Below, piece after piece: positions 1 through 64,000 of a stretch of DNA of 64,000 bases. A program made the position numbers and the translations under genes. The DNA is taken from contig JAAWAC010000007.1 in assembly GCA_022791975.1 (NCBI GenBank), positions 62,001 to 126,000 on the forward strand. The letters are read 5' to 3'. This DNA comes from Lachnospiraceae bacterium (GTDB taxonomy: Bacteria; Bacillota; Clostridia; Lachnospirales; Lachnospiraceae). The notes under the pieces were generated by a model. That model made no database searches. It was not told the DNA's origin and saw only the letters and a program-made list of their open reading frames with translations. Position 1 is the first letter of the stretch. Each line of letters opens with the position of its first letter.

Positions 1-237
1 TTCCAGGATTTCCTCGTAATTCCTTCCCAGCCGGTCAATACTTTTTACAAAGAGTACATCCTCCTGCCTTATTTTTCTCAAAAGACGCTGGTACATGGGA
101 CGATTAAAATCCTTTCCTGATTGCTTGTCCATAAAAATATTTTTTTCTGGTATCTGCATTTTTTGTAGAGCAAGCATTTGCCTGTCCTCATTCTGTTCCC
201 GTGTGCTTACCCGTACATAGCCATAAATATTGCCCAT
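1..237 (-). CDS. serine recombinase (resolvase/invertase family), partial
   Basis: This gene is missing from the ORF track because it runs off the left edge. The 79 visible residues start MGNIYGYVRVSTREQNEDRQ, the N-terminal signature of serine recombinases; the Ser of the RVST motif is the family nucleophile. Further on, VKSIDRLGRNYEEI matches the conserved helix with the catalytic Arg of the SxDRLxR motif. An AGGAGG site lies just upstream of the ATG. Proteins of this type are small resolvases or invertases of transposons, plasmids or phages, but the C-terminal DNA-binding part is outside the window, so the subtype cannot be settled. It marks the left end of a more A+T-rich stretch that may be mobile. 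Confidence 0.88.
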   Translation of the reverse strand, partial: MGNIYGYVRVSTREQNEDRQMLALQKMQIPEKNIFMDKQSGKDFNRPMYQRLLRKIRQEDVLFVKSIDRLGRNYEEILE

Positions 238-377
238 AAAGCCTCCTCATCCAGCATTTTCTATCCAACATCACAGTTTCATCCCCATGCTCCTAATTCA
301 AGTTGCCATACATTCCTGTGCGTTGCATGTTAAAAAATCAATATGTCCCCTTGTCCACTTAGGAGAAACCCAAAAAA

Positions 378-446
378 GGCATAAACCTCCTGCTGAAATA
401 TCATTGCGTTGTTCAAAAGCAATGATACCACAAAGAGATTTATGCC
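378..446. repeat. nested inverted repeats upstream of the recombinase
   Basis: Outer arms GGCATAAA (378-385) and TTTATGCC (439-446) enclose inner arms ATCATTGC (400-407) and GCAATGAT (419-426), with an 11-nt loop. Both pairs are perfect. The element sits in the 283-base gap between the recombinase start and the epimerase stop, where I see no gene. Resolvase genes often have their res site directly upstream, so this is a candidate recombination or regulatory site. A small structured RNA is an alternative. Confidence 0.4.
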
Positions 447-520
447 ATATCTGGTATACCGCACAAATGTCTAAATGAAAATAAAATGCGTTTCCCTGCA
501 ATGCCAGCAGAGCTCCTGCT

Positions 521-1405
521 CTACCCCAGCATATACCGCTGAAACTGTAAAGCTTCCCTGGCGCTCCTGTCAAGGGCTTCCTCGCTGGTGTCCTCCACCA
601 TATTCCGCCACACCTTAATATCCTTTCCCACGGTTCCCCCAGGGATTACAAAGGGCTCCATTACCACAGCCCTGTCGTATCCAATTTCCTCCAGTGCGTC
701 ATGTATCTCCCGCCATGGAGTTCTGCCCTGTCCCGGAACCATGCGGTTACACTCCCCGGTATGGAAATGCCCCAGCAGGTTCCCCGCTGTCCGGATAGCG
801 TTTCCTATGCTCTGCTCCTCAATATTCATATGGAAGGTATCCAGCATCACCTGAACATTCACAGCCCTAGGTTCCAGTTCTCGGACGGATTTTACAAAGT
901 TTACCCCTTCCTCGGCCGTATTTAACACATGATTTTCAAAGCGGTTCAGCACCTCCATACCCATGGTCTCTATCCCATAGTCAAGACCTATCTGGCCCAA
1001 CCTTGCAATTCCCTCAACGCCTCTCTCCCAGTCACCCTTTTTGTCCACCGGCTTGCTGTAATCTACGGGCCAGCAGGAGTAAATAGCGCCTCCCAGGAGG
1101 GTGGCATTGATTTTTTCCATTCTCTGAAACAGATCCTTATAAAACTCCATCCCATGCTCCCGCACCTTGGGGTCCGCAGAAGCAATATTGTTCTCCGGCG
1201 CCGGACCGTACCCCACGGTAAGGCGGATGCCATGATCCTGGGCACAGATTCTTAAGTCCCGCAGTTCCGCCTCCGTATACTCCGGCAAAGGTCCTGCTGC
1301 AATTTCCAGAATATCAAATCCCAGCTCTGCCACCTTGCGAATATAACGCCTGTAATCCCCCTTCCATTCTCTCTCCCAATATGCATAGTAGATTCCATGC
1401 TGCAT
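521..1405 (-). CDS. D-psicose (allulose) / D-tagatose 3-epimerase
   Basis: A sugar-phosphate isomerase/epimerase-like TIM barrel of 294 residues, the usual size for ketose 3-epimerases. Family members interconvert D-fructose and D-psicose (allulose) using Mn2+ or Co2+ in the cytoplasm. The start MQHGIYYAYWERE, the block EVLNRFENHVLNT, MLDTFHMNIEE, HFHTGECNRMVPG and VVMEPF match the clostridial D-psicose 3-epimerases closely. Expected metal ligands are visible at E151, D189, H215 and E250, with substrate residues H192 and R221. It is a single-gene unit with its own promoter (1472-1500). The family is promiscuous, so tagatose or another ketose could be the real substrate. Confidence 0.9.
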   Translation of the reverse strand: MQHGIYYAYWEREWKGDYRRYIRKVAELGFDILEIAAGPLPEYTEAELRDLRICAQDHGIRLTVGYGPAPENNIASADPKVREHGMEFYKDLFQRMEKINATLLGGAIYSCWPVDYSKPVDKKGDWERGVEGIARLGQIGLDYGIETMGMEVLNRFENHVLNTAEEGVNFVKSVRELEPRAVNVQVMLDTFHMNIEEQSIGNAIRTAGNLLGHFHTGECNRMVPGQGRTPWREIHDALEEIGYDRAVVMEPFVIPGGTVGKDIKVWRNMVEDTSEEALDRSAREALQFQRYMLG

Positions 1406-1471
1406 GTCTGTTCTCCTTTCCTACTCAGGCTCTGACCCCTTTGCATTTATATAGCTGTTTTCACTCATTTC

Positions 1472-1500
1472 ATCATATATGGAATTGGGATTTTTGGCAA
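1472..1500 (-). promoter_or_regulatory. sigma-A promoter of the ketose 3-epimerase gene
   Basis: On the minus strand, TTGCCA and TATGAT are separated by 17 bases, in the gap between the MFS gene stop and the epimerase start. Confidence 0.6.
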
Positions 1501-1509
1501 TAGCTTGTT

Positions 1510-2766
1510 TTATGCAAGGGATTCTGCTGAAAATCTACGGAAAATATTTCTGGCTCCAATGGCAATCCCAAGGGACACTACACCGGAAAATAAAACAACT
1601 CCATATTCAAATCCTTGGCAAATTTCAAAAAAGATACCGTATAGAGCATTGCCCAACGGCTGGACGCACATGGAAACTGTAAGTATGACAGCAATCACCT
1701 TTCCGATTAAATTGGGTGGCGTTTCCTTTTGAATAAAAGACATCATCTGCACGGTAAAAATCGTGGAAAATACCATAATAAAGAAACAACAGGCCGTTAT
1801 CACCAGATAATTTATCATTCCAGAGGAAACCAACGCCAATGTAGCGCCCATGGGAAACACACACATGGCACAGGCGATTATCAGTTTGCCCGATTTCTGA
1901 ATTGCCAGTTTATCTGCGAAAATGGCTGCACAAATGCCGCCGAAAAGTCCTCCTGCTGCCAAAGCCCCCTCCGCAAAGCCATAGAACCTGTTGGCCAAGG
2001 AAGCCTCCAAATCCAATACCTCTGTGACCAAATAGGGCAGTGCAACCATAATCATTGCAGACAAAAACAAATTGATCCCACAGACAACAAGGAGAACTTT
2101 TCCAATAACAGGCCTCTCCCTTCGGATGAAGCAGATACTCTCTGCAAAATCGGTTTTGGCTATCTGTAAGATTCCCCCATGGGAGGTCTGTTTCTCGAAA
2201 GGTATCTTAATGAAAATTTCCATCACTGCTGACAGAGCAAAGCATACCATACAAACCCACAATACAGGCACTAACCCATATGCACTATACAAAATACCTC
2301 CCAGCACAGGGCCTACCAAAGACGAAAAAGAGCTTATTGTATTGATGATTGCGTTTGCCGCCATAAAGTGCTCTTGCTTGGCAAGTACAGGGATACTTGC
2401 CTGTACCGAGGGCTGATAGGCGCCTGCAATGCCATATAGAAGCATCAGCGTAAGGGTCACAAGGAGAACCAGGTTTCCTCCATTCATTAGCAGTGAAAAT
2501 GCTAAAATAACTGCTGCTGTAAAGAAATCCAGAATCACCATAACATTTCTTTTATTTACCCGATCCGCAACAATCCCCCCTATGGGAGACATCAGAATGG
2601 CCGGAAGAAAGGCACAAGCGCTCACCGTTCCATAAAGTGCCGACGATCCTGTCAGATTTAATAAATATAGTGGCAGGGCAAATCTTATGGTGGCATTGCC
2701 AAACAAGGAAATAATCTGCCCTATGACAACCATGGTAAAATCCTTTGAAAACAATTCTCGATTCAT
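1510..2766 (-). CDS. MFS efflux transporter
   Basis: A 418-residue, very hydrophobic protein with about 12 predicted membrane segments, the size of a drug/H+ antiporter-type MFS exporter. The cytoplasmic loop 2-3 motif is visible as GGIVADRVNKRN (consensus GxxxDRxGRR-like). The N-terminus (FSKDFTMVVIGQIISLFGNA) resembles the macrolide-efflux/EntS group rather than sugar importers. It starts at an ATG preceded by GGAGG. It lies downstream of a TetR-family gene with an operator-like palindrome and a hairpin in between, the usual layout of a substrate-inducible exporter. The exported compound cannot be told from sequence. Confidence 0.85.
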   Translation of the reverse strand: MNRELFSKDFTMVVIGQIISLFGNATIRFALPLYLLNLTGSSALYGTVSACAFLPAILMSPIGGIVADRVNKRNVMVILDFFTAAVILAFSLLMNGGNLVLLVTLTLMLLYGIAGAYQPSVQASIPVLAKQEHFMAANAIINTISSFSSLVGPVLGGILYSAYGLVPVLWVCMVCFALSAVMEIFIKIPFEKQTSHGGILQIAKTDFAESICFIRRERPVIGKVLLVVCGINLFLSAMIMVALPYLVTEVLDLEASLANRFYGFAEGALAAGGLFGGICAAIFADKLAIQKSGKLIIACAMCVFPMGATLALVSSGMINYLVITACCFFIMVFSTIFTVQMMSFIQKETPPNLIGKVIAVILTVSMCVQPLGNALYGIFFEICQGFEYGVVLFSGVVSLGIAIGARNIFRRFSAESLA

Positions 2767-2871
2767 TTTCTAAACCTCCATTTTTCTATTTCCCCAGCTA
2801 ATCATAATCCCGTCTACTCCATCCCCTCTTTCCGACTCCTTTCCCCATGATTTCCCTCTGTTTTTCTTTTA

Positions 2872-2888
2872 ATACCAACCGTCGGTAT
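2872..2888. promoter_or_regulatory. third TetR operator-like site, in front of the MFS gene
   Basis: ATACC-N7-GGTAT carries the same GGTATGT half-site as the two palindromes at the tetR start but with wider spacing; ACCG-T-CGGT forms its centre. It probably lets the regulator also act directly on the exporter. Confidence 0.5.
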
Positions 2889-2902
2889 GTATATATTTGA
2901 AA

Positions 2903-2934
2903 ATATATCTGCCCATTTTTCAGGGCAGATATAT
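2903..2934 (-). terminator. hairpin between tetR and the MFS gene
   Basis: Perfect 12-bp arms ATATATCTGCCC / GGGCAGATATAT with an 8-nt loop, followed on the minus strand by TTTTC. It reads as a terminator or attenuator for the regulator gene, leaving the exporter to partial read-through or its own promoter. Confidence 0.65.
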
Positions 2935-2953
2935 CACTCCCAAAGGATGTTAT

Positions 2954-3610
2954 TCACTGTTTGCTCCTTTGATAGATAGCAGTCAATTCCTGCAACCTCT
3001 CTAGCACTTCCTCATCTACCACATCCAACCCAAATCCCTGCATCATCTGGCTAAACACCATAAATTTCCCATAAGATTCTTCCACCGAGCTGTCAAATAT
3101 CATGGGATTCATCCAGACATTTGCCACAAGCAAAATCAATTCTGCTAACTGCTCCGGATAATCCGTCTCAATGGAACCATCTTGAATCCCCTGCTTTATA
3201 ATTGGTAAAATATAGTTAGGTGCCACTTCCTCAACGGTATCATGCAAAAGGCTGAAAAGAAGCTTCTGATTATTATGAAAATCCGGGGCAACCGTAAATA
3301 TGTCGTCCTGCACAGGCCGGCTGATGGATTCTTTAAAAATCGCTTGCAGCTTTTCTCTCCCGTTCAGCTCCAGGCAATCGCGGATATTTGCCAGCATTCG
3401 ATTGGATTCCGCCGTCATTCTGTCTGTAACAGCAATTAAAATATCTTCCTTTGACTTGAAATGATGATAGATGGCTCCTTTGCTGAGGCCACCTAACTGA
3501 TCGATGATGTCCTGAATGGACGTATGCTCATACCCCTTTTCCATGAATAGGCGAAAGGCAACATCCAAAATTCGTTGCATGGTTTCTTCCGGGTGCTTAT
3601 TTCTTGCCAC
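2954..3610 (-). CDS. TetR/AcrR family transcriptional regulator
   Basis: A one-domain DNA-binding repressor of about 218 residues with the TetR helix-turn-helix near the N-terminus (TSIQDIIDQLGGLSKGAIYHHFKSKEDIL) and a variable ligand-binding C-terminal half. The ORF track starts at 3658, but that ATG lies inside the operator. The GTG at 3610 has AGAGGTGAG directly upstream and begins VARNKHPEETMQRIL, the normal start of the fold, so I use it. Two palindromes overlap its promoter and a third precedes the downstream MFS gene, which suggests autoregulation and control of the exporter. The inducer is unknown. Confidence 0.85.
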   Translation of the reverse strand: MARNKHPEETMQRILDVAFRLFMEKGYEHTSIQDIIDQLGGLSKGAIYHHFKSKEDILIAVTDRMTAESNRMLANIRDCLELNGREKLQAIFKESISRPVQDDIFTVAPDFHNNQKLLFSLLHDTVEEVAPNYILPIIKQGIQDGSIETDYPEQLAELILLVANVWMNPMIFDSSVEESYGKFMVFSQMMQGFGLDVVDEEVLERLQELTAIYQRSKQ

Positions 3611-3627
3611 TGTTTTCTCACCTCTTA

Positions 3628-3644
3628 ACATACCAACGGTATGT
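3628..3644. promoter_or_regulatory. TetR operator 1
   Basis: ACATACC-AAC-GGTATGT, 7-bp perfect arms, just upstream of the GTG start of the TetR gene. Confidence 0.7.
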
Positions 3645-3653
3645 ATCAATATT

Positions 3654-3672
3654 AACATACCATTGGTATGTT
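3654..3672. promoter_or_regulatory. TetR operator 2
   Basis: AACATACCA-T-TGGTATGTT, a perfect 9-bp dyad sharing the ATACC/GGTAT half-sites with operator 1, ten bases away from it. The tandem arrangement suggests cooperative binding. Confidence 0.75.
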
Positions 3673-3683
3673 TGTCAAGCCAT

Positions 3684-4928
3684 TTACCGAAGATTTTCCT
3701 TTACCGCCAAGGCAATGGATACCTCCGGCCTGTAGTAAGGAATCAAGGTAGCCTGCAAAGCGTGATAGATATCCGGTTTTCCCGGCCAAACCGTGCCTAT
3801 CACCCGGTTCTCCCGATCCATCTGATGGAACCAGGATCCATGGCTATGATCCAGCACCTTCTCATCCAGATACTCCATAAATTCCCCATAATCCCGGGCA
3901 TACTCCTCCTTCCCTGTTACCCGGTACAGCACAGCAGAGGTATTGATGGCCTCGGCTAAAGTCCAGTGCATTCTGTCATGGACCACCGGCTTTCCCTCCC
4001 AGTCTGTGGTATAGACAAGTCCGGGAGCACCGTCAGCCATCCAGCCATCCGAAACAGCCCTGCAAAACAAATGCTCTGCTGCGTCCAGATAGATCCCCCG
4101 GGTTTTTGTGTCCTCCTTGCAGGCGGAAAGAGCCCACTGGGTAATCAAACGGCTCCACTCAATGCCGTGGCCCGGGGTGGCTCCATAGGGCTTAAAGGGA
4201 TCGTCCGGCCGCTCCTTGTTGCACGTAAGATCCATGGCCCAGTCTCTGGTAAAATGCTCCGGAATCCTCCATTGATTTTCCCGGGCCCATTCCACCGTCC
4301 GTGCAATTATCCGCCCAGCCCGCTTCCGGTATTCCTCCTTGCCAGCCACATCCGCCACAGCCAAAAATGCCTCCACCGTGTGCATGTTGGCATTCATACC
4401 ACGGTAGTCATCCATCTGGGTAAATTCCGTATTCCAGGTATCGCAGGAAAGCCCTTCCTCCTCATTCCAAAACCGGAGATCATAGAGGGATAAAGCCTCC
4501 TCCAAAAGTTCCCCGGCTTCGGGCACTCCCACCAGCATCCCGGAGGTAGCCGCTAAAATCACAAAGGCGTGGGCGTAGCAAAGCTTACCGGACAAAGGCT
4601 TGTTCTCCTGATTGAGCCCCACATACCAACCTCCGTGCTCCCTATCCTTCAACTCTCCTCGAAGTCCCTGAAGCGCTGCCTTTACAAGCTCCCCACTTCC
4701 CTCATGTCCCAGAAAATGCCCTATGCTGTACACATGAGCCATGCGGGCGGTCACATAGGTCTCCCGATCCTTCTCCTTCCAGGGCGTGCCATTCTCCCCC
4801 AAGTAATAGGAACTGCCTCCCGGGGCAGCAAACCTGTGCCCAAAACGAAGCAGACCCTCCCGGATCTGCCCCAAAAACCCTCTATTTTCCTCCGTGTCAA
4901 TCTGATATTTTCTGCTCTCTCTCTCCAT
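3684..4928 (-). CDS. AGE-family aldose-ketose isomerase (YihS-like)
   Basis: A 414-residue N-acylglucosamine 2-epimerase superfamily protein with an (alpha/alpha)6 barrel. It resembles Escherichia coli YihS, which isomerises sulfoquinovose and also mannose: matching blocks are YVTARMAHVYSIG, DYRGMNANMHTVEAFL, YGATPGHGIEWSRL and GKPDIYHALQ. The three YihS histidines appear to be conserved at H183, H254 and H389. No other sulfoquinovose-pathway gene is seen next to it, so mannose/fructose/glucose or a related aldose is as likely a substrate. It has its own promoter (5006-5033) and follows the glucarate genes, which suggests sugar catabolism. The family call is firm; the substrate is not. Confidence 0.85.
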   Translation of the reverse strand: MERESRKYQIDTEENRGFLGQIREGLLRFGHRFAAPGGSSYYLGENGTPWKEKDRETYVTARMAHVYSIGHFLGHEGSGELVKAALQGLRGELKDREHGGWYVGLNQENKPLSGKLCYAHAFVILAATSGMLVGVPEAGELLEEALSLYDLRFWNEEEGLSCDTWNTEFTQMDDYRGMNANMHTVEAFLAVADVAGKEEYRKRAGRIIARTVEWARENQWRIPEHFTRDWAMDLTCNKERPDDPFKPYGATPGHGIEWSRLITQWALSACKEDTKTRGIYLDAAEHLFCRAVSDGWMADGAPGLVYTTDWEGKPVVHDRMHWTLAEAINTSAVLYRVTGKEEYARDYGEFMEYLDEKVLDHSHGSWFHQMDRENRVIGTVWPGKPDIYHALQATLIPYYRPEVSIALAVKENLR

Positions 4929-5005
4929 TTTGTACGTTCTCCCTTCCCCTGCAAGAGCTCTCCCCCGGACAGCTTCCTTTTCTCTTGTCCGTAGGCTTTA
5001 CTATC

Positions 5006-5033
5006 ATTCTAACATTTGGGAAGTGTTTGTCAA
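5006..5033 (-). promoter_or_regulatory. sigma-A promoter of the YihS-like gene
   Basis: TTGACA-N16-TAGAAT on the minus strand. The -35 box overlaps the stop codon of the upstream flavoprotein gene, so the isomerase can be transcribed independently of the gud block. Confidence 0.7.
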
Positions 5034-6250
5034 CGTTTTTTCTCCAGATAACGTATCATGGCATAGGCCGCCTTTTTTGCCTCCTCCACGGCATGAACCA
5101 CAGTTTTCGGTCCGTGCACCACATCCCCGGCTGCAAAGACGCCTTCCCGGGTAGTCATATGATGTTCATCTGTGATCAGAAGCCCTTTGTCCGAGCCCTC
5201 CAGGTTGTGGGTGGTCATAATCAGCTTATTCTTAGGCCCCTGACTCACAGAGATAATGGTGGAATCTGCGTACACCTGTTCCCTCTCCTCCCCATAGCCC
5301 ACAACCCTGTCGTTGTGATCAAAGACGGAATTTTTAAACACCGGCCCCAGAGGGGTAATCTCCTCTATGGCCTTCCCGTAGACAAACTCCGCCCCGTCCA
5401 GGCGGGCATAGCGCATTTCATGGGAGCTGGCTGTGGCATTTTTCCCTCTGGCATAGAGGGTCACCCTCTGGGCTCCGTTGCGAAAGGCGGTCCGTGCCAC
5501 ATCCATGGCCACATTTCCCATTCCGATAATGGCCACATTCTCCCCCAGATCATAGGCGGAGGGATTTACTAAGTAAGAGATCCCAAAATGCACGCTGGCC
5601 AGGCATTCCCCCTTAATGCCTAGGGTCTTGGGACGCCAAACACCAGTTCCCACAAATACAGCCCCATAGCCGTCCCGAAAAAGATTTTCAATGTTCAGGG
5701 CCCCGCCCATCACCGTGTTGGGACGAATCTGAATGCCCATTTTCAGCATATTCTCTTTGTACCGGGTGAGGACGCTTTTAGGCAGGCGAAAATCCGGAAT
5801 CCCATACTGCATCATGCCGCCAATTTTGTCCTTCTCCTCAAAGATAGTGACCCCGTAGCCCGCCCGGGCCAGAATCATAGCCGCCGTCATGCCCGCAGGT
5901 CCGCTGCCAATCACCGCCACCGTCTGGTCCCTCTTCTCAATCTTAGGGACCGTCATCCGATCCAGATAAGCGCCGGAAATATATTTCTCAATCTCATAGA
6001 ACTGCACCGGCGCTCCCTTTTTTCCCAGCACACAATGACCGGCACACTGGCTCTCATGATTGCAGACCGCAGCACAGACGGCAGACATGGGATTGTTCTC
6101 GAACAGCTCCTTTCCCGCCTCCATAAGCTTATTCTCCCGAAAGAGCTGAATCATCCGGGGAATGGGCGTATGGATGGGACAATGTTCCTGACAGAGAGGC
6201 CTTTTGCAGTTCAGACACCGCTCCGCCTCGTTTTCAATATGTAAGCTCAT
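5030..6250 (-). CDS. GltD-like NAD(P)-dependent FAD/Fe-S oxidoreductase
   Basis: A 406-residue member of the glutamate synthase small subunit / NfnB / PreT family. The N-terminus has the Fe-S cysteines CLNCKRPLCQEHCP and CAAVC-x6-CAGHC, followed by the FAD Rossmann motif VIGSGPAGMTAA, the NAD(P) motif IIGMGNVAMDVA and the C-terminal FAD motif FAAGDVVHGP. I chose the second ATG (MSLHIENEAERC), which has AAGGGGG upstream; the longer start overlaps the preceding gene. Known relatives shuttle electrons between NAD(P)H and a partner protein. It is co-directional and nearly contiguous with a DapA-type aldolase and glucarate dehydratase, suggesting a redox step in sugar-acid breakdown, but no partner enzyme is identified. 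Confidence 0.85.
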   Translation of the reverse strand: MSLHIENEAERCLNCKRPLCQEHCPIHTPIPRMIQLFRENKLMEAGKELFENNPMSAVCAAVCNHESQCAGHCVLGKKGAPVQFYEIEKYISGAYLDRMTVPKIEKRDQTVAVIGSGPAGMTAAMILARAGYGVTIFEEKDKIGGMMQYGIPDFRLPKSVLTRYKENMLKMGIQIRPNTVMGGALNIENLFRDGYGAVFVGTGVWRPKTLGIKGECLASVHFGISYLVNPSAYDLGENVAIIGMGNVAMDVARTAFRNGAQRVTLYARGKNATASSHEMRYARLDGAEFVYGKAIEEITPLGPVFKNSVFDHNDRVVGYGEEREQVYADSTIISVSQGPKNKLIMTTHNLEGSDKGLLITDEHHMTTREGVFAAGDVVHGPKTVVHAVEEAKKAAYAMIRYLEKKR

Positions 6251-6266
6251 GGAATTCCCCCTTTGT

Positions 6267-7169
6267 TTACCCAAGCAAGCCTGCCTTTTTCATCTCTGTG
6301 CGCATGTGGGTAAGAACCGGACCCTCCGGTGTGGGCAGGCTGGGCCGGTAGGGCGCACCCACGGGAAGCCCCCGAAGCCTAGCCAGATCCTTGGAGGCCA
6401 CCGGGAAGCTGGCTCCGTCCATGGACAGCCGCACAGGATTAAGCTTAAACTGGGCCTCCAGGGAACCTGCCAGATCCCCCGCCACATAGCTGTTGTAGAT
6501 ATCCGTAATAAGCTCCGGCATAAAGTTAGCCGCCGTACAAACACCTCCCACAGCTCCATGGCACAGGGAAGCATACAGCAAGGTATCCTTGCCTCCGAAT
6601 ACCCGGAAGCCCACATCCCGGGTCCGCCGGATAAATTCCGCTGTCTGGGTAATATCCCCGCTGGTGTCCTTCATGCCCACAATATTGTCCACCTCATGGG
6701 CCAGGCGTTCCACCAGAGCTCCGGACATGGTATATCCCACCCGACCGGGGTTGTTGTAGAGAAGCACAGGGGTTTCCGGCACTGCCTCCGCAATGGTTTT
6801 AAAATGCTCAAAGAGCTCTTCCTCTGTGGGCTTTAAAAACATGGGCTGGAGAATGGAGATTCCCGCTGCCCCCCTTTTTTGGGCTGTCCGTGCTAGACGG
6901 ACACACTTTTTGGTGCTAATAGCCCCGATTCCAAAGTACACAGGCACCCGGCCATCCGCCTGGTCCACCATGATCTGAAGGCCCCGCTCCATCTCCTCCT
7001 CCTCAATGGCGTAGAACTCTCCATTGCTTCCAAAGGCCAAAATTCCCAGCACCCCTCCGGCGATCACATAGTCCACCTGCTGGCGCATCAGCGCCTCGTC
7101 GATCCGCTCCTCCTCATCGATGGGCGTGAGAATAGGCACAATAACCCCCTTGATAAAATCCGTATGCAT
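6267..7169 (-). CDS. DapA/NanA-family class I aldolase, probably keto-deoxy sugar acid
   Basis: A 300-residue TIM-barrel lyase/synthase of the dihydrodipicolinate synthase superfamily. The Schiff-base lysine is in GMKDTSGD (K167), the proton-relay tyrosine in LLYNNPGR (Y138), and the carboxylate loop reads GSNGE in place of GTTGE. The start at 7169 (MHTDFIKG) has AGGAGGG upstream; the longer ORF start has none. True DapA acts in lysine synthesis, but this gene lies directly after glucarate dehydratase, so it more likely cleaves or dehydrates 5-keto-4-deoxyglucarate or a similar acid. The loop change fits a non-DapA substrate. The exact reaction is inference. Confidence 0.8.
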   Translation of the reverse strand: MHTDFIKGVIVPILTPIDEEERIDEALMRQQVDYVIAGGVLGILAFGSNGEFYAIEEEEMERGLQIMVDQADGRVPVYFGIGAISTKKCVRLARTAQKRGAAGISILQPMFLKPTEEELFEHFKTIAEAVPETPVLLYNNPGRVGYTMSGALVERLAHEVDNIVGMKDTSGDITQTAEFIRRTRDVGFRVFGGKDTLLYASLCHGAVGGVCTAANFMPELITDIYNSYVAGDLAGSLEAQFKLNPVRLSMDGASFPVASKDLARLRGLPVGAPYRPSLPTPEGPVLTHMRTEMKKAGLLG

Positions 7170-7245
7170 GGATATCCCTCCTGCTGATTTATGCAAATTT
7201 TCTTGCCTTTGTCATTTCCCTCTATGATGCAGGAAACCCTTTTTC

Positions 7246-8571
7246 CTACCGCACCAGGCAGGGCTTTTTGGCGTGAAAGGTCCATCCGGGAATCAGATAC
7301 TGCATCACCACAGAGTCATCCCGCCCACCCAGGCAGTTATCCAGATAAAGGGCATGGGCCTTTTTCACCTGCTCCATATCCACCTCAATGCCAAGTCCCG
7401 GCTTTTTAGGAACCTCCACGCAGCCGTCCTTGATTTGCAGGGGCTCCCTGGTCAGCCGCTCCAGGCCCTCCTGCCAGATCCAGTGGGTATCCAGGGCATT
7501 ATATTCCCCGGGAACCGCCGCTCCCACCTGGGTAAACATGGCCAGGGAAATATCAAAGTGATTGTTGGAGTGGGAACCCCAGGTATAGCCAAAGTCATGG
7601 CACATCTGAGCCACCCGCACAGAGCCGCTCATAGTCCAGAAATGAGGGTCCGCCAGAATAATATCCACCGCCTGGGATTCCAGGGAATGGCCCACCTCTC
7701 TCCAGTCCGTGGCAATCATATTGGTGGCTGTGGGAAAGCCGGTCCTTCTGCGAAACTCACTCATAATCTCCCGCCCGGAATACACGCCCTCAGCGCCGCA
7801 GGGGTCCTCGCAGTAGGTCAAAATTCCCTCCATGCCTTTTACATACTCTATGGCCTCCTTGAGAAGCCAGCCTCCATTGGGGTCCAAATCGATCCGAGCC
7901 TTTGGAAAGGCCTTTTTAAGCTCCCGGATCACCTCCATCTCCTGGTCTCCTGGAAGCACGCCCCCTTTAAGCTTAAAGTCCTGGAATCCATATTTCTCCT
8001 GGGTGGCCCGGGCAAAGGCCACGATTTTGTCGGCTGTTAACGCCTCCTCATGGCGAAGCCGGTACCACTCACAATCGCTCTCCGGCTCCTCATCATAGGG
8101 AAGATCCGTCTTTTTCCGGTCTCCCACAAAGAACAGATATCCCAGCATCCGCACCTGATCTCTCTGCTGTCCGTCCCCCAAAAGCTCGCACACGGGAACC
8201 CCCAGCTGTTTCCCCAAAAGATCCAGGCAAGGCGCCTCAATGGCTGTACACACGTGGACACCGGTGCGCAGATCAAAGGTCTGGTTTCCCCGCACATCCA
8301 CCTCGCCCCGGGAATCCAGATACCGGCGCACCTTTAAAAGGGTACTCTTATACTCCTCCACCCGGGTACCCTCCACAAGGGATATGCACGCCTTTAAAGC
8401 CTCTGTGATCTTCTTCCCTCCCGGCACCTCGCCCACACCCAGTTCCCCATTCTCACTGTGAAGAATCACGATGTTTCTGGTAAAAAAAGGTGCATGGGCG
8501 CCGCTTAGATTCAGCTCCATACAATCTTTGCCTGCTACGGGAAATACCTCCATTTTTACAATCCTTGCCAT
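7246..8571 (-). CDS. gudD: glucarate dehydratase
   Basis: An enolase-superfamily enzyme of 441 residues that dehydrates D-glucarate (and L-idarate) to 5-keto-4-deoxyglucarate. The E. coli GudD catalytic set can be placed with a constant offset of five: K200/K202 in FKLKGG, D230 in DLDPNGGW, E255 in CEDPCG, N284 in [10 protein letters not shown] and H334 in GSHSNNHFD. The GRETA-like length and the C-terminal block also fit. It opens the run gudD - DapA-type aldolase - GltD-like flavoprotein and starts at an ATG behind AAAGGGGAG. The upstream regulator gene points the same way and may control it. Confidence 0.93.
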
Positions 8572-8914
8572 TTGAAACTCCCCTTTCTTTTGATTGTCCT
8601 TTTCTATGCTCTTTTCCTGCCTATTCCTCTTGCCTTTTCAGACCTCCGGGACTTCCCTAGTTCTTATATTGGTATTGTAAGATAAACCAGCCAAAAAAAC
8701 CATTGGCACAATCTCTAAAAGAGGCAGGCTATTTTGATCAGACTGCCATATTTTCAAATTTTGAAATTTTTATTTCATTTTATTTAGAAATAATTTCACT
8801 TTTTTAGATATTCCCGATATTTATATGAAGATTGCAATACAAGAAAATATTCTTGAAATACTTCTTACATATTTTGAAATATTTTGCAAACCGCCCAATT
8901 CCCACGGCCCTCCC
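8572..8914. promoter_or_regulatory. A+T-rich gap upstream of gudD with a dyad
   Basis: This 343-base gap holds no gene. GGCAGGCT (8723-8730) and AGACTGCC (8740-8747) form an inverted repeat with 9 bases between the arms; on the minus strand it is followed by TCTTTT, so it could be the terminator of the regulator gene or an operator for gudD. I looked on the minus strand for a sigma-54 promoter (TGGC-N8-TGC) and found none. A possible -10 box TACAAT lies near 8675, without a good -35. Confidence 0.45.
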
Positions 8915-10834
8915 CTATGCCTTCTCATAGTTAGCCTCTATCCCATATTTTTTCATCCGCCTCCACAGAGTGGTGGTGCTGATCCCAAGCTCCTGGGCCG
9001 CCAGCTGCCGGTTTCCTCTGTGTCTCTCCAGCACTGCACTAAGCTTAGCCGCCTGAGGAGACTTGTACACCACGATCTCCTTCTCCCCTGCCCGTTCCCG
9101 GATACTGGGATACAATTCCCCGTAAAGCCTCTCCATCAATCCCTGGTCCACCCTGCGCTTTTCCGCCTCCAGCACCAGGCGCTCGCAAAAGGCTCGCAGC
9201 TGTAAAAGATTTCCTCTCCAGACAAGGTTCTTCAGACACTCGTATGCTCCGGCGGTAAGGGTCAGATGCTTATTGTATTTTCGGGAATATTCCTGAAAGA
9301 ATCGGTTGAAGTAGAAGACCAGATCCTCAGGCCTCTGCTTTAAATGGGGGATCTCCACCGTTAGCCCTTGGAGCAGGTAAAACAGCTCCTGACAAAATTT
9401 ACCAGTTTTTACCAGAAAAAGAAGATTTTCCTCCGAAAATCCGATGATTCGCACATCCGAACTGTCCAAGGGCAAGGCATCTGTCCTTGTGACAAAACCT
9501 CCCTGGAGGATTCTCCCCAACTGGTGCTGGACTGGCAATGTAAGCTGACCCACATTTTGGATAAAAAGGGTTCCATGATTGGCCCTGGCCAGGGCTCCCC
9601 GCCGCCGGGTCTCCTCCCCTCCAGGGCCAGAAGGGCTTCCAAAAAAGGCTTCCGCCTGCTGCTCTTTTTCCAGAGCTCCCACATCCAGACTGAGAAAAGG
9701 ACCTGATTTTCTGGCGCTGTTATTGTGAATGGCCTGGGCTATGGAAAGATACTCCGTCCCCGCCTCCCCATACAGCAGAACGGGGCTGTCGGACAGAGCA
9801 TACTCCCTGGCTCTTTCCAGCGCCTTCTTCATAAGGGCATTCTCCGTGTAAATGGTCTGAAAGGTGTCCCGGGCGGTAAAGCCGGACAAAAAGGGATTCT
9901 GCTGCCTGGTGGAGCCTGTTCCTGTCCCCTCATGGACCTTATACAGGGACAGAATGGCTCCCGTCACCCTTCCGTCATACTGGATGGGCGCCATCATCAG
10001 CATCCAGGCCTGCCGCTGCAGAGTCACAGACACGGTATAATTTTCTCTTTTCCCTGAAAGAATCTTCTCCACAGCTTCCCTGTCAAACTCCGGGAACACC
10101 CTCTCCAGAGGAAGCCCCACCACCTCCTCGGCACTTTTTCCCAGAAGATTCTCCACCAGCTTATTGATCACAATCATAGTTCCAGCCCGGTTGATTTTGA
10201 TAATTCCCCCAAAGGAGGTATCCAGGACCGTTTCAAACTGGGCGGCATTCTGCATCTCCGCCTCCGCCGCATAGGCCATGCCCTTGGCCGTAAGCAGGGC
10301 CTCCCGAAGAGATTCCTCTGAGGAAGAAAACAGCAGGGAGGGATATCCCATTTTTTCCGCCTCCCTGCAAGTGATTTCTCCGCCTATAATCAAATCCGGC
10401 TTTAACCGGGACAGCTCTCTAAGACTGGGGATTGTATCCTCCATGTTACTCAAATACCTGATGGCAAGCTCCACATCCAAAAGCTCTCCCATATGGGACA
10501 GATCGCACAGCATATTTTCGTAGGCAATAAGACCAATGACAGGATGATCCTTTTTCACCAGCTTCTTTGCCTGTCTGATCAGCAGACCAATCTCCTGGGC
10601 GTGAAGGCGGATCTCCACCAGAGGAATGTTGGTATACTCCCTGATAAGCTTAGCCTGGTAGCCCCGGGCTATGAGAATATGGGCTCCCGCCGCCACGGCC
10701 TCCCGGGCTTCCTGCACCGCCTCCGCAGATTCTATGGCCTTGATGTAGGCCGCATCAATCTCCATTTCCTCCATAAGCCCCCGGGCGATCTCAAGCATTT
10801 TCTTTGTGGGAACCAAAAGAGCGATCTTAACCAT
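8915..10834 (-). CDS. PrpR-type sigma-54 activator homologue with degenerate AAA+ domain
   Basis: A 639-residue regulator in the order PrpR_N sensor (about 1-190), PAS (about 200-300), AAA+-like (about 325-560) and Fis-type HTH (about 595-635, NRQLAAQELGISTTTLWRRMKKYG). Every AAA+ landmark is changed: Walker A reads GEAGTEYL (usual GESGTGKE), Walker B GTLFIQNV (usual GTLFLDEI), the GAFTGA loop that touches sigma-54 is replaced by a Gly-rich stretch, and the arginine-finger block reads FCQELFYLLQ. It is therefore unlikely to hydrolyse ATP or open sigma-54 promoters. It lies upstream of gudD and behind the alaS terminator without a clear promoter of its own. It may repress or activate through sigma-A RNA polymerase. 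Confidence 0.85.
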   Translation of the reverse strand: MVKIALLVPTKKMLEIARGLMEEMEIDAAYIKAIESAEAVQEAREAVAAGAHILIARGYQAKLIREYTNIPLVEIRLHAQEIGLLIRQAKKLVKKDHPVIGLIAYENMLCDLSHMGELLDVELAIRYLSNMEDTIPSLRELSRLKPDLIIGGEITCREAEKMGYPSLLFSSSEESLREALLTAKGMAYAAEAEMQNAAQFETVLDTSFGGIIKINRAGTMIVINKLVENLLGKSAEEVVGLPLERVFPEFDREAVEKILSGKRENYTVSVTLQRQAWMLMMAPIQYDGRVTGAILSLYKVHEGTGTGSTRQQNPFLSGFTARDTFQTIYTENALMKKALERAREYALSDSPVLLYGEAGTEYLSIAQAIHNNSARKSGPFLSLDVGALEKEQQAEAFFGSPSGPGGEETRRRGALARANHGTLFIQNVGQLTLPVQHQLGRILQGGFVTRTDALPLDSSDVRIIGFSEENLLFLVKTGKFCQELFYLLQGLTVEIPHLKQRPEDLVFYFNRFFQEYSRKYNKHLTLTAGAYECLKNLVWRGNLLQLRAFCERLVLEAEKRRVDQGLMERLYGELYPSIRERAGEKEIVVYKSPQAAKLSAVLERHRGNRQLAAQELGISTTTLWRRMKKYGIEANYEKA

Positions 10835-10856
10835 TTTACCCTTCCCCCAATTTTAC

Positions 10857-10907
10857 AAAAGCTGCCCAAAAAGCCGACTCCCACAAAGAGCCTGCCTTCT
10901 GGGCAGC
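10857..10907 (-). terminator. rho-independent terminator after alaS
   Basis: Arms GCTGCCCA and TGGGCAGC enclose a smaller internal pairing and are followed on the minus strand by TTTTG. It separates alaS from the regulator gene. Confidence 0.7.
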
Positions 10908-10928
10908 CATAATCCATAACGCTTTTCT

Positions 10929-13568
10929 TTATTTTACCTGTTCCGCCACAACCTCCGGTACCTTAGCTATGGCCCCGTCGATCCCATCCGGATTCTTGCC
11001 TCCGGCCTGGGCCATGCCTGGCCGTCCGCCGCCGCCGCCGCCCACTAGGCCGGCAATGGCCTTGATAAGATTTCCAGCATGGGCTCCCTTTTTCTGGGCG
11101 CCCTCTGTGGCAGTGGCCATAAGGTTTACCTTGCCCTCCACGGCCGAGGCCAATACCACCACGCCCTCTCCAAGCTTGTCCTTCAGCTGATCGCCCAGCT
11201 CCCGAAGGCCGTTCATATCCACGCCCTCCAGCCTGGAGGCCAGCACCTTGATGCCGCCAATCTCCTGTACTTGGTCCATCACATCCCCCAGGGCATCCTT
11301 GGCCATCCGGCTTTTTAAGGCCTCATTCTCGCTGTGAAGCTCCCGGATCTCCGCCAGAAGATGGCCAATCTTTTCACTTAAGCTGGCAGGCGTAGTCTTC
11401 GCCACCCGGGCCGCCTCCAAAAGCTTCTGCTCCAGATCCCGGTAGTAGGCAAACACCCCTTCCCCGGTCAAAGCCTCGATCCGGCGCACCCCTGCTGCGA
11501 TGCCCGCCTCGGACACAATCTTAAAGGCCGTGATCACCCCGGTATTCTCCACATGGGTTCCCCCGCAGAGCTCCCTGGAAAAATCTCCCATGGAAACCAC
11601 CCGCACCTTCTCCTCATATTTCTCGTCAAAGAGGGCCATAGCTCCTGTCTTTTTGGCTTCATCCAGGCTCATCACATTGGTCACCACCGGAAGGGAGGCT
11701 TCAATCTCCTTATTGACCAGGGCCTCCACCTGGGACAGCTCCTCCGCGGTCATGGCCTCAAAATGGGAAAAGTCAAAACGCAGCCTCTCCGGCGTCACCA
11801 AAGAACCTTTCTGTTCCACATGACCTCCCAGAACCGTCTTTAAAGCTTTCTGTAGCAAATGGGTAGCACTGTGGTTCTTGCAGGTATCCCCCCGCCCTTT
11901 CTGGCAGACCTCCAGGGTTACCGTATCCCCGGTCTCCAGCATACCGCTTTCCATCCGGCCCACATGGCCCACCTTGCCGCCTAAAAGCTTGATGGTGTCA
12001 AATACTTCAAAGACTCCGTGGTCTGTATAAATTCTTCCCGTATCTCCCTGCTGTCCACCCATAGTGGCATAGAAGGGTGTCCGCTCCACAAAGACAGTCC
12101 CGTTCTCTCCCTCTGTGAGAGCCTGGGTAAGCTCCGTCTCCGTGGCAAGAACCGTGATTTTGGACGCACAGCTCAGGGAATCATAGCCCACAAACTCCGT
12201 GGTTACCGCCGCATCGATCTCATCGTAAACCGTGGCATCCGCGCCCATATAATTGGTCACCTCCCGGGCGGCCCGGGCCTTGGTGCGCTGCTCCTCCATG
12301 GCGGTCTGGAATCCGGCTTCATCCACCTCCAGTCCCTTCTCCTCCAGGATCTCCCTGGTCAGATCCAATGGAAAACCATAGGTATCGTAAAGCTTAAAGG
12401 TATTCTCCCCGGAGAGCACCTTCTGGCCCTTCTTCTCCATCTGGGCCTCCATCTCAGCCAGAATACTTAAGCCCTGGTCGATGGTCTTGTTAAACTTGTC
12501 TTCCTCCTGGCTCAATACCTTAAAGATAAAGTCCCGCTTCTCCTCCAACTCCGGATATCCGTCCCGGGAACCCTCAATCACGGTCTCGCTCAGGCGGGCC
12601 AGAAACTTGCCCTCCACGCCCAGAAGGCGCCCGTGACGGGCGGCCCGGCGAATCAGACGGCGAAGCACATAGCCCCGTCCCTCGTTGGTGGGCATAATGC
12701 CGTCGGAAATCATAAAGGTCGCCGAGCGAATATGGTCTGTGATCAGGCGGATGGACACATCCTTGTCCTCATCCTTTTTGTACTCCACATGGGCAAACGC
12801 ACACACCTTGTCCCGAAGAGCCCGAACCGTATCCACATCAAAAATGGAATCCACGTCCTGAACCACGGAAGCCAGACGCTCCAGCCCCATACCCGTGTCA
12901 ATATTCTTCTGCTCCAGCTCTGTATAGTGATTGTTTCCGTCATTGTCAAACTGGGTAAACACGTCATTCCAGATTTCCATATACCGGTCACAGTCACAGC
13001 CCACAGTGCAATCCGGCTTTCCACAGCCGTACTTTTCTCCCCTGTCATAGTAAACCTCGGAACAGGGACCGCAGGGGCCGGCTCCGTGCTCCCAGAAATT
13101 ATCCTCCTTGCCAAAGCGGAAGATCCGCTCCGCCGGAATGCCAATCTCCTTGTTCCAGATAGCAAAGGCCTCGTCATCCTCCAGGTACACAGAAGGATAC
13201 AGACGGTCGGGATCAAGCCCCACCACCTGGGTCAAAAATTCCCAGGTCCAGGAAATGGCTTCCCTCTTAAAATAATCGCCAAAGGAAAAATTTCCCAGCA
13301 TCTCAAAAAAGGTGCCATGGCGGGCCGTCTTTCCCACGTTCTCAATATCTCCTGTCCGGATACACTTCTGGCAGGTGGTCACCCGTTTCCTGGGGGGAAT
13401 CTCTGCGCCGGTAAAATAGGGCTTTAAAGGAGCCATGCCGGAATTGATCAGCAAAAGGCTCTTATCATTGCGGGGTACTAAGGAAAAGCTTTTCATAGCC
13501 AGATGATCCTTGCTCTCAAAAAACGTAAGAAACATCCGCCGAAGCTCATTCACACCATATTGTTTCAT
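10929..13568 (-). CDS. alaS: alanyl-tRNA synthetase
   Basis: A full-length 879-residue class II synthetase that charges tRNA-Ala in the cytoplasm. The N-terminal catalytic part begins NELRRMFLTFFESKDHLAMKSFSLVP, with RVTTCQKCIRTGDIENVGKTARHGTFFEMLGNFSFGDYFK. The editing domain carries the zinc ligands HSATH and CGGTH, and the C-Ala domain ends in a Gly-rich GGGGGGRPGMAQAGG segment. The ATG has AGGAGG upstream and a consensus promoter at 13644-13672. I saw no T-box (no AGGGTGGNACCGCG) in the roughly 70-nt leader, which instead has two GGGCCC elements that could pair next to the ribosome-binding site. Confidence 0.98.
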   Translation of the reverse strand: MKQYGVNELRRMFLTFFESKDHLAMKSFSLVPRNDKSLLLINSGMAPLKPYFTGAEIPPRKRVTTCQKCIRTGDIENVGKTARHGTFFEMLGNFSFGDYFKREAISWTWEFLTQVVGLDPDRLYPSVYLEDDEAFAIWNKEIGIPAERIFRFGKEDNFWEHGAGPCGPCSEVYYDRGEKYGCGKPDCTVGCDCDRYMEIWNDVFTQFDNDGNNHYTELEQKNIDTGMGLERLASVVQDVDSIFDVDTVRALRDKVCAFAHVEYKKDEDKDVSIRLITDHIRSATFMISDGIMPTNEGRGYVLRRLIRRAARHGRLLGVEGKFLARLSETVIEGSRDGYPELEEKRDFIFKVLSQEEDKFNKTIDQGLSILAEMEAQMEKKGQKVLSGENTFKLYDTYGFPLDLTREILEEKGLEVDEAGFQTAMEEQRTKARAAREVTNYMGADATVYDEIDAAVTTEFVGYDSLSCASKITVLATETELTQALTEGENGTVFVERTPFYATMGGQQGDTGRIYTDHGVFEVFDTIKLLGGKVGHVGRMESGMLETGDTVTLEVCQKGRGDTCKNHSATHLLQKALKTVLGGHVEQKGSLVTPERLRFDFSHFEAMTAEELSQVEALVNKEIEASLPVVTNVMSLDEAKKTGAMALFDEKYEEKVRVVSMGDFSRELCGGTHVENTGVITAFKIVSEAGIAAGVRRIEALTGEGVFAYYRDLEQKLLEAARVAKTTPASLSEKIGHLLAEIRELHSENEALKSRMAKDALGDVMDQVQEIGGIKVLASRLEGVDMNGLRELGDQLKDKLGEGVVVLASAVEGKVNLMATATEGAQKKGAHAGNLIKAIAGLVGGGGGGRPGMAQAGGKNPDGIDGAIAKVPEVVAEQVK

Positions 13569-13643
13569 TTGTCTCCTCCTGGGCCCGTCTATTTTCTATC
13601 AAACAGCGTCGTTTCAGCTCCACTGGGCCCCATAATCCTACTT

Positions 13644-13672
13644 ATTATAGAGTGAATTCTTTTTTTTGTCAA
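13644..13672 (-). promoter_or_regulatory. consensus sigma-A promoter of alaS
   Basis: Perfect TTGACA-N17-TATAAT on the minus strand, about 75 bases upstream of the alaS ATG. Confidence 0.9.
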
Positions 13673-13718
13673 ATAAGATAGTAAATTTCATTGGCCACCC
13701 CCACAACTTTGTTTCTTC

Positions 13719-16700
13719 CTACCTTCGGTCCTTACACTCTGGATAGGAAAGCTGCTCCTGGCTGGAGGCTGTAGCCCGGGTAAGTTGCAACACAATCTCG
13801 CTGAAATACCGGGGGCTCACCTCCCCCAGAGCGTAGATATCTTTTTTCTTCACTGTGTCATACACATAGCTTCCCCTGGCCACAGTGCCGGCCCGGTAGA
13901 ATTTAGCTCCATACACTGTGACCTCCTCGTTTTCATCCCCCACATAGCAGCCGGAAAACTCCAATTCCACCCCTATGGGGCCATCCTCCCGGTAGAAGGT
14001 GCTGTAAACCCCTGCATCCTGCACACTTCCCCGATACCATCCCTGTCCCTGGAGCTTTCCGGAAAGAGATAGGCCGTTGAGAAGCATCCCCCCAAAGCGG
14101 GTCAGCTCCTTTTGAGTCAGCTCTTCCTCTTCCACAGAGTAAACCGGACGTTCCAGCTGCTCCACAGGCTGAATCACCTCATAATCCTCCAGCTGTTCTT
14201 TCCAGGCGCTTAAAGTCTCCGGGGAAAGCTCAATGGGATGAACCAGGCCAATCCAAGTCTTTTCACCGGCCGGAAGCTCATACTCCTCCTCATCCACCGT
14301 GTTAAAGCTGCCATCCTCCATATACCGGAAGGTTTCCTTTAAATCCCCCTCCTCATAGGAACCCCAGATAAGCCCCATGGCAAACTGGTGCATAATGGGA
14401 TTCTTCACAAACAGCTCCTGCCACTTCCCAGGACTCCAGAGCCGCTCTGTGCTGATGGCCTGAGACAGGCGAAGCTTCTGATTGGTCACCACGGTCTTTA
14501 GCTGCTTTTTCATCTGCTTAAAGGCCTCGTTGGCCGCCTTGGCCTTCTCCTCTTCATCCCGCTTGCCGGGTGCTGGCAGATTTTTTAGCTTCTTCCCACT
14601 CTCGTCAAAGACCTCCAGGGAAAGTGCAGGGCTTAACACCACCCGGAAGCTTCTGCTTCCATAATCATAGACCTGCTCCATTCTCTCATCAAAGCCCAGG
14701 TTAGGAACAATGCGGTCCTCCAGCTCCTCCCGGCTGATACCCAGCTGTCCCGCAGCATAGGACAGGGCCTCCCCGGCAGCATTTTTCACCTGGCGAAATT
14801 TAAACTTCCTGGATATCTGATCCACCAAAAGGAGTGCCTGGGAAGAGCCATTTAAGGCCAGAGCCTTTACCGCCTCCGCGGCCATGGCTCCACGGGAATT
14901 CTGGGGCCACTCCTGGATCTGATGGTAAAGCCCCGGTATGATCTCCTCCCCTCCGTGAATGCTGACCGCGTAGAGTACCCATTTTTTCTTGGCCTCCGCT
15001 CCTGTCTCCAGCCATTTTCCAAACAAAAGCCCCATACAGGCCGCCAACTCCCTGGGATTTAACTCCCTGGCCAGCCCAGCCGCCTCCGGGCTCACTCCCG
15101 GAATACCCATGTCCGCATAGGCCACCAAAATCGCTGGCAGTAGATCCTCCCCAGCCAGAGCCCCATCCTTCTTGTGAAGGGGGGCAAAGGGAATCTCCAA
15201 AGCCCAGGAAACTTTCCGTTTTTTTCCGCCCTTTAAAATTTCCGCTGCCTGCTCTTCCAGCCCTCTGGCCTTGACCGGCGCTTCCTCAGCCTCCGGCTTT
15301 TTACCCAGTAAGCTTAAAAGCTCCTCCCGTAGCTTTTTGCTCTTCTCCCCCTCCAGAGCTGCCTCCAGCTCCTCCCGGTACTGGTCCACACCCCATTTTT
15401 TCAGCACCAACAGAGCCATCTCCCGCTCCTTGGATTTTTTGGAGCCAAGCATGACCTTAATCTCCGGCTCCCATTCCCGATGGCTCCCATAAACGGTCCC
15501 CAGAAGCTCCCGCACCTGCTTGGCACTCTCCGAGGCGCAGGAAAGCAACAGCTCTTTATAGCTATCCCAAAAAATATCCAACACCCGGATACTCAAAAGC
15601 CGGCAGGTCAGGGAGCCCTTTATAGCCCTCTCCTCCAGAGTCTCCTTCCAGGTCTCTCTTCTCCGTGCAAGCACCTGGACGCATTCGTTCATAAAACGCG
15701 TTTTGGAGGATTCCGAATAATAGGCGTCATAAATACCAGCCAGGGCCTCCATCTGGTAGGAAATTTCCATGTGTTCTTGATCAAAGGCATCCAGAATAGC
15801 CCCGATCTCCTGTCGATCCAGGCCCTCCCGATGGCTTTTCTTTCTGTCAGTCACACAATAATTCCAGAAATAATAGGCTCTCTGTCCCAGACCCTCCACC
15901 ACCAAGGCCCTGTGGTACATGGTCTTATCTTCCTGGTCCTTTAGCTTGTGAATCATACCCGCCCGCAACTGACTCCGGTAATCCCAGCCCTCCCGCAGCT
16001 TTTCCACACAGAGGTACAGAGTTTCAATCTCCGCCTCCCCCAGCAGATACTGTAAGACCTCCTTGGCTGCTCCTGTCTGGGCGCTGCTGATTTCCCGGGC
16101 AGCCTTCATCTGGAAGTCCTTGTTGTAGGAGGCTTCCATTTTCCGGAAAAGCTGCTGATTTCCCACAGAGACATTGCTCAAAAGAAACGTATACTCCTGC
16201 ACGGTCAGCCGGGCAGCCACCTGCTCTATGGTCCCAGGATGCTTTGCCGCCATACGCCGCAGAGCTCCGCTGCACTTATGCTTCACACACCAGAGCACAT
16301 ACTCCGCCAAAGGTACTGGAAGCCCTTCCTCCAGCTCCTTCATATTGTCTGCAAACCAGGAGCTCTCCCCTATATTCTGGCAGGCCTCCAGAGTCTTTCC
16401 CAGATTTAGGGCCATACACAGGCGTACCAGGGCTATGGACCGCTTCGAATGTCGCAGAGAGAGAAAGGCCGTTCGTGCCAAAAATTTCAGCTGCTGCTCC
16501 GGACACTGCTTACCCTGCAAAATAGGCAAAAGCCCTTCCATAGGGGTATCGGGATAAGATTTGAACAAAAAGTCTTTGACAGCCTCCAGATCCCCGCCCA
16601 AAAGCTGGCCACCCGCAAAGAGATCCGATATGCTTTCCTCCTGGAAATTCTCCAGAAATTCAACCACCTCCTGCACCTTCTGCTCCCCCTTGTCTCCCTC

Positions 16701-17282
16701 CCTGGAAAACAAGTTCTTTAAGAATCCTCCCTGGGGCTTTTCCGGTTTTACACAGTAAAGATACACGGCGGAAAGCAAGACCTTTGCCTGGCCATCCTTC
16801 CCTCTACACAGCTCTCTAGCATGAAGGAGAACCTGGGGGTTCCTTCTTCCCGGACGGTAAAATCTCTCTGCCATCCGCTCTGCATGGAACATAAAATCAA
16901 ATTGCAGAGCCCCCTCCGCCAAAATGGCCATCGCCTGCTCACTGGTCAGATACTCCTTCAGCTGACCCAGATTACAGCCGTAGAGTAAAAGCACATCGTG
17001 GGCCGTGGATCCCCCCACAGCCACGGCAAGCTGTACAAAGCGCCTGTACTCCTCCATGCGCTTCCTCTTGAGACAATGCTCCAGATAGCTTTTGCATCTT
17101 CCTCTTCGCTCCTGGTCTAGAAGGGAAAGATCCTGAAATTCCATCTTGGCCAACAGGCTCTCGTCTCCTGCCTGCCCTGGCTCCAGATACTCCTCCGCCA
17201 GCTGCCGGTTTGCCCCGCTAAGCCCCATGGCATCCAGGGTATCCAAAAGCATCTGATAATTGCGCTCTTCATTCAAATTCAT
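13719..17282 (-). CDS. DUF4132 domain protein, large
   Basis: A 1187-residue soluble protein of unknown function. The first 800 residues are helical and leucine-rich with HEAT-like character; the last 350 match DUF4132, with WGSYEEGDLKETFRYMEDGSFNTVDEEEYELP, IGLVHPIELS and QGWYRGSVQDAGVYSTFYRE. In E. coli the related MolR/YehI proteins are also uncharacterised and are found with MoxR-type genes. Here it is the last gene of a minus-strand run containing MoxR, VWA, SWIM and DUF5682 genes, with 25 bases between it and the preceding ceramidase-like gene. A scaffold or client-recognition role for the MoxR-VWA machine is inference. The ATG follows GGGGAGG. Confidence 0.85.
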   Translation of the reverse strand: MNLNEERNYQMLLDTLDAMGLSGANRQLAEEYLEPGQAGDESLLAKMEFQDLSLLDQERRGRCKSYLEHCLKRKRMEEYRRFVQLAVAVGGSTAHDVLLLYGCNLGQLKEYLTSEQAMAILAEGALQFDFMFHAERMAERFYRPGRRNPQVLLHARELCRGKDGQAKVLLSAVYLYCVKPEKPQGGFLKNLFSREGDKGEQKVQEVVEFLENFQEESISDLFAGGQLLGGDLEAVKDFLFKSYPDTPMEGLLPILQGKQCPEQQLKFLARTAFLSLRHSKRSIALVRLCMALNLGKTLEACQNIGESSWFADNMKELEEGLPVPLAEYVLWCVKHKCSGALRRMAAKHPGTIEQVAARLTVQEYTFLLSNVSVGNQQLFRKMEASYNKDFQMKAAREISSAQTGAAKEVLQYLLGEAEIETLYLCVEKLREGWDYRSQLRAGMIHKLKDQEDKTMYHRALVVEGLGQRAYYFWNYCVTDRKKSHREGLDRQEIGAILDAFDQEHMEISYQMEALAGIYDAYYSESSKTRFMNECVQVLARRRETWKETLEERAIKGSLTCRLLSIRVLDIFWDSYKELLLSCASESAKQVRELLGTVYGSHREWEPEIKVMLGSKKSKEREMALLVLKKWGVDQYREELEAALEGEKSKKLREELLSLLGKKPEAEEAPVKARGLEEQAAEILKGGKKRKVSWALEIPFAPLHKKDGALAGEDLLPAILVAYADMGIPGVSPEAAGLARELNPRELAACMGLLFGKWLETGAEAKKKWVLYAVSIHGGEEIIPGLYHQIQEWPQNSRGAMAAEAVKALALNGSSQALLLVDQISRKFKFRQVKNAAGEALSYAAGQLGISREELEDRIVPNLGFDERMEQVYDYGSRSFRVVLSPALSLEVFDESGKKLKNLPAPGKRDEEEKAKAANEAFKQMKKQLKTVVTNQKLRLSQAISTERLWSPGKWQELFVKNPIMHQFAMGLIWGSYEEGDLKETFRYMEDGSFNTVDEEEYELPAGEKTWIGLVHPIELSPETLSAWKEQLEDYEVIQPVEQLERPVYSVEEEELTQKELTRFGGMLLNGLSLSGKLQGQGWYRGSVQDAGVYSTFYREDGPIGVELEFSGCYVGDENEEVTVYGAKFYRAGTVARGSYVYDTVKKKDIYALGEVSPRYFSEIVLQLTRATASSQEQLSYPECKDRR

Positions 17283-17306
17283 GATAATAACCTCCCCAAT
17301 ATCTGC

Positions 17307-18626
17307 CTATTGCACCAGCTTTACAGCCTTTTGGGCCCCTTCTGTCAGAGCCTTTTGGGCCCCTTTGGCAAAAGTCGAGCACTGGGCCTCATAACAGAAC
17401 CTGTCGTAGGCCTCATCCGTGCACACATATCCCATGGTATTTCCGTTGGTCACAGAGGAAAGCATGGTGACCGCAAAGGGTGATGCCTCCTTCACTGCCT
17501 GGCTGATAGCCACGAAATTTTCGCATCCAATTCCCACTATACAGCAGTCCCCGATGCGCATCGCATGGCATTCAATGGGAATCTGGCCCTCCAGAAGCTC
17601 CTCCACCGTGGTATTGCCCAGGGAGCGGGTAAATCCTTCCATAAAAACAGACCCCTCCATAATAGACTGCGCCGCCCGAATTTTGGCATAGGGCGCCCCC
17701 TCTTTTACCAGATTCTCATAGGTTTTCCGGGAGCTCTTAAGGATAGCAGCCGCCTCCTCATAGGTGGGAAACTCCTTCACCGGCGGCGTCACAAAGGTGG
17801 AGGCGCTTTTTAGAACCACTTCCTTTTCATAGGTCATATGCTCCAGAACCTGAAGCGCGGTCCGCCCAATGGCTCCTCCCACACGCTTGGCCTCCCGAAA
17901 GTCCTGTCCCTCCCGGAAAAACCGGGTGGACTGATCTCCCGAGGAGCCCATCTGAAAGCCAAAAATCAGAAAGGGAAACCGGGCATTTATGGTCCGCCGG
18001 ATATAACAGGGATAATCCGCTGTATAAAAGAAATTCTCCGCATGAAGGACCGTGGGATGCAGGGAATAATTTACCATACATCCCCGAAGCTCCCCCTCTT
18101 TATCCCGGATGCCTATCACGCTCACCGTGGGATCGCAGGGGCCTTTGTCCGGCTCGTGACGGTTTCCGCCAATCCCCTGCTCCCTTCCACAAAGACCTGT
18201 CCCCCAGCCAATCTCCGCCTCAAAGGCCGTGTCCACAGCTTCCCGGGCAGCCTCCAGCATTAGATCCCGGATGCGGTCATTGTTTTTTGGATTTACCTCA
18301 TTTCTCTCATCAAACCGCTCCCACTCGTTTCCCGCCGTAACCGGTCCAGAATGGGTGTGGGTACAGGAGACAGCCACATTCTTTCGGGAAATCCCCGTGT
18401 ACTTTTCAATGAGCATTCGCACCTCATTGGCCCGATCCTTGCTCATGCTGATAATGTCTGCAGTGATAAAAATCATCTCTGTGGTATCATTTGCAAAGTA
18501 ATAGGCCGAGGTATATAAGGGATCGTGGGCCATCAGGGCACTGCGTCCCTCCGGATCCGGGTAGCCCCCTGTTCTGGTCCGCCCCATGGGGGTAATATCA
18601 CGAATCGCAACACCTGCTTTTAACAT
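17307..18626 (-). CDS. neutral/alkaline ceramidase-family N-terminal domain protein
   Basis: A 439-residue protein matching the N-terminal amidase fold of neutral/alkaline non-lysosomal ceramidases: it begins MLKAGVAIRDITPMGRTRTGGYPD, followed by IFITADIISMSKD and the zinc-ligand-like SCTHTHSGP. The region around the usual catalytic serine reads FQMGSSGDQSTRFF, so the family position is recognisable but not identical. No signal peptide is visible and the C-terminal immunoglobulin-like domain is absent, so it is cytoplasmic and probably not a true ceramidase; such short proteins often sit in carbohydrate operons. It is paired with an L-fucose isomerase-like gene and is inserted between SWIM and DUF4132 genes. 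Confidence 0.8.
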   Translation of the reverse strand: MLKAGVAIRDITPMGRTRTGGYPDPEGRSALMAHDPLYTSAYYFANDTTEMIFITADIISMSKDRANEVRMLIEKYTGISRKNVAVSCTHTHSGPVTAGNEWERFDERNEVNPKNNDRIRDLMLEAAREAVDTAFEAEIGWGTGLCGREQGIGGNRHEPDKGPCDPTVSVIGIRDKEGELRGCMVNYSLHPTVLHAENFFYTADYPCYIRRTINARFPFLIFGFQMGSSGDQSTRFFREGQDFREAKRVGGAIGRTALQVLEHMTYEKEVVLKSASTFVTPPVKEFPTYEEAAAILKSSRKTYENLVKEGAPYAKIRAAQSIMEGSVFMEGFTRSLGNTTVEELLEGQIPIECHAMRIGDCCIVGIGCENFVAISQAVKEASPFAVTMLSSVTNGNTMGYVCTDEAYDRFCYEAQCSTFAKGAQKALTEGAQKAVKLVQ

Positions 18627-18659
18627 CGTCCTGTCATCCTTTCTCTTTTCGTATGTACT

Positions 18660-19985
18660 CTAAATTCTCTGGGCCTTTACACCCAGAAGATCCGAAAGCA
18701 TCTGAAGCTCTCCGGTGTAATCTCCGTAGGCCACGGCAAAATGTTGTCCGGCATAGGCATCGCAGAGCTCCCGGATATCTCCGTCCAGCTGCACATTCAG
18801 GGCGGGCATATGACCACCTCTTGGTTCTGTCTCCATGCCAGTACCCGTGCCGTATAGGAGATGATAGGAGCCCACATCCTCCACCAGCCGGGCCCAGGTA
18901 ATCCTCTCCGGCCGAAGCACTCCGCAGACCTGCAACCCGTGAAAGCCCGGAAGATTCTCAAAGCGCAGAATCTCCGGCTTTTCTTTTGCCATGGTAAAAG
19001 GAAGAAATCCACAGGGAGAAAATTGCAGCGTATTCTCCCAGTGGGTAAGGGAATCTCCATACCAGACTGTCTGTCCGGAAAGATAAGACAGCATCAGCAT
19101 GGTAACGGTCACCGGTGTGTCTCCCTCACAGGCCGCCACAAAGCCATCCTCCGCCAGCAAAGAAAGGGACACGCAGGGCACTACCCGATATTCCTTGGAA
19201 AGCTCATACTGGCACTTGACATTCACCGCCTCCCAGTGCTTTTCCTCACAGAACTCCCGAAGGGCCACATAGAGAGCCATGGTTTTATGAAGAAGCTCCG
19301 GCGTCACCTTGTCTCCCCAGCATGAGAGCCTCCCCAGCCGCTCCCTGGCCGCCGCCACCTTCTCCTCCGGGATACTCTCTGCCCTTCGGATCAGAGAATA
19401 GGTGTCCATCTGCTCAATCTCCGGACCAATGTGATACCGCATAAGCACATGGTCAAAGGTTCCCGTGTAAATACTCATGGAGGTGTAGCCAAAAAGCCCG
19501 ATTTTGGCATAGAATAAGGCATCTGCCGCAGCCGCGGCCCTGGCAAACCAGGCAATCCGCCGGATGGCCTCCGGCTCCTTAAAGCTTCTGAGGAGGACAG
19601 GACAGGGAAGCCCTAGCCGCTTTACCACTCCGGCAAACATGCTGGCAGACACATAGGAGCCTGTGCTCTCCTTTCTGCCCTCCACCTCCTCCAGAGGGAA
19701 GCCCCAGAACATACAGGGCCTGCCGTGGAGCTCCTTTAGGGCGGCCATCACCACATTGCACTCCACCCAGGTGGTCAGCACCACCAGGGCCCCACAGCAA
19801 TCCTGCTCCCCTAAGAGCCTTCGCACCTGGGCAACCGCCTCCTTTTCCGAAACCGCAATGTTCCCCCATTCTCCCAGAATTAGGGGCTGTTCCCCTAGGC
19901 TTTCCAAAATCCCCCTCTGAATGGCCCATGTGTTGTCACACAGGTAATCCTCATGTCCCAGCCAGATCACACCTGTCTTTCTCAT
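18660..19985 (-). CDS. L-fucose/L-arabinose isomerase-like protein
   Basis: A 441-residue protein resembling the L-fucose/L-arabinose isomerase superfamily over its length, including IGLFGYTSMSIYTGTFDHVLMRYHIGPEIEQMD and the C-terminal beta domain with EPRGGHMPALNVQLDGD. Members of this group use Mn2+ to interconvert aldoses and ketoses, but many homologues are uncharacterised. I prefer the ATG at 19985 (MRKTGVIWLGHE), with AAAGGAG and GGGCAGG upstream; the longer ORF start has no ribosome-binding site. With the ceramidase-like gene after it, it forms a two-gene sugar-related insert. The substrate is unknown. Confidence 0.75.
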   Translation of the reverse strand: MRKTGVIWLGHEDYLCDNTWAIQRGILESLGEQPLILGEWGNIAVSEKEAVAQVRRLLGEQDCCGALVVLTTWVECNVVMAALKELHGRPCMFWGFPLEEVEGRKESTGSYVSASMFAGVVKRLGLPCPVLLRSFKEPEAIRRIAWFARAAAAADALFYAKIGLFGYTSMSIYTGTFDHVLMRYHIGPEIEQMDTYSLIRRAESIPEEKVAAARERLGRLSCWGDKVTPELLHKTMALYVALREFCEEKHWEAVNVKCQYELSKEYRVVPCVSLSLLAEDGFVAACEGDTPVTVTMLMLSYLSGQTVWYGDSLTHWENTLQFSPCGFLPFTMAKEKPEILRFENLPGFHGLQVCGVLRPERITWARLVEDVGSYHLLYGTGTGMETEPRGGHMPALNVQLDGDIRELCDAYAGQHFAVAYGDYTGELQMLSDLLGVKAQRI

Positions 19986-20021
19986 TATCCTGCCCTCTCC
20001 TTTACGTTTCTTGTTAGCCAT

Positions 20022-20080
20022 TTTTTACTTTCTATTTCGAAAGCATTTGTAAGTATTTATCTTTCGTTTTTCTTACTATA
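20022..20080 (-). promoter_or_regulatory. A+T-rich spacer with CTTTCG dyad before the isomerase-like gene
   Basis: This short spacer carries TTTCGAAA and an inverted pair CTTTCG/CGAAAG 17 bases apart, plus TTACTTTC, which resembles the motif near the ROK gene at 44058. It may hold a promoter or operator that lets the two sugar genes be controlled separately from the SWIM gene upstream. Confidence 0.3.
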
Positions 20081-22177
20081 TCAAAATGTCTCTCCGGTTT
20101 CAAGAGATAATTGCCAGCCTCTAGCCCGCTCAAAGGAAAGTCTCTCCTGGCAAGCTTTCAAATACCGACTCAGAGCGCTCAGCTCTTCCAACACCGGCCT
20201 CGGATCGAACTCCATCTGGTGTCGTTTTTCCCGCAAAAGCTTCCCCACCTGGAAAAGCTTTTCCCCTGCCACATGAAGTCCCAGGCGTTCTCCCTCCTCG
20301 CCCAGCTCCTCCAGCCGATCCAGAAGTCCCTCCTGTAGGGAAAAAAGACCTACAGAAAAAAGATCTGTAAGCTGCCGCACTGTCTCCCGCTCATACCTCT
20401 CCATGGTTTTCAATAGAGCCGGCGACACCCGTTCTGCCTGGGTCTCGTCGCTCTTTTCCAGGAGTTCCTGGGGAGACCCCAGTTCCTCCCCGGGATTTTG
20501 CTGGAAAAATTCAATGGGATACAGACACAGTCTCCCCTCCTCCAGATACAGAAAGCCAAAAAACACCAGGGCTCCCCGGGATTTTTTTTGCAAACGCTGC
20601 TCCAGGCGCTCCAAAAGCTGGATCGTCAGGCGCTCCTCCCTGGTATACCGCAGAGAAATAAAAAGCGCCCGTCCCTCCCGGTCAAAAAGACTCCAGGAAA
20701 ATCTCTGCTGTACCTGGTCAAAGGAGCTCTCCCCCCACTTTGCTGCTCCCACCAGAGCCAGGCGCTCCTGCCCCTTCTGCTTAAAATAATTCCCCAGCAA
20801 ACTCTCATAATCCCAGGCAATCATCTGCTGCACAGCCTCTGACTCCAGGCTTTTCTTCCCCAGGATCTCTCCCTTAGTCTCCTGGCTTGCCGACAGCCGG
20901 CCACCGAAGGCAGCTCTAGCTTCCTTTAGTCTAAATTCTGTCCCCATCATCTGCTCCCGGCTGCAGCCAAGTCCCCAGGGCGCTGGGCTGTTTTCCACCA
21001 TTCCCCTTGCCCGCTTGCCCACTCCCTCATAAAACACCGGCCGGGCATCCGTCCAGGTATAAAAGACCTGGTTCTCCGTATCCAAAAAATAATAGATCTC
21101 TCCTGCATAGCCCGTTTTGCTGGAAAAAGACCGGGCGCCAATCCCCATAAGCCTTAAATTCCCCACAAGCTCATAGGTATCCCGAAAGCTGCCGGAAAGA
21201 GCACTTATCTCCTCCTGACTTTTGGCACATTCCAACCGTCGAACCCGCTCATACAGAGAAAGCAGCCCCGCCCACAGCGCCTCGTCCCGAAAGGCTGCGG
21301 ACCGCTCAAAATACTGGCGATACTGGTTGGCCGCCTCCCGAAGACCACTCTCCATCCTGGCCAGTCCAGCCCGGTGGCTGATAAGGGCCAGCCGCTCCAG
21401 GCTCTCCGCTGTTTCCGGAGACTGCCGGCACATTCCCGTGTTCATCTGATGCTCTATGGCTTCCCTTACTGCCCTGCAAGCCTCTTCCACCAAAGCCTCG
21501 TCGAAGGAGCTCTCTGTCTCCAGAAGCTCCGCAAGCTTCGGAAGAGTAACCTGTCCCTTTTGAAGCTGATATGCCAAGAGTGCCTGGGCCTTATGTGAGC
21601 AGAGCTCCTTTCGGTGACAGGTGCAGGTAGAATACTCCAAGGGCTCCAAAAGCTTCACCACCGCCTGCTCCCAGGGAAGCCATACCGTAACAATAGAGCT
21701 CTCCTCAATCCGGGGAAGCTCTCCCACCCGGATATGTTCCAGGAGCTGCCGGTATCGCCTGGCGCCGCAGGCTTTTTTCAGCTTCTCCGGAGAGATTTCC
21801 AATAGCTCCAAAAAAAGTGGCCCGGATGCCTGGGCATTCTCCTTTGTGTTTTGTGTCTCCTCCTCAGCCACTGCCTCCAGGCTCTGTGCACTATCACCAG
21901 CCCTTTCCTCTCCCTGGCTCTTTCGTAGCCATAAAATCGCCGTCATCACATGACGACACATACTTCGGGAGGGACAGCTACAACTGCTCTCCCCCAGGGG
22001 AAGGCGTATCCTACAGGTCTCCTCCTTAAGAGCTACCTGAATCTCTTCCCCATCCCCAGTCATTGCAGGCGCCTCCTGCTCCAAATCTTTATAAGCCCGC
22101 TTTAGAATGCCTTTGTTACTCAGGCCAATCAGGTAATCATCATCCACCTGTCCGATAAAAGCCTTCACTGCCTCCAT
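20081..22177 (-). CDS. double SWIM zinc-finger protein
   Basis: A 698-residue protein with two SWIM zinc-binding motifs of the CxC-x5-CxH type: C66, C68, C74, H76 (CSCPSRSMCRH) and C185, C187, C193, H195 (CTCHRKELCSH). SWIM domains bind DNA or protein. The remaining 500 residues are helical and Glu-rich without a recognisable catalytic motif. It follows the VWA gene by 18 bases and starts at an ATG behind AGGAGGG. SWIM proteins beside MoxR and VWA genes recur in bacteria, where they are thought to recognise clients or nucleic acids; the role here is inference. Confidence 0.82.
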   Translation of the reverse strand: MEAVKAFIGQVDDDYLIGLSNKGILKRAYKDLEQEAPAMTGDGEEIQVALKEETCRIRLPLGESSCSCPSRSMCRHVMTAILWLRKSQGEERAGDSAQSLEAVAEEETQNTKENAQASGPLFLELLEISPEKLKKACGARRYRQLLEHIRVGELPRIEESSIVTVWLPWEQAVVKLLEPLEYSTCTCHRKELCSHKAQALLAYQLQKGQVTLPKLAELLETESSFDEALVEEACRAVREAIEHQMNTGMCRQSPETAESLERLALISHRAGLARMESGLREAANQYRQYFERSAAFRDEALWAGLLSLYERVRRLECAKSQEEISALSGSFRDTYELVGNLRLMGIGARSFSSKTGYAGEIYYFLDTENQVFYTWTDARPVFYEGVGKRARGMVENSPAPWGLGCSREQMMGTEFRLKEARAAFGGRLSASQETKGEILGKKSLESEAVQQMIAWDYESLLGNYFKQKGQERLALVGAAKWGESSFDQVQQRFSWSLFDREGRALFISLRYTREERLTIQLLERLEQRLQKKSRGALVFFGFLYLEEGRLCLYPIEFFQQNPGEELGSPQELLEKSDETQAERVSPALLKTMERYERETVRQLTDLFSVGLFSLQEGLLDRLEELGEEGERLGLHVAGEKLFQVGKLLREKRHQMEFDPRPVLEELSALSRYLKACQERLSFERARGWQLSLETGETF

Positions 22178-22195
22178 GTGCCCTTTCCCTCCTGT

Positions 22196-23356
22196 CTATC
22201 CGTTCATTACACTGCCCATAAAATCTCCTAGGGCCTCCGGAGTCATGGCTCCCACATGGGCTCCCAGGGCCGCCAGCCGCTGGGCCATCTGCCTGTCATA
22301 GGCCGGATTGGCATCTTTGTCAAGAGCCGTCAGGCAGATAAGCTTAGCGCCGCTTTCAATAATGCTCCCGCTCACCTGCAAAAGTCCTTGGGGACTGGCC
22401 CCCTCACACAAATCCGAGATGAGCACCACCATAGTCCGGTGGGGATATTCCACCAGACTCTCACAATACTGGAGGGCCCCTGCAATAAACGTTCCCCCAC
22501 CCAGCTGAATGCTCATAAGGGTGGCCACCGGATCGTCTAAATGGGCGCTTAAATCTACTACCTGGGTGTCAAAAATCACCAGCCGGGTATCCAACATAGG
22601 AAGCTTGGCAAAAATTCCCGCCAGAACCGCGCTGTGAATCACCGAGTCCAGCATGGAGCCACTCTCGTCCACCGCCAGAATTACCCGCCACTGGCTGTAT
22701 CGCCTAGTTCTCCCATAAAAATAAACCTGCTCCAGCTGAAGTCTCTCATTCTCCTGGTCGTAATGCTTTAGATTTCGCCGGATGGTCTTTTTTATATCCA
22801 GGTTTCGAATGGAGGGCACAGGATGACTGGCATTTCTGTCAATTTTCCCCAGAAGAGAGCGCCGAATATCCTGGTTAAGCTTCTCCGCAATCTCCTGCGC
22901 CACCTTCTTTACAATCCTTCTCGCCGCCTCCAGCACCTCCCCTTTCATGAGATGCTTCAACTGCAAAATGGTTTTTAAGAGCTCCTGATTGGGCTCCAGC
23001 TTTTCCAGTACCTCCTTATCCGTCAAAAGCTCTTTCATTCCATAATTTTCCAGTGCCTGGCGCTCCAGGATCTCCACCGTCTCCTTGGGAAATAGCTTGC
23101 GAATACGGGTTATCCAGGTGGCTGCTGTCAATCGGCTGGCGCCGGTGCCACCCTCCCGCCGCACATCCTCCCCCTGGTCCCGGCTGTAAAGAAAATCCAA
23201 AAGCTCCTCCAGATCCACACAGGAGATCCCGTTTTCCATGGCGTTATCTCCATCTTCTACTCCAGAGGCGCCTCCAGAAAAGGCCAACTGATCCGCCGCG
23301 TATTTTCCCAGGATCAGCCGCCACCGGTTCAATCTTCCCGTATCTGTCCCGCTCAT
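22196..23356 (-). CDS. VWA domain protein (CoxE-like)
   Basis: A 386-residue cytoplasmic protein with a C-terminal von Willebrand factor A domain. The metal-ion adhesion site is intact: D230-E-S232-G-S234 in ILAVDESGSM, T289 in LGGGTF and D315 in LISDLCEG. The N-terminal 220 residues are helical, as in CoxE-type partners of MoxR ATPases. I use the third codon (MSGTDTG) because its ATGA overlaps the stop of the DUF5682 gene and GGAGGA lies at the right distance. It lies three genes below its presumed ATPase partner. VWA proteins of this kind act with MoxR in metal-dependent remodelling or cofactor insertion. Confidence 0.9.
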   Translation of the reverse strand: MSGTDTGRLNRWRLILGKYAADQLAFSGGASGVEDGDNAMENGISCVDLEELLDFLYSRDQGEDVRREGGTGASRLTAATWITRIRKLFPKETVEILERQALENYGMKELLTDKEVLEKLEPNQELLKTILQLKHLMKGEVLEAARRIVKKVAQEIAEKLNQDIRRSLLGKIDRNASHPVPSIRNLDIKKTIRRNLKHYDQENERLQLEQVYFYGRTRRYSQWRVILAVDESGSMLDSVIHSAVLAGIFAKLPMLDTRLVIFDTQVVDLSAHLDDPVATLMSIQLGGGTFIAGALQYCESLVEYPHRTMVVLISDLCEGASPQGLLQVSGSIIESGAKLICLTALDKDANPAYDRQMAQRLAALGAHVGAMTPEALGDFMGSVMNG

Positions 23357-25773
23357 ATCCATTCCTCCATCCGCTTCCTGGCATAGGCATCCAGCTCCTC
23401 CCCATATGCATATTCCAGGGGAGAAACCACAAGACCTCCCAGAAGCTTCTCCTTACTAGCTCCGTGAAGAGCAGCCGCCTGCCTGGCAATCCGGTCAGTT
23501 TCCAAAGGTGTAAAATAGGAAAAGGCCCGGCGAAGCTCCGGCAACAGCCGTAGAAAAGCCTCTGGCTCCAGGTTCCCCAAAAGGCCGTCTATCATTATCA
23601 AAAAGCGCTCCCCCACAAATACAAAATCCCGGGCCGTATAAAACAATCCCCTGAGAAAAGACGCGCTGTTTAGCTGTTGTTCCTGAGCGCTTCTAAGATA
23701 GCCGGAAGCAGCCACAAAGATCCGCTCCTCCCAGCTGGACTCATACCCATACAAAAGGCCCAGCACTGCTCCCTCCAGGCCTGGGCACACCGACTTCTGC
23801 TGCAAAAGCCGGGCAAAGGCTTCCGCAAGGACCGGACGCAACATGCGAAAATCCTTTTTCCCTGTTATCTGGTACAGAGACAGGCAGCTTTCCATACAGG
23901 CCTGTTCCCTCTCCTTATCCACCTGCCCCATAGAGGGAAGCAACTGGATAATTTTCTGAAAGCAACTCTCCAAAAGCTCCCGAAGCTCCAAAAAAGCCTT
24001 CACCTGGTACAGCTCCTGAAGCTCATAGAGCATCCGCATATGGGAAAAGGCCTCCGCAAGAGAAAAGAAATCTCCGTCTGTGGCAAGCACTTGCTTTAGC
24101 TGCATCCCCATCTGGGCCTGTTCCTCCAGAAAGCCCATGAGAAATCCCTGGGTCAAAAGTTTAGCCGCATCCCGACTGCTGACACTTTTTCGGAAATAAC
24201 TGTTTATTCGGCTCCTAGCTGCCTCCTCCACCGTGCCGCCGGACATGGAAACATCTACCAGCACAGACAGCACATGGCTGGAAAACCCATAGGTCCACAC
24301 CTCCCGAATCCGGCTTCTGTCCCGCCGGTTCAGAAGATCCGCTCCCTTTTTCCGTTTGGCAAATTCCGTTTCCAAAAATTCCATCTGATACAAAAAGCGG
24401 CTGGCCGCCAAATGTTTTTTCTTGGTAAACAGCTCCAACGTAATCTCCTGCCGGGCGGAGGCCTGGATTTTCAGACCGAACTTTTTGCATTGTCTCTCAA
24501 AATCCTCAAGAATCGGCGGTCGCAGAGCACCCTCCATAAGCTTCCCCACCTGCCGCCCCCGGTTAAGCTCCTGTAAGATCCGAAGAGGCATATCCGTAGA
24601 CAGGGTACACTCTCCCTTGACAAAGGAGGAGAGGGCCGCATCCTGAAGCTCATAGAGCCCTGGCTCCTCCTTTCCCCGAAGGACCGCCAGTCCCCTTGCC
24701 ATGGAAAGCGCACAGATCTCATCGTAGGAGGAAATATTTTCCTTTTTTTGCCGCGCCTGCCTTCCGGCCCGGACTAGCTGCTCCAGCACTGCTTTCCTGT
24801 AGGCCCCCTTAGGCTCCTCCTGCTCCCACAGACACTCCCACACCCTCTGGTAAAATCCAGGGGAGGGCATACCGCTGGCATATCCGTTCAGGGCATCCGC
24901 CGCCTCCATGGAATAAGAAAGGGGATATACCCCCTGTTCCTCCTTGGACAGATGATGAAGCTTTACCGGCTCCCCCGTATAGAAAAGAAAGCTTCCCTCC
25001 TGGGATTCCCTCTTCTCCAAAAGCTCCCAAAGCCCATATGTATGAAATCCTCCGGTGACTGCCAGCACACGTTGGTGCTCCTTGGAAGCCTGGGCGATCT
25101 GCCAGGCCATATACTGTTCCCGGAGAAGACAGCCTTCCTTCCTAAGCTCCTCCCTGGGGGAGTGCTGCCGGGAAAGCCCACAATAGGTGAGCATCTGGCG
25201 GATAAAGGCCTCCGTATCCAGATAGAGACCTCCAATCTCAAAATATTTCTCCCAAAATTCAGCAAAGCTGCGAAGCCCAGTCTTTTCACAGAGAAGCTCC
25301 AAATACCGGCCCCTGCTCAGGAGATAATCATCATTATAGGTTTGCTTTTCCCCCTCCTTGCGGACCCCTGTATTTTCTGCTGTGCCCAGCAGGATTTCTC
25401 CGTAGGGCAAATCCATAAACCGGGCCGGAATGTCTCGCTTTCTGGCCTCCCGCAGGGCCACCAGCTCCGGGGAGCAATCCAAGAAAGGATAATAACATTT
25501 ATAATCCGCTTTTTCCTCTCCAAGGAGTCCCTTTAGATCCCTGTAAAAATAGTACAGAGCCACTGGGGCCTTGGTGTCTGGATGAGCCAGTACCGGGGCC
25601 AGCTCCTGGGCATTTTCCGGCCCCTCAATTAAAATACAGGTTGGCTTATAAGCCTCTATGGCTTTTTGGAGATGATAGGCGCAGGCTGGGCTGTGGTGGC
25701 GCACAGGAAAAAATGCCACCGGCTGTTCCTGGTCTAGCGCAGGTGCTTCCTGGCTTCGTAATAGCTGTTCCAT
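23353..25773 (-). CDS. DUF5682 family protein
   Basis: An 806-residue soluble protein. The N-terminal block VAFFPVRHHSPACAYHLQKAI, ILIEGPENAQELAP and LALVTGGFHTYGL-like GGFHTYG match DUF5682, a family resembling the EreA/TraB group of putative hydrolases with conserved His and Glu residues (H26, H27, E50). The rest is helical and includes VWTYGFSSHVLSVLVDVSMSGGTVEEAARSRI. It overlaps the MoxR gene by 40 bases at its 5' end and the VWA gene by 4 at its 3' end, so the three are translationally coupled. No reaction has been shown that I can rely on; a hydrolase or effector role is only a guess. Confidence 0.82.
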   Translation of the reverse strand: MEQLLRSQEAPALDQEQPVAFFPVRHHSPACAYHLQKAIEAYKPTCILIEGPENAQELAPVLAHPDTKAPVALYYFYRDLKGLLGEEKADYKCYYPFLDCSPELVALREARKRDIPARFMDLPYGEILLGTAENTGVRKEGEKQTYNDDYLLSRGRYLELLCEKTGLRSFAEFWEKYFEIGGLYLDTEAFIRQMLTYCGLSRQHSPREELRKEGCLLREQYMAWQIAQASKEHQRVLAVTGGFHTYGLWELLEKRESQEGSFLFYTGEPVKLHHLSKEEQGVYPLSYSMEAADALNGYASGMPSPGFYQRVWECLWEQEEPKGAYRKAVLEQLVRAGRQARQKKENISSYDEICALSMARGLAVLRGKEEPGLYELQDAALSSFVKGECTLSTDMPLRILQELNRGRQVGKLMEGALRPPILEDFERQCKKFGLKIQASARQEITLELFTKKKHLAASRFLYQMEFLETEFAKRKKGADLLNRRDRSRIREVWTYGFSSHVLSVLVDVSMSGGTVEEAARSRINSYFRKSVSSRDAAKLLTQGFLMGFLEEQAQMGMQLKQVLATDGDFFSLAEAFSHMRMLYELQELYQVKAFLELRELLESCFQKIIQLLPSMGQVDKEREQACMESCLSLYQITGKKDFRMLRPVLAEAFARLLQQKSVCPGLEGAVLGLLYGYESSWEERIFVAASGYLRSAQEQQLNSASFLRGLFYTARDFVFVGERFLIMIDGLLGNLEPEAFLRLLPELRRAFSYFTPLETDRIARQAAALHGASKEKLLGGLVVSPLEYAYGEELDAYARKRMEEWI

Positions 25774-26849
25774 AAACCGCCCTCTTTTCCCCCTTTGTCA
25801 CGCACCACCGTCTGAAAATAGCTGCGCAGCCGCTCCAAATCCTCCTTATTCTCCTTCTGCACGGCTCCCACCAGGTTCTCCACCAGACAGCCCAGATCCA
25901 TTTGGGAATCTCCATAATAATAAGCTGTCATCATGGTCTGATAATAGACGGAGACCGCTTCCGCTGTACTCATCACCGCGTAGGGTTTATCAATCCGGTG
26001 CCCCATGGAGGATACTCCCTCCCGCAGCTCGTGATAGGTAGCGGCCAAAAGCTCCGCCACATCCTCATCCACCTCCATGGAGATTTGATTCTCCAGGGCC
26101 AGAGCCTCCACTTCATTGATAATAATCTGTTTTTCCAGGGACACATCCCGCACTGGCATCACCGTCTCAAAGTTAAACCGACGCTTTAAGGCGCTGCTCA
26201 TTTCATTGACGCCCTTATCCCGGGTGTTGGCCGTTCCTATAACGTTAAATCCAGCCTTGGCAAAGAGCAGTCCCTCCTCCCCCAGCTCCGGCACATGAAG
26301 CACCTTGTCACTGAGAACACTGATAAGACTATCCTGGATCTCCGCCGGTGTCCGGGTAATCTCCTCAAACCGGGTCAGGATCCCCTGCTCCATTCCCATA
26401 TAGAGCGGTGAGGGCACCAGAGCTTCCCGCACCGGTCCCCTGGCCAACAGCAGGGCATAATTCCAGCTATATTTTATCATGTCCTCCGTAGTACCTGCCG
26501 TTCCCTGAATGGTATTGGTGCTGGTTCCGCTGATGGCAGCGGACAAAAGCTCGGAGAGCATAGTCTTGGCTGTTCCCGGCTCTCCCACCAGCATCAGACC
26601 CCGGTTTCCGGCCAGGGTGATAATACAGCGCTCCACCAGGGCATCATTTCCCAGATATTTTTTCCGGACAGGGATCTCCTCTCCTTTCCAGATAAGGGGC
26701 TTATGGCTTCCCAGAATAAAGGTTCGCACTGCCTGGGGGGACATTCGCCAGTTTTTAGGCTTTTTCCCCGTATCCAGCGCCCGAAGCGCCTCCAGTTCTT
26801 TTGCATAGCGCACCTCCACAGGTGGCTTAATCTCCACAACTTGTTCCAC
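25734..26849 (-). CDS. MoxR-family AAA+ ATPase
   Basis: A 371-residue AAA+ ATPase of the MoxR clade. Walker A is GEPGTAKT (89-96). The Walker B position reads GILTRFEEITRTP with Glu-Glu in place of the usual Asp-Glu. Sensor 1 lies in NVIGTANTRDKG, and the block ALKRRFNFE follows. These ATPases form rings that work with VWA proteins to remodel or activate client proteins. The gene overlaps the DUF5682 gene by 40 bases, and the VWA gene follows, as in typical MoxR-VWA operons. It is the second gene of the run after DUF362. The client is unknown. Confidence 0.9.
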   Translation of the reverse strand: MEQVVEIKPPVEVRYAKELEALRALDTGKKPKNWRMSPQAVRTFILGSHKPLIWKGEEIPVRKKYLGNDALVERCIITLAGNRGLMLVGEPGTAKTMLSELLSAAISGTSTNTIQGTAGTTEDMIKYSWNYALLLARGPVREALVPSPLYMGMEQGILTRFEEITRTPAEIQDSLISVLSDKVLHVPELGEEGLLFAKAGFNVIGTANTRDKGVNEMSSALKRRFNFETVMPVRDVSLEKQIIINEVEALALENQISMEVDEDVAELLAATYHELREGVSSMGHRIDKPYAVMSTAEAVSVYYQTMMTAYYYGDSQMDLGCLVENLVGAVQKENKEDLERLRSYFQTVVRDKGGKEGGLWNSYYEARKHLR

Positions 26850-26869
26850 AGCGGTTCTCCTTTCCCATC

Positions 26870-27766
26870 CTAATTATCCAGACAGATAAGCTGGTATTCC
26901 TTTGTTCCATATCCCAGCTCTGCCGCCGCGTCAATGGTGTGAATGCCATGGCGGGACTCCACCCGCTCCAGAAAATGATCCCGTCCCGGGTCCTTGGACT
27001 GGTAAATCAAATCCATGCAGGCCTTATCCAGAGCCACCGGATCCAGGGACGAAAGGATTCCAATATCCTTCATACAGGGGTCCTCCGCCACAGCACAGCA
27101 GTCACAATCCACAGACAGGTTGCACACCATATTCACAAAGGCAAGCTTCCCCTTAAAATACTCCACAATGCTTCCCGCCGCATCCGCCATGGACTCACAA
27201 AAAATATCCTGCTCCGCCATATGGCTCCACACAATAGCCTGGTCGCTGGTAAATCCAGCCGAATGAATCAGGGCCTTTCCTGCAGAGGAGGCACAGCCAA
27301 TAGCCAGCTGCTTTAGCGCCCCGCCATAGCCTCCCGCCGGATGTCCTTTAAAATGAGACAGCACCAACATAGAATCGTAGGAAGACAAATTCTTTCCCAC
27401 ATAGTTTTCCTTTAACACCTTTCCATTGGGAATGGGCAACACCAGATCCGGCCCCTGGGCATCCATCAGATCCACCTGAAAATACCTGGTCCAACCATGC
27501 TCCTCCATGAGATGACGATGCTTTTCCGTGGAATTTCTGGCACCGTCATAAGCCGTATTGCATTCCACCACGGTTCCCTTTACCATCTCCACCATAGGGC
27601 GCATAAACTCCGGCCGAAGATAATTCTGATTTCCTTTTTCTCCTGAATGTACCTTGACAGCCACCTTTCCTGGCAGCTCAATCCCAAGTACCTGATACAT
27701 TTTTATCACGGTTTCTGGGGTGATTTCTCTTGTAAAATAAACCTTCGCTTTTTCCATAGTCTCCAC
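26870..27766 (-). CDS. DUF362 domain protein
   Basis: A 298-residue protein of the DUF362 family, often annotated as Fe-S cluster-associated. Visible blocks are KVAVKVHSGEKGNQNYLRPEFMRPMV, VLSHFKGHPAGGYGGALKQLAIG and a cysteine-rich DCDCCAVAEDPC, which could ligate a metal or cluster. The track start is a GTG; the ATG three codons later (MEKAKVYF) is also possible, with GGAG close by. It precedes the MoxR gene by only 20 bases in the same direction and so may be the first gene of that operon. The function is unknown. A weak -10 (TATAAA) lies in the upstream spacer. Confidence 0.8.
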   Translation of the reverse strand: METMEKAKVYFTREITPETVIKMYQVLGIELPGKVAVKVHSGEKGNQNYLRPEFMRPMVEMVKGTVVECNTAYDGARNSTEKHRHLMEEHGWTRYFQVDLMDAQGPDLVLPIPNGKVLKENYVGKNLSSYDSMLVLSHFKGHPAGGYGGALKQLAIGCASSAGKALIHSAGFTSDQAIVWSHMAEQDIFCESMADAAGSIVEYFKGKLAFVNMVCNLSVDCDCCAVAEDPCMKDIGILSSLDPVALDKACMDLIYQSKDPGRDHFLERVESRHGIHTIDAAAELGYGTKEYQLICLDN

Positions 27767-27830
27767 TCATACCTTTCTGTAAAAAATTTTTATAGTAACA
27801 TTCCATTTCCTTGGGGAAGATGACGAATTT

Positions 27831-28595
27831 CTATTTGTTATCCCAGTTCCCTCCTTCCTTCAGGAGTCGCTCCAAAAGGTACTCCCTGTGATTGATAAAC
27901 ATCTCCGTCACCTGGTAGCTCTCCGTCTCTTCATAAGAGACCGGGTGAATCCGCCCCTGATCAAAGGAGAGAAGCTCCGCCCCCGGGATTCCCAACAACA
28001 AGGGGGAATGGCTGGCAATCAAAAACTGGCTTCCCCCAAGAGCCAGACGATTTAGGCAGATCAGAAGCGTCAGCTGCCGCTGGGGAGAAATCGCCGCCTC
28101 CGGCTCATCCAGGAGATAAAGGCCCTTCTCCGAAAACCGGTTCTGCATCAGCCCTAGAAAACTCTCCCCGTGGGACTGCTCGTGGGGAGAACGCCCCCCA
28201 TACTGCCTGTAATAAATCTCCGGAGGGGTTACATCCCGGTACTCCTCCGCCTGGGTAGCCACATTGTAGAAGCTTTCCGCCCGGAGAAAAAAACTGTCCC
28301 TGGGTCTTTGATGTCCCTTCCGAAGAGTGAGCCCCCGATGGAGGCTGGAATGAGTCTCCCTGGTAGAGAAACGAAAGTTTCTGCTGCCTCCCTCCGGGTT
28401 GAGTCCATAGGCCGTTGCAATGGCCTCCAAAAGGGTGGATTTTCCGGTCCCGTTTTCCCCCACGAAAATAGTAATATTGCTGGTGAATGTAAGCTCCTCC
28501 AGCTGCTTTAGAGCCTCAATCCGACGCAGATAGCAGTCCTCATCAATTTTCGCCCAATGGATGTACAAGCCTTCCACAAACAGTCTGCTAAGCAT
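27831..28595 (-). CDS. AAA ATPase with ABC-like head (COG3910 type)
   Basis: A 254-residue stand-alone ATPase. Walker A is GENGTGKST, followed by a degenerate linker, the Walker B LYLLDEPEAAISP and the H-loop ASHSPLLL. The small size with both motifs close together matches the AAA_23/COG3910 group, whose members resemble the ABC ATPase heads of RecF/SMC-like proteins without the coiled coil. No nuclease or toxin partner is next to it; the neighbours are the DUF362/MoxR cassette downstream and a divergent IclR gene. It starts at an ATG behind GAGGGGAAAG. A defence or DNA-repair role is possible but unsupported. Confidence 0.82.
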   Translation of the reverse strand: MLSRLFVEGLYIHWAKIDEDCYLRRIEALKQLEELTFTSNITIFVGENGTGKSTLLEAIATAYGLNPEGGSRNFRFSTRETHSSLHRGLTLRKGHQRPRDSFFLRAESFYNVATQAEEYRDVTPPEIYYRQYGGRSPHEQSHGESFLGLMQNRFSEKGLYLLDEPEAAISPQRQLTLLICLNRLALGGSQFLIASHSPLLLGIPGAELLSFDQGRIHPVSYEETESYQVTEMFINHREYLLERLLKEGGNWDNK

Positions 28596-28819
28596 GATTC
28601 TTTCCCCTCAAATTCTTTTTCCAAATCTCAGCTATAAAATCCCGAACATGCCATAGGATTTCACCCAAAATTCGTATAACAAAACCCGTGCATAATCCGG
28701 AATTTTATGATATACTATTTCAAAAGATTTCCTTTTGCGACGTTCGCCAAGCGCCCAGGTAAGCCCCACATTTGGCCCACTTGTTCGCAAAATTCACCTA
28801 CAGTTAAGGAGAGTGACCT

Positions 28820-29599
28820 ATGCAAGCAACCGAACATCGTTCCACATCCCGTGTCCTGGACATCCTGGAGCAACTGGCCCTGCGCAAGGAGGGCATGACC
28901 CTAACCGAGTTGGCCCAGCTTCTGCGTGCGCCAAAAAGCAGTCTGTTTCCCATTATCCACACCATGGAACAGCGGGGCTTTTTAACCAGCGATGCCTCCT
29001 CCCGCTATCGCATCGGTCCCCATGCCTATCTCACCGGCATGAACTATGAAAATCCCGTCCCCATGCACAGCATTATCCAGGAAAAAATGCGGGAAATCGT
29101 GGCCCAGTGCCAGGAGACCTGTCATCTTGGCATTCTGGCTGGTCCGGATGTTCTCTATGTAGCCAAGATAGACTCTCCTCTGCCCATAGCCCTGCGCTCC
29201 AAGGTGGGAAATCGTCTGCCCGCCTACTGTACCGGCGTGGGAAAAGCTTTGATCTATCCTCTAAGTCTGGCCCAGCTTCGCGCCCTCTATCCAAACGGCC
29301 TGACCCAGTATACCAGTAATACCATCACCGACATACAGCAGCTTTACCTGGAACTCCAGGAAGTGGAAAAGACAGGCTTTGCCTACGAATACTCGGAGGC
29401 CACTGAGGGCGTTCAGTGCATTGCTGTGCCCTTAAAACGCAACAACCAGATTCTGGCTTCCCTGAGTATCTGCATTCCCTCCTTCCGCAGCACGCCGGAA
29501 AAGAGAGGGGAAATCTGCCAGCTTTTAAAAAGGTCCCAGAAGGAACTGGAGCTGCGCCTGGAAGAATACCAAATTGAGAGCAGTCTGTTTATTATATAG
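28820..29599 (+). CDS. IclR family transcriptional regulator
   Basis: A 259-residue IclR protein with an N-terminal winged helix-turn-helix (MTLTELAQLLRAPKSSLFPIIHTMEQRGFL) and a C-terminal effector domain with the typical GKALIYPLSLAQLRALYP and TEGVQCIAVPL. IclR regulators often control aromatic or sugar-acid catabolism. It is divergent from the AAA ATPase gene and convergent with a GntR gene 15 bases after its stop; no obvious target operon is adjacent. The ATG follows AAGGAGAG. A TATACT box lies near 28720 but its -35 is poor. Confidence 0.9.
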   Translation: MQATEHRSTSRVLDILEQLALRKEGMTLTELAQLLRAPKSSLFPIIHTMEQRGFLTSDASSRYRIGPHAYLTGMNYENPVPMHSIIQEKMREIVAQCQETCHLGILAGPDVLYVAKIDSPLPIALRSKVGNRLPAYCTGVGKALIYPLSLAQLRALYPNGLTQYTSNTITDIQQLYLELQEVEKTGFAYEYSEATEGVQCIAVPLKRNNQILASLSICIPSFRSTPEKRGEICQLLKRSQKELELRLEEYQIESSLFII

Positions 29600-29614
29600 T
29601 TCCCTTATGTCTCT

Positions 29615-30322
29615 CTATTCCAGAACTTCTGCCTGCTCCTTAAAATAACCCGGGTTCTTCTTAATATGCTCCCGCATGAGCTCCATGGCCGTCTGCCCGT
29701 CATGGCATTCTATGGCCTCCAGAATCCGCTTGTGGTAAAACACCCCTGATTCACAGCCCATGCGCTCGATTACCTTTAACATGCTCTCGGAAAACACTTC
29801 CTTGAGAATGGTATTGACCTTTATCACCAGCGGATTTTTCGTAATCTCTCCCACCTTTAAGTGAAATTCCAGATCTGCCTCCGCAAACCCCCGCAGATCC
29901 AGGCTGTTCTGGCAGTGCTCCATGCACTCAAAGATCTCCTTCAAATCACTGATATCCTCTTCTTCCGCCCGCTCCGCCGCCACCCGGGCAGCCTCTGCGT
30001 CCAGCATTTCCCGAAATTCAAATATCTGAAAAATAGACTGATCTCCCAGATATACCTGGGGCACCAGGGGATTCATACAGTCATCAATCCCGATGGTTCG
30101 CACAAAGGAGCCCTCCCCCAGGCGGGTCTCCAAAAGCCCCAAAGCCCCAAGCTTCTGCAAAGCCTGCCGAATCGTAATCCGGCTGACTCCGAAAAGCTCT
30201 GCCAGCTCATTTTCCGAGGGCAGCTTTTCCCCCTGCTGCCACTCCCCCTTGATAATGGAAGCCTTTAGCTGCTTTAAGACTTCCTCCCCCACATTTACCC
30301 GCTTGATTGGCCGAATGCCCAT
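29615..30322 (-). CDS. GntR/FadR-subfamily transcriptional regulator
   Basis: A 235-residue regulator with an N-terminal GntR winged helix (KLPSENELAELFGVSRITIRQALQKLGALGLL) and a C-terminal FCD domain with the metal-binding His/Asp pattern (FREMLDAEAARVAAE, LEFHLKVGEITKNP, HDGQTAMELMREHIKK). FCD regulators usually bind small carboxylates or sugar acids. It lies 21 bases after the YtcJ-like amidohydrolase gene in the same direction, so the two form one operon behind the promoter at 31632-31660, and it probably autoregulates that unit. The inducer is unknown. Confidence 0.9.
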   Translation of the reverse strand: MGIRPIKRVNVGEEVLKQLKASIIKGEWQQGEKLPSENELAELFGVSRITIRQALQKLGALGLLETRLGEGSFVRTIGIDDCMNPLVPQVYLGDQSIFQIFEFREMLDAEAARVAAERAEEEDISDLKEIFECMEHCQNSLDLRGFAEADLEFHLKVGEITKNPLVIKVNTILKEVFSESMLKVIERMGCESGVFYHKRILEAIECHDGQTAMELMREHIKKNPGYFKEQAEVLE

Positions 30323-30343
30323 GATATCCTCCCGTTCCTTTCC

Positions 30344-31597
30344 TTACCCTTCCTTATCCTGGCCAGCCAACCTGCGAAAAATCGATTTCCCCTCCTTGAT
30401 TGTCTCCAAAACGTGGATATCCCTCAGCCCCTCCACCGGGCTTGTCAGGGGATTTCCATCCAAAATCACCAGATCCGCCAGCTTTCCCTCTGAAATACTT
30501 CCCTTTTTCCTTTCCTCCAATATCTGAATGGCGCCGTGGATTGTCACGGCCCGCAAAGCCTCCTCCACAAAAATCCTTTGCTTCTCCTGGGAGATAGGGC
30601 CACCTTCTGCCTGATTTCTGACCGCCTGCTCCACCAGAAACAGCATATTGGGCTCTCTGTCCCCCAGAAGGGTCGCCTCCCTTTCACCACAGGAGCACTC
30701 GTCCCAGGCACCGGAACAACCTCCCAGCCGACAATGCCGGCGATAACACAGTCCCTCCGAAAAGGACAACGGCTTTCCAAAGGCCCCGGATGACTCCGGA
30801 CCAAAAATCACATCCAACCGCAAAATTCCCAAAAGGCTGGCCAGATGAAGTAGCGCATACTCTCCAGCCTCTGTCCTGGCCTCCTTAAGGGTGGTGATTC
30901 CCTGGGATGCAAAAAGCCGGACCGCCTCTTTCACGCCCCAAAGCGCCTCCTTAAGAGAGGGAAGCTTTATGCTCTCCACCGCCTGGAGAAACGCCCTGCC
31001 TCTTAATATCCCCGTGGGCATCCTGGTTCCGGAAGAGCGCTCAATCTGTCCCCCAAAAGGGTCGGGAGTAAACCGCCCAATCCCGGCCACTGCAAGCCCC
31101 ATACTGTTAAATGCCCCATATTGTCCAGAAGCATGAACCAGACAGACAGGCCGCTCCCGGCTGATCTCATCCAGCTCCTCCAGCGTTGGCCCCTGTCCCA
31201 GAGGATACCTCTCCGGTGCATAGCCCATGGCCACAAACCAGATGCCTGGCTTGATCCCTCTTTGCTCTATCTGCCTTGTAAGCTCCCTGACCAGCTCCTT
31301 GGGAGAATTACAGACACCCCCGGGCCCAGGAGATGCGTTTCCAAACATGTTGTTATAGGCCAGGCTCATCAAATGGGAACTACCGTGAATAAATCCTGGC
31401 AACATGGTCCTCCCCTCCAGGTCCACCACCTGGACACCCCTATGCAAGAGGGAGCCCATGTCCGCCCGGGAGCCTACCCACTGAATTCTTTTCCCAGAGA
31501 CCAACACTGCCTCCGCCCGGGGTCTTATCCGGTCCATGGTAAGAATCTGTCCGTTTATATATGCCCTCTTTCTCAAATCATCACTTCCACTTTGCAA
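30344..31597 (-). CDS. YtcJ-type amidohydrolase, internally shortened and lacking metal ligands
   Basis: A 417-residue protein that keeps both ends of the YtcJ/Amidohydro_3 family: the N-terminal INGQILTMDRIRPRAEAVLVSGKRIQWVG and C-terminal AIQILEERKKGSISEGKLADLVILDGNPL. Family members usually have well over 500 residues. Here the metal motif PGxxDxHxH reads PGFIHGSSHL, and the middle of the barrel, where the other His ligands lie, is replaced by a short Cys-rich stretch (CYRRHCRLGGCSGAWDECSC). It is therefore probably not a working hydrolase. The reading frame is intact, so this is not a simple pseudogene. It starts at a TTG; a TTG seven codons later with GGAAG upstream is equally likely. 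Confidence 0.7.
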   Translation of the reverse strand: MQSGSDDLRKRAYINGQILTMDRIRPRAEAVLVSGKRIQWVGSRADMGSLLHRGVQVVDLEGRTMLPGFIHGSSHLMSLAYNNMFGNASPGPGGVCNSPKELVRELTRQIEQRGIKPGIWFVAMGYAPERYPLGQGPTLEELDEISRERPVCLVHASGQYGAFNSMGLAVAGIGRFTPDPFGGQIERSSGTRMPTGILRGRAFLQAVESIKLPSLKEALWGVKEAVRLFASQGITTLKEARTEAGEYALLHLASLLGILRLDVIFGPESSGAFGKPLSFSEGLCYRRHCRLGGCSGAWDECSCGEREATLLGDREPNMLFLVEQAVRNQAEGGPISQEKQRIFVEEALRAVTIHGAIQILEERKKGSISEGKLADLVILDGNPLTSPVEGLRDIHVLETIKEGKSIFRRLAGQDKEG

Positions 31598-31631
31598 ATT
31601 CTTCCATGTAGTTTATCCCGGCTCTTTCTCT

Positions 31632-31660
31632 ATCATACACCAAAACGGAAAGCAGGGCAA
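31632..31660 (-). promoter_or_regulatory. sigma-A promoter of the YtcJ-like / GntR operon
   Basis: TTGCCC-N17-TATGAT on the minus strand, directly downstream of the nagB-like terminator. Confidence 0.65.
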
Positions 31661-31673
31661 GATTGCAGAGGGC

Positions 31674-31705
31674 AAAAAGGAAGGAACCCTTCCAAGGTTC
31701 CTTCC
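31674..31705 (-). terminator. rho-independent terminator of the nagA-nagB-like operon
   Basis: Perfect 10-bp arms GGAAGGAACC / GGTTCCTTCC followed by TTTTT on the minus strand. Confidence 0.92.
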
Positions 31706-31745
31706 CTCTTGTGCGAACTTCTTTCTATATAAATTTGCCTTCTCC

Positions 31746-32705
31746 CTAATATCCAACCTTCTCCCAGCACTCAAAGGGCGCCGCGATCTCCTCGCTGACG
31801 TACACCTGGGTTTTCATCAGCTGCAACATAGAGCTGGGGATCGCCGGTGACACAGGTCCATGAAGAACCAGACGAGAGGTCATTCTCTGCCAGGAAGAGA
31901 AGGTATTATTGGTCAGCAGTGCATGTACCTCAATACGCTCCCTTGCATTCTTTACATCCACCGGGCCGATGGTTGCAGCCTTGGGAGGTACGCTGGCAAT
32001 GTAACCGGACTGTCCAAACACCCCGTGAAGGGAGTTCTGGGCCACAGTCAGAGGATGCAGGGTTACAATCCGTGCCTCCATATTCAGATACTCATCCATA
32101 TCATCGGTCATAAACTCGGAGACCGGATCGATAAAGGCCATATGGCCGGTCCATCCCGGGGAGGAGGAGCAGATATCCGCACCGCCCTCGCCGATCTCCG
32201 TGATCAGCTTGGAATAATGGCCGATATTGGCATTGGTGGGATAATGTACGTTCTCCATAGGCATCCGAAGCTTCTCATCGATCTGATATACGAAATACTT
32301 TAACATAGAATGGGCAAAGCCTGCCTCATAAGTCTCCGGCGCAATATTTCCCTGATCGTCCGCCCACTCATCCATGGCAAAAATGTGCAGCTTGCTGCAA
32401 TCTACCTGGAAGTAGTTGATCAGCTGTGCCAGGGGAATGTAGGTCTCCGGCTCCGGGTTGCCCAGGATCATGCTGTATTTTTTGCCCTGCTCTGAGGCCG
32501 CCTTCAGACGGGAAAACAAAGTGGCAATCAGCACCGGATGGGGATTCATCATAACCTTAATGTTGAAATCCGGATTGGCGTGCTTTTCCAGCTCCTTGCC
32601 GCTCAGCTTGCGCAGACGCTCGCAGACCTCCCGATCCTTAAACGGCACATAATCTCCACACTTAAACTCAAATTTGGTTGGGGGATCAAAAATAATGTCT
32701 TTCAT
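31746..32705 (-). CDS. NagB-family glucosamine-6-phosphate deaminase-like protein
   Basis: A 319-residue protein of the NagB superfamily, longer than E. coli NagB (266). The FAMDEWAD block matches the FNMDEY motif with the catalytic Asp. At the ring-opening site, where NagB has GVDGHIAFNEP, this protein reads GWTGHMAFIDP: the His is kept, but the preceding Asp is Thr and the Glu is Asp. It overlaps nagA by ATGA, so the two are co-translated: deacetylation of GlcNAc-6-P would feed this enzyme. The altered residues leave open a different amino-sugar phosphate or an isomerase role. A strong terminator follows. Confidence 0.82.
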   Translation of the reverse strand: MKDIIFDPPTKFEFKCGDYVPFKDREVCERLRKLSGKELEKHANPDFNIKVMMNPHPVLIATLFSRLKAASEQGKKYSMILGNPEPETYIPLAQLINYFQVDCSKLHIFAMDEWADDQGNIAPETYEAGFAHSMLKYFVYQIDEKLRMPMENVHYPTNANIGHYSKLITEIGEGGADICSSSPGWTGHMAFIDPVSEFMTDDMDEYLNMEARIVTLHPLTVAQNSLHGVFGQSGYIASVPPKAATIGPVDVKNARERIEVHALLTNNTFSSWQRMTSRLVLHGPVSPAIPSSMLQLMKTQVYVSEEIAAPFECWEKVGY

Positions 32706-33841
32706 TGTACCTCTCCTTTCAGTATCACCTTTTTCATGTTCATTTTATAATCCACCACAACAAGGTCTGCCCGCAAACCTGTCGCGATTTCTCCTCTGTC
32801 CAGAAGCCCTGTGGCCCGGGAAGGATTATAGGAGGCATACTGGAATGCCTGCACAATGGACGCACCCGTATGCTTCATCATATTATAGCAGGCCTTCTCC
32901 AGCGTAAGCTTGGAGCCTGCAATCTCTCCTGCAAAATCAAAGTTAATATCTGTCACACCCTCATAGCCCTGGGGAACGGGACCGTCCATACTAAAGGCAT
33001 CGGAAATCAGGATAATCCTGTCATCCCCCTTGATTTTCCGGATCAGCCGCAGCATATAGGGGTCCACATGGATGCCCCGGCTGTCACAGATAAGCTCCGC
33101 ATAGATTCCGGAATTGTAATTGACTGTCTCGTCCACGCACACCCCCCGACACTCCGGATACTTCACCCGGTCTCCTGTGGCGTTGGTGTGGTGGGTGCCG
33201 ATACGCAATCCGTAAGGCAGCAGCGCCTCGATCTCTTCCGGCGCCGCCTCGCTGTGGGCTACGGAAAACACTGCCGCCGGATTCTTCTCCTTCACAGCCC
33301 GGACAAAATCCAGAATCCCCTCCCGCTCCGGAGCCAGGGCCCAAACCTTGGTCAGATCCCAGGCTGCCTCCACAATAGGTAGAAAATCCTCCGCCTTCAC
33401 AGGTCCCTTCCAGGGATTGGACTCTCTGTCACAGCCAAATTTGGGGTTCAGGTAAGGCCCTTCCATATACAGGCCGCCCATATTGGCTCCCTCCTTCTCC
33501 CCCATGGCCTTTCGAATCACCTGGATGCCATCCAGAAACCCCTTCTGATCCATATTAAAATACAGAGCTGGAAGAACCGTGGTGGTCCCATGCTCCAGAT
33601 GATGTCTGGCCGCTGGAAGGGGATTGTCCGAAAAATAATCCTTTCCGCCGCAATGGGTATGAATGTCAATCAGCCCCGGCCCCACAAATTCTCCCTCTAC
33701 ATCCAAAATCTCACAGTCCGCCGGAACTTGAAGCTTTCGCATCTCCCCAAAGGCCTGTATCTTTCCCTCAGAAATGAAAAGCGCCGCCTCCGGAATCAGA
33801 TGATCCCTCATCACCAATGTGGCATTGATGATTGCAAGCAT
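32702..33841 (-). CDS. nagA: N-acetylglucosamine-6-phosphate deacetylase
   Basis: A 379-residue amidohydrolase that removes the acetyl group from GlcNAc-6-phosphate in the cytoplasm. The metal and catalytic residues are all present: HTH in GLIDIHTHCGG, Glu in YMEGPYLNPKFG, His in FSVAHSEA and IGTHHTNA, and the catalytic Asp in LISDAFSMDG. It is the first gene of a two-gene operon with a NagB-like gene, behind a promoter at 33936-33964. The ATG follows GGGGGAGG. Related deacetylases act on GalNAc-6-P, so the exact epimer is not certain. Confidence 0.92.
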   Translation of the reverse strand: MLAIINATLVMRDHLIPEAALFISEGKIQAFGEMRKLQVPADCEILDVEGEFVGPGLIDIHTHCGGKDYFSDNPLPAARHHLEHGTTTVLPALYFNMDQKGFLDGIQVIRKAMGEKEGANMGGLYMEGPYLNPKFGCDRESNPWKGPVKAEDFLPIVEAAWDLTKVWALAPEREGILDFVRAVKEKNPAAVFSVAHSEAAPEEIEALLPYGLRIGTHHTNATGDRVKYPECRGVCVDETVNYNSGIYAELICDSRGIHVDPYMLRLIRKIKGDDRIILISDAFSMDGPVPQGYEGVTDINFDFAGEIAGSKLTLEKACYNMMKHTGASIVQAFQYASYNPSRATGLLDRGEIATGLRADLVVVDYKMNMKKVILKGEVQ

Positions 33842-33935
33842 TTTATTCCTCCCCCTTCCCTTTTATAACGATATCATCACTAATTAAGAAATGATCTCTG
33901 TTCTTGGTCCTGTATTAATTACTAATTCGTATTTT

Positions 33936-33964
33936 ATTTTAAGCGTATTTTCATAAGAAGTCAA
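33936..33964 (-). promoter_or_regulatory. sigma-A promoter of nagA
   Basis: TTGACT-N17-TAAAAT on the minus strand. It lies in the 359-base gap between nagA and the CBM9-like gene, which otherwise holds the promoter of the latter, a TGAAAGT/ACTTTCA dyad and two ACTAATT repeats (33881 and 33921 areas), but no gene. Confidence 0.75.
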
Positions 33965-34076
33965 GACAGAGGAGGAATTCCTTTTATTTTTGTAGAATAG
34001 TCACAAGTTTTTCCATTCTCTTTTGTGGCTTTTTTTGCCTGCAAAAAGGCTTATCACCACGTTTCTTTCTTCCGTC

Positions 34077-34115
34077 TGAAAGTTATCCCGGAAAACCACT
34101 TTTATTACTTTCAAA
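34077..34115. promoter_or_regulatory. possible ROK operator: TGAAAGT/ACTTTCA dyad
   Basis: TGAAAGT (34077-34083) and ACTTTCA (34107-34113) form a 7-bp inverted repeat. The right half lies in TTACTTTCAAA, an 11-base string found identically at 44058-44068 in the ROK-gene promoter region. A shared regulator of both loci is inferred. Confidence 0.4.
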
Positions 34116-34140
34116 AACGTTAAAAATTAATCCGCTCTCA

Positions 34141-34169
34141 TTGAACTTTCTCTTCCAGTATGCTATGAT
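34141..34169 (+). promoter_or_regulatory. sigma-A promoter of the CBM9-like gene
   Basis: TTGAAC-N17-TATGAT, about 30 bases upstream of the chosen ATG at 34201. Confidence 0.75.
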
Positions 34170-34200
34170 AAAAGCAAAAACACCCGAAAGGAGCTTCCTA

Positions 34201-34800
34201 ATGAAAACCTACACCATCCAAAAAAAACCGGACGGACCCGATTTCTGGTCTTTAATTCCCGCCCTCTCCATAGACTGTCCCCTCTGGAGCGATCCCAAGG
34301 GAATTACCGCCTCCGCCAGGTTGTGCTATGATGAGACAGCTATTTATGTAAACCTCTCGGCTGTGGAAGAGCAGATCCGGGCAGAGTACACCTCCGTCCT
34401 GGATTTTCCCTGTGAGGACAGCTGTCTGGAGTTCTTCTTCTGCCCCATGCCCCAGGACAGACGCTACTTTAACATTGAATTCAATCCCAACTGCTGCCTA
34501 TATCTGGGACTGGCCACAGACCGCTACGATCTGGTCCGGCTGCTGCCCCAGACTCCAGTCCTTACCCCCAAATCCGCCCGTACCCCGGATGGTTGGTCTA
34601 TCACCTACCAAATCCCTGTCTCCTTTATTCGCCATTTTTTCCCGGAATTTCAGGCGGTTTCCGGCGGCTCTATCCGGGCCAACTGCTTTAAGTGCGGGGA
34701 TCTAACCCCCAATCCCCACTACCTTTCCTGGAATCCGGTGGATTCTCCCACCCCGGAGTTCCATCGCTCCCAGGATTTCGGCCTGATGTATTTTGCCTAG
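34201..34800 (+). CDS. CBM9/DOMON-like carbohydrate-binding domain protein
   Basis: A 199-residue protein resembling the family 9 carbohydrate-binding fold, with ASARLCYDETAIYVNLSAVEEQIRAEYT, FPCEDSCLEFFFCPMPQDRRYFNIEFNPNCCLYLGLATDR and the C-terminal NPHYLSWNPVDSPTPEFHRSQDFGLMYF. The track start at 34141 lies inside the promoter; the ATG at 34201 has AAAGGAG upstream. There is no signal peptide or second domain, so it is a stand-alone cytoplasmic protein. Such proteins are common in Clostridia and their role is not known. It is transcribed away from nagA. Confidence 0.72.
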   Translation: MKTYTIQKKPDGPDFWSLIPALSIDCPLWSDPKGITASARLCYDETAIYVNLSAVEEQIRAEYTSVLDFPCEDSCLEFFFCPMPQDRRYFNIEFNPNCCLYLGLATDRYDLVRLLPQTPVLTPKSARTPDGWSITYQIPVSFIRHFFPEFQAVSGGSIRANCFKCGDLTPNPHYLSWNPVDSPTPEFHRSQDFGLMYFA

Positions 34801-34822
34801 AGCCTGGACATACAATCTTCCA

Positions 34823-34861
34823 GACCAGGTCTTGGGAATAAAAGCTTCCCAGGACCTGGTC
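34823..34861. terminator. bidirectional hairpin between convergent genes
   Basis: Arms GACCAGGTC-T-TGGGAA and TTCCCA-G-GACCTGGTC, 16 pairs with one G-U, loop of 7. No T-run follows on the plus strand. It sits between the CBM9-like gene and the convergent end of the PfkB gene. Confidence 0.6.
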
Positions 34862-34950
34862 CTCTAACATGGGAGCCCATAAGCTTCACCCGCGCCCCGC
34901 TTTCCCCTGTTTGTCTCAGGCATCCCAGGCTCTTAATCGCCGGCCAGCCT

Positions 34951-35958
34951 TCACTCTGCCGAAAATTTCCCCTCCAATTCTAACACTTGCTCCACCGGCG
35001 CCATCCCTTCCGTGGCTCCCGGCCGGGACAGAGAAGCCGCCGCCCCACAGGTTCCCAGGCGGATGGCTTTTTTAAGCTCCCACCCCTTCCAGGCTCCGTA
35101 GAGAACACCAGAGCAGAAAGCATCCCCCGCCCCCACAGTTCCCTGAATATAGCCCTTGGGAAGCCGAAGACTGTCGCAACTTACAAAGCTCCCCTCTCTG
35201 TCAAGTCCAAATCCGCCCTCTGGACAGTGGATCACGGCCCAGGTGGAGACGCCCATCTCCATCATCTTTTCAAGCGCCTCTCTCATCCGCTCCGGATACA
35301 GCCTTTCCCCATCCTCCCGCAAAATCACCCCGGTAATCTGCTGGGCCTCCAGCTCATTGATAATACAGTAATCTGTGTACCGAAGCGCCGGCGGCACCAG
35401 ATCCTGAAACCGATTCCCCGTCTCTGTCACCACGTCAATGGAGGTCTTGATTCCTCTCTCCCGGGCTCTTGCCAGAAGGCGGGCCATCCTGGTTCCATAT
35501 TCCGCATCCTTTTGATCCAGGGCATCCAGCAAAAGGATATACCCTACATGGAGCAGATCGATGTCCAGCTCCTCCCAGGGAATGCAATCCTCCTGGAAAA
35601 AGGCGTTTGCTCCCCGGTACTGGAAAAAGGTCCGATTCTTTGTGGTATTGTTGCTCATTACCGCCGTAAAGGAGGTGCTCCCTTTCCGTTTGAGGAGACT
35701 GGTATCAATATTTCCATATTTTTCCAGTTCCTCCAGGATATAATCCCCCTCCCCATCGGTACCGATAACCCCCAGAGTCTTTAAAGGTACTGTAGCATCA
35801 AGTCTGGCCAAATCCACGGCCACATTGCACACAGCACCGCCCGTGGAACGGCTGATCCCCTCGGTGATGGTCACCAGCTCGCTCTCCCGGGGCCACCGCT
35901 CCACGGGATATGTAATATCCACAATCAAATTTCCTGCCACACCAATCCCTTTTTTCAA
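34951..35958 (-). CDS. PfkB-family sugar kinase
   Basis: A 335-residue ribokinase-type kinase. The first PfkB signature is in TGGAVCNVAVDLARLDATVPLKTLGVIG and the catalytic second signature in GTVGAGDAFCSGVLYG, where the Asp is the base. It phosphorylates a sugar or nucleoside in the cytoplasm; the substrate cannot be told. It starts at a TTG with GGAGGG upstream, no ATG being suitable. It is the last gene of the ABC operon, after the Gfo/Idh/MocA gene, and probably activates the sugar brought in by the transporter. Confidence 0.88.
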   Translation of the reverse strand: MKKGIGVAGNLIVDITYPVERWPRESELVTITEGISRSTGGAVCNVAVDLARLDATVPLKTLGVIGTDGEGDYILEELEKYGNIDTSLLKRKGSTSFTAVMSNNTTKNRTFFQYRGANAFFQEDCIPWEELDIDLLHVGYILLLDALDQKDAEYGTRMARLLARARERGIKTSIDVVTETGNRFQDLVPPALRYTDYCIINELEAQQITGVILREDGERLYPERMREALEKMMEMGVSTWAVIHCPEGGFGLDREGSFVSCDSLRLPKGYIQGTVGAGDAFCSGVLYGAWKGWELKKAIRLGTCGAAASLSRPGATEGMAPVEQVLELEGKFSAE

Positions 35959-36054
35959 GCTTTTTCCCTCCTACATTAAAATTGCTGCGCGATGGCACGA
36001 TGACTTTCCCATCCAACTAAGAATTTCAGAAAACACTTGACATTTTACGCTAGA

Positions 36055-37101
36055 CTACAATGTGATCACCCGGTTTTCCTCGTTGGCCTGGTAAGCAGCC
36101 TCCAGCACCCGCTGTACATAGATAGCCTCAGACCCTGGCACCTCCACAGGCTTATCCGAGAGAATGGAATGACAGAAGCTTTCCACCTCTCTTGCATACA
36201 GGTTTCCAAACTCCACCTGAATCCGCTCTCCCTCTACCTGCTTCTTGTCCTGTAAGGCGTCATAACCACCCTGGGGTCCCAGATACAGGGCATCCACGCT
36301 TCCGCTGTCCACCTGACCGATAACCGTATCTCCTAAAATTCTTCCCTGGTCCCCGAAGAATTCCAGCCGCCACTTAGCCGCCTCATCGGGAATGTTGAAA
36401 TTGGACTGGACCACGCACTGGCATCCGTTTTCCATGCGAAGCATCACCATGGAAGAATCCTCCACCTGATACTGGAAGGATAAGGTATCTTGAAAAGCCG
36501 CCACCTGCTTTACCCGACTTCCCAGCACATACTGCATCAGGTCTATGCAGTGAACCCCCATATCCATCATGGCTCCTCCACCGCCAAGCTTCTTGTCCTG
36601 CCGCCAGTTTCCCGGCATATCTGGATACCAGCAGGTAAACTGGGCATACCCGGAGACCACCCTTCCGATCTTTCCCTGGGCAATGGCCTTTTTCATCTCC
36701 TGCACATAGCTTCCAAACCGCATCATCAAGCCGGCCGCCAACTTTACCCCCTTTTTTTCACAGTACTCCACCACCTTCTGCCCCTCCTGGGAGGTCATAG
36801 CCAAAGGTTTTTCCATTAAAATATGCTTGCCCTTGTCAGCAGCCATCATGGCCTGCCTGGCGTGCATCACCACCGGAGAGGCAATGTACACTGCGTCGAT
36901 CTCCGGGTCAGCCAGCAGGTCCGCCTCCGTATCATAGGCTCGCTTACAATTCCACTTAGCCCGACATTTTTCCGCCAGCTCCCTGTTGATCTCCATCACA
37001 GACACCAACTCCGCATTCTCACAGAGCAGCATTCCCGGAATTGTCCGGCGGTCTGCGATTCCCCCTGCTCCGATAACACCCCATCTCACTCTATCTGCCA
37101 T
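36055..37101 (-). CDS. Gfo/Idh/MocA family oxidoreductase
   Basis: A 348-residue NAD(P)-dependent dehydrogenase. The Rossmann motif is GVIGAGGIADRRT, and the family EKP motif appears as ILMEKPLAMTSQEG; the second half has the C-terminal alpha/beta fold with GGAMMDMGVHCIDLMQYVLG. Members oxidise or reduce sugars, inositols and sugar derivatives. It lies in the ABC operon after the binding-protein gene, separated by a hairpin, and has AGGAGGAG before the ATG. The substrate is unknown but is probably linked to the transported sugar. Confidence 0.9.
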   Translation of the reverse strand: MADRVRWGVIGAGGIADRRTIPGMLLCENAELVSVMEINRELAEKCRAKWNCKRAYDTEADLLADPEIDAVYIASPVVMHARQAMMAADKGKHILMEKPLAMTSQEGQKVVEYCEKKGVKLAAGLMMRFGSYVQEMKKAIAQGKIGRVVSGYAQFTCWYPDMPGNWRQDKKLGGGGAMMDMGVHCIDLMQYVLGSRVKQVAAFQDTLSFQYQVEDSSMVMLRMENGCQCVVQSNFNIPDEAAKWRLEFFGDQGRILGDTVIGQVDSGSVDALYLGPQGGYDALQDKKQVEGERIQVEFGNLYAREVESFCHSILSDKPVEVPGSEAIYVQRVLEAAYQANEENRVITL

Positions 37102-37150
37102 AAACTCTATCTCCTCCTATTTTTAATCAAAGCCCCTCTCCCCCAGCCAA

Positions 37151-37174
37151 AAAGAGAGGCCGCAGCCTCTCTTT
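37151..37174 (-). terminator. intra-operon hairpin after the binding-protein gene
   Basis: AAAGAGAGGC-CGCA-GCCTCTCTTT, 10-bp arms, then TTGGC on the minus strand. Because the operon continues with the Gfo/Idh/MocA gene, it is probably a leaky terminator or mRNA-stabilising stem that raises binding-protein yield. Confidence 0.75.
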
Positions 37175-37191
37175 CTTTTTTGCACAGGAAA

Positions 37192-38295
37192 CTAGAAGGT
37201 CCAGAAATCCGTCACATTGTCCTTGTCAACTACATACAGGTCGATGTTGGTGGTGGCCTCCAGATCCTTTCCCTCAAAGTGAGCGATGGCTCCATCAAAG
37301 ATAAACTGTGCCAGAATCCAGGAGTCTACGTTGATACAGGCCAGATAGTTGGGATCTGCTTTGTGCAGGGTACCAAAAGGCTCCTCCCCGTATGCTCCCA
37401 TAGAAAGAATCTTCACATCCGTATTTCCGGTGGACTGGAGGGAGGACAGAGCTCCCATAGCGCCATTGTCCACATCAGAGATCACGAAATCAAAGGGCTC
37501 CACAATAGCTGCGATGGCATTGTAGGCAGTCTCCCGATTTCCTGCGGAATCATACTGATTCAGAATTTCGATTTCACAGCCGTCCGCATTGGCCTTGTCA
37601 ATCACATCGTGAAGGCCTACAAAACGCTCCTGGCAGTGGGTGGAAACCACGTTAGCCAGCTCCACTACCCGGCACTTTCCATCCATGTTGTTCTTTACAT
37701 AATCTACAAAATATTCACCCATGAGAACACCGGTCTCATACTGATCCCAGGTAACGGTGGTAGCTGCCTTCTCTTCTCCCTCTGTCCAGTATCCATCATA
37801 AATAATAACCGGAATACCTGCCTCAACAGCCTTGTTTAAAGCTTCGTTGCAGCCGTCAGGAGTGATGGGGTCGATCATAATAATATCGCAGTTGTTTGCG
37901 ATCATATTCTCGATCTGCTTGGTCTGTGTCTCGTCGTTCAGATCGCCATCCTCCACTACGATTTCTGCCCCATAAACGGCACCCAACTTCTCCAGACCAT
38001 CGGACAGAGCCGCACACCACTCGTCTCCCTTGTAGCAGATGGAGCACCCGATTCTCTTTCCCTGTAAAGCCGTGGAATCAGAAATGGTTACGGAAGCGGG
38101 AATACCATTGGTATCAGCTGGTGCAGCCTCCGGTGTCTCGGCGGGAGTTTCCGCAGGCGTTTCAGCCGGAGCTTCCGCCGGTGTCTCGGCCGGGGCCGGA
38201 TCATTGGTTGCAGCCGGAGCCTTCTCCCCGGAAGAGCAGGCAACACAGCACATTGCCATGGTCAGAGCCAGAAATAATGCAATTCCTTTCTTCAT
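37192..38295 (-). CDS. sugar ABC transporter substrate-binding lipoprotein (RbsB-like)
   Basis: A 367-residue periplasmic-binding-type protein of the ribose/galactose class, anchored outside the membrane. The signal is MKKGIALFLALTMAMCCVAC, with a lipobox-type Cys. Residues 25-65 are a repetitive Pro/Glu/Ala/Thr linker (units such as AETPAETP). The sugar-binding fold begins with KRIGCSICYKGDEWCAALSDG and has IIMIDPITPDGCNEALNKAVEAGIPVI and SDVDNGAMGALSSLQ. It lies downstream of the RbsA- and RbsC-like genes. AAGGAGG precedes the ATG. The ligand is unknown. Confidence 0.93.
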   Translation of the reverse strand: MKKGIALFLALTMAMCCVACSSGEKAPAATNDPAPAETPAEAPAETPAETPAETPEAAPADTNGIPASVTISDSTALQGKRIGCSICYKGDEWCAALSDGLEKLGAVYGAEIVVEDGDLNDETQTKQIENMIANNCDIIMIDPITPDGCNEALNKAVEAGIPVIIYDGYWTEGEEKAATTVTWDQYETGVLMGEYFVDYVKNNMDGKCRVVELANVVSTHCQERFVGLHDVIDKANADGCEIEILNQYDSAGNRETAYNAIAAIVEPFDFVISDVDNGAMGALSSLQSTGNTDVKILSMGAYGEEPFGTLHKADPNYLACINVDSWILAQFIFDGAIAHFEGKDLEATTNIDLYVVDKDNVTDFWTF

Positions 38296-38408
38296 GTGTT
38301 TTCCTCCTTCATTGATTATATAGTTTTTTATCTAAAGCAGATACCCTGCCTGAGATCTTGTTTTTGGTTATCTACCCATTTGCCTACGCAGCTAACCTGG
38401 CTGAACAA

Positions 38409-39887
38409 TTATACACACTTTGCCATAATCTTTTCCTGGGTAGCCTCCTCAGCGCTGAGCTCTCCCATTTTCCGTCCCTCATGCATAATCATAATCCGAT
38501 CGCACATGCCCAGAATCTCCGGCATCTCAGAGGAAATCATAATCACGGTCTTTCCCTCCTGTACCATCTGATTGATGAGACGGTAAATCTCCGCCTTCGC
38601 CCCCACATCAATGCCCCGGGTGGGCTCATCCAGAAATAGAATCTCCGACTCCTGGAACAGCCACTTGGCGATAACCACCTTCTGCTGATTGCCGCCGGAC
38701 AGATATTGTACCTCTGTCTCCATGGAGGGAGCCGATACCCGCAGCTTCTTTGCATACTCCTGACTTAAGGGCTCCTCCAGATTTTTCCGGATAATTCCTC
38801 CCCGGATAACCTTTTTCATATTCACCAGAGTGGTATTTTTCCTCACGGACATAATCTGCACGAGCCCCTGAAGCTTCCGGTCCTCAGGAATCAGCCCCAG
38901 GCCGTCCCGGATAGCATCCGAGAAGGTCCGGTAATGCACCTGGCGTCCCCGCACATAGATCTCTCCGGACTCCGGCTTGTCAATGCCCAGAATCGCCCGG
39001 GCCAGCTCTGTGCGGCCAGCTCCCACCAGGCCGGAAATCCCAAATACCTCCCCAGCCCGAACCTGGAAGCTTATATCCTTTAGCAATCCCCGGTTCAGGT
39101 TTTTCACTTCCAGAATCACGTCGCCGATCTTGCCAGGCTCCTTGGGGAATTCCTGCCCCATCTCCCGGCCCACCATCATATTGATCAGCTCCTTGCGCCC
39201 TACCTGGTCAATGGGCATGGTCTTAATATGCTGGCCGTCCCGCAGGACGCTCACATTGTCACAGAGATCAAAAACCTCCTCCAGCCTGTGGGAAATGTAG
39301 ATGATGGTAATCCCCTTCTCCCGCAGCTGCCGCACAATGCGGAACATCACCTCCAGCTCCCGGTCTGTCAAAACTGCGGAGGGCTCATCCATAATCAATA
39401 CCCGGGATTCGTTGTTAATGGCGTGCATAATCTCTACAATCTGCTTCTTGGCTACCGTAAGCTCGGACACCTGCTGATTCACATCAATGTCCATATTTAG
39501 ATCCCGCACAATGTCCCGGGCCCGGGATCGCATCCCATTCCAGTCCACCAGCCGTCCCTTCATAAGAAGGTTTCCCAAAAACATATTCTCCGCCACAGAA
39601 AGCGTTTCCGCCAGCTTAATCTCCTGATGCACCACACTGATTCCCGCCTGCCGGGCCTCAATAGGGCTGACAAAATGCCGGATCTGTCCGTCCAGAACCA
39701 CCTGTCCTCTGTCTGGCTGATAGATCCCTGCCAGCACTTTGATCAGGGTGGATTTTCCGGCTCCGTTCTCTCCCACCAGCCCGTGGATGGTGCCCCGCTC
39801 CACTGGAATGGTCACATTGTCCAGAGCCTTTACCCCCGGAAATTCCTTTGTAATCTCCTTGATCTCAAGTATGTAATCTTTTCCCAT
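38409..39887 (-). CDS. sugar ABC transporter ATP-binding protein (RbsA-like)
   Basis: A 492-residue tandem ABC protein energising sugar uptake. The first domain has Walker A GENGAGKST, signature LTVAKKQ and Walker B LIMDEPSAVL; the second has GLVGAGRTE, signature LSGGNQQKVVIAKWL and Walker B LFLDEPTRGID. As in RbsA, the Walker A of the second half is degenerate. It lies between the permease and binding-protein genes of the same operon. The ribosome-binding site is weak (AAAGG), 14 bases upstream. Confidence 0.95.
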   Translation of the reverse strand: MGKDYILEIKEITKEFPGVKALDNVTIPVERGTIHGLVGENGAGKSTLIKVLAGIYQPDRGQVVLDGQIRHFVSPIEARQAGISVVHQEIKLAETLSVAENMFLGNLLMKGRLVDWNGMRSRARDIVRDLNMDIDVNQQVSELTVAKKQIVEIMHAINNESRVLIMDEPSAVLTDRELEVMFRIVRQLREKGITIIYISHRLEEVFDLCDNVSVLRDGQHIKTMPIDQVGRKELINMMVGREMGQEFPKEPGKIGDVILEVKNLNRGLLKDISFQVRAGEVFGISGLVGAGRTELARAILGIDKPESGEIYVRGRQVHYRTFSDAIRDGLGLIPEDRKLQGLVQIMSVRKNTTLVNMKKVIRGGIIRKNLEEPLSQEYAKKLRVSAPSMETEVQYLSGGNQQKVVIAKWLFQESEILFLDEPTRGIDVGAKAEIYRLINQMVQEGKTVIMISSEMPEILGMCDRIMIMHEGRKMGELSAEEATQEKIMAKCV

Positions 39888-39939
39888 TTATTCTGCACCA
39901 ACCTTTCTTCCCTAATCTGTCTGTATCTTACAGGACAGA

Positions 39940-40938
39940 TTAATCCTTCTTCTTGTTGCGCAGTACATCCAGCGTAATGGCAATAACCAAAACAATGCCC
40001 TTTAGAATATCCTGGATAAAGGGGTCTACGCCCATCTGGGAGAAGCCGTTAAACAGCGTAATCAGGAAGATACAGCCAAACATGGTCCCGATTACCCGAC
40101 CCTTTCCTCCGGCCAGAGAGATTCCTCCGATAATGGAGCCGATCACAGCATCAAACTCATAGTTCTGTCCGTTGGTAATCGCTACGGAATTCAGCCTGGA
40201 CATCAGCACCAGTCCACCAAAGGCAGACAAAATACCGGCCAGCACAAAGGTTCCAAAATAATATCTCTTTACATTGATCCCGGAGAAGAACGCCGCCTCC
40301 CGGGAGCCGCCCACTGCATACAGATTACGCCCAATCCTGGTCTTTGTAGTGACAAACTGGGCCCCCATGTAAAGGAGCAGCATGAGAATGGTACAGATGG
40401 GAATCATATTATTTAAAATATATCCTCTTCCCAACCATCCAATGGACTCCGGCATATTGGGAATGGGGGTGGCACCTGTAAGGAATTTGGCGGTACCATA
40501 GCACACATATTGGGTTCCCAAGGTGGCAATAAAGGCCGGAATCCCCACATAGGCAGTTAAAAAGCCGTTTACGCTTCCCAGGGCAATTCCCAGAAGAAAC
40601 ATAAGAATCACTGCCAAAAACGGGGACATTTCATGGGTTTTCATTAAAACTGCCCCCACACAGCTGATAAGACAGACCATACGTCCCAGGGACAGGTCAA
40701 AGTTTCCGGTCAGCAGAATCACGGACTGTCCCAGCGCCACAATGGCTACCGTGGCGCTCTGGAGCAGAATGTTTTTCCAGTTCGACCAGGTCAGAAAATA
40801 CTGCGCCCCAAACTTTATGTAGGAAAGTATACTGAAAATAATGATTAACAATAAAATACCCACAATGGACATCCAGTCCTTGGTAAACTGTGCAAAGATG
40901 CCCCATCCATTTTTTCCCTCTGTTGTTTTTGCACCCAT
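39940..40938 (-). CDS. sugar ABC transporter permease (RbsC-like)
   Basis: A 332-residue membrane protein with about 10 hydrophobic segments and the BPD_transp_2 block GSVNGFLTAYVGIPAFIATLGTQYV and IGSIIGGISLAGGKGRVIGTMFGCIF, typical of ribose/galactose importers. The track start is a TTG without a ribosome-binding site; the ATG six codons later (MGAKTTEG) has GGAGG at a suitable distance. It follows the PIG-L gene and precedes the ATPase gene. Confidence 0.93.
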   Translation of the reverse strand: MGAKTTEGKNGWGIFAQFTKDWMSIVGILLLIIIFSILSYIKFGAQYFLTWSNWKNILLQSATVAIVALGQSVILLTGNFDLSLGRMVCLISCVGAVLMKTHEMSPFLAVILMFLLGIALGSVNGFLTAYVGIPAFIATLGTQYVCYGTAKFLTGATPIPNMPESIGWLGRGYILNNMIPICTILMLLLYMGAQFVTTKTRIGRNLYAVGGSREAAFFSGINVKRYYFGTFVLAGILSAFGGLVLMSRLNSVAITNGQNYEFDAVIGSIIGGISLAGGKGRVIGTMFGCIFLITLFNGFSQMGVDPFIQDILKGIVLVIAITLDVLRNKKKD

Positions 40939-40973
40939 AACCTTCTTCTCCTCCAATTCTCAATTCTCACTTA

Positions 40974-41684
40974 TCATTTGGGCAACAGCTGCTTTGTACT
41001 GTAACGGGGATACACATTGTAGGGCCGAAACCCTTCTGCAAAAGCAACCCCGCACTGATATCCCCGATATTTGGAACAGGTCCTTACCATATCTGCAAAG
41101 TCAATGTTATCGTGCTCCAGCATCCATTTCAGCTGGGACTCATGGCACTCCAATGCCTGGATCTTGGTCTCTATCTGTTCCGTAATATCCACATAATGGG
41201 TGGGCTGGAAATTTACCCCTGCCAGGGTGTCCATAAAGAACACGGGTGTAAAACTCATAAAAGGTTCATAATTTCTCGGCCTGTGGGACAATCCTGCGCA
41301 GAAGCTTCCATTGGTGGCCAGCCGGCTGGTCTCCGTATGGTCCCGCATATAATCCTCCTCATTGTGCGTGATAATCACATCAGGCCTAATGCGGCGACAC
41401 ACATCCGCCACCAGATCCATCACCTCTGTGTTGGCGCTGTTGATCTCCATGTCGTCCACATTCAGGTTGATAACCTCTTTTGCCCCCAGGATCTTTCCTG
41501 CCATTTCCGACTCCCTGGTGCGAATCTCTGCCAGAGGTCCTGGCTCAATAATCACATGGCCCTGACACCCGTTGGCCACATGACACATATACACCTCCGC
41601 CCCCTGATCCACATACCTTCGCAGAGTTCCTCCACAGGCAATCTCCAAATCATCCGGATGACATCCAATGGCTAATACTCGCAT
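40974..41684 (-). CDS. PIG-L family deacetylase
   Basis: A 236-residue zinc deacetylase of the LmbE/PIG-L family, which removes acetyl groups from GlcNAc-containing compounds. The metal motif is AIGCHPDDLE, and a later His lies in the MRDHTETSR block. I use the ATG at 41684 (MRVLAIG), which has GGAGG in front; the track start is five codons earlier. It is cytoplasmic and lies between the MtlD-like and permease genes, so it probably deacetylates an N-acetylated sugar or disaccharide brought in by the transporter. Confidence 0.88.
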   Translation of the reverse strand: MRVLAIGCHPDDLEIACGGTLRRYVDQGAEVYMCHVANGCQGHVIIEPGPLAEIRTRESEMAGKILGAKEVINLNVDDMEINSANTEVMDLVADVCRRIRPDVIITHNEEDYMRDHTETSRLATNGSFCAGLSHRPRNYEPFMSFTPVFFMDTLAGVNFQPTHYVDITEQIETKIQALECHESQLKWMLEHDNIDFADMVRTCSKYRGYQCGVAFAEGFRPYNVYPRYSTKQLLPK

Positions 41685-41725
41685 AGTTCTATCCTCCATC
41701 TCTTCCGGTCAAAGCGCTGCGAACC

Positions 41726-42940
41726 TCAGATAATATTTCCCAAATCTGCCGCTTTTTTCTCATCTGCTCTGCGACGGATTTCCGTGAGACTCTTCTGTTC
41801 CAAAAACAATCCATACATTTCCAGAATCATTTCAAAAAGCGGACACCCTTTCTCCAAATGGGATACCTCTCCCAGTACCCGGGCTGCCGTCTCCACAGAC
41901 TGGCTCAACTCCTCCCTCTCCCGGATATACCGGTACACAGCCGCACCTGCACCCACTGCTATAAAGGCCGGTGTGACTCCCTGATCGAGAGCCAGCAGGG
42001 CTGCCCCGATTAGCCGATCCTCTCTGGAGAGCTTCCTGGCAGGATCTGCGCCTACCCGTTGGCAGGTGTCCTGAAGTCCACGGTTGGTAAAGCGGTGTAA
42101 CAGATCCAGAATATGAAGCCGTATCCCCTCCAAAGACACCTGATATCTCCTGGACAGAGCCAGAGCACTTTCCTCCATGGCATTTTCCACCATAATCCGG
42201 ATTTCCGCCTGGTCAATCGCCTCATAAATATAGGGAAGTCCCTGTATGTCTCCCAGATATGCACACACCCCGTGCCCCATATTGTGTATATACAATTTTC
42301 TTTTTATATAGAAATCAAAAGGCTCAAAGGGAACCATATTTACCACCCGGGGAATGTCTCCTCGAAACCCGGCCTTATCCACTGGCAGGAATCCATACTC
42401 CTCCACACAAACTCGTAAGAACTCCCCGGCCTTCATCTCCTCTGTCTGCACCGGCACCATACGGCCGATGGATGCCTCTACCAGCCCTACCTGCTCATCA
42501 AAGCATGCACATTCCTCTCTGGTAAGCTGCTCTCGAATCATCCCTGCCAGAAACTTATCCGCATCCAAAAGATTCTCACAGACAATGATATTCAAGGGCC
42601 CTTTCCCTAAAGCCCATCGCCTCCGAAGCCCTGCCACCAGGTTGGGAACAATAAGCTTTAAAATCCGGGCTCCCACGGCTGTGGCCATAACGTCGCACTC
42701 TGCAATGGCTGTGGCCACCAGCTCCTGGTCGTTTCCGTGAACCGCCGTCACATGCTCCACCATCACATCCTGGTTTCCCTGGGCTGACATATAACGGATG
42801 GGATATCTGCCTTCCTGCCTAAGCTTCTCCACCACCGCATCCACCACATCCACAAAGGTGACCGCATAGCCGGACTGGCTAAACAGTGCTCCAATAAATC
42901 CGCGGCCAATATTTCCGCCGCCATACATAACCGCCTTCAC
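41726..42940 (-). CDS. mannitol dehydrogenase family protein (MtlD-like)
   Basis: A 404-residue polyol-phosphate dehydrogenase of the mannitol-1-phosphate 5-dehydrogenase type. The NAD motif is GGGNIGRGFIG, and the catalytic lysine block reads KRKLYIHNMGHGVCAYLG; the middle VDKAGFRGDIPRVVNMVPFEPFD is also typical. It starts at a GTG behind GGGAGATG. True MtlD acts on mannitol-1-P/fructose-6-P, but in this operon, with two amino-sugar-type genes and no mannitol PTS, it may act on another hexitol or amino-hexitol phosphate. The pathway is inferred only. Confidence 0.82.
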   Translation of the reverse strand: MKAVMYGGGNIGRGFIGALFSQSGYAVTFVDVVDAVVEKLRQEGRYPIRYMSAQGNQDVMVEHVTAVHGNDQELVATAIAECDVMATAVGARILKLIVPNLVAGLRRRWALGKGPLNIIVCENLLDADKFLAGMIREQLTREECACFDEQVGLVEASIGRMVPVQTEEMKAGEFLRVCVEEYGFLPVDKAGFRGDIPRVVNMVPFEPFDFYIKRKLYIHNMGHGVCAYLGDIQGLPYIYEAIDQAEIRIMVENAMEESALALSRRYQVSLEGIRLHILDLLHRFTNRGLQDTCQRVGADPARKLSREDRLIGAALLALDQGVTPAFIAVGAGAAVYRYIREREELSQSVETAARVLGEVSHLEKGCPLFEMILEMYGLFLEQKSLTEIRRRADEKKAADLGNII

Positions 42941-42952
42941 AGTCTCATCTCC

Positions 42953-43903
42953 CTAATTCGTATCTGCACACAAAGGTCCGGCCAGCTCCTCCATAAAAAA
43001 CAGCTTCCCTGGCATGGTGGGAATAAAGCTGGAGGTGATAGCTTTGCAGGGACCATGGCGCAGAGTCATCCAAAAGCTCATGCCCTGCCACTGCATTCCT
43101 CTGGAGAGGACTCCGTCCGCACCGCCAATGGCATAATCTGAGTGGAAAATAATCTTCGGCCCAATGGTATTGGCATAGCAGGGAATCAAGGGCCAGGAAG
43201 ATCGGAAGGAGGTAATGGCATTCTGCTCAATGGTAAAGGGATGAAGCCGTGCCCCAATCCGGTGGGAGGCCTCCATCCAATCCTCCAAAGTGGCATACTC
43301 CTTTGCAAAATGAGGTTCCCAAAAGGCAATATGACACATCCTGCCAATGCCGTAGACCAGCACCTGCTTCGCCCCTTCTTTCTTAAGCTTCTCAATCTTT
43401 TCCATATAGGTAGGGAGATTTTCCTTTGTGGCAAAATTCCGCTGCTCCTCCGGAACCGTCAGATCCCCTAAGGGGCCATAAAACGCCTCTGTCATGGCAT
43501 TCTGGAAGGCTGCCGGATCAGAGGCCGGCAAAGTATTCCCCTCCGCGTCCGCCCACTCGTCCATATTAAATCCATACACGTGACCGCAGTCGATGTTTAA
43601 CTGTTTCAGAAAATAAACCGCCCATTTGTACATGCCCATAGGACCTACTGGCAGAATCAAAATCAGCTTCCGGCCGGCCTCCTTGCATTCCTTAATCTGC
43701 ATGGCAATCTCAAAGCCCATATAGGCGCCAAACTCCTCCAAATTGGTGCAGGGCACAGGCCGAAAACCATCATTCCAAAAATCCTGTCTGTCCAGTACAG
43801 TCTTTGGATCGTTGGAAACGCACGCCTGAATTTTTGCCATATCCCACCCCTCGGGCAGAATTTCCGAAAAATAAGATCCTTTTAAGGTGTCCATCATATT
43901 CAT
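42953..43903 (-). CDS. second NagB-family sugar-phosphate deaminase/isomerase
   Basis: A 316-residue NagB relative with the VYGFNMDEWAD motif. The ring-opening region reads GIGRMCHIAFWEP, so His and Glu are kept but the Asp before the His is Cys. The track start at 44041 is far too long and crosses the promoter; the ATG at 43903 has AGAGGGGG in front and fits the family. It is the first gene of the large ABC operon and is not very close to the NagB-like gene beside nagA. It probably isomerises or deaminates the phosphorylated product of the imported amino sugar. Confidence 0.82.
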   Translation of the reverse strand: MNMMDTLKGSYFSEILPEGWDMAKIQACVSNDPKTVLDRQDFWNDGFRPVPCTNLEEFGAYMGFEIAMQIKECKEAGRKLILILPVGPMGMYKWAVYFLKQLNIDCGHVYGFNMDEWADAEGNTLPASDPAAFQNAMTEAFYGPLGDLTVPEEQRNFATKENLPTYMEKIEKLKKEGAKQVLVYGIGRMCHIAFWEPHFAKEYATLEDWMEASHRIGARLHPFTIEQNAITSFRSSWPLIPCYANTIGPKIIFHSDYAIGGADGVLSRGMQWQGMSFWMTLRHGPCKAITSSFIPTMPGKLFFMEELAGPLCADTN

Positions 43904-43952
43904 GGGAATACCCCCTCTCTTCTTACCTATACCTTCCCTATTTTTTCGTTTC

Positions 43953-43971
43953 ACTTTCGACGAACTTTCGA
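43953..43971 (-). repeat. direct repeat ACTTTCGA, 11-bp spacing, near the operon start site
   Basis: Two ACTTTCGA copies (43953-43960 and 43964-43971) start 11 bases apart, about one helix turn, at the predicted transcription start of the ABC operon. They resemble the TTACTTTCAAA string at 44058 and are candidate ROK-regulator contacts. Confidence 0.5.
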
Positions 43972-43978
43972 TAATTTG

Positions 43979-44007
43979 AGTATAACATCCCATTTCCTCA
44001 CCGTCAA
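43979..44007 (-). promoter_or_regulatory. sigma-A promoter of the ABC/amino-sugar operon
   Basis: TTGACG-N17-TATACT on the minus strand. It lies in the 317-base gap to the ROK gene, which has no gene of its own. Confidence 0.85.
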
Positions 44008-44008
44008 T

Positions 44009-44033
44009 AATTTTTAAAATAAATTTAAAAATT
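44009..44033. promoter_or_regulatory. perfect A/T dyad upstream of the operon -35
   Basis: AATTTTTAAA-ATAAA-TTTAAAAATT, 10-bp perfect arms, immediately upstream of the -35 box. It may be a regulator site or an UP-like element. Confidence 0.5.
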
Positions 44034-44057
44034 AATCTCATAAAAAATTAATACATG

Positions 44058-44100
44058 TTACTTTCAAACTATTTACGCAAGAGAAAATTTCATTTATACT
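44058..44100 (+). promoter_or_regulatory. ROK gene promoter with TTACTTTCAAA motif
   Basis: TTTACG (44072-44077)-N17-TATACT (44095-44100). TTACTTTCAAA (44058-44068) abuts the -35 and is identical to 34105-34115, which suggests autoregulation. Confidence 0.65.
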
Positions 44101-44220
44101 GAATGTAAGCTCTGTGGTCAGATGCACCCCGCACTTCTACAGAAACATTCCGAGCACATCTGCACTTGTACACAGAGGCGCGCAGACATCTTATTTTCTA
44201 TTGACATCACAGGAGGACAC

Positions 44221-45396
44221 ATGCATTATTTCGGTTTGAACGCAGAAGACGTAAAAATTCACAATCGGGCACTGATTCTACAGTTGATCTGCACAAACAC
44301 CCAGGTCACCAGACATTTTTTAACTGATACCTCTCATCTGACCCCCATGACCCTGACCAATATTACCTCGGATTTGATCCAACACAGGATTATCCACGAA
44401 ACCCAGATCCCAAAAACCGCCCGGGCCCCAGGACGTACTCCCAAGCTATTGAGCCTTTCTCCGGATTCCCCGGTGGTGGCCGGTATTTATATATCCAAGG
44501 ACTGCCTTTACGGCATCCTTACAGATATGGCGCTACATCCTATCGCCCGGAAAACCATCCCCCTTTCCCGAGTGGAAAACAAGCAGACGATCTTTGAAAA
44601 GCTTCTGTCCCTGTCCAAGTGGCTGGTACACCAGTCCAAGCGGCCCCTGCTGGGTCTGGGCGTTGCCACCGTAGGCGTTGTTGATACCATGCATGGGAAA
44701 ATTTCCTATGTAACAGATTTTTACGGAATTGAAGAATTGGAGATCACATCCCTGCTACAGCCTCACCTGAATATTCCGGTTTTTGTCAAGAACGACATGC
44801 AGTCTGCAGCTCTGTGTGAAATGTATTTTGGCCTGGGAAGGACCAAAGATCATTTTATCTATGTGGGACTCACCAAGGGCGTGGGTGCCGCCATTGTGGC
44901 CAACCGCCAGCTCCTTAACAACCTGACCGGCTCCAGCGGGGAGCTGGGCCACACCACCATCAATTATCAGAACGGAGAGCCCTGTAAATGCGGCAGCCGG
45001 GGCTGTCTGGAGATGTATGTAAGCGTCCCTGGTATCATCCGCCGAATCAATCAAAGCTGTGGAACCAGCTTTACAGACTTCCAGGATACCCTGGCCTATT
45101 GTCTGGATACCCCCAGGGCCTATGAGACCCTGGAGAATGTGGCCAGACAGTTGGCCTATGCCCTAAATAATCTTATCAATCTTGTGGATATCAGCACCAT
45201 TATTTTCGGACATTGTGGGGTGTATTTACCGGACCAGATTTTGGATTCCATTGCAGACCAGATTGGTCACATCAGCCTGTTTCGCTATAAACGCCCTGTA
45301 AAAATTTCTAAATCGTCCTTTGGGGACAAATGTTCTCTCCTGGGCTCTGTCTGCAATGTGCTGGACCAGGTATTTACTGGCCAGCTGATTCCCTGA
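44221..45396 (+). CDS. ROK family transcriptional regulator (NagC/XylR type)
   Basis: A 391-residue repressor with an N-terminal winged helix (TQVTRHFLTDTSHLTPMTLTNITSDLI) and a ROK sugar-kinase-like domain. The ROK zinc motif is GEPCKCGSRGCLEMYVS and the sugar-binding Glu-His lie in GSSGELGHTT. The track start is 33 codons too early; the ATG at 44221 follows AGGAGG. It is divergent from the ABC/amino-sugar operon and almost certainly controls it, with a sugar or sugar phosphate as inducer. Kinase activity is not expected, as the DNA-binding domain is present. Confidence 0.92.
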   Translation: MHYFGLNAEDVKIHNRALILQLICTNTQVTRHFLTDTSHLTPMTLTNITSDLIQHRIIHETQIPKTARAPGRTPKLLSLSPDSPVVAGIYISKDCLYGILTDMALHPIARKTIPLSRVENKQTIFEKLLSLSKWLVHQSKRPLLGLGVATVGVVDTMHGKISYVTDFYGIEELEITSLLQPHLNIPVFVKNDMQSAALCEMYFGLGRTKDHFIYVGLTKGVGAAIVANRQLLNNLTGSSGELGHTTINYQNGEPCKCGSRGCLEMYVSVPGIIRRINQSCGTSFTDFQDTLAYCLDTPRAYETLENVARQLAYALNNLINLVDISTIIFGHCGVYLPDQILDSIADQIGHISLFRYKRPVKISKSSFGDKCSLLGSVCNVLDQVFTGQLIP

Positions 45397-45461
45397 AAAA
45401 GCTTTTGCAAATGCTATTCTCTTTGGCCAAGATCGTTTTACTCCTGACCAGGAAGCATCCT

Positions 45462-46022
45462 TTATAAAAGCCCGGCCCGCCTAAGCCTGGCCTCTATGGG
45501 AGGAGCCGCCAATAAGATAATCAATATTTTTGCCAGATCCCCCGGGATAAAGGGGATCACTCCGGCTCCCAGGGCTGCCTGAAAATTCATGCCAGCCACA
45601 TAGGCCAGCCAGATGGTCCCAAACAAGTAGGCCACCAGTGTTCCCAACAACATACCCAAAAGCCGCATGGGCCAGCCCTTCCATCTCTCTACAAAAAATC
45701 CGCAGAGGATCGCCATAAAAATAAACCCAAACAAATATCCTCCTGTGGGTCCGAAAAGTTTGCCCGGCCCGCCAGTAAAGGCGGAGAATACCGGCAACCC
45801 CGCCAATCCTAACAAAAGATAAACCAGATAGCTCACGGTCCCCAATCGCCAGCCAAGAAGCCATACAGTGAGATAAATTACCAGATTGGTCAGAGAAATG
45901 GGCACCGGTGTAAAGGGCAGGGTCAAAGACATAGGGCCCAGGATACAGATCAGGGCTGTCATAACACCCATAAGCGCCAGTTGATAGATTGCAGTTTTTT
46001 TGCCTTGTACGTTCTCTTGCAT
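45462..46022 (-). CDS. bioY: biotin transporter BioY
   Basis: A 186-residue ECF-transporter substrate-binding subunit with six hydrophobic segments. The motifs GPMSLTLPFTPVPISLTNLVIYL and GLAGLPVFSAFTGGPGKLFGPTGGYLFGF are diagnostic of BioY. It uses shared ECF energy subunits that are not in the window. It lies 23 bases after bioB and has AAGGAG before the ATG. It is controlled with bioB by the BirA site at 47161-47194. Confidence 0.95.
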   Translation of the reverse strand: MQENVQGKKTAIYQLALMGVMTALICILGPMSLTLPFTPVPISLTNLVIYLTVWLLGWRLGTVSYLVYLLLGLAGLPVFSAFTGGPGKLFGPTGGYLFGFIFMAILCGFFVERWKGWPMRLLGMLLGTLVAYLFGTIWLAYVAGMNFQAALGAGVIPFIPGDLAKILIILLAAPPIEARLRRAGLL

Positions 46023-46045
46023 GTGTTTATCTCCTTAATTAAAAT

Positions 46046-47017
46046 TTATGCCTCTTTTGTGTCTAACAGGGCAGCTTTATAGCCAAGTTCCTGCAATATT
46101 TTCATGTCCTCCTCCATGGAAATCCCGCTGGTGGTCAGCATAGGGCCAGAGATGGCGGCATTGGCTCCGGAGGTAAATACGCTTCTCCCCTTATCTGGAA
46201 GCTGCCCCCGTCCCCCAGCCATCCGGATGGCTGCGCTTGGGTGAATCATCCGGTAAATCGCCACAATCCGCCGAATTTCCGGCAATTTCAACGGCGGTAG
46301 CCCCTCCAAAGGTGTGCCTGGAACCGCATGGAGCACATTGATGGGAATGGATGTAATGGACAACTCCCGCAGATCAAGAGCCAGATCAATGCGATCCTCC
46401 CAGGTTTCTCCCATGCCCATAATTCCACCACTGCACACGGAAAGCCCTGCCTTTTGTGCGGCCTGTATGGCGGCGCGCTTGTCCTCGTAGGTGTGGGTGG
46501 TACAGATATGGGGGAAATATCTTCTGGAGGTCTCCAGATTATTATGTATCCGCTCTACTCCGGCTTCTCTCAGCTGTCTATACTGTTCATAGTCTAGGAG
46601 CCCATGGGAAGCACAAAGAGACAGTTGTGTCTCTTTTTTTAGCAGACGAAACGCTGCGCAGACCTGGTCTACTTCCCCTTGGCTAAGCCGCCGCCCGGAG
46701 GTGACCACCGAGAACCGCAGCACCCCGGCGTCCTGATTCCAGAGCGCCGCCTTGAGCATCTCCTCCTGGGACAAAAGGGGATATTCCTCTGTCTCCGTGT
46801 GATGGTGCACCGATTGGGCACAATATTTACAGTTCTCCGGGCATCTGCCGCTCTTTCCATTGATAATCGTACAGATGTCAAATTTTTCCTGACAAAAATT
46901 CCGACGCACTTCATCGGCTGCCCTGCAAAGCTCCTCCAGAGGCGCCTCCACCAAGTCCAAGGCCTCCAGCCGGGAAAGGGCCCCGCCGTCCAACACCTTA
47001 TCTCTCCATTTTTTCAT
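46046..47017 (-). CDS. bioB: biotin synthase
   Basis: A 323-residue radical SAM enzyme that inserts sulfur into dethiobiotin. The [4Fe-4S] cysteines are C59, C63 and C66 in CPENCKYC, and the block SVVTSGRRLSQGEVD and the C-terminal FTSGANAAISGPMLTTSG are typical. I use the ATG at 47017 (MKKWRDKVLDGG), with GAGGGAAGG in front; the track start lies in the leader. It forms an operon with bioY. No bioA, bioD or bioF is nearby, so the cell may rely on taken-up precursor or on genes elsewhere. Confidence 0.96.
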   Translation of the reverse strand: MKKWRDKVLDGGALSRLEALDLVEAPLEELCRAADEVRRNFCQEKFDICTIINGKSGRCPENCKYCAQSVHHHTETEEYPLLSQEEMLKAALWNQDAGVLRFSVVTSGRRLSQGEVDQVCAAFRLLKKETQLSLCASHGLLDYEQYRQLREAGVERIHNNLETSRRYFPHICTTHTYEDKRAAIQAAQKAGLSVCSGGIMGMGETWEDRIDLALDLRELSITSIPINVLHAVPGTPLEGLPPLKLPEIRRIVAIYRMIHPSAAIRMAGGRGQLPDKGRSVFTSGANAAISGPMLTTSGISMEEDMKILQELGYKAALLDTKEA

Positions 47018-47139
47018 GCCTTCCCTCATCCTTCTTGTGTTTATCCTTTGCTGTCTCTTTTTTAACAAGAGAATCCCAATCAGGAAAAGTCCCTCTCCTA
47101 TCTCCCCTTTTCTGACCGGGAACTCTCTTGTCAGAACAC

Positions 47140-47168
47140 ATTATAAAGTCCTTCGCCTTAATTGTCAA
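47140..47168 (-). promoter_or_regulatory. perfect sigma-A promoter of bioB-bioY
   Basis: TTGACA-N17-TATAAT on the minus strand. The -35 box lies inside the left arm of the BirA operator. The 340-base gap to the glycosyltransferase also holds the latter's promoter. Confidence 0.92.
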
Positions 47169-47194
47169 CTTATTTTTATTTTTAAGTTGACAAT
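47161..47194. promoter_or_regulatory. BirA operator
   Basis: ATTGTCAACTT-N12-AAGTTGACAAT, 11-bp perfect arms, matching the TTGTNAAC-N14-GTTNACAA-type BirA box. BirA bound with biotinyl-AMP would cover the -35 region and shut off bioB-bioY when biotin is plentiful. Confidence 0.93.
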
Positions 47195-47273
47195 CTGAAG
47201 TAAAAAAAGAAAGCCTTTATTCCGTAATCCAGGCGCTCTGTACAGATCGGCAACACCCATGTCCAAGTTTGCC

Positions 47274-47303
47274 TTGACGCCTTCTGCCTAAATTTCCTAT
47301 AAT
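47274..47303 (+). promoter_or_regulatory. sigma-A promoter of the GT14-like gene
   Basis: TTGACG-N18-TATAAT, 54 bases upstream of the chosen ATG. Confidence 0.75.
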
Positions 47304-47357
47304 AAGAAAAATTCCATTTTTATGGCGGCCCTAAATCATACAGAGGAGGCTTCTTTC

Positions 47358-48233
47358 ATGAATAGACATGCCTATTTACTAATGGCTCACAATAACTTTC
47401 CTTTGCTGCTGGAGCTGATCCGGCTCTTAGATCATGAACGGAATGTCATTTACCTGCATATAGACAAAAAAGTGCCGGAGGAACAATTCCTCCAACTACA
47501 AAGGGATTCAAAACAATTAAGGGACAAGCATGCTCTTTGCTCCCCTTTAATTTTCACAGATCGAATCTCTGTCCACTGGGGCGGATACAGCCAGATCGCC
47601 TGTGAGCTCCTGCTCTTAAAAGCTGCGGCTGGGGAGGACCACTTTGCCTACTATCATCTCCTCTCCGGCTCCGACCTACCGATTAAACCCATGGACACAA
47701 TTCTGGCCTTCTTTGATAATCTCCCCCCAAATGCAGGCCGGGAGTTTCTGGCCTTTGACAGCCGGGAGGTTCCCTCCCATGTGCGGGAGCGCATTTCTCT
47801 GTATCATATTTTTCGGGAAAGTGCCCATCCCCTGGCTGAACCGCTGGACGCCTTGTTTACCCGCGTCCAGCGGCTTCTCCATGTGAATCGTCTAAAAAAC
47901 AGCTCTTTGACCCTACAAAAGGGCGCCAACTGGTTTAGCATCACTGACGCTCTGGTCCGCTATACCCTGGAGCGGGAAGCTTTTATTCACCGCACGTTTT
48001 CCCGCTCGGTGTGTGCTGACGAGTTGTTTTTACAGACCATTGTGGCCAATTCTCCCTTTGCAGAGCAGATCTACGCCCCCTACGGAGATGAAAATTCTAT
48101 GGCCAATCTCCGTTATATCGACTGGAAGCGGGGAGAAAATAACAGCCCCTATGTTTTTCGGCGGGAGGACGTCAAAATGCTGCAAAAGCTGCCCCATCTC
48201 TTTGCACGAAAATTTGAGGAGAATATTTTTTAG
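47358..48233 (+). CDS. core-2/I-branching-type glycosyltransferase (GT14)
   Basis: A 291-residue protein resembling the beta-1,6-N-acetylglucosaminyltransferase (core-2/I-branching) family: it begins HAYLLMAHNNFPLLLELIRLLDHERNVIYLHIDKKV, then SVHWGGYSQIACELLLLKAA, YYHLLSGSDLPIKP and ADELFLQTIV. Bacterial members build capsule or exopolysaccharide. No signal or membrane segment is seen. The ATG at 47358 follows AGGAGG; the track start is 12 codons earlier. It is a single gene with its own promoter, without other polysaccharide genes next to it, and its last bases overlap the end of the GH32 gene. Confidence 0.88.
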   Translation: MNRHAYLLMAHNNFPLLLELIRLLDHERNVIYLHIDKKVPEEQFLQLQRDSKQLRDKHALCSPLIFTDRISVHWGGYSQIACELLLLKAAAGEDHFAYYHLLSGSDLPIKPMDTILAFFDNLPPNAGREFLAFDSREVPSHVRERISLYHIFRESAHPLAEPLDALFTRVQRLLHVNRLKNSSLTLQKGANWFSITDALVRYTLEREAFIHRTFSRSVCADELFLQTIVANSPFAEQIYAPYGDENSMANLRYIDWKRGENNSPYVFRREDVKMLQKLPHLFARKFEENIF

Positions 48234-49807
48234 GACTTACCGCCGCTGGTATCCCAGATGGACGCAAGACTTTGGCAGCACAAAAATTCCACATACAGGC
48301 TGGTATCCCCCTGTATGCCAAACCAGGACTTCCCCACATGGGCATTACACCGGGCTACAGCCAACACGGCCCCATCATCCAGAAACACCTCGACCGAGCA
48401 TCGGTCTACCACAGCCCGAAGTCTGGGAGCTCTTCCGGTTCGGGAAAGGGGAGCTGTCACGCCCTCCATGCAGAAGCTATTTTGAGAAAAGGCAAGGCAC
48501 ATCTCCACACCCAGCAGGGAGATCACAGCAGTTCCCGCTGGTTGGCCCAAGAATCGTACCTCCACATCGGCGGCAGGACCCTCCACGGGAATCTCCCAGA
48601 GCTCTCCCCCGCTCAGCTTAAGATCCTTCTCACAGATTTCCCGGACACACAGAGTTTTAATCTCCGGCACAGGTAAGGCCGTCAAAAAATATTGCTCCCC
48701 GTTTTGAATGAGCCTCATCTCTGTGGGAATTCCCAGCTGCTGGGAAAATCGCGGGGATGGTATTCCCAGCTGCTCATAGGCCACACGGACTGTTCGATCC
48801 TCCAGATTGGCGATCCATTGGGAGGCGTATATAATTCCTCCAAAGCTTAAGGGAATAGGCTCCTGCTCTACCACAAATCGTCCCTCTTGGAAGCTTCCCA
48901 CCACATAAATATCATGGGCTCCGGTAAAGATCCACTTTCTGACTCCCTCCCTGGTACAAAGGGGATAGACATTGGGGCACTCCTCATCCCCTTTAAGCTT
49001 TAAGGTCTGAAACCTCTCCCAGTGTAACAGATCCCCGGATCGATAGAGGCCAAATTCCTCCCCCTCATGGTAGAGGGCCATAAGATAGTCTCCCAGCTCC
49101 TCACAGAATATCACAAAGGGGTCCCGGTTTCCGTCACAAATATGGGGAAGAACGGGATTTTTATCATACAGCCTCATCTCCTCTTCGTCCCCAGGGATAT
49201 AGGCTAGGTGCTGGGTAAAGCCCTTCCCGCCCTCCTCCAGGGTAAAGCCTGTCCCTGTGGCTGTGTAGAAAAACAACGCCGCTTTTCCAAGCCCGGTCCG
49301 GTTTTCCTGATCCAGCACAGCGTTTCCGGAAAAGGGCATTCCGTCAGGGCCAGGGCACAGAGCGCAGGGCTTTTCCTCCCAGTGGATCAAATCTTTGCTG
49401 ACCGCGTGCCCCCAGTGCATATTGTTCCAGCGGGTGCTGCATGGCCCATACTGATAGTACATGTGGTATTGCCCCTGGAGAAAGATCATTCCATTGGGGT
49501 CATTGTTCCAGCCTGTTTTCACCGAGAAATGAATCTGTGGCCGCAGATCCTCCCTGTACAGATCCGGAATTTCCATCTCCTCTTCCTGTCCAAAGTCCAC
49601 ATTCAATTCCGGGGTAATTTCCACCTCCACATCCTGCCCGCAAAAGCGCCGCACATCCAGCCAGACTGGAAATCCCTCCCAACTCCCGGTAAAGTGGATT
49701 TGGTATTCGGCCATCAAACGCCCCTTCTGCCAGAGGCACATCCTGCGCAGGGGAGCATTCTCATGGGTTCGGAAGGTTAGATAAGGTTTGGCAATACGTA
49801 GCTTCAT
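48230..49807 (-). CDS. glycoside hydrolase family 32 (beta-fructosidase / sucrose-6-P hydrolase type)
   Basis: A 525-residue GH32 enzyme that cleaves beta-fructosides. All three signature motifs are present: NDPNG with the nucleophile (GWNNDPNGMIF), RDP (GNRDPFVIF) and the acid/base EC (DEECPNVYPL). About 95 residues precede the five-bladed propeller, and the C-terminal beta-sandwich ends in VDRCSVEVFLDDG. There is no signal peptide, so the substrate is handled inside the cell. No transporter is adjacent; a fructokinase gene lies 6 kb away. The ATG follows GGAGGAG. Confidence 0.93.
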   Translation of the reverse strand: MKLRIAKPYLTFRTHENAPLRRMCLWQKGRLMAEYQIHFTGSWEGFPVWLDVRRFCGQDVEVEITPELNVDFGQEEEMEIPDLYREDLRPQIHFSVKTGWNNDPNGMIFLQGQYHMYYQYGPCSTRWNNMHWGHAVSKDLIHWEEKPCALCPGPDGMPFSGNAVLDQENRTGLGKAALFFYTATGTGFTLEEGGKGFTQHLAYIPGDEEEMRLYDKNPVLPHICDGNRDPFVIFCEELGDYLMALYHEGEEFGLYRSGDLLHWERFQTLKLKGDEECPNVYPLCTREGVRKWIFTGAHDIYVVGSFQEGRFVVEQEPIPLSFGGIIYASQWIANLEDRTVRVAYEQLGIPSPRFSQQLGIPTEMRLIQNGEQYFLTALPVPEIKTLCVREICEKDLKLSGGELWEIPVEGPAADVEVRFLGQPAGTAVISLLGVEMCLAFSQNSFCMEGVTAPLSRTGRAPRLRAVVDRCSVEVFLDDGAVLAVARCNAHVGKSWFGIQGDTSLYVEFLCCQSLASIWDTSGGKS

Positions 49808-49852
49808 AACATTTCTCCTCCTGTAGTGAAGAAGCCTCTGTCTCCTATATGT

Positions 49853-50716
49853 TTATGTTTTCTTTAAAGATCCATCCTGTGGCCTTTTGTCCATACACCG
49901 CAACAGCCCATACCCCACCAGCAGCAGGCACGCCGTTAAGAAGGAAAAGGCCGCTGGCCGCTGCCACTGGGGAAAGCCTTCCATCCAGGGAATTTTGTTT
50001 TGGAGAAGAGCTGCGCCGTTTACGGCTCCGTGGGAAAGCATCGGGGCCCAAAGTCCCTGGTATCTTTCCAGAACCCAGGCAAACAAAAGTCCCAGAAAAA
50101 AGGCATACAATCCCTGCACCAGATTTCCGTGAAACACGCCAAAAATCGCCGCGCTTCCCACCAGAGCCAGCTTGCGATTTCCCGTCTGTCTTTTCATGCG
50201 CCTGTATACGATTCCCCGCATAAGCAGCTCCTCTAGAAGAGGCGCGGCCACCGTGGTTACCAGCAGCTGCACCCAGAAAGGCTCTGCATACACGGCTGTC
50301 GTCACCTTCTCATAGGCGGGAAACCGCTGAGGGAGCAGGGTCAGAGAGAGCAGCTGATTCAAACCCCTGGACAGGCACACGGAAGCTCCTACTATAAGAA
50401 AAATACCTTTTCCACTCCGAAAAACAATATGGAAAATATTTCTAATTTTATTGTGGGATACACAGGAAAACGCTTCTCTTTTCCACGCCTTTCCTCCCTG
50501 GTCTGGAAGATAAAAGGCGCCGTAAAACAGCGGAAAAAGCAAGAGATTTTCCAAGCCCAAAAGTGCGGCCGGATGATGGAGATACACCTCCTCAGGTAAA
50601 AGAAAGGAACATGCCCCCTGAATTATCCGGCTTACGAGAACGTAGAGAAGCAGAGGAAGAAAAATCTGCGTGCCCCCCTTGAAATAAAAGCCTTTGCTTT
50701 TCTCTTGTCTTTGCAT
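49853..50716 (-). CDS. CPBP family intramembrane metalloprotease
   Basis: A 287-residue membrane protein of the CAAX protease/bacteriocin-processing (Abi) family with several hydrophobic segments. Motif 1 is LLEELLMRGIVYRR (EExxxR) and motif 2 AAIFGVFHGNLVQGLYAF (FxxxH), with the NxxxxH-like ending in LSHGAVNGAAL. The track start is a TTG; the ATG at 50716 has AAGGGTGATGG in front. Roles in the family range from prenyl-protein processing to bacteriocin immunity. No bacteriocin is seen nearby. Confidence 0.87.
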   Translation of the reverse strand: MQRQEKSKGFYFKGGTQIFLPLLLYVLVSRIIQGACSFLLPEEVYLHHPAALLGLENLLLFPLFYGAFYLPDQGGKAWKREAFSCVSHNKIRNIFHIVFRSGKGIFLIVGASVCLSRGLNQLLSLTLLPQRFPAYEKVTTAVYAEPFWVQLLVTTVAAPLLEELLMRGIVYRRMKRQTGNRKLALVGSAAIFGVFHGNLVQGLYAFFLGLLFAWVLERYQGLWAPMLSHGAVNGAALLQNKIPWMEGFPQWQRPAAFSFLTACLLLVGYGLLRCMDKRPQDGSLKKT

Positions 50717-50768
50717 TCTGCCATCACCCTTATCCAGAAGCTTCCCTGTCTGCAAGAGCCACTGTTTT

Positions 50769-51233
50769 TTACAACAGCTTATCCAGCTCTTCCTGCAATT
50801 TCCTTTTTAATTCTTCCAATTCTTTTTCTGTTGGCAGGTATTTTTTATTGTACATTTCCCCAGGATCTAATCTCCAAACAGGTCCGGGAATGGGGGTATC
50901 CCCCTCCCTTCTCGGGAAAAAATGCCAGTGCATATGCGCTCCCCTACCTGCTCCCAACAGCTCATAATTCAATTTTTCAGGTCGAAAAGCAGCATAGACC
51001 GCTTCCCCAACCAAAGACATTTCCTGCAAAAACTTGCTTCGGAATTTTTTCTCTAAAAAATGTAGCTCTGTGGCATGTATTTTACACAAAAATAACGTAT
51101 ATCCCCGAAATCTTTGATAATCCCCTAAAACAACATATCCCGTTTCCAACTCTCTTACAAAATATGGGTTTTTGCCCTGCCTGATTGCTGCAATTCTCTC
51201 GCAAACCAAACAGGTGTCCAATCGATTTTCCAT
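50769..51233 (-). CDS. HIT family protein
   Basis: A 154-residue histidine-triad protein with the HxHxHxx motif as HMHWHFFPRREGD near residue 95. HIT proteins hydrolyse or transfer nucleotides such as AMP-lysine or dinucleoside polyphosphates. Its A+T-rich codon use is unlike that of the neighbouring genes, a possible sign of recent transfer. The ATG follows AGAGGAAAAA. No operon partner is obvious. Confidence 0.9.
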   Translation of the reverse strand: MENRLDTCLVCERIAAIRQGKNPYFVRELETGYVVLGDYQRFRGYTLFLCKIHATELHFLEKKFRSKFLQEMSLVGEAVYAAFRPEKLNYELLGAGRGAHMHWHFFPRREGDTPIPGPVWRLDPGEMYNKKYLPTEKELEELKRKLQEELDKLL

Positions 51234-51378
51234 TATTTTTCCTCTGTGTACTCTTTTTTTGTCTCATCAAATCCCGTGATTTTCTTTCATTATAAACCAG
51301 GAAATGAAATGAAACAATAGTTTCCGCCGGGAAACGCTTGCCACAGGAAAAAGCAACAACAGTCCTCCCACATTTTGG

Positions 51379-51407
51379 TTGCTGCCCACCTTTCCTTTTG
51401 CTATAAT
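51379..51407 (+). promoter_or_regulatory. sigma-A promoter of the membrane-protein gene
   Basis: TTGCTG-N17-TATAAT, 36 bases upstream of the ATG. Confidence 0.7.
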
Positions 51408-51442
51408 TGGATTATGCAAAAAAATCAAAGGAGGCTTCTGGA

Positions 51443-52225
51443 ATGATTTTGGCAAATGGTGACAAAAGACGGGAAAAATTTTTAAAGAGCGGCCATATCC
51501 TGTGGGATATCCGAAATGTGGGTGGGCTTTCTAAGGGCATACAGGCCGGCGGCATTACGTTTCTGGTTTTTGCCGCCCTCATCGCCATACCTTTTATAGC
51601 CATGGGCTTTGCCAAGGGCGGATTGGTATTTGGCGGGCTCTTTGCCGTTCCAGGCCTTCTTTTATACCTGGGAGGCGCCCTCTCGCAAAAGCGGAAAATG
51701 AAAAACTATCTGAGCTATTACCAGAAGGAAACCGGCTTTGACCTGGAAGAGTTAAAACAGCTGGAGCAAGAGCTAATGGAGCCGGATACCTTTATGGTGG
51801 GAAATGTGCCTGAGGATATGGAGACTGGCGCCAGCGAAAAAAGGCCCCAGCTGGGATGTATGATTACCAAGCATTATTTCTTTATGCCCATGAACATGGG
51901 AAAAAGCTATGTGCGTAAACTTTCTCATATGCTTATGGCTGTCTACTCCCAGGAAATTCCCGGCATAAACGGCTATAAGCGCGGCCTGGTATTTCTCTCC
52001 TCCAAGGATGATACCGCCTATATCAACGCCCTTTTGACAAGAGATTCCTGTGAGGAAATTATCCGTGAGCTTTATGAGCGAAATTCCGAAATCATTACCC
52101 AGCGCATATTCTTTTTTGGCGACCGGAAGTATGATATCATCACGGACAGTGAGGAAATTGTGGCCCTGTACCAGGAGCAGATGGAGAAGGCCATCTCCTT
52201 TAAAAGTCTCCTGACTTTCCCCTAA
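51443..52225 (+). CDS. hypothetical membrane protein
   Basis: A 260-residue protein that I do not recognise. Two hydrophobic segments lie at about residues 36-80 (GGITFLVFAALIAIPFIAMGFAKGGLVFGGLFAVPGLLLYLGGAL). The rest is soluble, charged and probably cytoplasmic. There is no signal peptide. The track start lies on the promoter's last base; the ATG at 51443 has AAAGGAGG upstream. It is a single-gene unit between the HIT gene and the riboswitch-thiT unit. Confidence 0.8.
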   Translation: MILANGDKRREKFLKSGHILWDIRNVGGLSKGIQAGGITFLVFAALIAIPFIAMGFAKGGLVFGGLFAVPGLLLYLGGALSQKRKMKNYLSYYQKETGFDLEELKQLEQELMEPDTFMVGNVPEDMETGASEKRPQLGCMITKHYFFMPMNMGKSYVRKLSHMLMAVYSQEIPGINGYKRGLVFLSSKDDTAYINALLTRDSCEEIIRELYERNSEIITQRIFFFGDRKYDIITDSEEIVALYQEQMEKAISFKSLLTFP

Positions 52226-52289
52226 AAGTCATTTTCAAACATTTTGTCGTAAAGGCATAAAAAGCCTCTCTGCAATAATAAATAGGTTC

Positions 52290-52318
52290 TTGACATTTTT
52301 TGTCCTGTGCCGTATAGT
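52290..52318 (+). promoter_or_regulatory. sigma-A promoter of the thiT leader
   Basis: TTGACA-N17-TATAGT. The transcript would begin near 52325, upstream of the hairpin and TPP aptamer. Confidence 0.88.
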
Positions 52319-52344
52319 AAGGGAGACAACACACATAGCGTTCT

Positions 52345-52380
52345 ATGCTTTCTCTGTTCTTTTGAGAACAGGGGGAGCAT
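52345..52380 (+). other. 5' hairpin directly before the TPP aptamer
   Basis: ATGCTTTCTCTGTTCT-TTTG-AGAACAGGGGGAGCAT pairs over 16 positions, with several G-U pairs, and ends one base before the aptamer begins. It may stabilise or insulate the riboswitch. Confidence 0.65.
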
Positions 52381-52467
52381 TGCTAGGGGAGCCTAAGGCT
52401 GAGAAAGTGCGCGGCAGTGCGTGCTGACCCTCATTACTTGTCCGGATAATGCCGGCAGAAGGAAGCA
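52381..52467 (+). promoter_or_regulatory. TPP riboswitch (THI element)
   Basis: The conserved THI-box strings are present: GGGGAGCCTAAGGCTGAGA, GCTGACCCT, ACTTGTCCGGATAATGCCGGC and AGAAGGAAG. Closing pairs TGCT/AGCA form P1. It lies upstream of thiT and would turn thiamine uptake down when thiamine pyrophosphate is high. Confidence 0.95.
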
Positions 52468-52479
52468 GTTTTAAGATCC

Positions 52480-52509
52480 CCTCCTGTGAAATTATTTTTA
52501 GCAAGGAGG
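52480..52509 (+). promoter_or_regulatory. Shine-Dalgarno sequestering stem of thiT
   Basis: CCTCCT (52480-52485) can pair with AGGAGG (52504-52509), the thiT ribosome-binding site, across an 18-nt loop, followed by T7 and the ATG. The stem suggests translational control; the T-run leaves termination possible. Confidence 0.6.
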
Positions 52510-52516
52510 TTTTTTT

Positions 52517-53185
52517 ATGTCATTCTTTGTAAACAAGGTGGTAGATGCCCAGGGGATTTCCTATTCTCTCACCAGTGCTGGCTATGGAGCTTTGGTTGGG
52601 CTGATTGTGGCTCTCCTTCTATTGGCCTGCTATCTGGCCGGCGAAAAAAAGTCCATTAGCACCAAGCAGCTGGTGTTCTCCGCGGCGGCCATGGCCCTGG
52701 GGATGATCACGTCCTTTCTCAAAATCTTTGAAGCTCCCATGGGGGGATCGGTCACCCTATTTTCCATGCTATTTATCTGCTGCATCGGGTACTGGTACGG
52801 CCTGCGGGTGGGCCTTATGACCAGCATTGCCTATGGTCTCTTGCAGCTGATCACTGATCCCTATATTATCAGCCTTCCTCAGATGGCAATGGACTATCTG
52901 TTCGCCTTCGGGGCCCTGGGTCTATCCGGTCTCTTCTGCAACCAGAAAAACGGCCTCATCAAGGGCTATCTGGCCGGTGTGCTGGGACGATATTTTTTCG
53001 CTTTCCTGTCCGGCCTGATTTTCTTTGCCTCCTATGCGGAGGGCTCTGGCATGAGCGCCCCCGTATATTCCCTGGCCTACAATGGCAGCTACCTGGGCTG
53101 TGAGGCAGCCCTGACCCTGGTGGTGCTGGCTGTCCCGGCTGTCAGTAAGGGCTTCTCCCAGGTAAAGCGCATGGCTGTGGAGTAA
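52517..53185 (+). CDS. thiT: thiamine transporter ThiT
   Basis: A 222-residue ECF-transporter S component that binds thiamine. It has about six membrane segments and the ThiT blocks EAPMGGSVTLFSMLFICCIGYWYGLRVGLMTSIAYGLLQLITDPYI and GRYFFAFLSGLIFFASYA. The shared ECF module must be elsewhere. The upstream TPP riboswitch confirms the assignment. The ATG is 7 bases after AAGGAGG. Confidence 0.96.
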   Translation: MSFFVNKVVDAQGISYSLTSAGYGALVGLIVALLLLACYLAGEKKSISTKQLVFSAAAMALGMITSFLKIFEAPMGGSVTLFSMLFICCIGYWYGLRVGLMTSIAYGLLQLITDPYIISLPQMAMDYLFAFGALGLSGLFCNQKNGLIKGYLAGVLGRYFFAFLSGLIFFASYAEGSGMSAPVYSLAYNGSYLGCEAALTLVVLAVPAVSKGFSQVKRMAVE

Positions 53186-53215
53186 GCCTGAAAAGCTGGC
53201 ACACTCCTGTCACAA

Positions 53216-53266
53216 AAAGCTCCCCGAAACGACCGCTATTCCTTTGCCGTCTCCCCGGGGAGCTTT
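53216..53266. terminator. bidirectional terminator between thiT and argS
   Basis: AAAGCTCCCCG (53216-53226) and CGGGGAGCTTT (53256-53266) form a perfect 11-bp stem between the convergent genes; A/T runs flank it on both sides. Confidence 0.8.
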
Positions 53267-53305
53267 CCTATTCCTTTTGTCTAATCCTCCCAGACCATTT
53301 CTGCC

Positions 53306-55072
53306 CTACATTCTGTCTGGCGCCTCAAAGCCCAAAATGTCAATGCAGGTCTCTAAAATTCGCCGGCACAGCAAAAGAAGGGCGATAAGGCCTTTCTGGC
53401 GCTCTTTCTCCTCCTCCTTTAAAATTCTAGTCTCATGGTAGAATTTATTGAAGGCATTGGCCAGATCATAGAGGTAGGCACAGATTTTATGGGGAGCAAT
53501 CTCCGTAAAGGCTGTCTCCATAACGCCGTTAAACTTGGCAGCCTCCAACATCAGGGCCTTCTCCGCCTCGCTCTCAGGCTGCTGGATAACCGCCTGCTCC
53601 AGCTCTCCTCCCTGCTCTGCATATTTGGCCAGAATGGATTTGATCCGCACAATGGTATACAAAAGATAGGGGCCTGTATCTCCCTCAAAGGAGGTAAACC
53701 GCTCCACATCAAACACATAGTCTTTGGAGGCCTGGTTGGACAGATCTCCGTATTTTATGGCGGAAAGCCCAGTAATTTTTGCCGTCCGGCGGGCCTCCTC
53801 CTCAGGAATCTCCTGGTTTTCCCGAATCTTCTGGTACATTTCCTCGTTGATATCCCCAATCAGGTGCTCCAGACGCATGACACCGCCCTCCCGGGTCTTA
53901 AAGGGCTTGCCGTCCCGACCGTTCATAGTGCCAAAGCCTAAAAACCGCAGACGGGTGTCCGCATCCACCAGCCCCGTCTTTCTGGCACAGCGAAATACCT
54001 GAACAAAGTGCATTTCCTGCCTCTTGTCCACCACATAAATTATCTCATCCGGGTGATATAGCTTCATCCGCTCCACAATAGTGGCCAAGTCCGTGGTGGT
54101 ATAGAGAGAAGCTCCGTCGGACTTTAACAACATACAGGGAGGAATCTCCTTGGCATCCGTCTCCTCCCCAATATCCACCACCAGAGCCCCCTCGCTCTCA
54201 TAGGCAAAGCCCTGGCGCTTCATCTCCTCCACCATCCCCGGAATATAGGGCTGGGCATCGGACTCTCCCTTCCACAGATCAAACTCCACATGGAGATTCT
54301 CATAATTGCGCTTCAAATCTGTCACAGAGACCTGTAGAATATGCTTTAGGATGGCCTGATAGCCCCTGTGTCCATGCTGTACCAGATAGGTGGCCTGCAT
54401 GGCTTCCTCCTTATAAGCCTCGTCCTCCTTGGATTTGGCACTGGCCGTGGGGTAGATCTCCTCCAGCTCCGAGATGGTAAAGGGCGCCTCCTTTGGGTAT
54501 TCTCCCTGGTGATTCTCATCAAAATAGGGAAGCTCCGGTTTGCGATGACGAAGCTCCGTGATGATCAACCCCATCTGCAACCCCCAGTCTCCCAAATGAA
54601 TATCCCCGATCATGGTGTGCCCCATAAAACGGCCCAACCGCTTAATGCTCTCTCCGATAATAGCTGAGCGCAGATGGCCCACATGGAGGGGCTTTGCCAC
54701 ATTGGGTCCGCCGTAATCCAGAATAATGGTCTTGGGACTTACTGTCCGATCGCAGCCCAGGTGCTCATCCGCTGCCATATCCCGCAAATACGCTCCCACA
54801 GCTTCCGGTGTCAGCTTTAAATTGATAAATCCTGGCTTTACTGCTGCCACCTCCAGAAACATGGGATTTCCCTGAAGCCTCTCCACCACCTTTTCCGCAA
54901 TTTGCAGGGGGGCACAGTGATAGGCCTTGGCCCCGGCCATAGCCCCATTACACTGATATTCACACAGATCCGGCCGGTTGGAAAGAGTCACCTTTCCGTA
55001 TGTGGCGTCATATCCCGCGGCTACAAAAGCCTGCTCCAGCTCTTCTCCAATCTTGTCTATTAATTTCTTCAT
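53306..55072 (-). CDS. argS: arginyl-tRNA synthetase
   Basis: A 588-residue class I synthetase that charges tRNA-Arg. The HIGH motif appears as HVGHLRSAIIG within GGPNVAKPLHVGHLRSAIIG, and the DALR anticodon-binding domain fills the last 120 residues, ending EAPDRM. The track start adds 23 residues in the leader; the ATG at 55072 (MKKLIDKIG) follows AGGAGAG. The fructokinase gene ends one base beyond the longer ORF start, so the two may be co-transcribed. Confidence 0.97.
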   Translation of the reverse strand: MKKLIDKIGEELEQAFVAAGYDATYGKVTLSNRPDLCEYQCNGAMAGAKAYHCAPLQIAEKVVERLQGNPMFLEVAAVKPGFINLKLTPEAVGAYLRDMAADEHLGCDRTVSPKTIILDYGGPNVAKPLHVGHLRSAIIGESIKRLGRFMGHTMIGDIHLGDWGLQMGLIITELRHRKPELPYFDENHQGEYPKEAPFTISELEEIYPTASAKSKEDEAYKEEAMQATYLVQHGHRGYQAILKHILQVSVTDLKRNYENLHVEFDLWKGESDAQPYIPGMVEEMKRQGFAYESEGALVVDIGEETDAKEIPPCMLLKSDGASLYTTTDLATIVERMKLYHPDEIIYVVDKRQEMHFVQVFRCARKTGLVDADTRLRFLGFGTMNGRDGKPFKTREGGVMRLEHLIGDINEEMYQKIRENQEIPEEEARRTAKITGLSAIKYGDLSNQASKDYVFDVERFTSFEGDTGPYLLYTIVRIKSILAKYAEQGGELEQAVIQQPESEAEKALMLEAAKFNGVMETAFTEIAPHKICAYLYDLANAFNKFYHETRILKEEEKERQKGLIALLLLCRRILETCIDILGFEAPDRM

Positions 55073-55141
55073 ACTCTCCTCTTTCTCCTGCACGTTCCGC
55101 CTTGTTCTGACGAATATGGAAATATTTTCCAGATTCTCCAA

Positions 55142-56095
55142 CTACCTCTTGAGGCGCTCCTCCACCTGTTCCATAGAAGGCATGGCCGGTATACCGCCCC
55201 GCTTCTCCACGCAGAGACTTGCCACGGCATTTCCAAACCTGGCAAAGCCCTTTGCCTCCTCCAGGGTCACCTCCTTAGGATTCTTCCCGCTTATAGCCAG
55301 CTGATACAAAAATCCACCCCAGAAGGAATCTCCCGCACCGGTGGTATCCACTACCTGACTTAGAAATCCCGGAACCACGGCTCCCCCTTCCCGGGTGCGC
55401 ACATATGCTCCATCCTTCCCCAAGGTCACAGCCACCAGGGAAATTCCTTTGTCAAGAAGGGCCTGGGCGGCCTCCTCCGGCTTCTCATGGTCTGTCAAAA
55501 GTCCCGTCTCCTCATCGGAGATCTTCATCACATCCACAAAAGAAAGAATGCTCCGCATACCAGTCATGGCATCCTCCCTGGATCTCCACAGCAGCGCCCG
55601 ATAATTGGGATCGTAGGAAATTACCTTTCCCATCTCCTTTGCCTTTTCCAGGGCAAAAATGGTGGCGCCGCGACAGGGCTCATCGGTGAGGGACAGAGAG
55701 CCCACATGAAAAATCCTACACTCTTTTAAAACCTCCAGGTTTACCTCCCCAGAAGTCAGGCAGGTATCCGCTCCCGGTTTCCGGGCAAAAGAGAACTGGC
55801 GTTCTCCCTGAGCATTCAGACTAACAAAGGCCAGGGTGGTAAACACCTCCGGATCCACCACCAGCCCCCTGGTGTCAATGCCCGCCTGTTCCAAAGTCTC
55901 CTTTAAAAAGGCGCCGTGCATATCGTCGCCCACCTTCCCCAAAAAGGCTGTCTTACGCCCTAGCCTGGTAATGGCCGCCAATGCATTGGCCGGCGCTCCC
56001 CCGGGATTCTGCTCAAAAATCCGCATCCCCGCTTCTGACTGTCCGCTGGGAGTAAAGTCAATCAACAGTTCTCCTAATGCCGCTACATCATACAT
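55142..56095 (-). CDS. PfkB-family fructokinase
   Basis: A 317-residue kinase closest to ScrK-type fructokinases, which phosphorylate fructose at C6. The first signature is in NPGGAPANALAAITRLGRKTAFLGKVGDD and the second in VVDTTGAGDSFWGGFLY, with the catalytic Asp. EEVTLDEAK-like VTLEEAKGFARFGNAVASLCVEKRGGIPAMP at the end is also usual. It could use fructose released by the GH32 enzyme or made from allulose by the epimerase. GAGGTGC precedes the ATG. Confidence 0.9.
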   Translation of the reverse strand: MYDVAALGELLIDFTPSGQSEAGMRIFEQNPGGAPANALAAITRLGRKTAFLGKVGDDMHGAFLKETLEQAGIDTRGLVVDPEVFTTLAFVSLNAQGERQFSFARKPGADTCLTSGEVNLEVLKECRIFHVGSLSLTDEPCRGATIFALEKAKEMGKVISYDPNYRALLWRSREDAMTGMRSILSFVDVMKISDEETGLLTDHEKPEEAAQALLDKGISLVAVTLGKDGAYVRTREGGAVVPGFLSQVVDTTGAGDSFWGGFLYQLAISGKNPKEVTLEEAKGFARFGNAVASLCVEKRGGIPAMPSMEQVEERLKR

Positions 56096-56302
56096 AACCT
56101 TGCACCTCGTTTCTCTGATTTATCTTTGAGACAGGGGATATGTAAATATTTTACATTTTATTTCCAACCCCTGCCATGCTGTTTCCTGCCTTTATTTTAC
56201 ATGCTTTTCCCTCTGTGCGCAAGGAAGTTTTTATTCTCCCGCCTTCCTTTTGTTGCAGGTAGGAACCTCCATTCCCTGGCTACGATAATCATCTGTGCCC
56301 CC

Positions 56303-56332
56303 TTGCCCATGTTTCCCCATGTATGATAAAAT
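56303..56332 (+). promoter_or_regulatory. promoter of the exonuclease III gene
   Basis: TTGCCC-N18-TAAAAT, 43 bases upstream of the ATG. Confidence 0.5.
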
Positions 56333-56375
56333 AGCTTTGAAATGATATCAGAAACTGTGAAGGAGAGCTACTTTT

Positions 56376-57131
56376 ATGAAACTTATATCATGGAATGTCA
56401 ACGGCCTGCGGGCCATCGTGGGAAAAAATTTTATGGAGGCCTTCCAGACCCTGGATGGGGATATCTTCTGCCTCCAGGAAACCAAGCTCCAGGAGGGGCA
56501 GCTCTCTCTTTCTCTGCCCGGCTATGAGCAATACTGGAACTATGCAGTAAAAAAAGGCTACAGCGGCACCGCCGTATTCACCAGGAAGACTCCTCTCCTG
56601 GTCACCTATGGGATGGGCATCCCTGAGCACGACCAGGAGGGGCGGGTGATCACCCTGGAATTTGAGGATTTTTATCTGGTCACCGTGTACACCCCCAACT
56701 CCCAGAGTGAGTTAGTCCGCCTTTCCTACCGGATGGAGTGGGAGGATGCCTTCCGGGCTTATCTTACGAACCTGGACACCAGAAAGCCCGTGATTTTCTG
56801 TGGGGATCTCAATGTGGCCCACAGGGAAATCGACCTGAAAAATCCCAAGACCAACCGGAAAAACGCCGGCTTTACCGACGAAGAGCGGGAAAAATTTACA
56901 AAGCTTCTGGAAGCCGGCTTCACCGACACCTTCCGCTGGTTTTATCCGGATACCACCGATGTTTACTCCTGGTGGTCCTACCGCTTTCAGGCACGGAAAA
57001 AGAACGCTGGATGGCGTATAGACTATTTTGGCGTCTCCAACCGGCTTAAGGACCGGCTCAAAGACGCCAAAATTCATACAGATATCCTGGGCTCCGACCA
57101 TTGTCCGGTGGAGCTTACCATAGACTTGTAG
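56376..57131 (+). CDS. xth: exodeoxyribonuclease III
   Basis: A 251-residue Mg2+-dependent AP endonuclease/3'-exonuclease for base-excision repair. It begins [19 protein letters not shown], with the catalytic Glu in [31 protein letters not shown], and the closing [11 protein letters not shown] and [13 protein letters not shown]. All active-site blocks are intact. AAGGAGAG precedes the ATG. It is convergent with the PurF-like gene, with 7 bases between the stops. Confidence 0.96.
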
Positions 57132-57138
57132 GACGGTA

Positions 57139-58551
57139 TTACTCTTTCCCGTTCCAACAGTAGGTACAGAGCTTGCAGGGCTCAATTCCCACGGAGTCCA
57201 GCATATCGTCCAGCCGGTGGTAATGGAGGGAAGAGAAATTCAGTTCTTTCTCGATCTCTTTTACCATGGCATGGTACTGGTCGGAATTGGGATCTGTGTA
57301 GGCCTCCAGATCCGGCTCTGTCCCCTCTCCCTCCAGCTTGCGGATCACCCGGCGGGCAATGAGATCCATCTCCGAGGTGGAGCGGGAAAAATTCAAAAAT
57401 TTACAGCCATAGATAATAGGGGGGCAGGCAGGCCGGATATGGACCTCCTTGGCCCCGCTGCGGTACAGAAATTCCGTGGTCTCCCGAAGCTGGGTGCCCC
57501 GGACAATGGAATCATCAATCATCAAAAGGCTCTTTCCCTGAATCAGATCGTGCAGAGGAATCAGCTTCATCTTGGCAATGAGATCCCGCTGCCGCTGCAT
57601 GGTGGGCATAAAAGAGCGGGGCCAGGTAGGGGTGTACTTAATAAAGGGGCGGGAAAAGGGCACTCCGGACCGGTTGGCATAGCCGATAGCATGGGCTGTG
57701 CCGGAATCTGGTACCCCGGCCACCGTATCCGGGTGCACATCGTGAACCTTGTCCGCCTCCGCCAGAAGCTCCCCACAGCGATAGCGCATTTCCTCCACGC
57801 TGACCCCTTCATAGGAGGAGGAGGGATATCCATAATATACCCACAAAAATGTACAGATCCGCATGTCCGTCCCCGGCGCACATACAGTCTGTACCGTCTC
57901 CGGGGTCATAATCACAACCTCTCCCGGCCCCAGCTCCCGGGCCGCCTTATATCCCAGATTCAAATAGGCAAAGCTTTCAAAGGCCGCACACCAGGCCCCA
58001 TCCTTCCGCCCAATGGCCACCGGGGTCCGGCCCATTTTATCCCGGGCCACATAGATAGCCTTGGGAGTCATCAGCAAGATAGTCATGGACCCCTTGATCT
58101 GTTCCTGGGCATAGCGAATCCCCTCCAACAGGTTGTCCTGCTGATTAATCAGGGTGGCCACCAACTCTGTGGCATTGATATCCCCACCGCTCATCTCCAG
58201 AAAATGGGTCCGGGTGCTGGCAAACACCTGCTGGATCAGCTCCTTCCGGTTGTTAATCCGGCCCACTGTGGCAATGGCATAGGTGCCGTGATGGGAGCGG
58301 ATAAGCAGGGGCTGTGGCTCGTAATCGGAAATGCAGCCGATCCCCAGACTCCCCTCCATCTCATTAAAATCCTTCTCAAACTTGGTCCGAAAAGGAGAAT
58401 TCTCAATATTGTGAATGGCCTTATCAAAGCCCTTCTTTCCATATACCACCAGGCCGCCCCTGCGGGTTCCCAGATGGGAATGATAATCCGTACCAAAAAA
58501 CAGATCAAACACACAGTCCGTCTTTGATGCGACTGCAAAAAATCCACCCAT
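57139..58551 (-). CDS. amidophosphoribosyltransferase-like protein without the N-terminal nucleophile
   Basis: A 470-residue PurF relative with an N-terminal Ntn-hydrolase-like half and a C-terminal phosphoribosyltransferase half. The PRPP loop LMIDDSIVRGTQLRET is intact, as are VPDSGTAHAIGYA and the C-terminal Cys pair CKLCTYCWNGKE. However, the protein begins MGGFFAVASKTDC, so the Cys that must become residue 1 for glutaminase activity is Gly. It probably cannot use glutamine and may use ammonia or have another role. It starts 3 bases after the DUF815 stop and so forms an operon with that ATPase. The real purF is probably elsewhere. Confidence 0.87.
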   Translation of the reverse strand: MGGFFAVASKTDCVFDLFFGTDYHSHLGTRRGGLVVYGKKGFDKAIHNIENSPFRTKFEKDFNEMEGSLGIGCISDYEPQPLLIRSHHGTYAIATVGRINNRKELIQQVFASTRTHFLEMSGGDINATELVATLINQQDNLLEGIRYAQEQIKGSMTILLMTPKAIYVARDKMGRTPVAIGRKDGAWCAAFESFAYLNLGYKAARELGPGEVVIMTPETVQTVCAPGTDMRICTFLWVYYGYPSSSYEGVSVEEMRYRCGELLAEADKVHDVHPDTVAGVPDSGTAHAIGYANRSGVPFSRPFIKYTPTWPRSFMPTMQRQRDLIAKMKLIPLHDLIQGKSLLMIDDSIVRGTQLRETTEFLYRSGAKEVHIRPACPPIIYGCKFLNFSRSTSEMDLIARRVIRKLEGEGTEPDLEAYTDPNSDQYHAMVKEIEKELNFSSLHYHRLDDMLDSVGIEPCKLCTYCWNGKE

Positions 58552-58554
58552 AAA

Positions 58555-59865
58555 TTATGCCCCTTCCTTTCCTGCTATATAATTGATAAACTGCTGAGCG
58601 GTCCTTCCCGAGATCCCGCCGTGACTTAACTCCCATTTGTTTGCCTCTGCACAGAGCTCCTCCTCCGACAGCGTAATCTTGGGGTACCGCCTGGCCAGCT
58701 CCGTCACAATGTGGTAGTATTCCTTCTGGGTAGGCTTGGAGAAATTGATGGTCACTCCAAACCTGGCTACCAGGGACAGCTTCTCCTGCATGGTATCCGA
58801 CCGGTGCATCCCTTCGTCCACCTCCATATCTCCCCTGTCCTTCCAGGTTTCCCGAATGATATGCCGGCGGTTGGAAGTGGCATAGATCAGCACATTATCC
58901 GGCTTGGTCTCCATACCTCCCTCAATCACTGCCTTTAAAAATTTATACTCGATCTCAAACTCCTCAAAGGACAGATCATCCATATAGATAATAAATCGGT
59001 AATTCCGGTTTTTGATTTGGGCGATCACCGCGGACAGATCCTGGAACTGATGCTTGTATATCTCTATCATTCGCAGCCCCTGATCGTAGTATTCATTGAG
59101 AATGGCTTTGATGCTGGTGGACTTTCCCGTGCCCGCATCTCCAAAAAGCAGAGCATTGTTGGCTGGCAGTCCCTTGATAAAGGCCTCTGTATTGTCAATA
59201 AGCTTTTTTTTCTGAATCTCATAGCCGATAAGATCGCAGAGCATTACCCGGTCCGTGTTGTTGACAGGCAAAAACTCCACCTCATTCTCCAGGCGCCGAA
59301 TGCGAAAGGCCTTGTTAAGGCCAAACATGCCCACCCCATAGGCAGCATAAAAATCCGTCACAATGCGGAAGATCTCCTCCTCATCGGCCGCCTTCCCAAT
59401 CTGGGCGCTTACCGCCTGTACCTTCTCGCTGACATTTTTATTGTACATCCGCTCTTTCTTCCCAATAGCCTGATAATGACAGACCGTGGTAAAGCAGTCA
59501 ATCCCCAGAGCCTCCTCTATGGGCCCGAAATCAAAATGGAAAAGCTTTTGAAACACTCGGAAATCATTCTTTGCAAAATGATTCACCGTGCCCTCATTGG
59601 CTCCCACCTTCTCGCTGGTCATGCTGAAGGAATTTTCATTGGTAAGCAAAATAAAGGTCAGATAATTATGCCAAAGATTCTTGTCAAACCCATAGAGGGT
59701 GGACAAATCCAAAAGCGCCTTCATCTGCTCATAAATTCGCGTAATCAACTGGGCACTGTCATAGCTGCCCTTATCAAAATCCCGGAAAATCCCCGACAGC
59801 TTCCGCAAAATGCTGTCCTCTCCCAGATCCCGGTATAAAATCAGCTTTGCAACCTCTCGATACAT
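58555..59865 (-). CDS. DUF815 family AAA+ ATPase
   Basis: A 436-residue AAA+ protein of the DUF815 family. Walker A is [12 protein letters not shown], Walker [12 protein letters not shown], and sensor-like residues lie in [13 protein letters not shown]. The N-terminal 190 residues are helical. The function of the family is unknown. It has a clear promoter (59897-59925) and AAGGAGG before the ATG, and is followed immediately by the PurF-like gene, suggesting that the ATPase acts on or with that protein. Confidence 0.9.
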
Positions 59866-59896
59866 AGCGCAAACTCCTCCTTATGAAATCTTAACA

Positions 59897-59925
59897 AGTA
59901 TACACTATTTTTTCATATTTCACAA
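59897..59925 (-). promoter_or_regulatory. promoter of the DUF815-PurF-like operon
   Basis: TTGTGA-N17-TATACT on the minus strand, 32 bases upstream of the ATG. Confidence 0.7.
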
Positions 59926-59933
59926 GATAAGGG

Positions 59934-59962
59934 TTGACATTTTCTCTTTTTTATATTATTGT
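59934..59962 (+). promoter_or_regulatory. promoter of the YtrA-like/ABC operon
   Basis: TTGACA-N17-TATTGT. The -10 overlaps the operator that follows, as expected for autorepression. Confidence 0.7.
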
Positions 59963-59980
59963 ATTATTATAGTAATACAA
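59959..59980. promoter_or_regulatory. GntR (YtrA-type) operator
   Basis: TTGTATTA-TTATAG-TAATACAA, a perfect 8-bp dyad over the -10 of the operon. A run of nine C (59985-59993) follows in the leader. Confidence 0.75.
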
Positions 59981-60078
59981 TTTACCCCCCCCCGGGAGAA
60001 TTTGCCTCCTGTTCGGCGGGTATACCGGGGCTTGCAGAAATAATCCCTGTAAGCTCGCGCAGAGAAAGGGGTGACTAC

Positions 60079-60459
60079 ATGGCATGGGTATTGGATGACT
60101 CCCGACCCATTTATCTACAACTTGCCAATAAAATTCAGTCAGATATTATCTCCGGTATTTACCGGCCCGGAGATAAGCTGCCCTCCGTGCGGGATCTGGC
60201 CATGGATGCCGCAGTAAATCCCAACACAATGCAGAAAGCGCTTATGGAACTGGAACGCAGCGGACTTATTTACACCCAGCGGACCAGCGGACGATTTATC
60301 TCGGAGGACGCACAAAAAGTAACGGTCATGAAGGAAAACCTGGCCAAGGAGCAAATCCGGCAGTTTCTCAGCAGTATGCAGCAGCTGGGCTTTGAAAATC
60401 AGGAGATCCTTCACTTTATGGAAGAAACCTTGAAGGAGGAGCGCAGATGGAAACACTAA
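60079..60459 (+). CDS. GntR family regulator, YtrA subfamily
   Basis: A 126-residue short GntR regulator. The winged helix is in YLQLANKIQSDIISGIYRPGDKLPSVRDLAMDAAVNPNTMQKALMELERSGLI, and only a short dimerisation helix follows, as in YtrA. The track start is 40 codons too early; the ATG at 60079 has AAAGGGG upstream. It overlaps the ATPase gene by 13 bases and very probably represses its own operon through the 59959-59980 dyad. Confidence 0.93.
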   Translation: MAWVLDDSRPIYLQLANKIQSDIISGIYRPGDKLPSVRDLAMDAAVNPNTMQKALMELERSGLIYTQRTSGRFISEDAQKVTVMKENLAKEQIRQFLSSMQQLGFENQEILHFMEETLKEERRWKH

Positions 60460-61145
60460 TGGAATGCCAACAGCTCTCGAAACATTATGGCAACAAAATC
60501 GCTCTGGATCACATCAATCTGGCCATTGAGCGCGGACGAATCATCGGCCTTCTGGGGCCCAATGGAAGTGGAAAAACCACGCTCATCAAGCTTATCAACG
60601 GTATCCTGGCTCCCACATCCGGCAATATCTATATCAACGGCCATCCGCCTGGGGTGGAGACCAAAAAGGTAGTGTCCTATTTGCCGGAGCGGACCTATTT
60701 CAACAGCTGGATGAAGGTCACGGATATTCTCCATTTTTTCAGTGATTTTTACGCGGACTTTGATTCCCGGCGTGCCCTGGAAATGCTCCACCGGCTGAAT
60801 ATCAATGAAAATGACCGGCTGCGCACCATGTCCAAAGGTACCAAGGAAAAGGTGCAGCTGATTATGGTCATGAGCCGGAATGCGGACCTGTATTGCCTGG
60901 ATGAACCCATCGGTGGTGTGGACCCGGCGGCTCGAGATTACATTCTCCAGACCATCATAACCAATTACCGTGAAAACGCAACCGTCCTTATCTCCACCCA
61001 TCTAATCTCTGATATTGAGAATGTGCTGGATGATGCCATATTTATTCAGAATGGCCGTGTTATGCTCACCGGCTCTGTGGACGACATCCGCATGCGGGAG
61101 GGAAAATCTGTAGACACACTGTTCCGGGAGGTGTTCCGATGCTAG
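60447..61145 (+). CDS. ABC transporter ATP-binding protein (YtrB-like)
   Basis: A 232-residue ABC ATPase. Walker A is GPNGSGKTTL. The signature position reads MSKGTKEKVQL in place of LSGGQ, as in many YtrB/EcsA-type exporters. Walker B is LYCLDEPIGGVDP. It is translationally coupled to the GntR gene before it and overlaps the permease gene by 7 bases. Such three-gene units are often induced by cell-wall-active compounds; that role is inferred. Confidence 0.93.
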   Translation: METLMECQQLSKHYGNKIALDHINLAIERGRIIGLLGPNGSGKTTLIKLINGILAPTSGNIYINGHPPGVETKKVVSYLPERTYFNSWMKVTDILHFFSDFYADFDSRRALEMLHRLNINENDRLRTMSKGTKEKVQLIMVMSRNADLYCLDEPIGGVDPAARDYILQTIITNYRENATVLISTHLISDIENVLDDAIFIQNGRVMLTGSVDDIRMREGKSVDTLFREVFRC

Positions 61146-61954
61146 GAAAATTAATGAAATACGAATTCCATGCTGTTTCACGCTTTCTGCTGCCTCTCCA
61201 TCTGGCACTGATTTTAATTACCTTTGTGGGACGCTTTTATGTGCAGTTTGCCCTGGACAATCTCAGCTACCGCTTTGCCCTGCTTCATGCTTCCCTGATC
61301 ATGTTCTATGTGCTTGCCCTGTTTGCTATTTTCGTGCTGACCTATGTATATCTGTACATTCTGCGGCCTCATCGAAACTGGTTCTCCGATGAGGGCTACC
61401 TGATGCACACCTTACCGGTCACCCCGGCCCAGCATATCTGGAGCAAGCTTATCGTGTCCATGTGCTGGATTATTCTGGACATGTTTCTGCTTGGCCTGTC
61501 CATTTTCCTTATGACGATCAATCCGGAAATACTGGAATCCTGGCCCCAATTAATAGAAATGCTTCAGGACATGATTGTTAGCTTCACAGGCTTTGACTAT
61601 GTGCTGGGAACCATTACCTATGTGCTCAGCCTGCTGGCAGACTGTGCCAGAGGAATCCTGGTGGTCTATATGTGTATGGCCATCGGCCACAGCTTCAACC
61701 AGTATAAGCTGCTGATCTCCATTGCCATCTACGTGGGCGTATACATCGGTACCAGTCTGGTGAATACCCTGGCTGCCATTATCCTGACTATCCCCTACGG
61801 AGGATCAGGGGTGGGATCTCTCTTTATTATATCCAACAGTTCCTTGGGCAATGGGCGGATGACCTGGTTTGAGATTGTCTTTTCCCTGGTCGTGGCTGCC
61901 ATTTCCTTCTTTGTCACCCAGTATTTCCTGTCCAAACAGCTGAATCTGGAGTAA
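61139..61954 (+). CDS. ABC-2-type permease of the YtrA-like operon
   Basis: A 271-residue membrane protein with six or so hydrophobic segments, including HLALILITFVGRFYVQFAL and IVFSLVVAAISFFVTQYFL. It is not close to any family I can name with certainty, but its length, its hydrophobicity pattern and its overlap with the ATPase gene identify it as the permease. GGAGG precedes the ATG. The exported substrate is unknown. Confidence 0.85.
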   Translation: MLGKLMKYEFHAVSRFLLPLHLALILITFVGRFYVQFALDNLSYRFALLHASLIMFYVLALFAIFVLTYVYLYILRPHRNWFSDEGYLMHTLPVTPAQHIWSKLIVSMCWIILDMFLLGLSIFLMTINPEILESWPQLIEMLQDMIVSFTGFDYVLGTITYVLSLLADCARGILVVYMCMAIGHSFNQYKLLISIAIYVGVYIGTSLVNTLAAIILTIPYGGSGVGSLFIISNSSLGNGRMTWFEIVFSLVVAAISFFVTQYFLSKQLNLE

Positions 61955-61966
61955 CAACCAAAATAT

Positions 61967-62002
61967 AACTGCCCACTGGCGTCTTTGCCAGGGGCAGTTT
62001 TT
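61967..62002 (+). terminator. rho-independent terminator of the YtrA-like/ABC operon
   Basis: AACTGCCC ... GGGCAGTT with inner arms CTGGC/GCCAG, followed by TTTT. Confidence 0.88.
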
Positions 62003-62050
62003 AAGTTCCTATTAAAAGTTTCCGCTCACACAAAATAAAGCCGCTTCGCC

Positions 62051-63556
62051 TTATCCCCTTCCTATACAAAACAGATAGGCCTCCTCCTTCTGGCTGATGC
62101 ACCACTCCTCCATAAGCTTCCACTCTGGCCGCTTACGCAGCTGCTTTTTCAAATATCCCCTGTCCCGGGAATACACCAGCAGAATTCCCTCCGGCTTTAA
62201 AAGCTCCCGGGCTTTGTCCAAAAATTGGCCGTACAGGTTGTCAATGGCATGAGCATCCATCCGCTTTCCCTTTACTGGAAAGTTGGTCACGATCTCGTCA
62301 AACAGATATCCATGGGCAAATGTCAGACAATCCCGGTTGATAAAATGAGCCGGGACTCCAGCAGCCTGGGCATTTTCCCGTGCTCCTGCAATAGCCGGCG
62401 CATACAGGTCAATGCCATACAGAGTATGGGCGTGCAGCTTATAATTCCGCTCCAAAAGCATGGTCCCCACTCCACAAAAAGGGTCCAGCACCTGGGCCTG
62501 CTCCTTCAAGTAGGAAGAAGCCAGCTCCATGCAGATGGCTGCCTGCACTGGTGCCAGGGAAGCCGCCACCACCTGTCGCCGGTAGGCAAACCGGTGGTCT
62601 GGCAAACTTTTAAGCTTAAGAAGGGGAAAGAAACTTCCCCCCCTGTCTTCCATCAAACGCAGCTCTATCTCATAGGCGGACGGAGCATTTATCAACCTTC
62701 CATTCGACTGCTCCTCCAACTGAGCACCCAATCTTTTGGCCAGATCCCCTGGAGTCTGGGAGGCGCCCCGAAGCCTAGTGTCCACCCGGAAATAATAGGG
62801 GGGCTTTCCCTTCAAAAGCCTTCCCAAAAGCTCCAACAGATCCGTCTCCAAAAGCTCCTTAGCAAGCGCCTCTTTCCTAAGCTTTCCGCTGCCCTGTAGA
62901 CAAAAGAAAAGCTCCCGGTAAGTGCGGATGGAAAGCAAGGGTTCTATGGTGGCCTGTTCTGCCAAAACTGCGCCCTTTCCCAGGCGAATCTGCCCATCCC
63001 CTATCTGCCCGGCCGTAAGCTTCTCCTGCCCTTGGTTGGTCAGGAGCATTACATCCGCCTTTTGTCCCAGCCCAACAAAGCCATGGAACCGGGGAGGCTC
63101 CTGGCTTAGTAAAATCCGGCGCAATACCCAAAGCTCCTGGCGCAGATGCTTTTCTGAGGGCTGCTTCTCTGTCTGTTTCCCAGCAGCCATTAACTCTTCC
63201 TCTATCTGGGCCTGTCGCTGCTTCATAGCTTCCACATAGGGCTCGCAGGGAAAGCTCTCCAAAGCTTTCAGGTAATCACTTTTTACAAAAAGCTGATGTT
63301 CCCTTTCATAGGCCTCCCACAGCTTTTCGGGAATCTCCTCCCCGGTAAGTTTCCCCAGGATAGCCGCCCCGTTTTTTCGCACTTTGGGGTCCTCTTCGTA
63401 GTTCAGGCAGCTAAACAGCACCTGGGGCCTGGCGTCAAAGAGCTTTTGAAGCTCCCCCAGGCTCTCCGGCTTTTGGATAGCTGCCTTCATGGCAATCAGA
63501 CTTTCCCTTAAATCCTGCTGCCTATCAACCTTCTCAAATAGCTCTCTCAAAATCAT
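62051..63556 (-). CDS. TRM11/RlmL-like SAM-dependent methyltransferase with helical N-terminus
   Basis: A 501-residue protein. The C-terminal 170 residues form a class I methyltransferase: VLDPFCGVGTMLLERN, LYGIDLYAPAIAGARENAQAAG and the catalytic-type motif IVTNFPVKG where N6-methyltransferases have NPPY. The first 300 residues are helical with HEAT-like repeats and a middle part resembling TRM11-type proteins. An RNA or protein guanine/adenine methyltransferase is likely, but the target is not known. The ATG lies close behind AGAGGAA. It lies 65 bases upstream of the Na+/Ca2+ exchanger gene, in the same direction. Confidence 0.78.
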   Translation of the reverse strand: MILRELFEKVDRQQDLRESLIAMKAAIQKPESLGELQKLFDARPQVLFSCLNYEEDPKVRKNGAAILGKLTGEEIPEKLWEAYEREHQLFVKSDYLKALESFPCEPYVEAMKQRQAQIEEELMAAGKQTEKQPSEKHLRQELWVLRRILLSQEPPRFHGFVGLGQKADVMLLTNQGQEKLTAGQIGDGQIRLGKGAVLAEQATIEPLLSIRTYRELFFCLQGSGKLRKEALAKELLETDLLELLGRLLKGKPPYYFRVDTRLRGASQTPGDLAKRLGAQLEEQSNGRLINAPSAYEIELRLMEDRGGSFFPLLKLKSLPDHRFAYRRQVVAASLAPVQAAICMELASSYLKEQAQVLDPFCGVGTMLLERNYKLHAHTLYGIDLYAPAIAGARENAQAAGVPAHFINRDCLTFAHGYLFDEIVTNFPVKGKRMDAHAIDNLYGQFLDKARELLKPEGILLVYSRDRGYLKKQLRKRPEWKLMEEWCISQKEEAYLFCIGRG

Positions 63557-63620
63557 TTCCTCTGTTATGCATTCTGTAATTTTCTCCCAGGGGACTTCCC
63601 ACTTTCCGATAGGTCTTCTC

Positions 63621-64000
63621 TCATCGCATCAAAATATATCCCGTATAAATCACGTAAACCAACACCATCATGGCTCCTGTTCCCCGGGTTACCCGTTTTC
63701 GGGCATAGAGGGGAAGAAAGAAGAACAGGCTCACAGCCAGCAAAATAGCTGCATCATACACGTTTTCCGGTTCTACCCGAATAGGCGAGATTCCCGCGGA
63801 CACCCCCAGAATAAAGCCAATATTCATAATATTGGACCCTACCACGTTTCCCAGGGCAATGTCGCTCTCTCCCTTTTTGGCCGCCACCACAGAGGTGACC
63901 AGCTCTGGCAGAGAGGTTCCCACCGCCACAATGGTCAGCCCGATTAAGGTCTCGCTAAGTCCAAAGCTGCGGGCAATCTCCGTAGCTCCGTTTACCACCA
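63621..64000 (-). CDS. Na+/Ca2+ antiporter (CaCA family), partial
   Basis: The C-terminal part of a calcium/sodium exchanger of the YrbG type; its start lies beyond the right edge. The alpha-2 repeat is visible as GLSETLIGLTIVAVGTSLPELVTSVVAAKKGESDIALGNVVGSNIMNIGF, with the ion-binding Glu in SLPEL. Two or three more membrane segments follow and it ends YTGYILMR. The first ATG in the track (at 63998) is probably internal. Confidence 0.9.
   Translation of the reverse strand, partial: VVNGATEIARSFGLSETLIGLTIVAVGTSLPELVTSVVAAKKGESDIALGNVVGSNIMNIGFILGVSAGISPIRVEPENVYDAAILLAVSLFFFLPLYARKRVTRGTGAMMVLVYVIYTGYILMR

Follow-up and report, generated by a model that had tools for sequence, protein, structure and literature searches.

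Can a regulator of PrpR-type descent still control transcription after the motifs of its AAA+ motor have been lost, and with which form of RNA polymerase would it work? The question is raised by a gene in a stretch of 64,000 nt (referred to as the window) from a Lachnospiraceae bacterium (GCA_022791975.1, contig JAAWAC010000007.1, positions 62,001-126,000 of the forward strand), whose genome assembly (G000) is 87% complete. The encoded protein matched five Pfam domains, namely PrpR_N, PAS, Sigma54_activat (5e-29), AAA_lid_14, and HTH_8, and the gene and its sensory and DNA-binding parts are located as follows.

8915-10834, minus strand: regulator gene, PrpR_N-PAS-pseudoAAA-lid-HTH_8, 639 aa, ATG start
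10259-10732, minus strand: PrpR_N sensor domain, residues 35-192 (Pfam PF06506, 5e-30; PDB relative 2q5c)
9932-10240, minus strand: PAS domain, about residues 199-301 (Pfam PF00989, 1.2e-6)
8939-9043, minus strand: Fis-type HTH, residues 598-632 (Pfam HTH_8, 4.8e-12)

The initial annotation had described the PrpR_N, PAS, and Fis-HTH parts as intact and the Walker A motif, Walker B motif, GAFTGA loop, and arginine-finger block as all changed. The former were all recognised by Pfam, and the latter was confirmed by alignment with three intact activators (L001 from the same genome, L021 from a congener, and E. coli PrpR). The altered elements identified in the alignment are listed below.

9746-9769, minus strand: lost Walker A, GEAGTEYL, residues 356-363 (GETGTGKE in intact relatives)
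9587-9649, minus strand: shortened L1 loop region (EEGAFTGAVKGGK), residues 396-416, without GAFTGA
9551-9574, minus strand: lost Walker B, GTLFIQNV, residues 421-428
9359-9400, minus strand: lost arginine-finger block, KFCQELFYLLQGLT, residues 479-492
9188-9214, minus strand: lost sensor II Arg, GNLLQLRAF, residues 541-549

Thus, GTIFLDE (GTxFLDE) of the intact activators reads GTLFIQN at Walker B of the regulator, ATN reads GFS at sensor I, and GNxRE reads GNLLQ at sensor II, while FREDLxYRL is replaced by FCQELFYLL, with both arginine fingers gone. An AAA+ fold and a Fis-type HTH were nevertheless detected by Pfam and in an AlphaFold2 model searched with Foldseek. The pseudo-AAA domain is predicted to keep the AAA+ fold, because the model (mean pLDDT of 76.5) matched the solved AAA+ domains of NtrC1 and PspF with a TM score, taken by target, of about 0.82-0.84. 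ATP might still bind through an unconventional pocket.

Relatives were sought in sets of relatives, of species genomes, and of 396 Lachnospiraceae genomes, and about 40 were found (31-83% identity) in Lachnospiraceae and some other Clostridia. The Fis-type HTH is the best-conserved domain of this family (mean pairwise identity 59%). Wherever the sequence of a relative covered the region, all of the about 40 members lacked the Walker A Gly-Lys, GAFTGA, the Walker B Asp, the second arginine finger, and the sensor II Arg. The exceptions are isolated single positions that restore no motif: in L079 and L017 an Asp is shifted within Walker B, and L035 has one Arg in its finger block. Single residues survive in some earlier-branching members, for example a Lys that follows GTE, the Walker B Glu, or the first of the arginine fingers, and in a few early-branching members the Walker B Glu alone is kept. 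The GTE that replaces GTGK is nearly fixed, with E361 present in 19/20. A maximum-likelihood tree built from the AAA-lid-HTH part separated the 37 degenerate rows, by a branch with 99/97 support, from the intact activators and from E. coli PrpR, TyrR, and DhaR. The losses are accordingly a trait of a clade, and the tree does not contradict a single origin for them.

The genes downstream of the regulator gene are as follows.

7246-8571, minus strand: GudD-like glucarate dehydratase, first gene downstream (TIGR03247, 7e-215, 714 bits, cut-off 829)
6267-7196, minus strand: DHDPS-family lyase with a KdgD or sugar-acid aldolase role (profile matches)
5030-6274, minus strand: GltD-like FAD/NAD(P) oxidoreductase of the same operon (profile matches)
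3684-4928, minus strand: AGE-family epimerase/isomerase, probable last gene of the operon (same gene order in congener L061)

The operon of the window therefore runs in the order GudD-like protein, DHDPS family, GltD-like oxidoreductase, and AGE family; the DHDPS-family protein scored far under the KdgD cut-off (109 vs 374). Related loci carry GudD, GarD (galactarate dehydratase), a GntP permease, glycerate kinase, DHDPS-family proteins, and GarR (tartronate semialdehyde reductase), the last scoring over its model cut-off, and the distant members L053 and L055 adjoin other enolase-superfamily dehydratases. Gene content ties the family to sugar-acid catabolism, and we infer that its ligand would be either an aldarate or some intermediate of the pathway. 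With GarR and glycerate kinase present in the related clusters, breakdown to pyruvate and tartronate semialdehyde by an aldolase route is likely. Four large genomes of 4.0-6.2 Mb (G199, G282, G378, and G405; L076, L078-L080, and L084-L091) hold three diverged members each, which suggests an expansion to several sugar acids. Two further observations were made in these neighbourhoods. A GltD-like flavoprotein lies near the regulator in three genera (window 5030-6274; L052 7847-9082; L035 1954-3144) and has no evident place in aldarate breakdown. An AATTTTACTTATT-like element, possibly a LysR-type site, precedes garD near LysR genes in L027 (8857-8976), L028 (upstream of 3051), and L039 (about 4150-4200).

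Next, the region upstream of gudD was examined for promoters. A scan for the -24/-12 element of sigma-54 promoters gave a best match of 8/12 positions in the 8572-8914 gap, which is the level of shuffled sequence, against 12/12 for a control from the same genome and 11/12 for E. coli prp. The absence of such a promoter, already noted in the initial annotation, was thereby upheld, and the other target gaps of the family were likewise without the element in the same scan. Comparison of the promoters pointed instead to a sigma-A promoter with two elements.

8696-8707, minus strand: conserved box GCCAATGGTTTT, containing the weak -35 TGGTTT
8674-8679, minus strand: predicted sigma-A -10 element TACAAT (equal box-to-(-10) distance in 7/7 promoters)

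The predicted transcription start lies near 8667. In all seven promoters, the box G(T/C)CA(A/G)T(A/G)G stands at a fixed distance from a TA(A/C)AAT -10 element, and its position sets a poor -35 (TAGTTT/TGGTTT) 17 bp from the -10. The box GTCAATAGTTTTTT was also considered as a common genome-wide element, which was rejected: three near matches were found in the genome of the window, no more than in the control.

The gaps beside the aldarate genes are rich in TTTCA/TGAAA half-sites. The palindrome TTTCA-N5-TGAAA occurred in 6 exact copies in 9 gaps, compared with 0.05 expected from dinucleotide shuffles, and the spacer of 5 stood alone among spacers of 0-14, except for one copy at 3. A second scan covered 17 loci, some of them partly included in the first, and gave 10 intergenic exact copies and 1 genic copy (0.322 vs 0.004 per kb, an 80-fold higher density). 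Two candidate operators, on neither strand in particular, were located in the window.

8865-8879: predicted distal operator, one mismatch to TTTCA-N5-TGAAA, centred at -205 (motif scan)
8752-8766: predicted proximal operator, exact TTTCA-N5-TGAAA, centred at -92 (sole exact copy in the window)

With respect to the predicted start, operators were centred at -92 to -94 in 7/7 promoters and at -205 to -219 in 6/7, a set that includes the close relatives window and L061 as well as L029 and L030. L092, from the held-out genus G233, has candidate operators at -207 and -93. In L093, which belongs to the genus of L050, they lie at -208 and -93; the distal site of L050 is at -219, and the spacing of the two loci differs by a 12-nt and a 1-nt indel, a net 11 or about one helical turn. 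Same-strand half-sites recurred at about 10.3 bp, with 0/3000 random placements as high; this phasing comes mainly from the window, L061, L039, and L050 and is absent in L029, L027, and L092. The -93/-207 geometry was seen only in the subclade near the window and relaxes in distant members: in L094 and L052 the promoter box is present, with no operator within one mismatch at these positions, L095 has a site at -124, and in several distant members no site was found in the scan of the loci. A second exact, A+T-rich copy in the genome of the window (L064 about 6212; G000 C58:9211-9225) lies beside an IclR-type gene. On its other side is an operon of genes for a dehydrogenase/reductase, a zinc-type alcohol dehydrogenase-like protein, and a TRAP-type transporter, the gene families around it having been read by eye from the sequences. 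This copy could be a second target, or else a site for the IclR-type protein.

We consider that the regulator is probably a one-component activator of glucarate/galactarate catabolism, descended from sigma-54 enhancer-binding proteins of the PrpR type, that no longer uses either ATP hydrolysis or sigma-54. The PrpR_N domain, with PAS, would sense a sugar diacid or pathway intermediate, and a dimer of the Fis-type HTH would bind TTTCA-N5-TGAAA, as the conservation of the motif beside the family genes suggests. Dimers may occupy the sites at about -93 and about -207 cooperatively, with further half-sites between them, and the dead AAA+ domain may serve as an oligomerisation scaffold. About -93 is a position from which CRP and other class I activators act, and the proximal dimer may aid the housekeeping RNA polymerase in a class I-like manner at a promoter whose -10 is good and whose -35 is poor. 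The ligand, DNA binding, start site, and activating sign of regulation are all inferred from sequence comparison. A wider proposal, which we put forward tentatively and with some doubt, is that the AAA+ motor has been turned into a nucleotide-free assembly scaffold in a large Lachnospiraceae activator family, in which a ligand-gated oligomer on a helically phased array (-93 to -207) would activate sigma-A promoters over an enhancer-like distance inherited from sigma-54 activation.

The main rival of the activator reading is a looping repressor, in which the aldarate promoter would be silenced by DNA looping or wrapping between -93 and -207 and released by the ligand. Its appeal lies in the helical phasing of the half-sites and in the two operators about 114 bp (11 helical turns) apart, which, together with the net 11-nt change (12-nt and 1-nt indels) between L050 and L093, resemble a looping or wrapping array. 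However, no conserved operator covers the -35/-10 or the start site, where most repressors bind, and the poor -35 (TGGTTT/TAGTTT) is as found in activator-dependent promoters. In addition, relatives without GAFTGA act as activators, DhaR and R. capsulatus NtrC being examples. Repression of a sigma-A promoter is therefore regarded as unlikely, and activation remains the preferred reading.

A continued need for sigma-54, for example if the protein formed mixed rings with an intact activator and was itself their inactive member, was weighed against the distribution of rpoN. No rpoN domain was found in the 87% complete assembly of the window. This absence is not decisive, because the assembly is incomplete, rpoN is present in two congeners, and the genome holds three perfect sigma-54 promoters; its use as support for sigma-54 independence was downgraded on account of these promoters. 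Two of the three, at C39:14910 and C39:17128, flank a canonical PrpR-type activator with all motifs (L001, on G000 C39; L063). The genome thus probably has rpoN, in a stretch that the assembly lacks, which speaks for a role of sigma-54, as does the predicted AAA+ fold. An anti-correlation of the family with rpoN was also tested and rejected, since the result was the opposite of that expected: the family is commoner in rpoN-bearing genomes (9/17 vs 53/379, p = 0.0003). This enrichment, which would favour a sigma-54 requirement, is perhaps due to lineage or genome size. Against the requirement stand the target gaps without -24/-12 elements and eight high-quality genomes (93-99% complete: G013, G040, G079, G092, G181, G233, G235, and G454, the last largely one contig of 3.12 Mb) that carry the family with no rpoN match and in which the degenerate protein is the only Sigma54_activat match at 1e-12. 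G136 (100% complete) lacks rpoN too, but has three Sigma54_activat matches. We therefore judge a need for sigma-54 to be very improbable. The persistence of the family in these eight genomes, the clade-wide losses, the fixed operator-to-(-10) geometry in the gaps next to aldarate genes, and the lack of -24/-12 elements support the earlier suggestion of a ligand-sensing DNA-binding protein that works with sigma-A polymerase.

It is just as hard to credit that some other factor uses the operator, the degenerate protein being only a neighbour in the cluster. LysR genes do occur in several clusters (L027, L052, L054, and L099), and the exact site at C58:9211 adjoins the IclR-type gene. On the other hand, no LysR match was found in the examined stretches of the window, L029, L030, L092, and L094 clusters, and the recognised regulator common to these five is the degenerate protein. 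Moreover, the E. coli prp and dha control regions, which are served by related HTH_8 proteins, have TTTCA/TGAAA half-sites, with other spacings.

Between the regulator and its congener copy (82% identical), dN/dS was 0.14 for the whole gene and 0.18 for the dead AAA domain, and the family, pseudo-AAA domain included, appears from these values to be under purifying selection. The motif losses do not reflect chance decay, because they are common to about 40 relatives, dN/dS is low, and the replacement motif is fixed. A decaying pseudogene, although some copies do decay (several frames in L038, two in L036), was dismissed as having a negligible chance of being correct, given frames intact in nearly all members and purifying selection across genera. 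The split copies, L036 5989-8179 in two frames and L038 6037-7575 in at least four, are broken genes or assembly errors.

Among known systems, the best NCBIfam match of the regulator was DhaR, the regulator of the E. coli dihydroxyacetone kinase operon (1.9e-61, residues 195-637), which is likewise without GAFTGA and the Walker B Asp-Glu and is reported to be sigma-70 dependent (PMC3162934). However, DhaR keeps a Walker A (GEEGVGK), is 27% identical over the C-terminal part, and lies outside the family in the tree, and the regulator scored 208 bits against a cut-off of 551; DhaR was thus ruled out as the parent family by motif, score, and tree. PrpR, the propionate regulator, shares the PrpR_N, AAA+, and HTH_8 architecture and the TTTCA/TGAAA half-sites in the prp control region, but its ATPase motifs are all intact, it has a -24/-12 target, and it serves a different operon; the regulator fell below the PrpR model cut-off (199.9 vs 499.2 bits). 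The glucarate/galactarate activator of enterobacteria, CdaR/SdaR, acts in the same pathway and belongs to a different protein family. GAFTGA is also lost or deleted in TyrR, HupR, VpsR, YplP, and the NtrC proteins of R. capsulatus and Caulobacter, which are reported or predicted to work at sigma-70-type promoters (PMC3162934; PMC10274813). For TyrR, DhaR, and HupR, the loss with a move to sigma-70 has been reported, and the same has been suggested for VpsR and YplP (PMC3162934). In our alignment, TyrR retains Walker A and B. ATP binding is reported to be required in the case of R. capsulatus NtrC, and both Walker motifs in that of Caulobacter NtrC (PMC10274813), whereas the regulator has no nucleotide motif left. 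A survey of Clostridiales activators was confined to genomes with sigma-54, and it lists PrpR_N domains and, in the section consulted, gives no description of the regulator family (PMC6615313). A search of open-access literature returned no description of the family, the operator, or a PrpR-type role in aldarate use. Precedents for sigma-54-independent activators therefore exist (TyrR, DhaR, and VpsR), and the extent of the loss, the promoter code, and the sugar-acid link seem to be new.

Activators without sigma-54 contact have been known as scattered cases; here, a whole family has apparently dropped nucleotide handling, with the fold kept under selection, and its automatic annotation as a "sigma-54 regulator" would be misleading. 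The earlier-branching members that hold single residues (the Walker A Lys, the Walker B Glu, or the first arginine finger) form a natural series for the order in which the motor died, and the family is a system for asking what an AAA+ fold does without ATP. A cultured carrier, [Ruminococcus] faecis JCM 15917 (L039), is at hand, and the operator and promoter geometry provides a testable galactarate/glucarate regulon in gut Lachnospiraceae.
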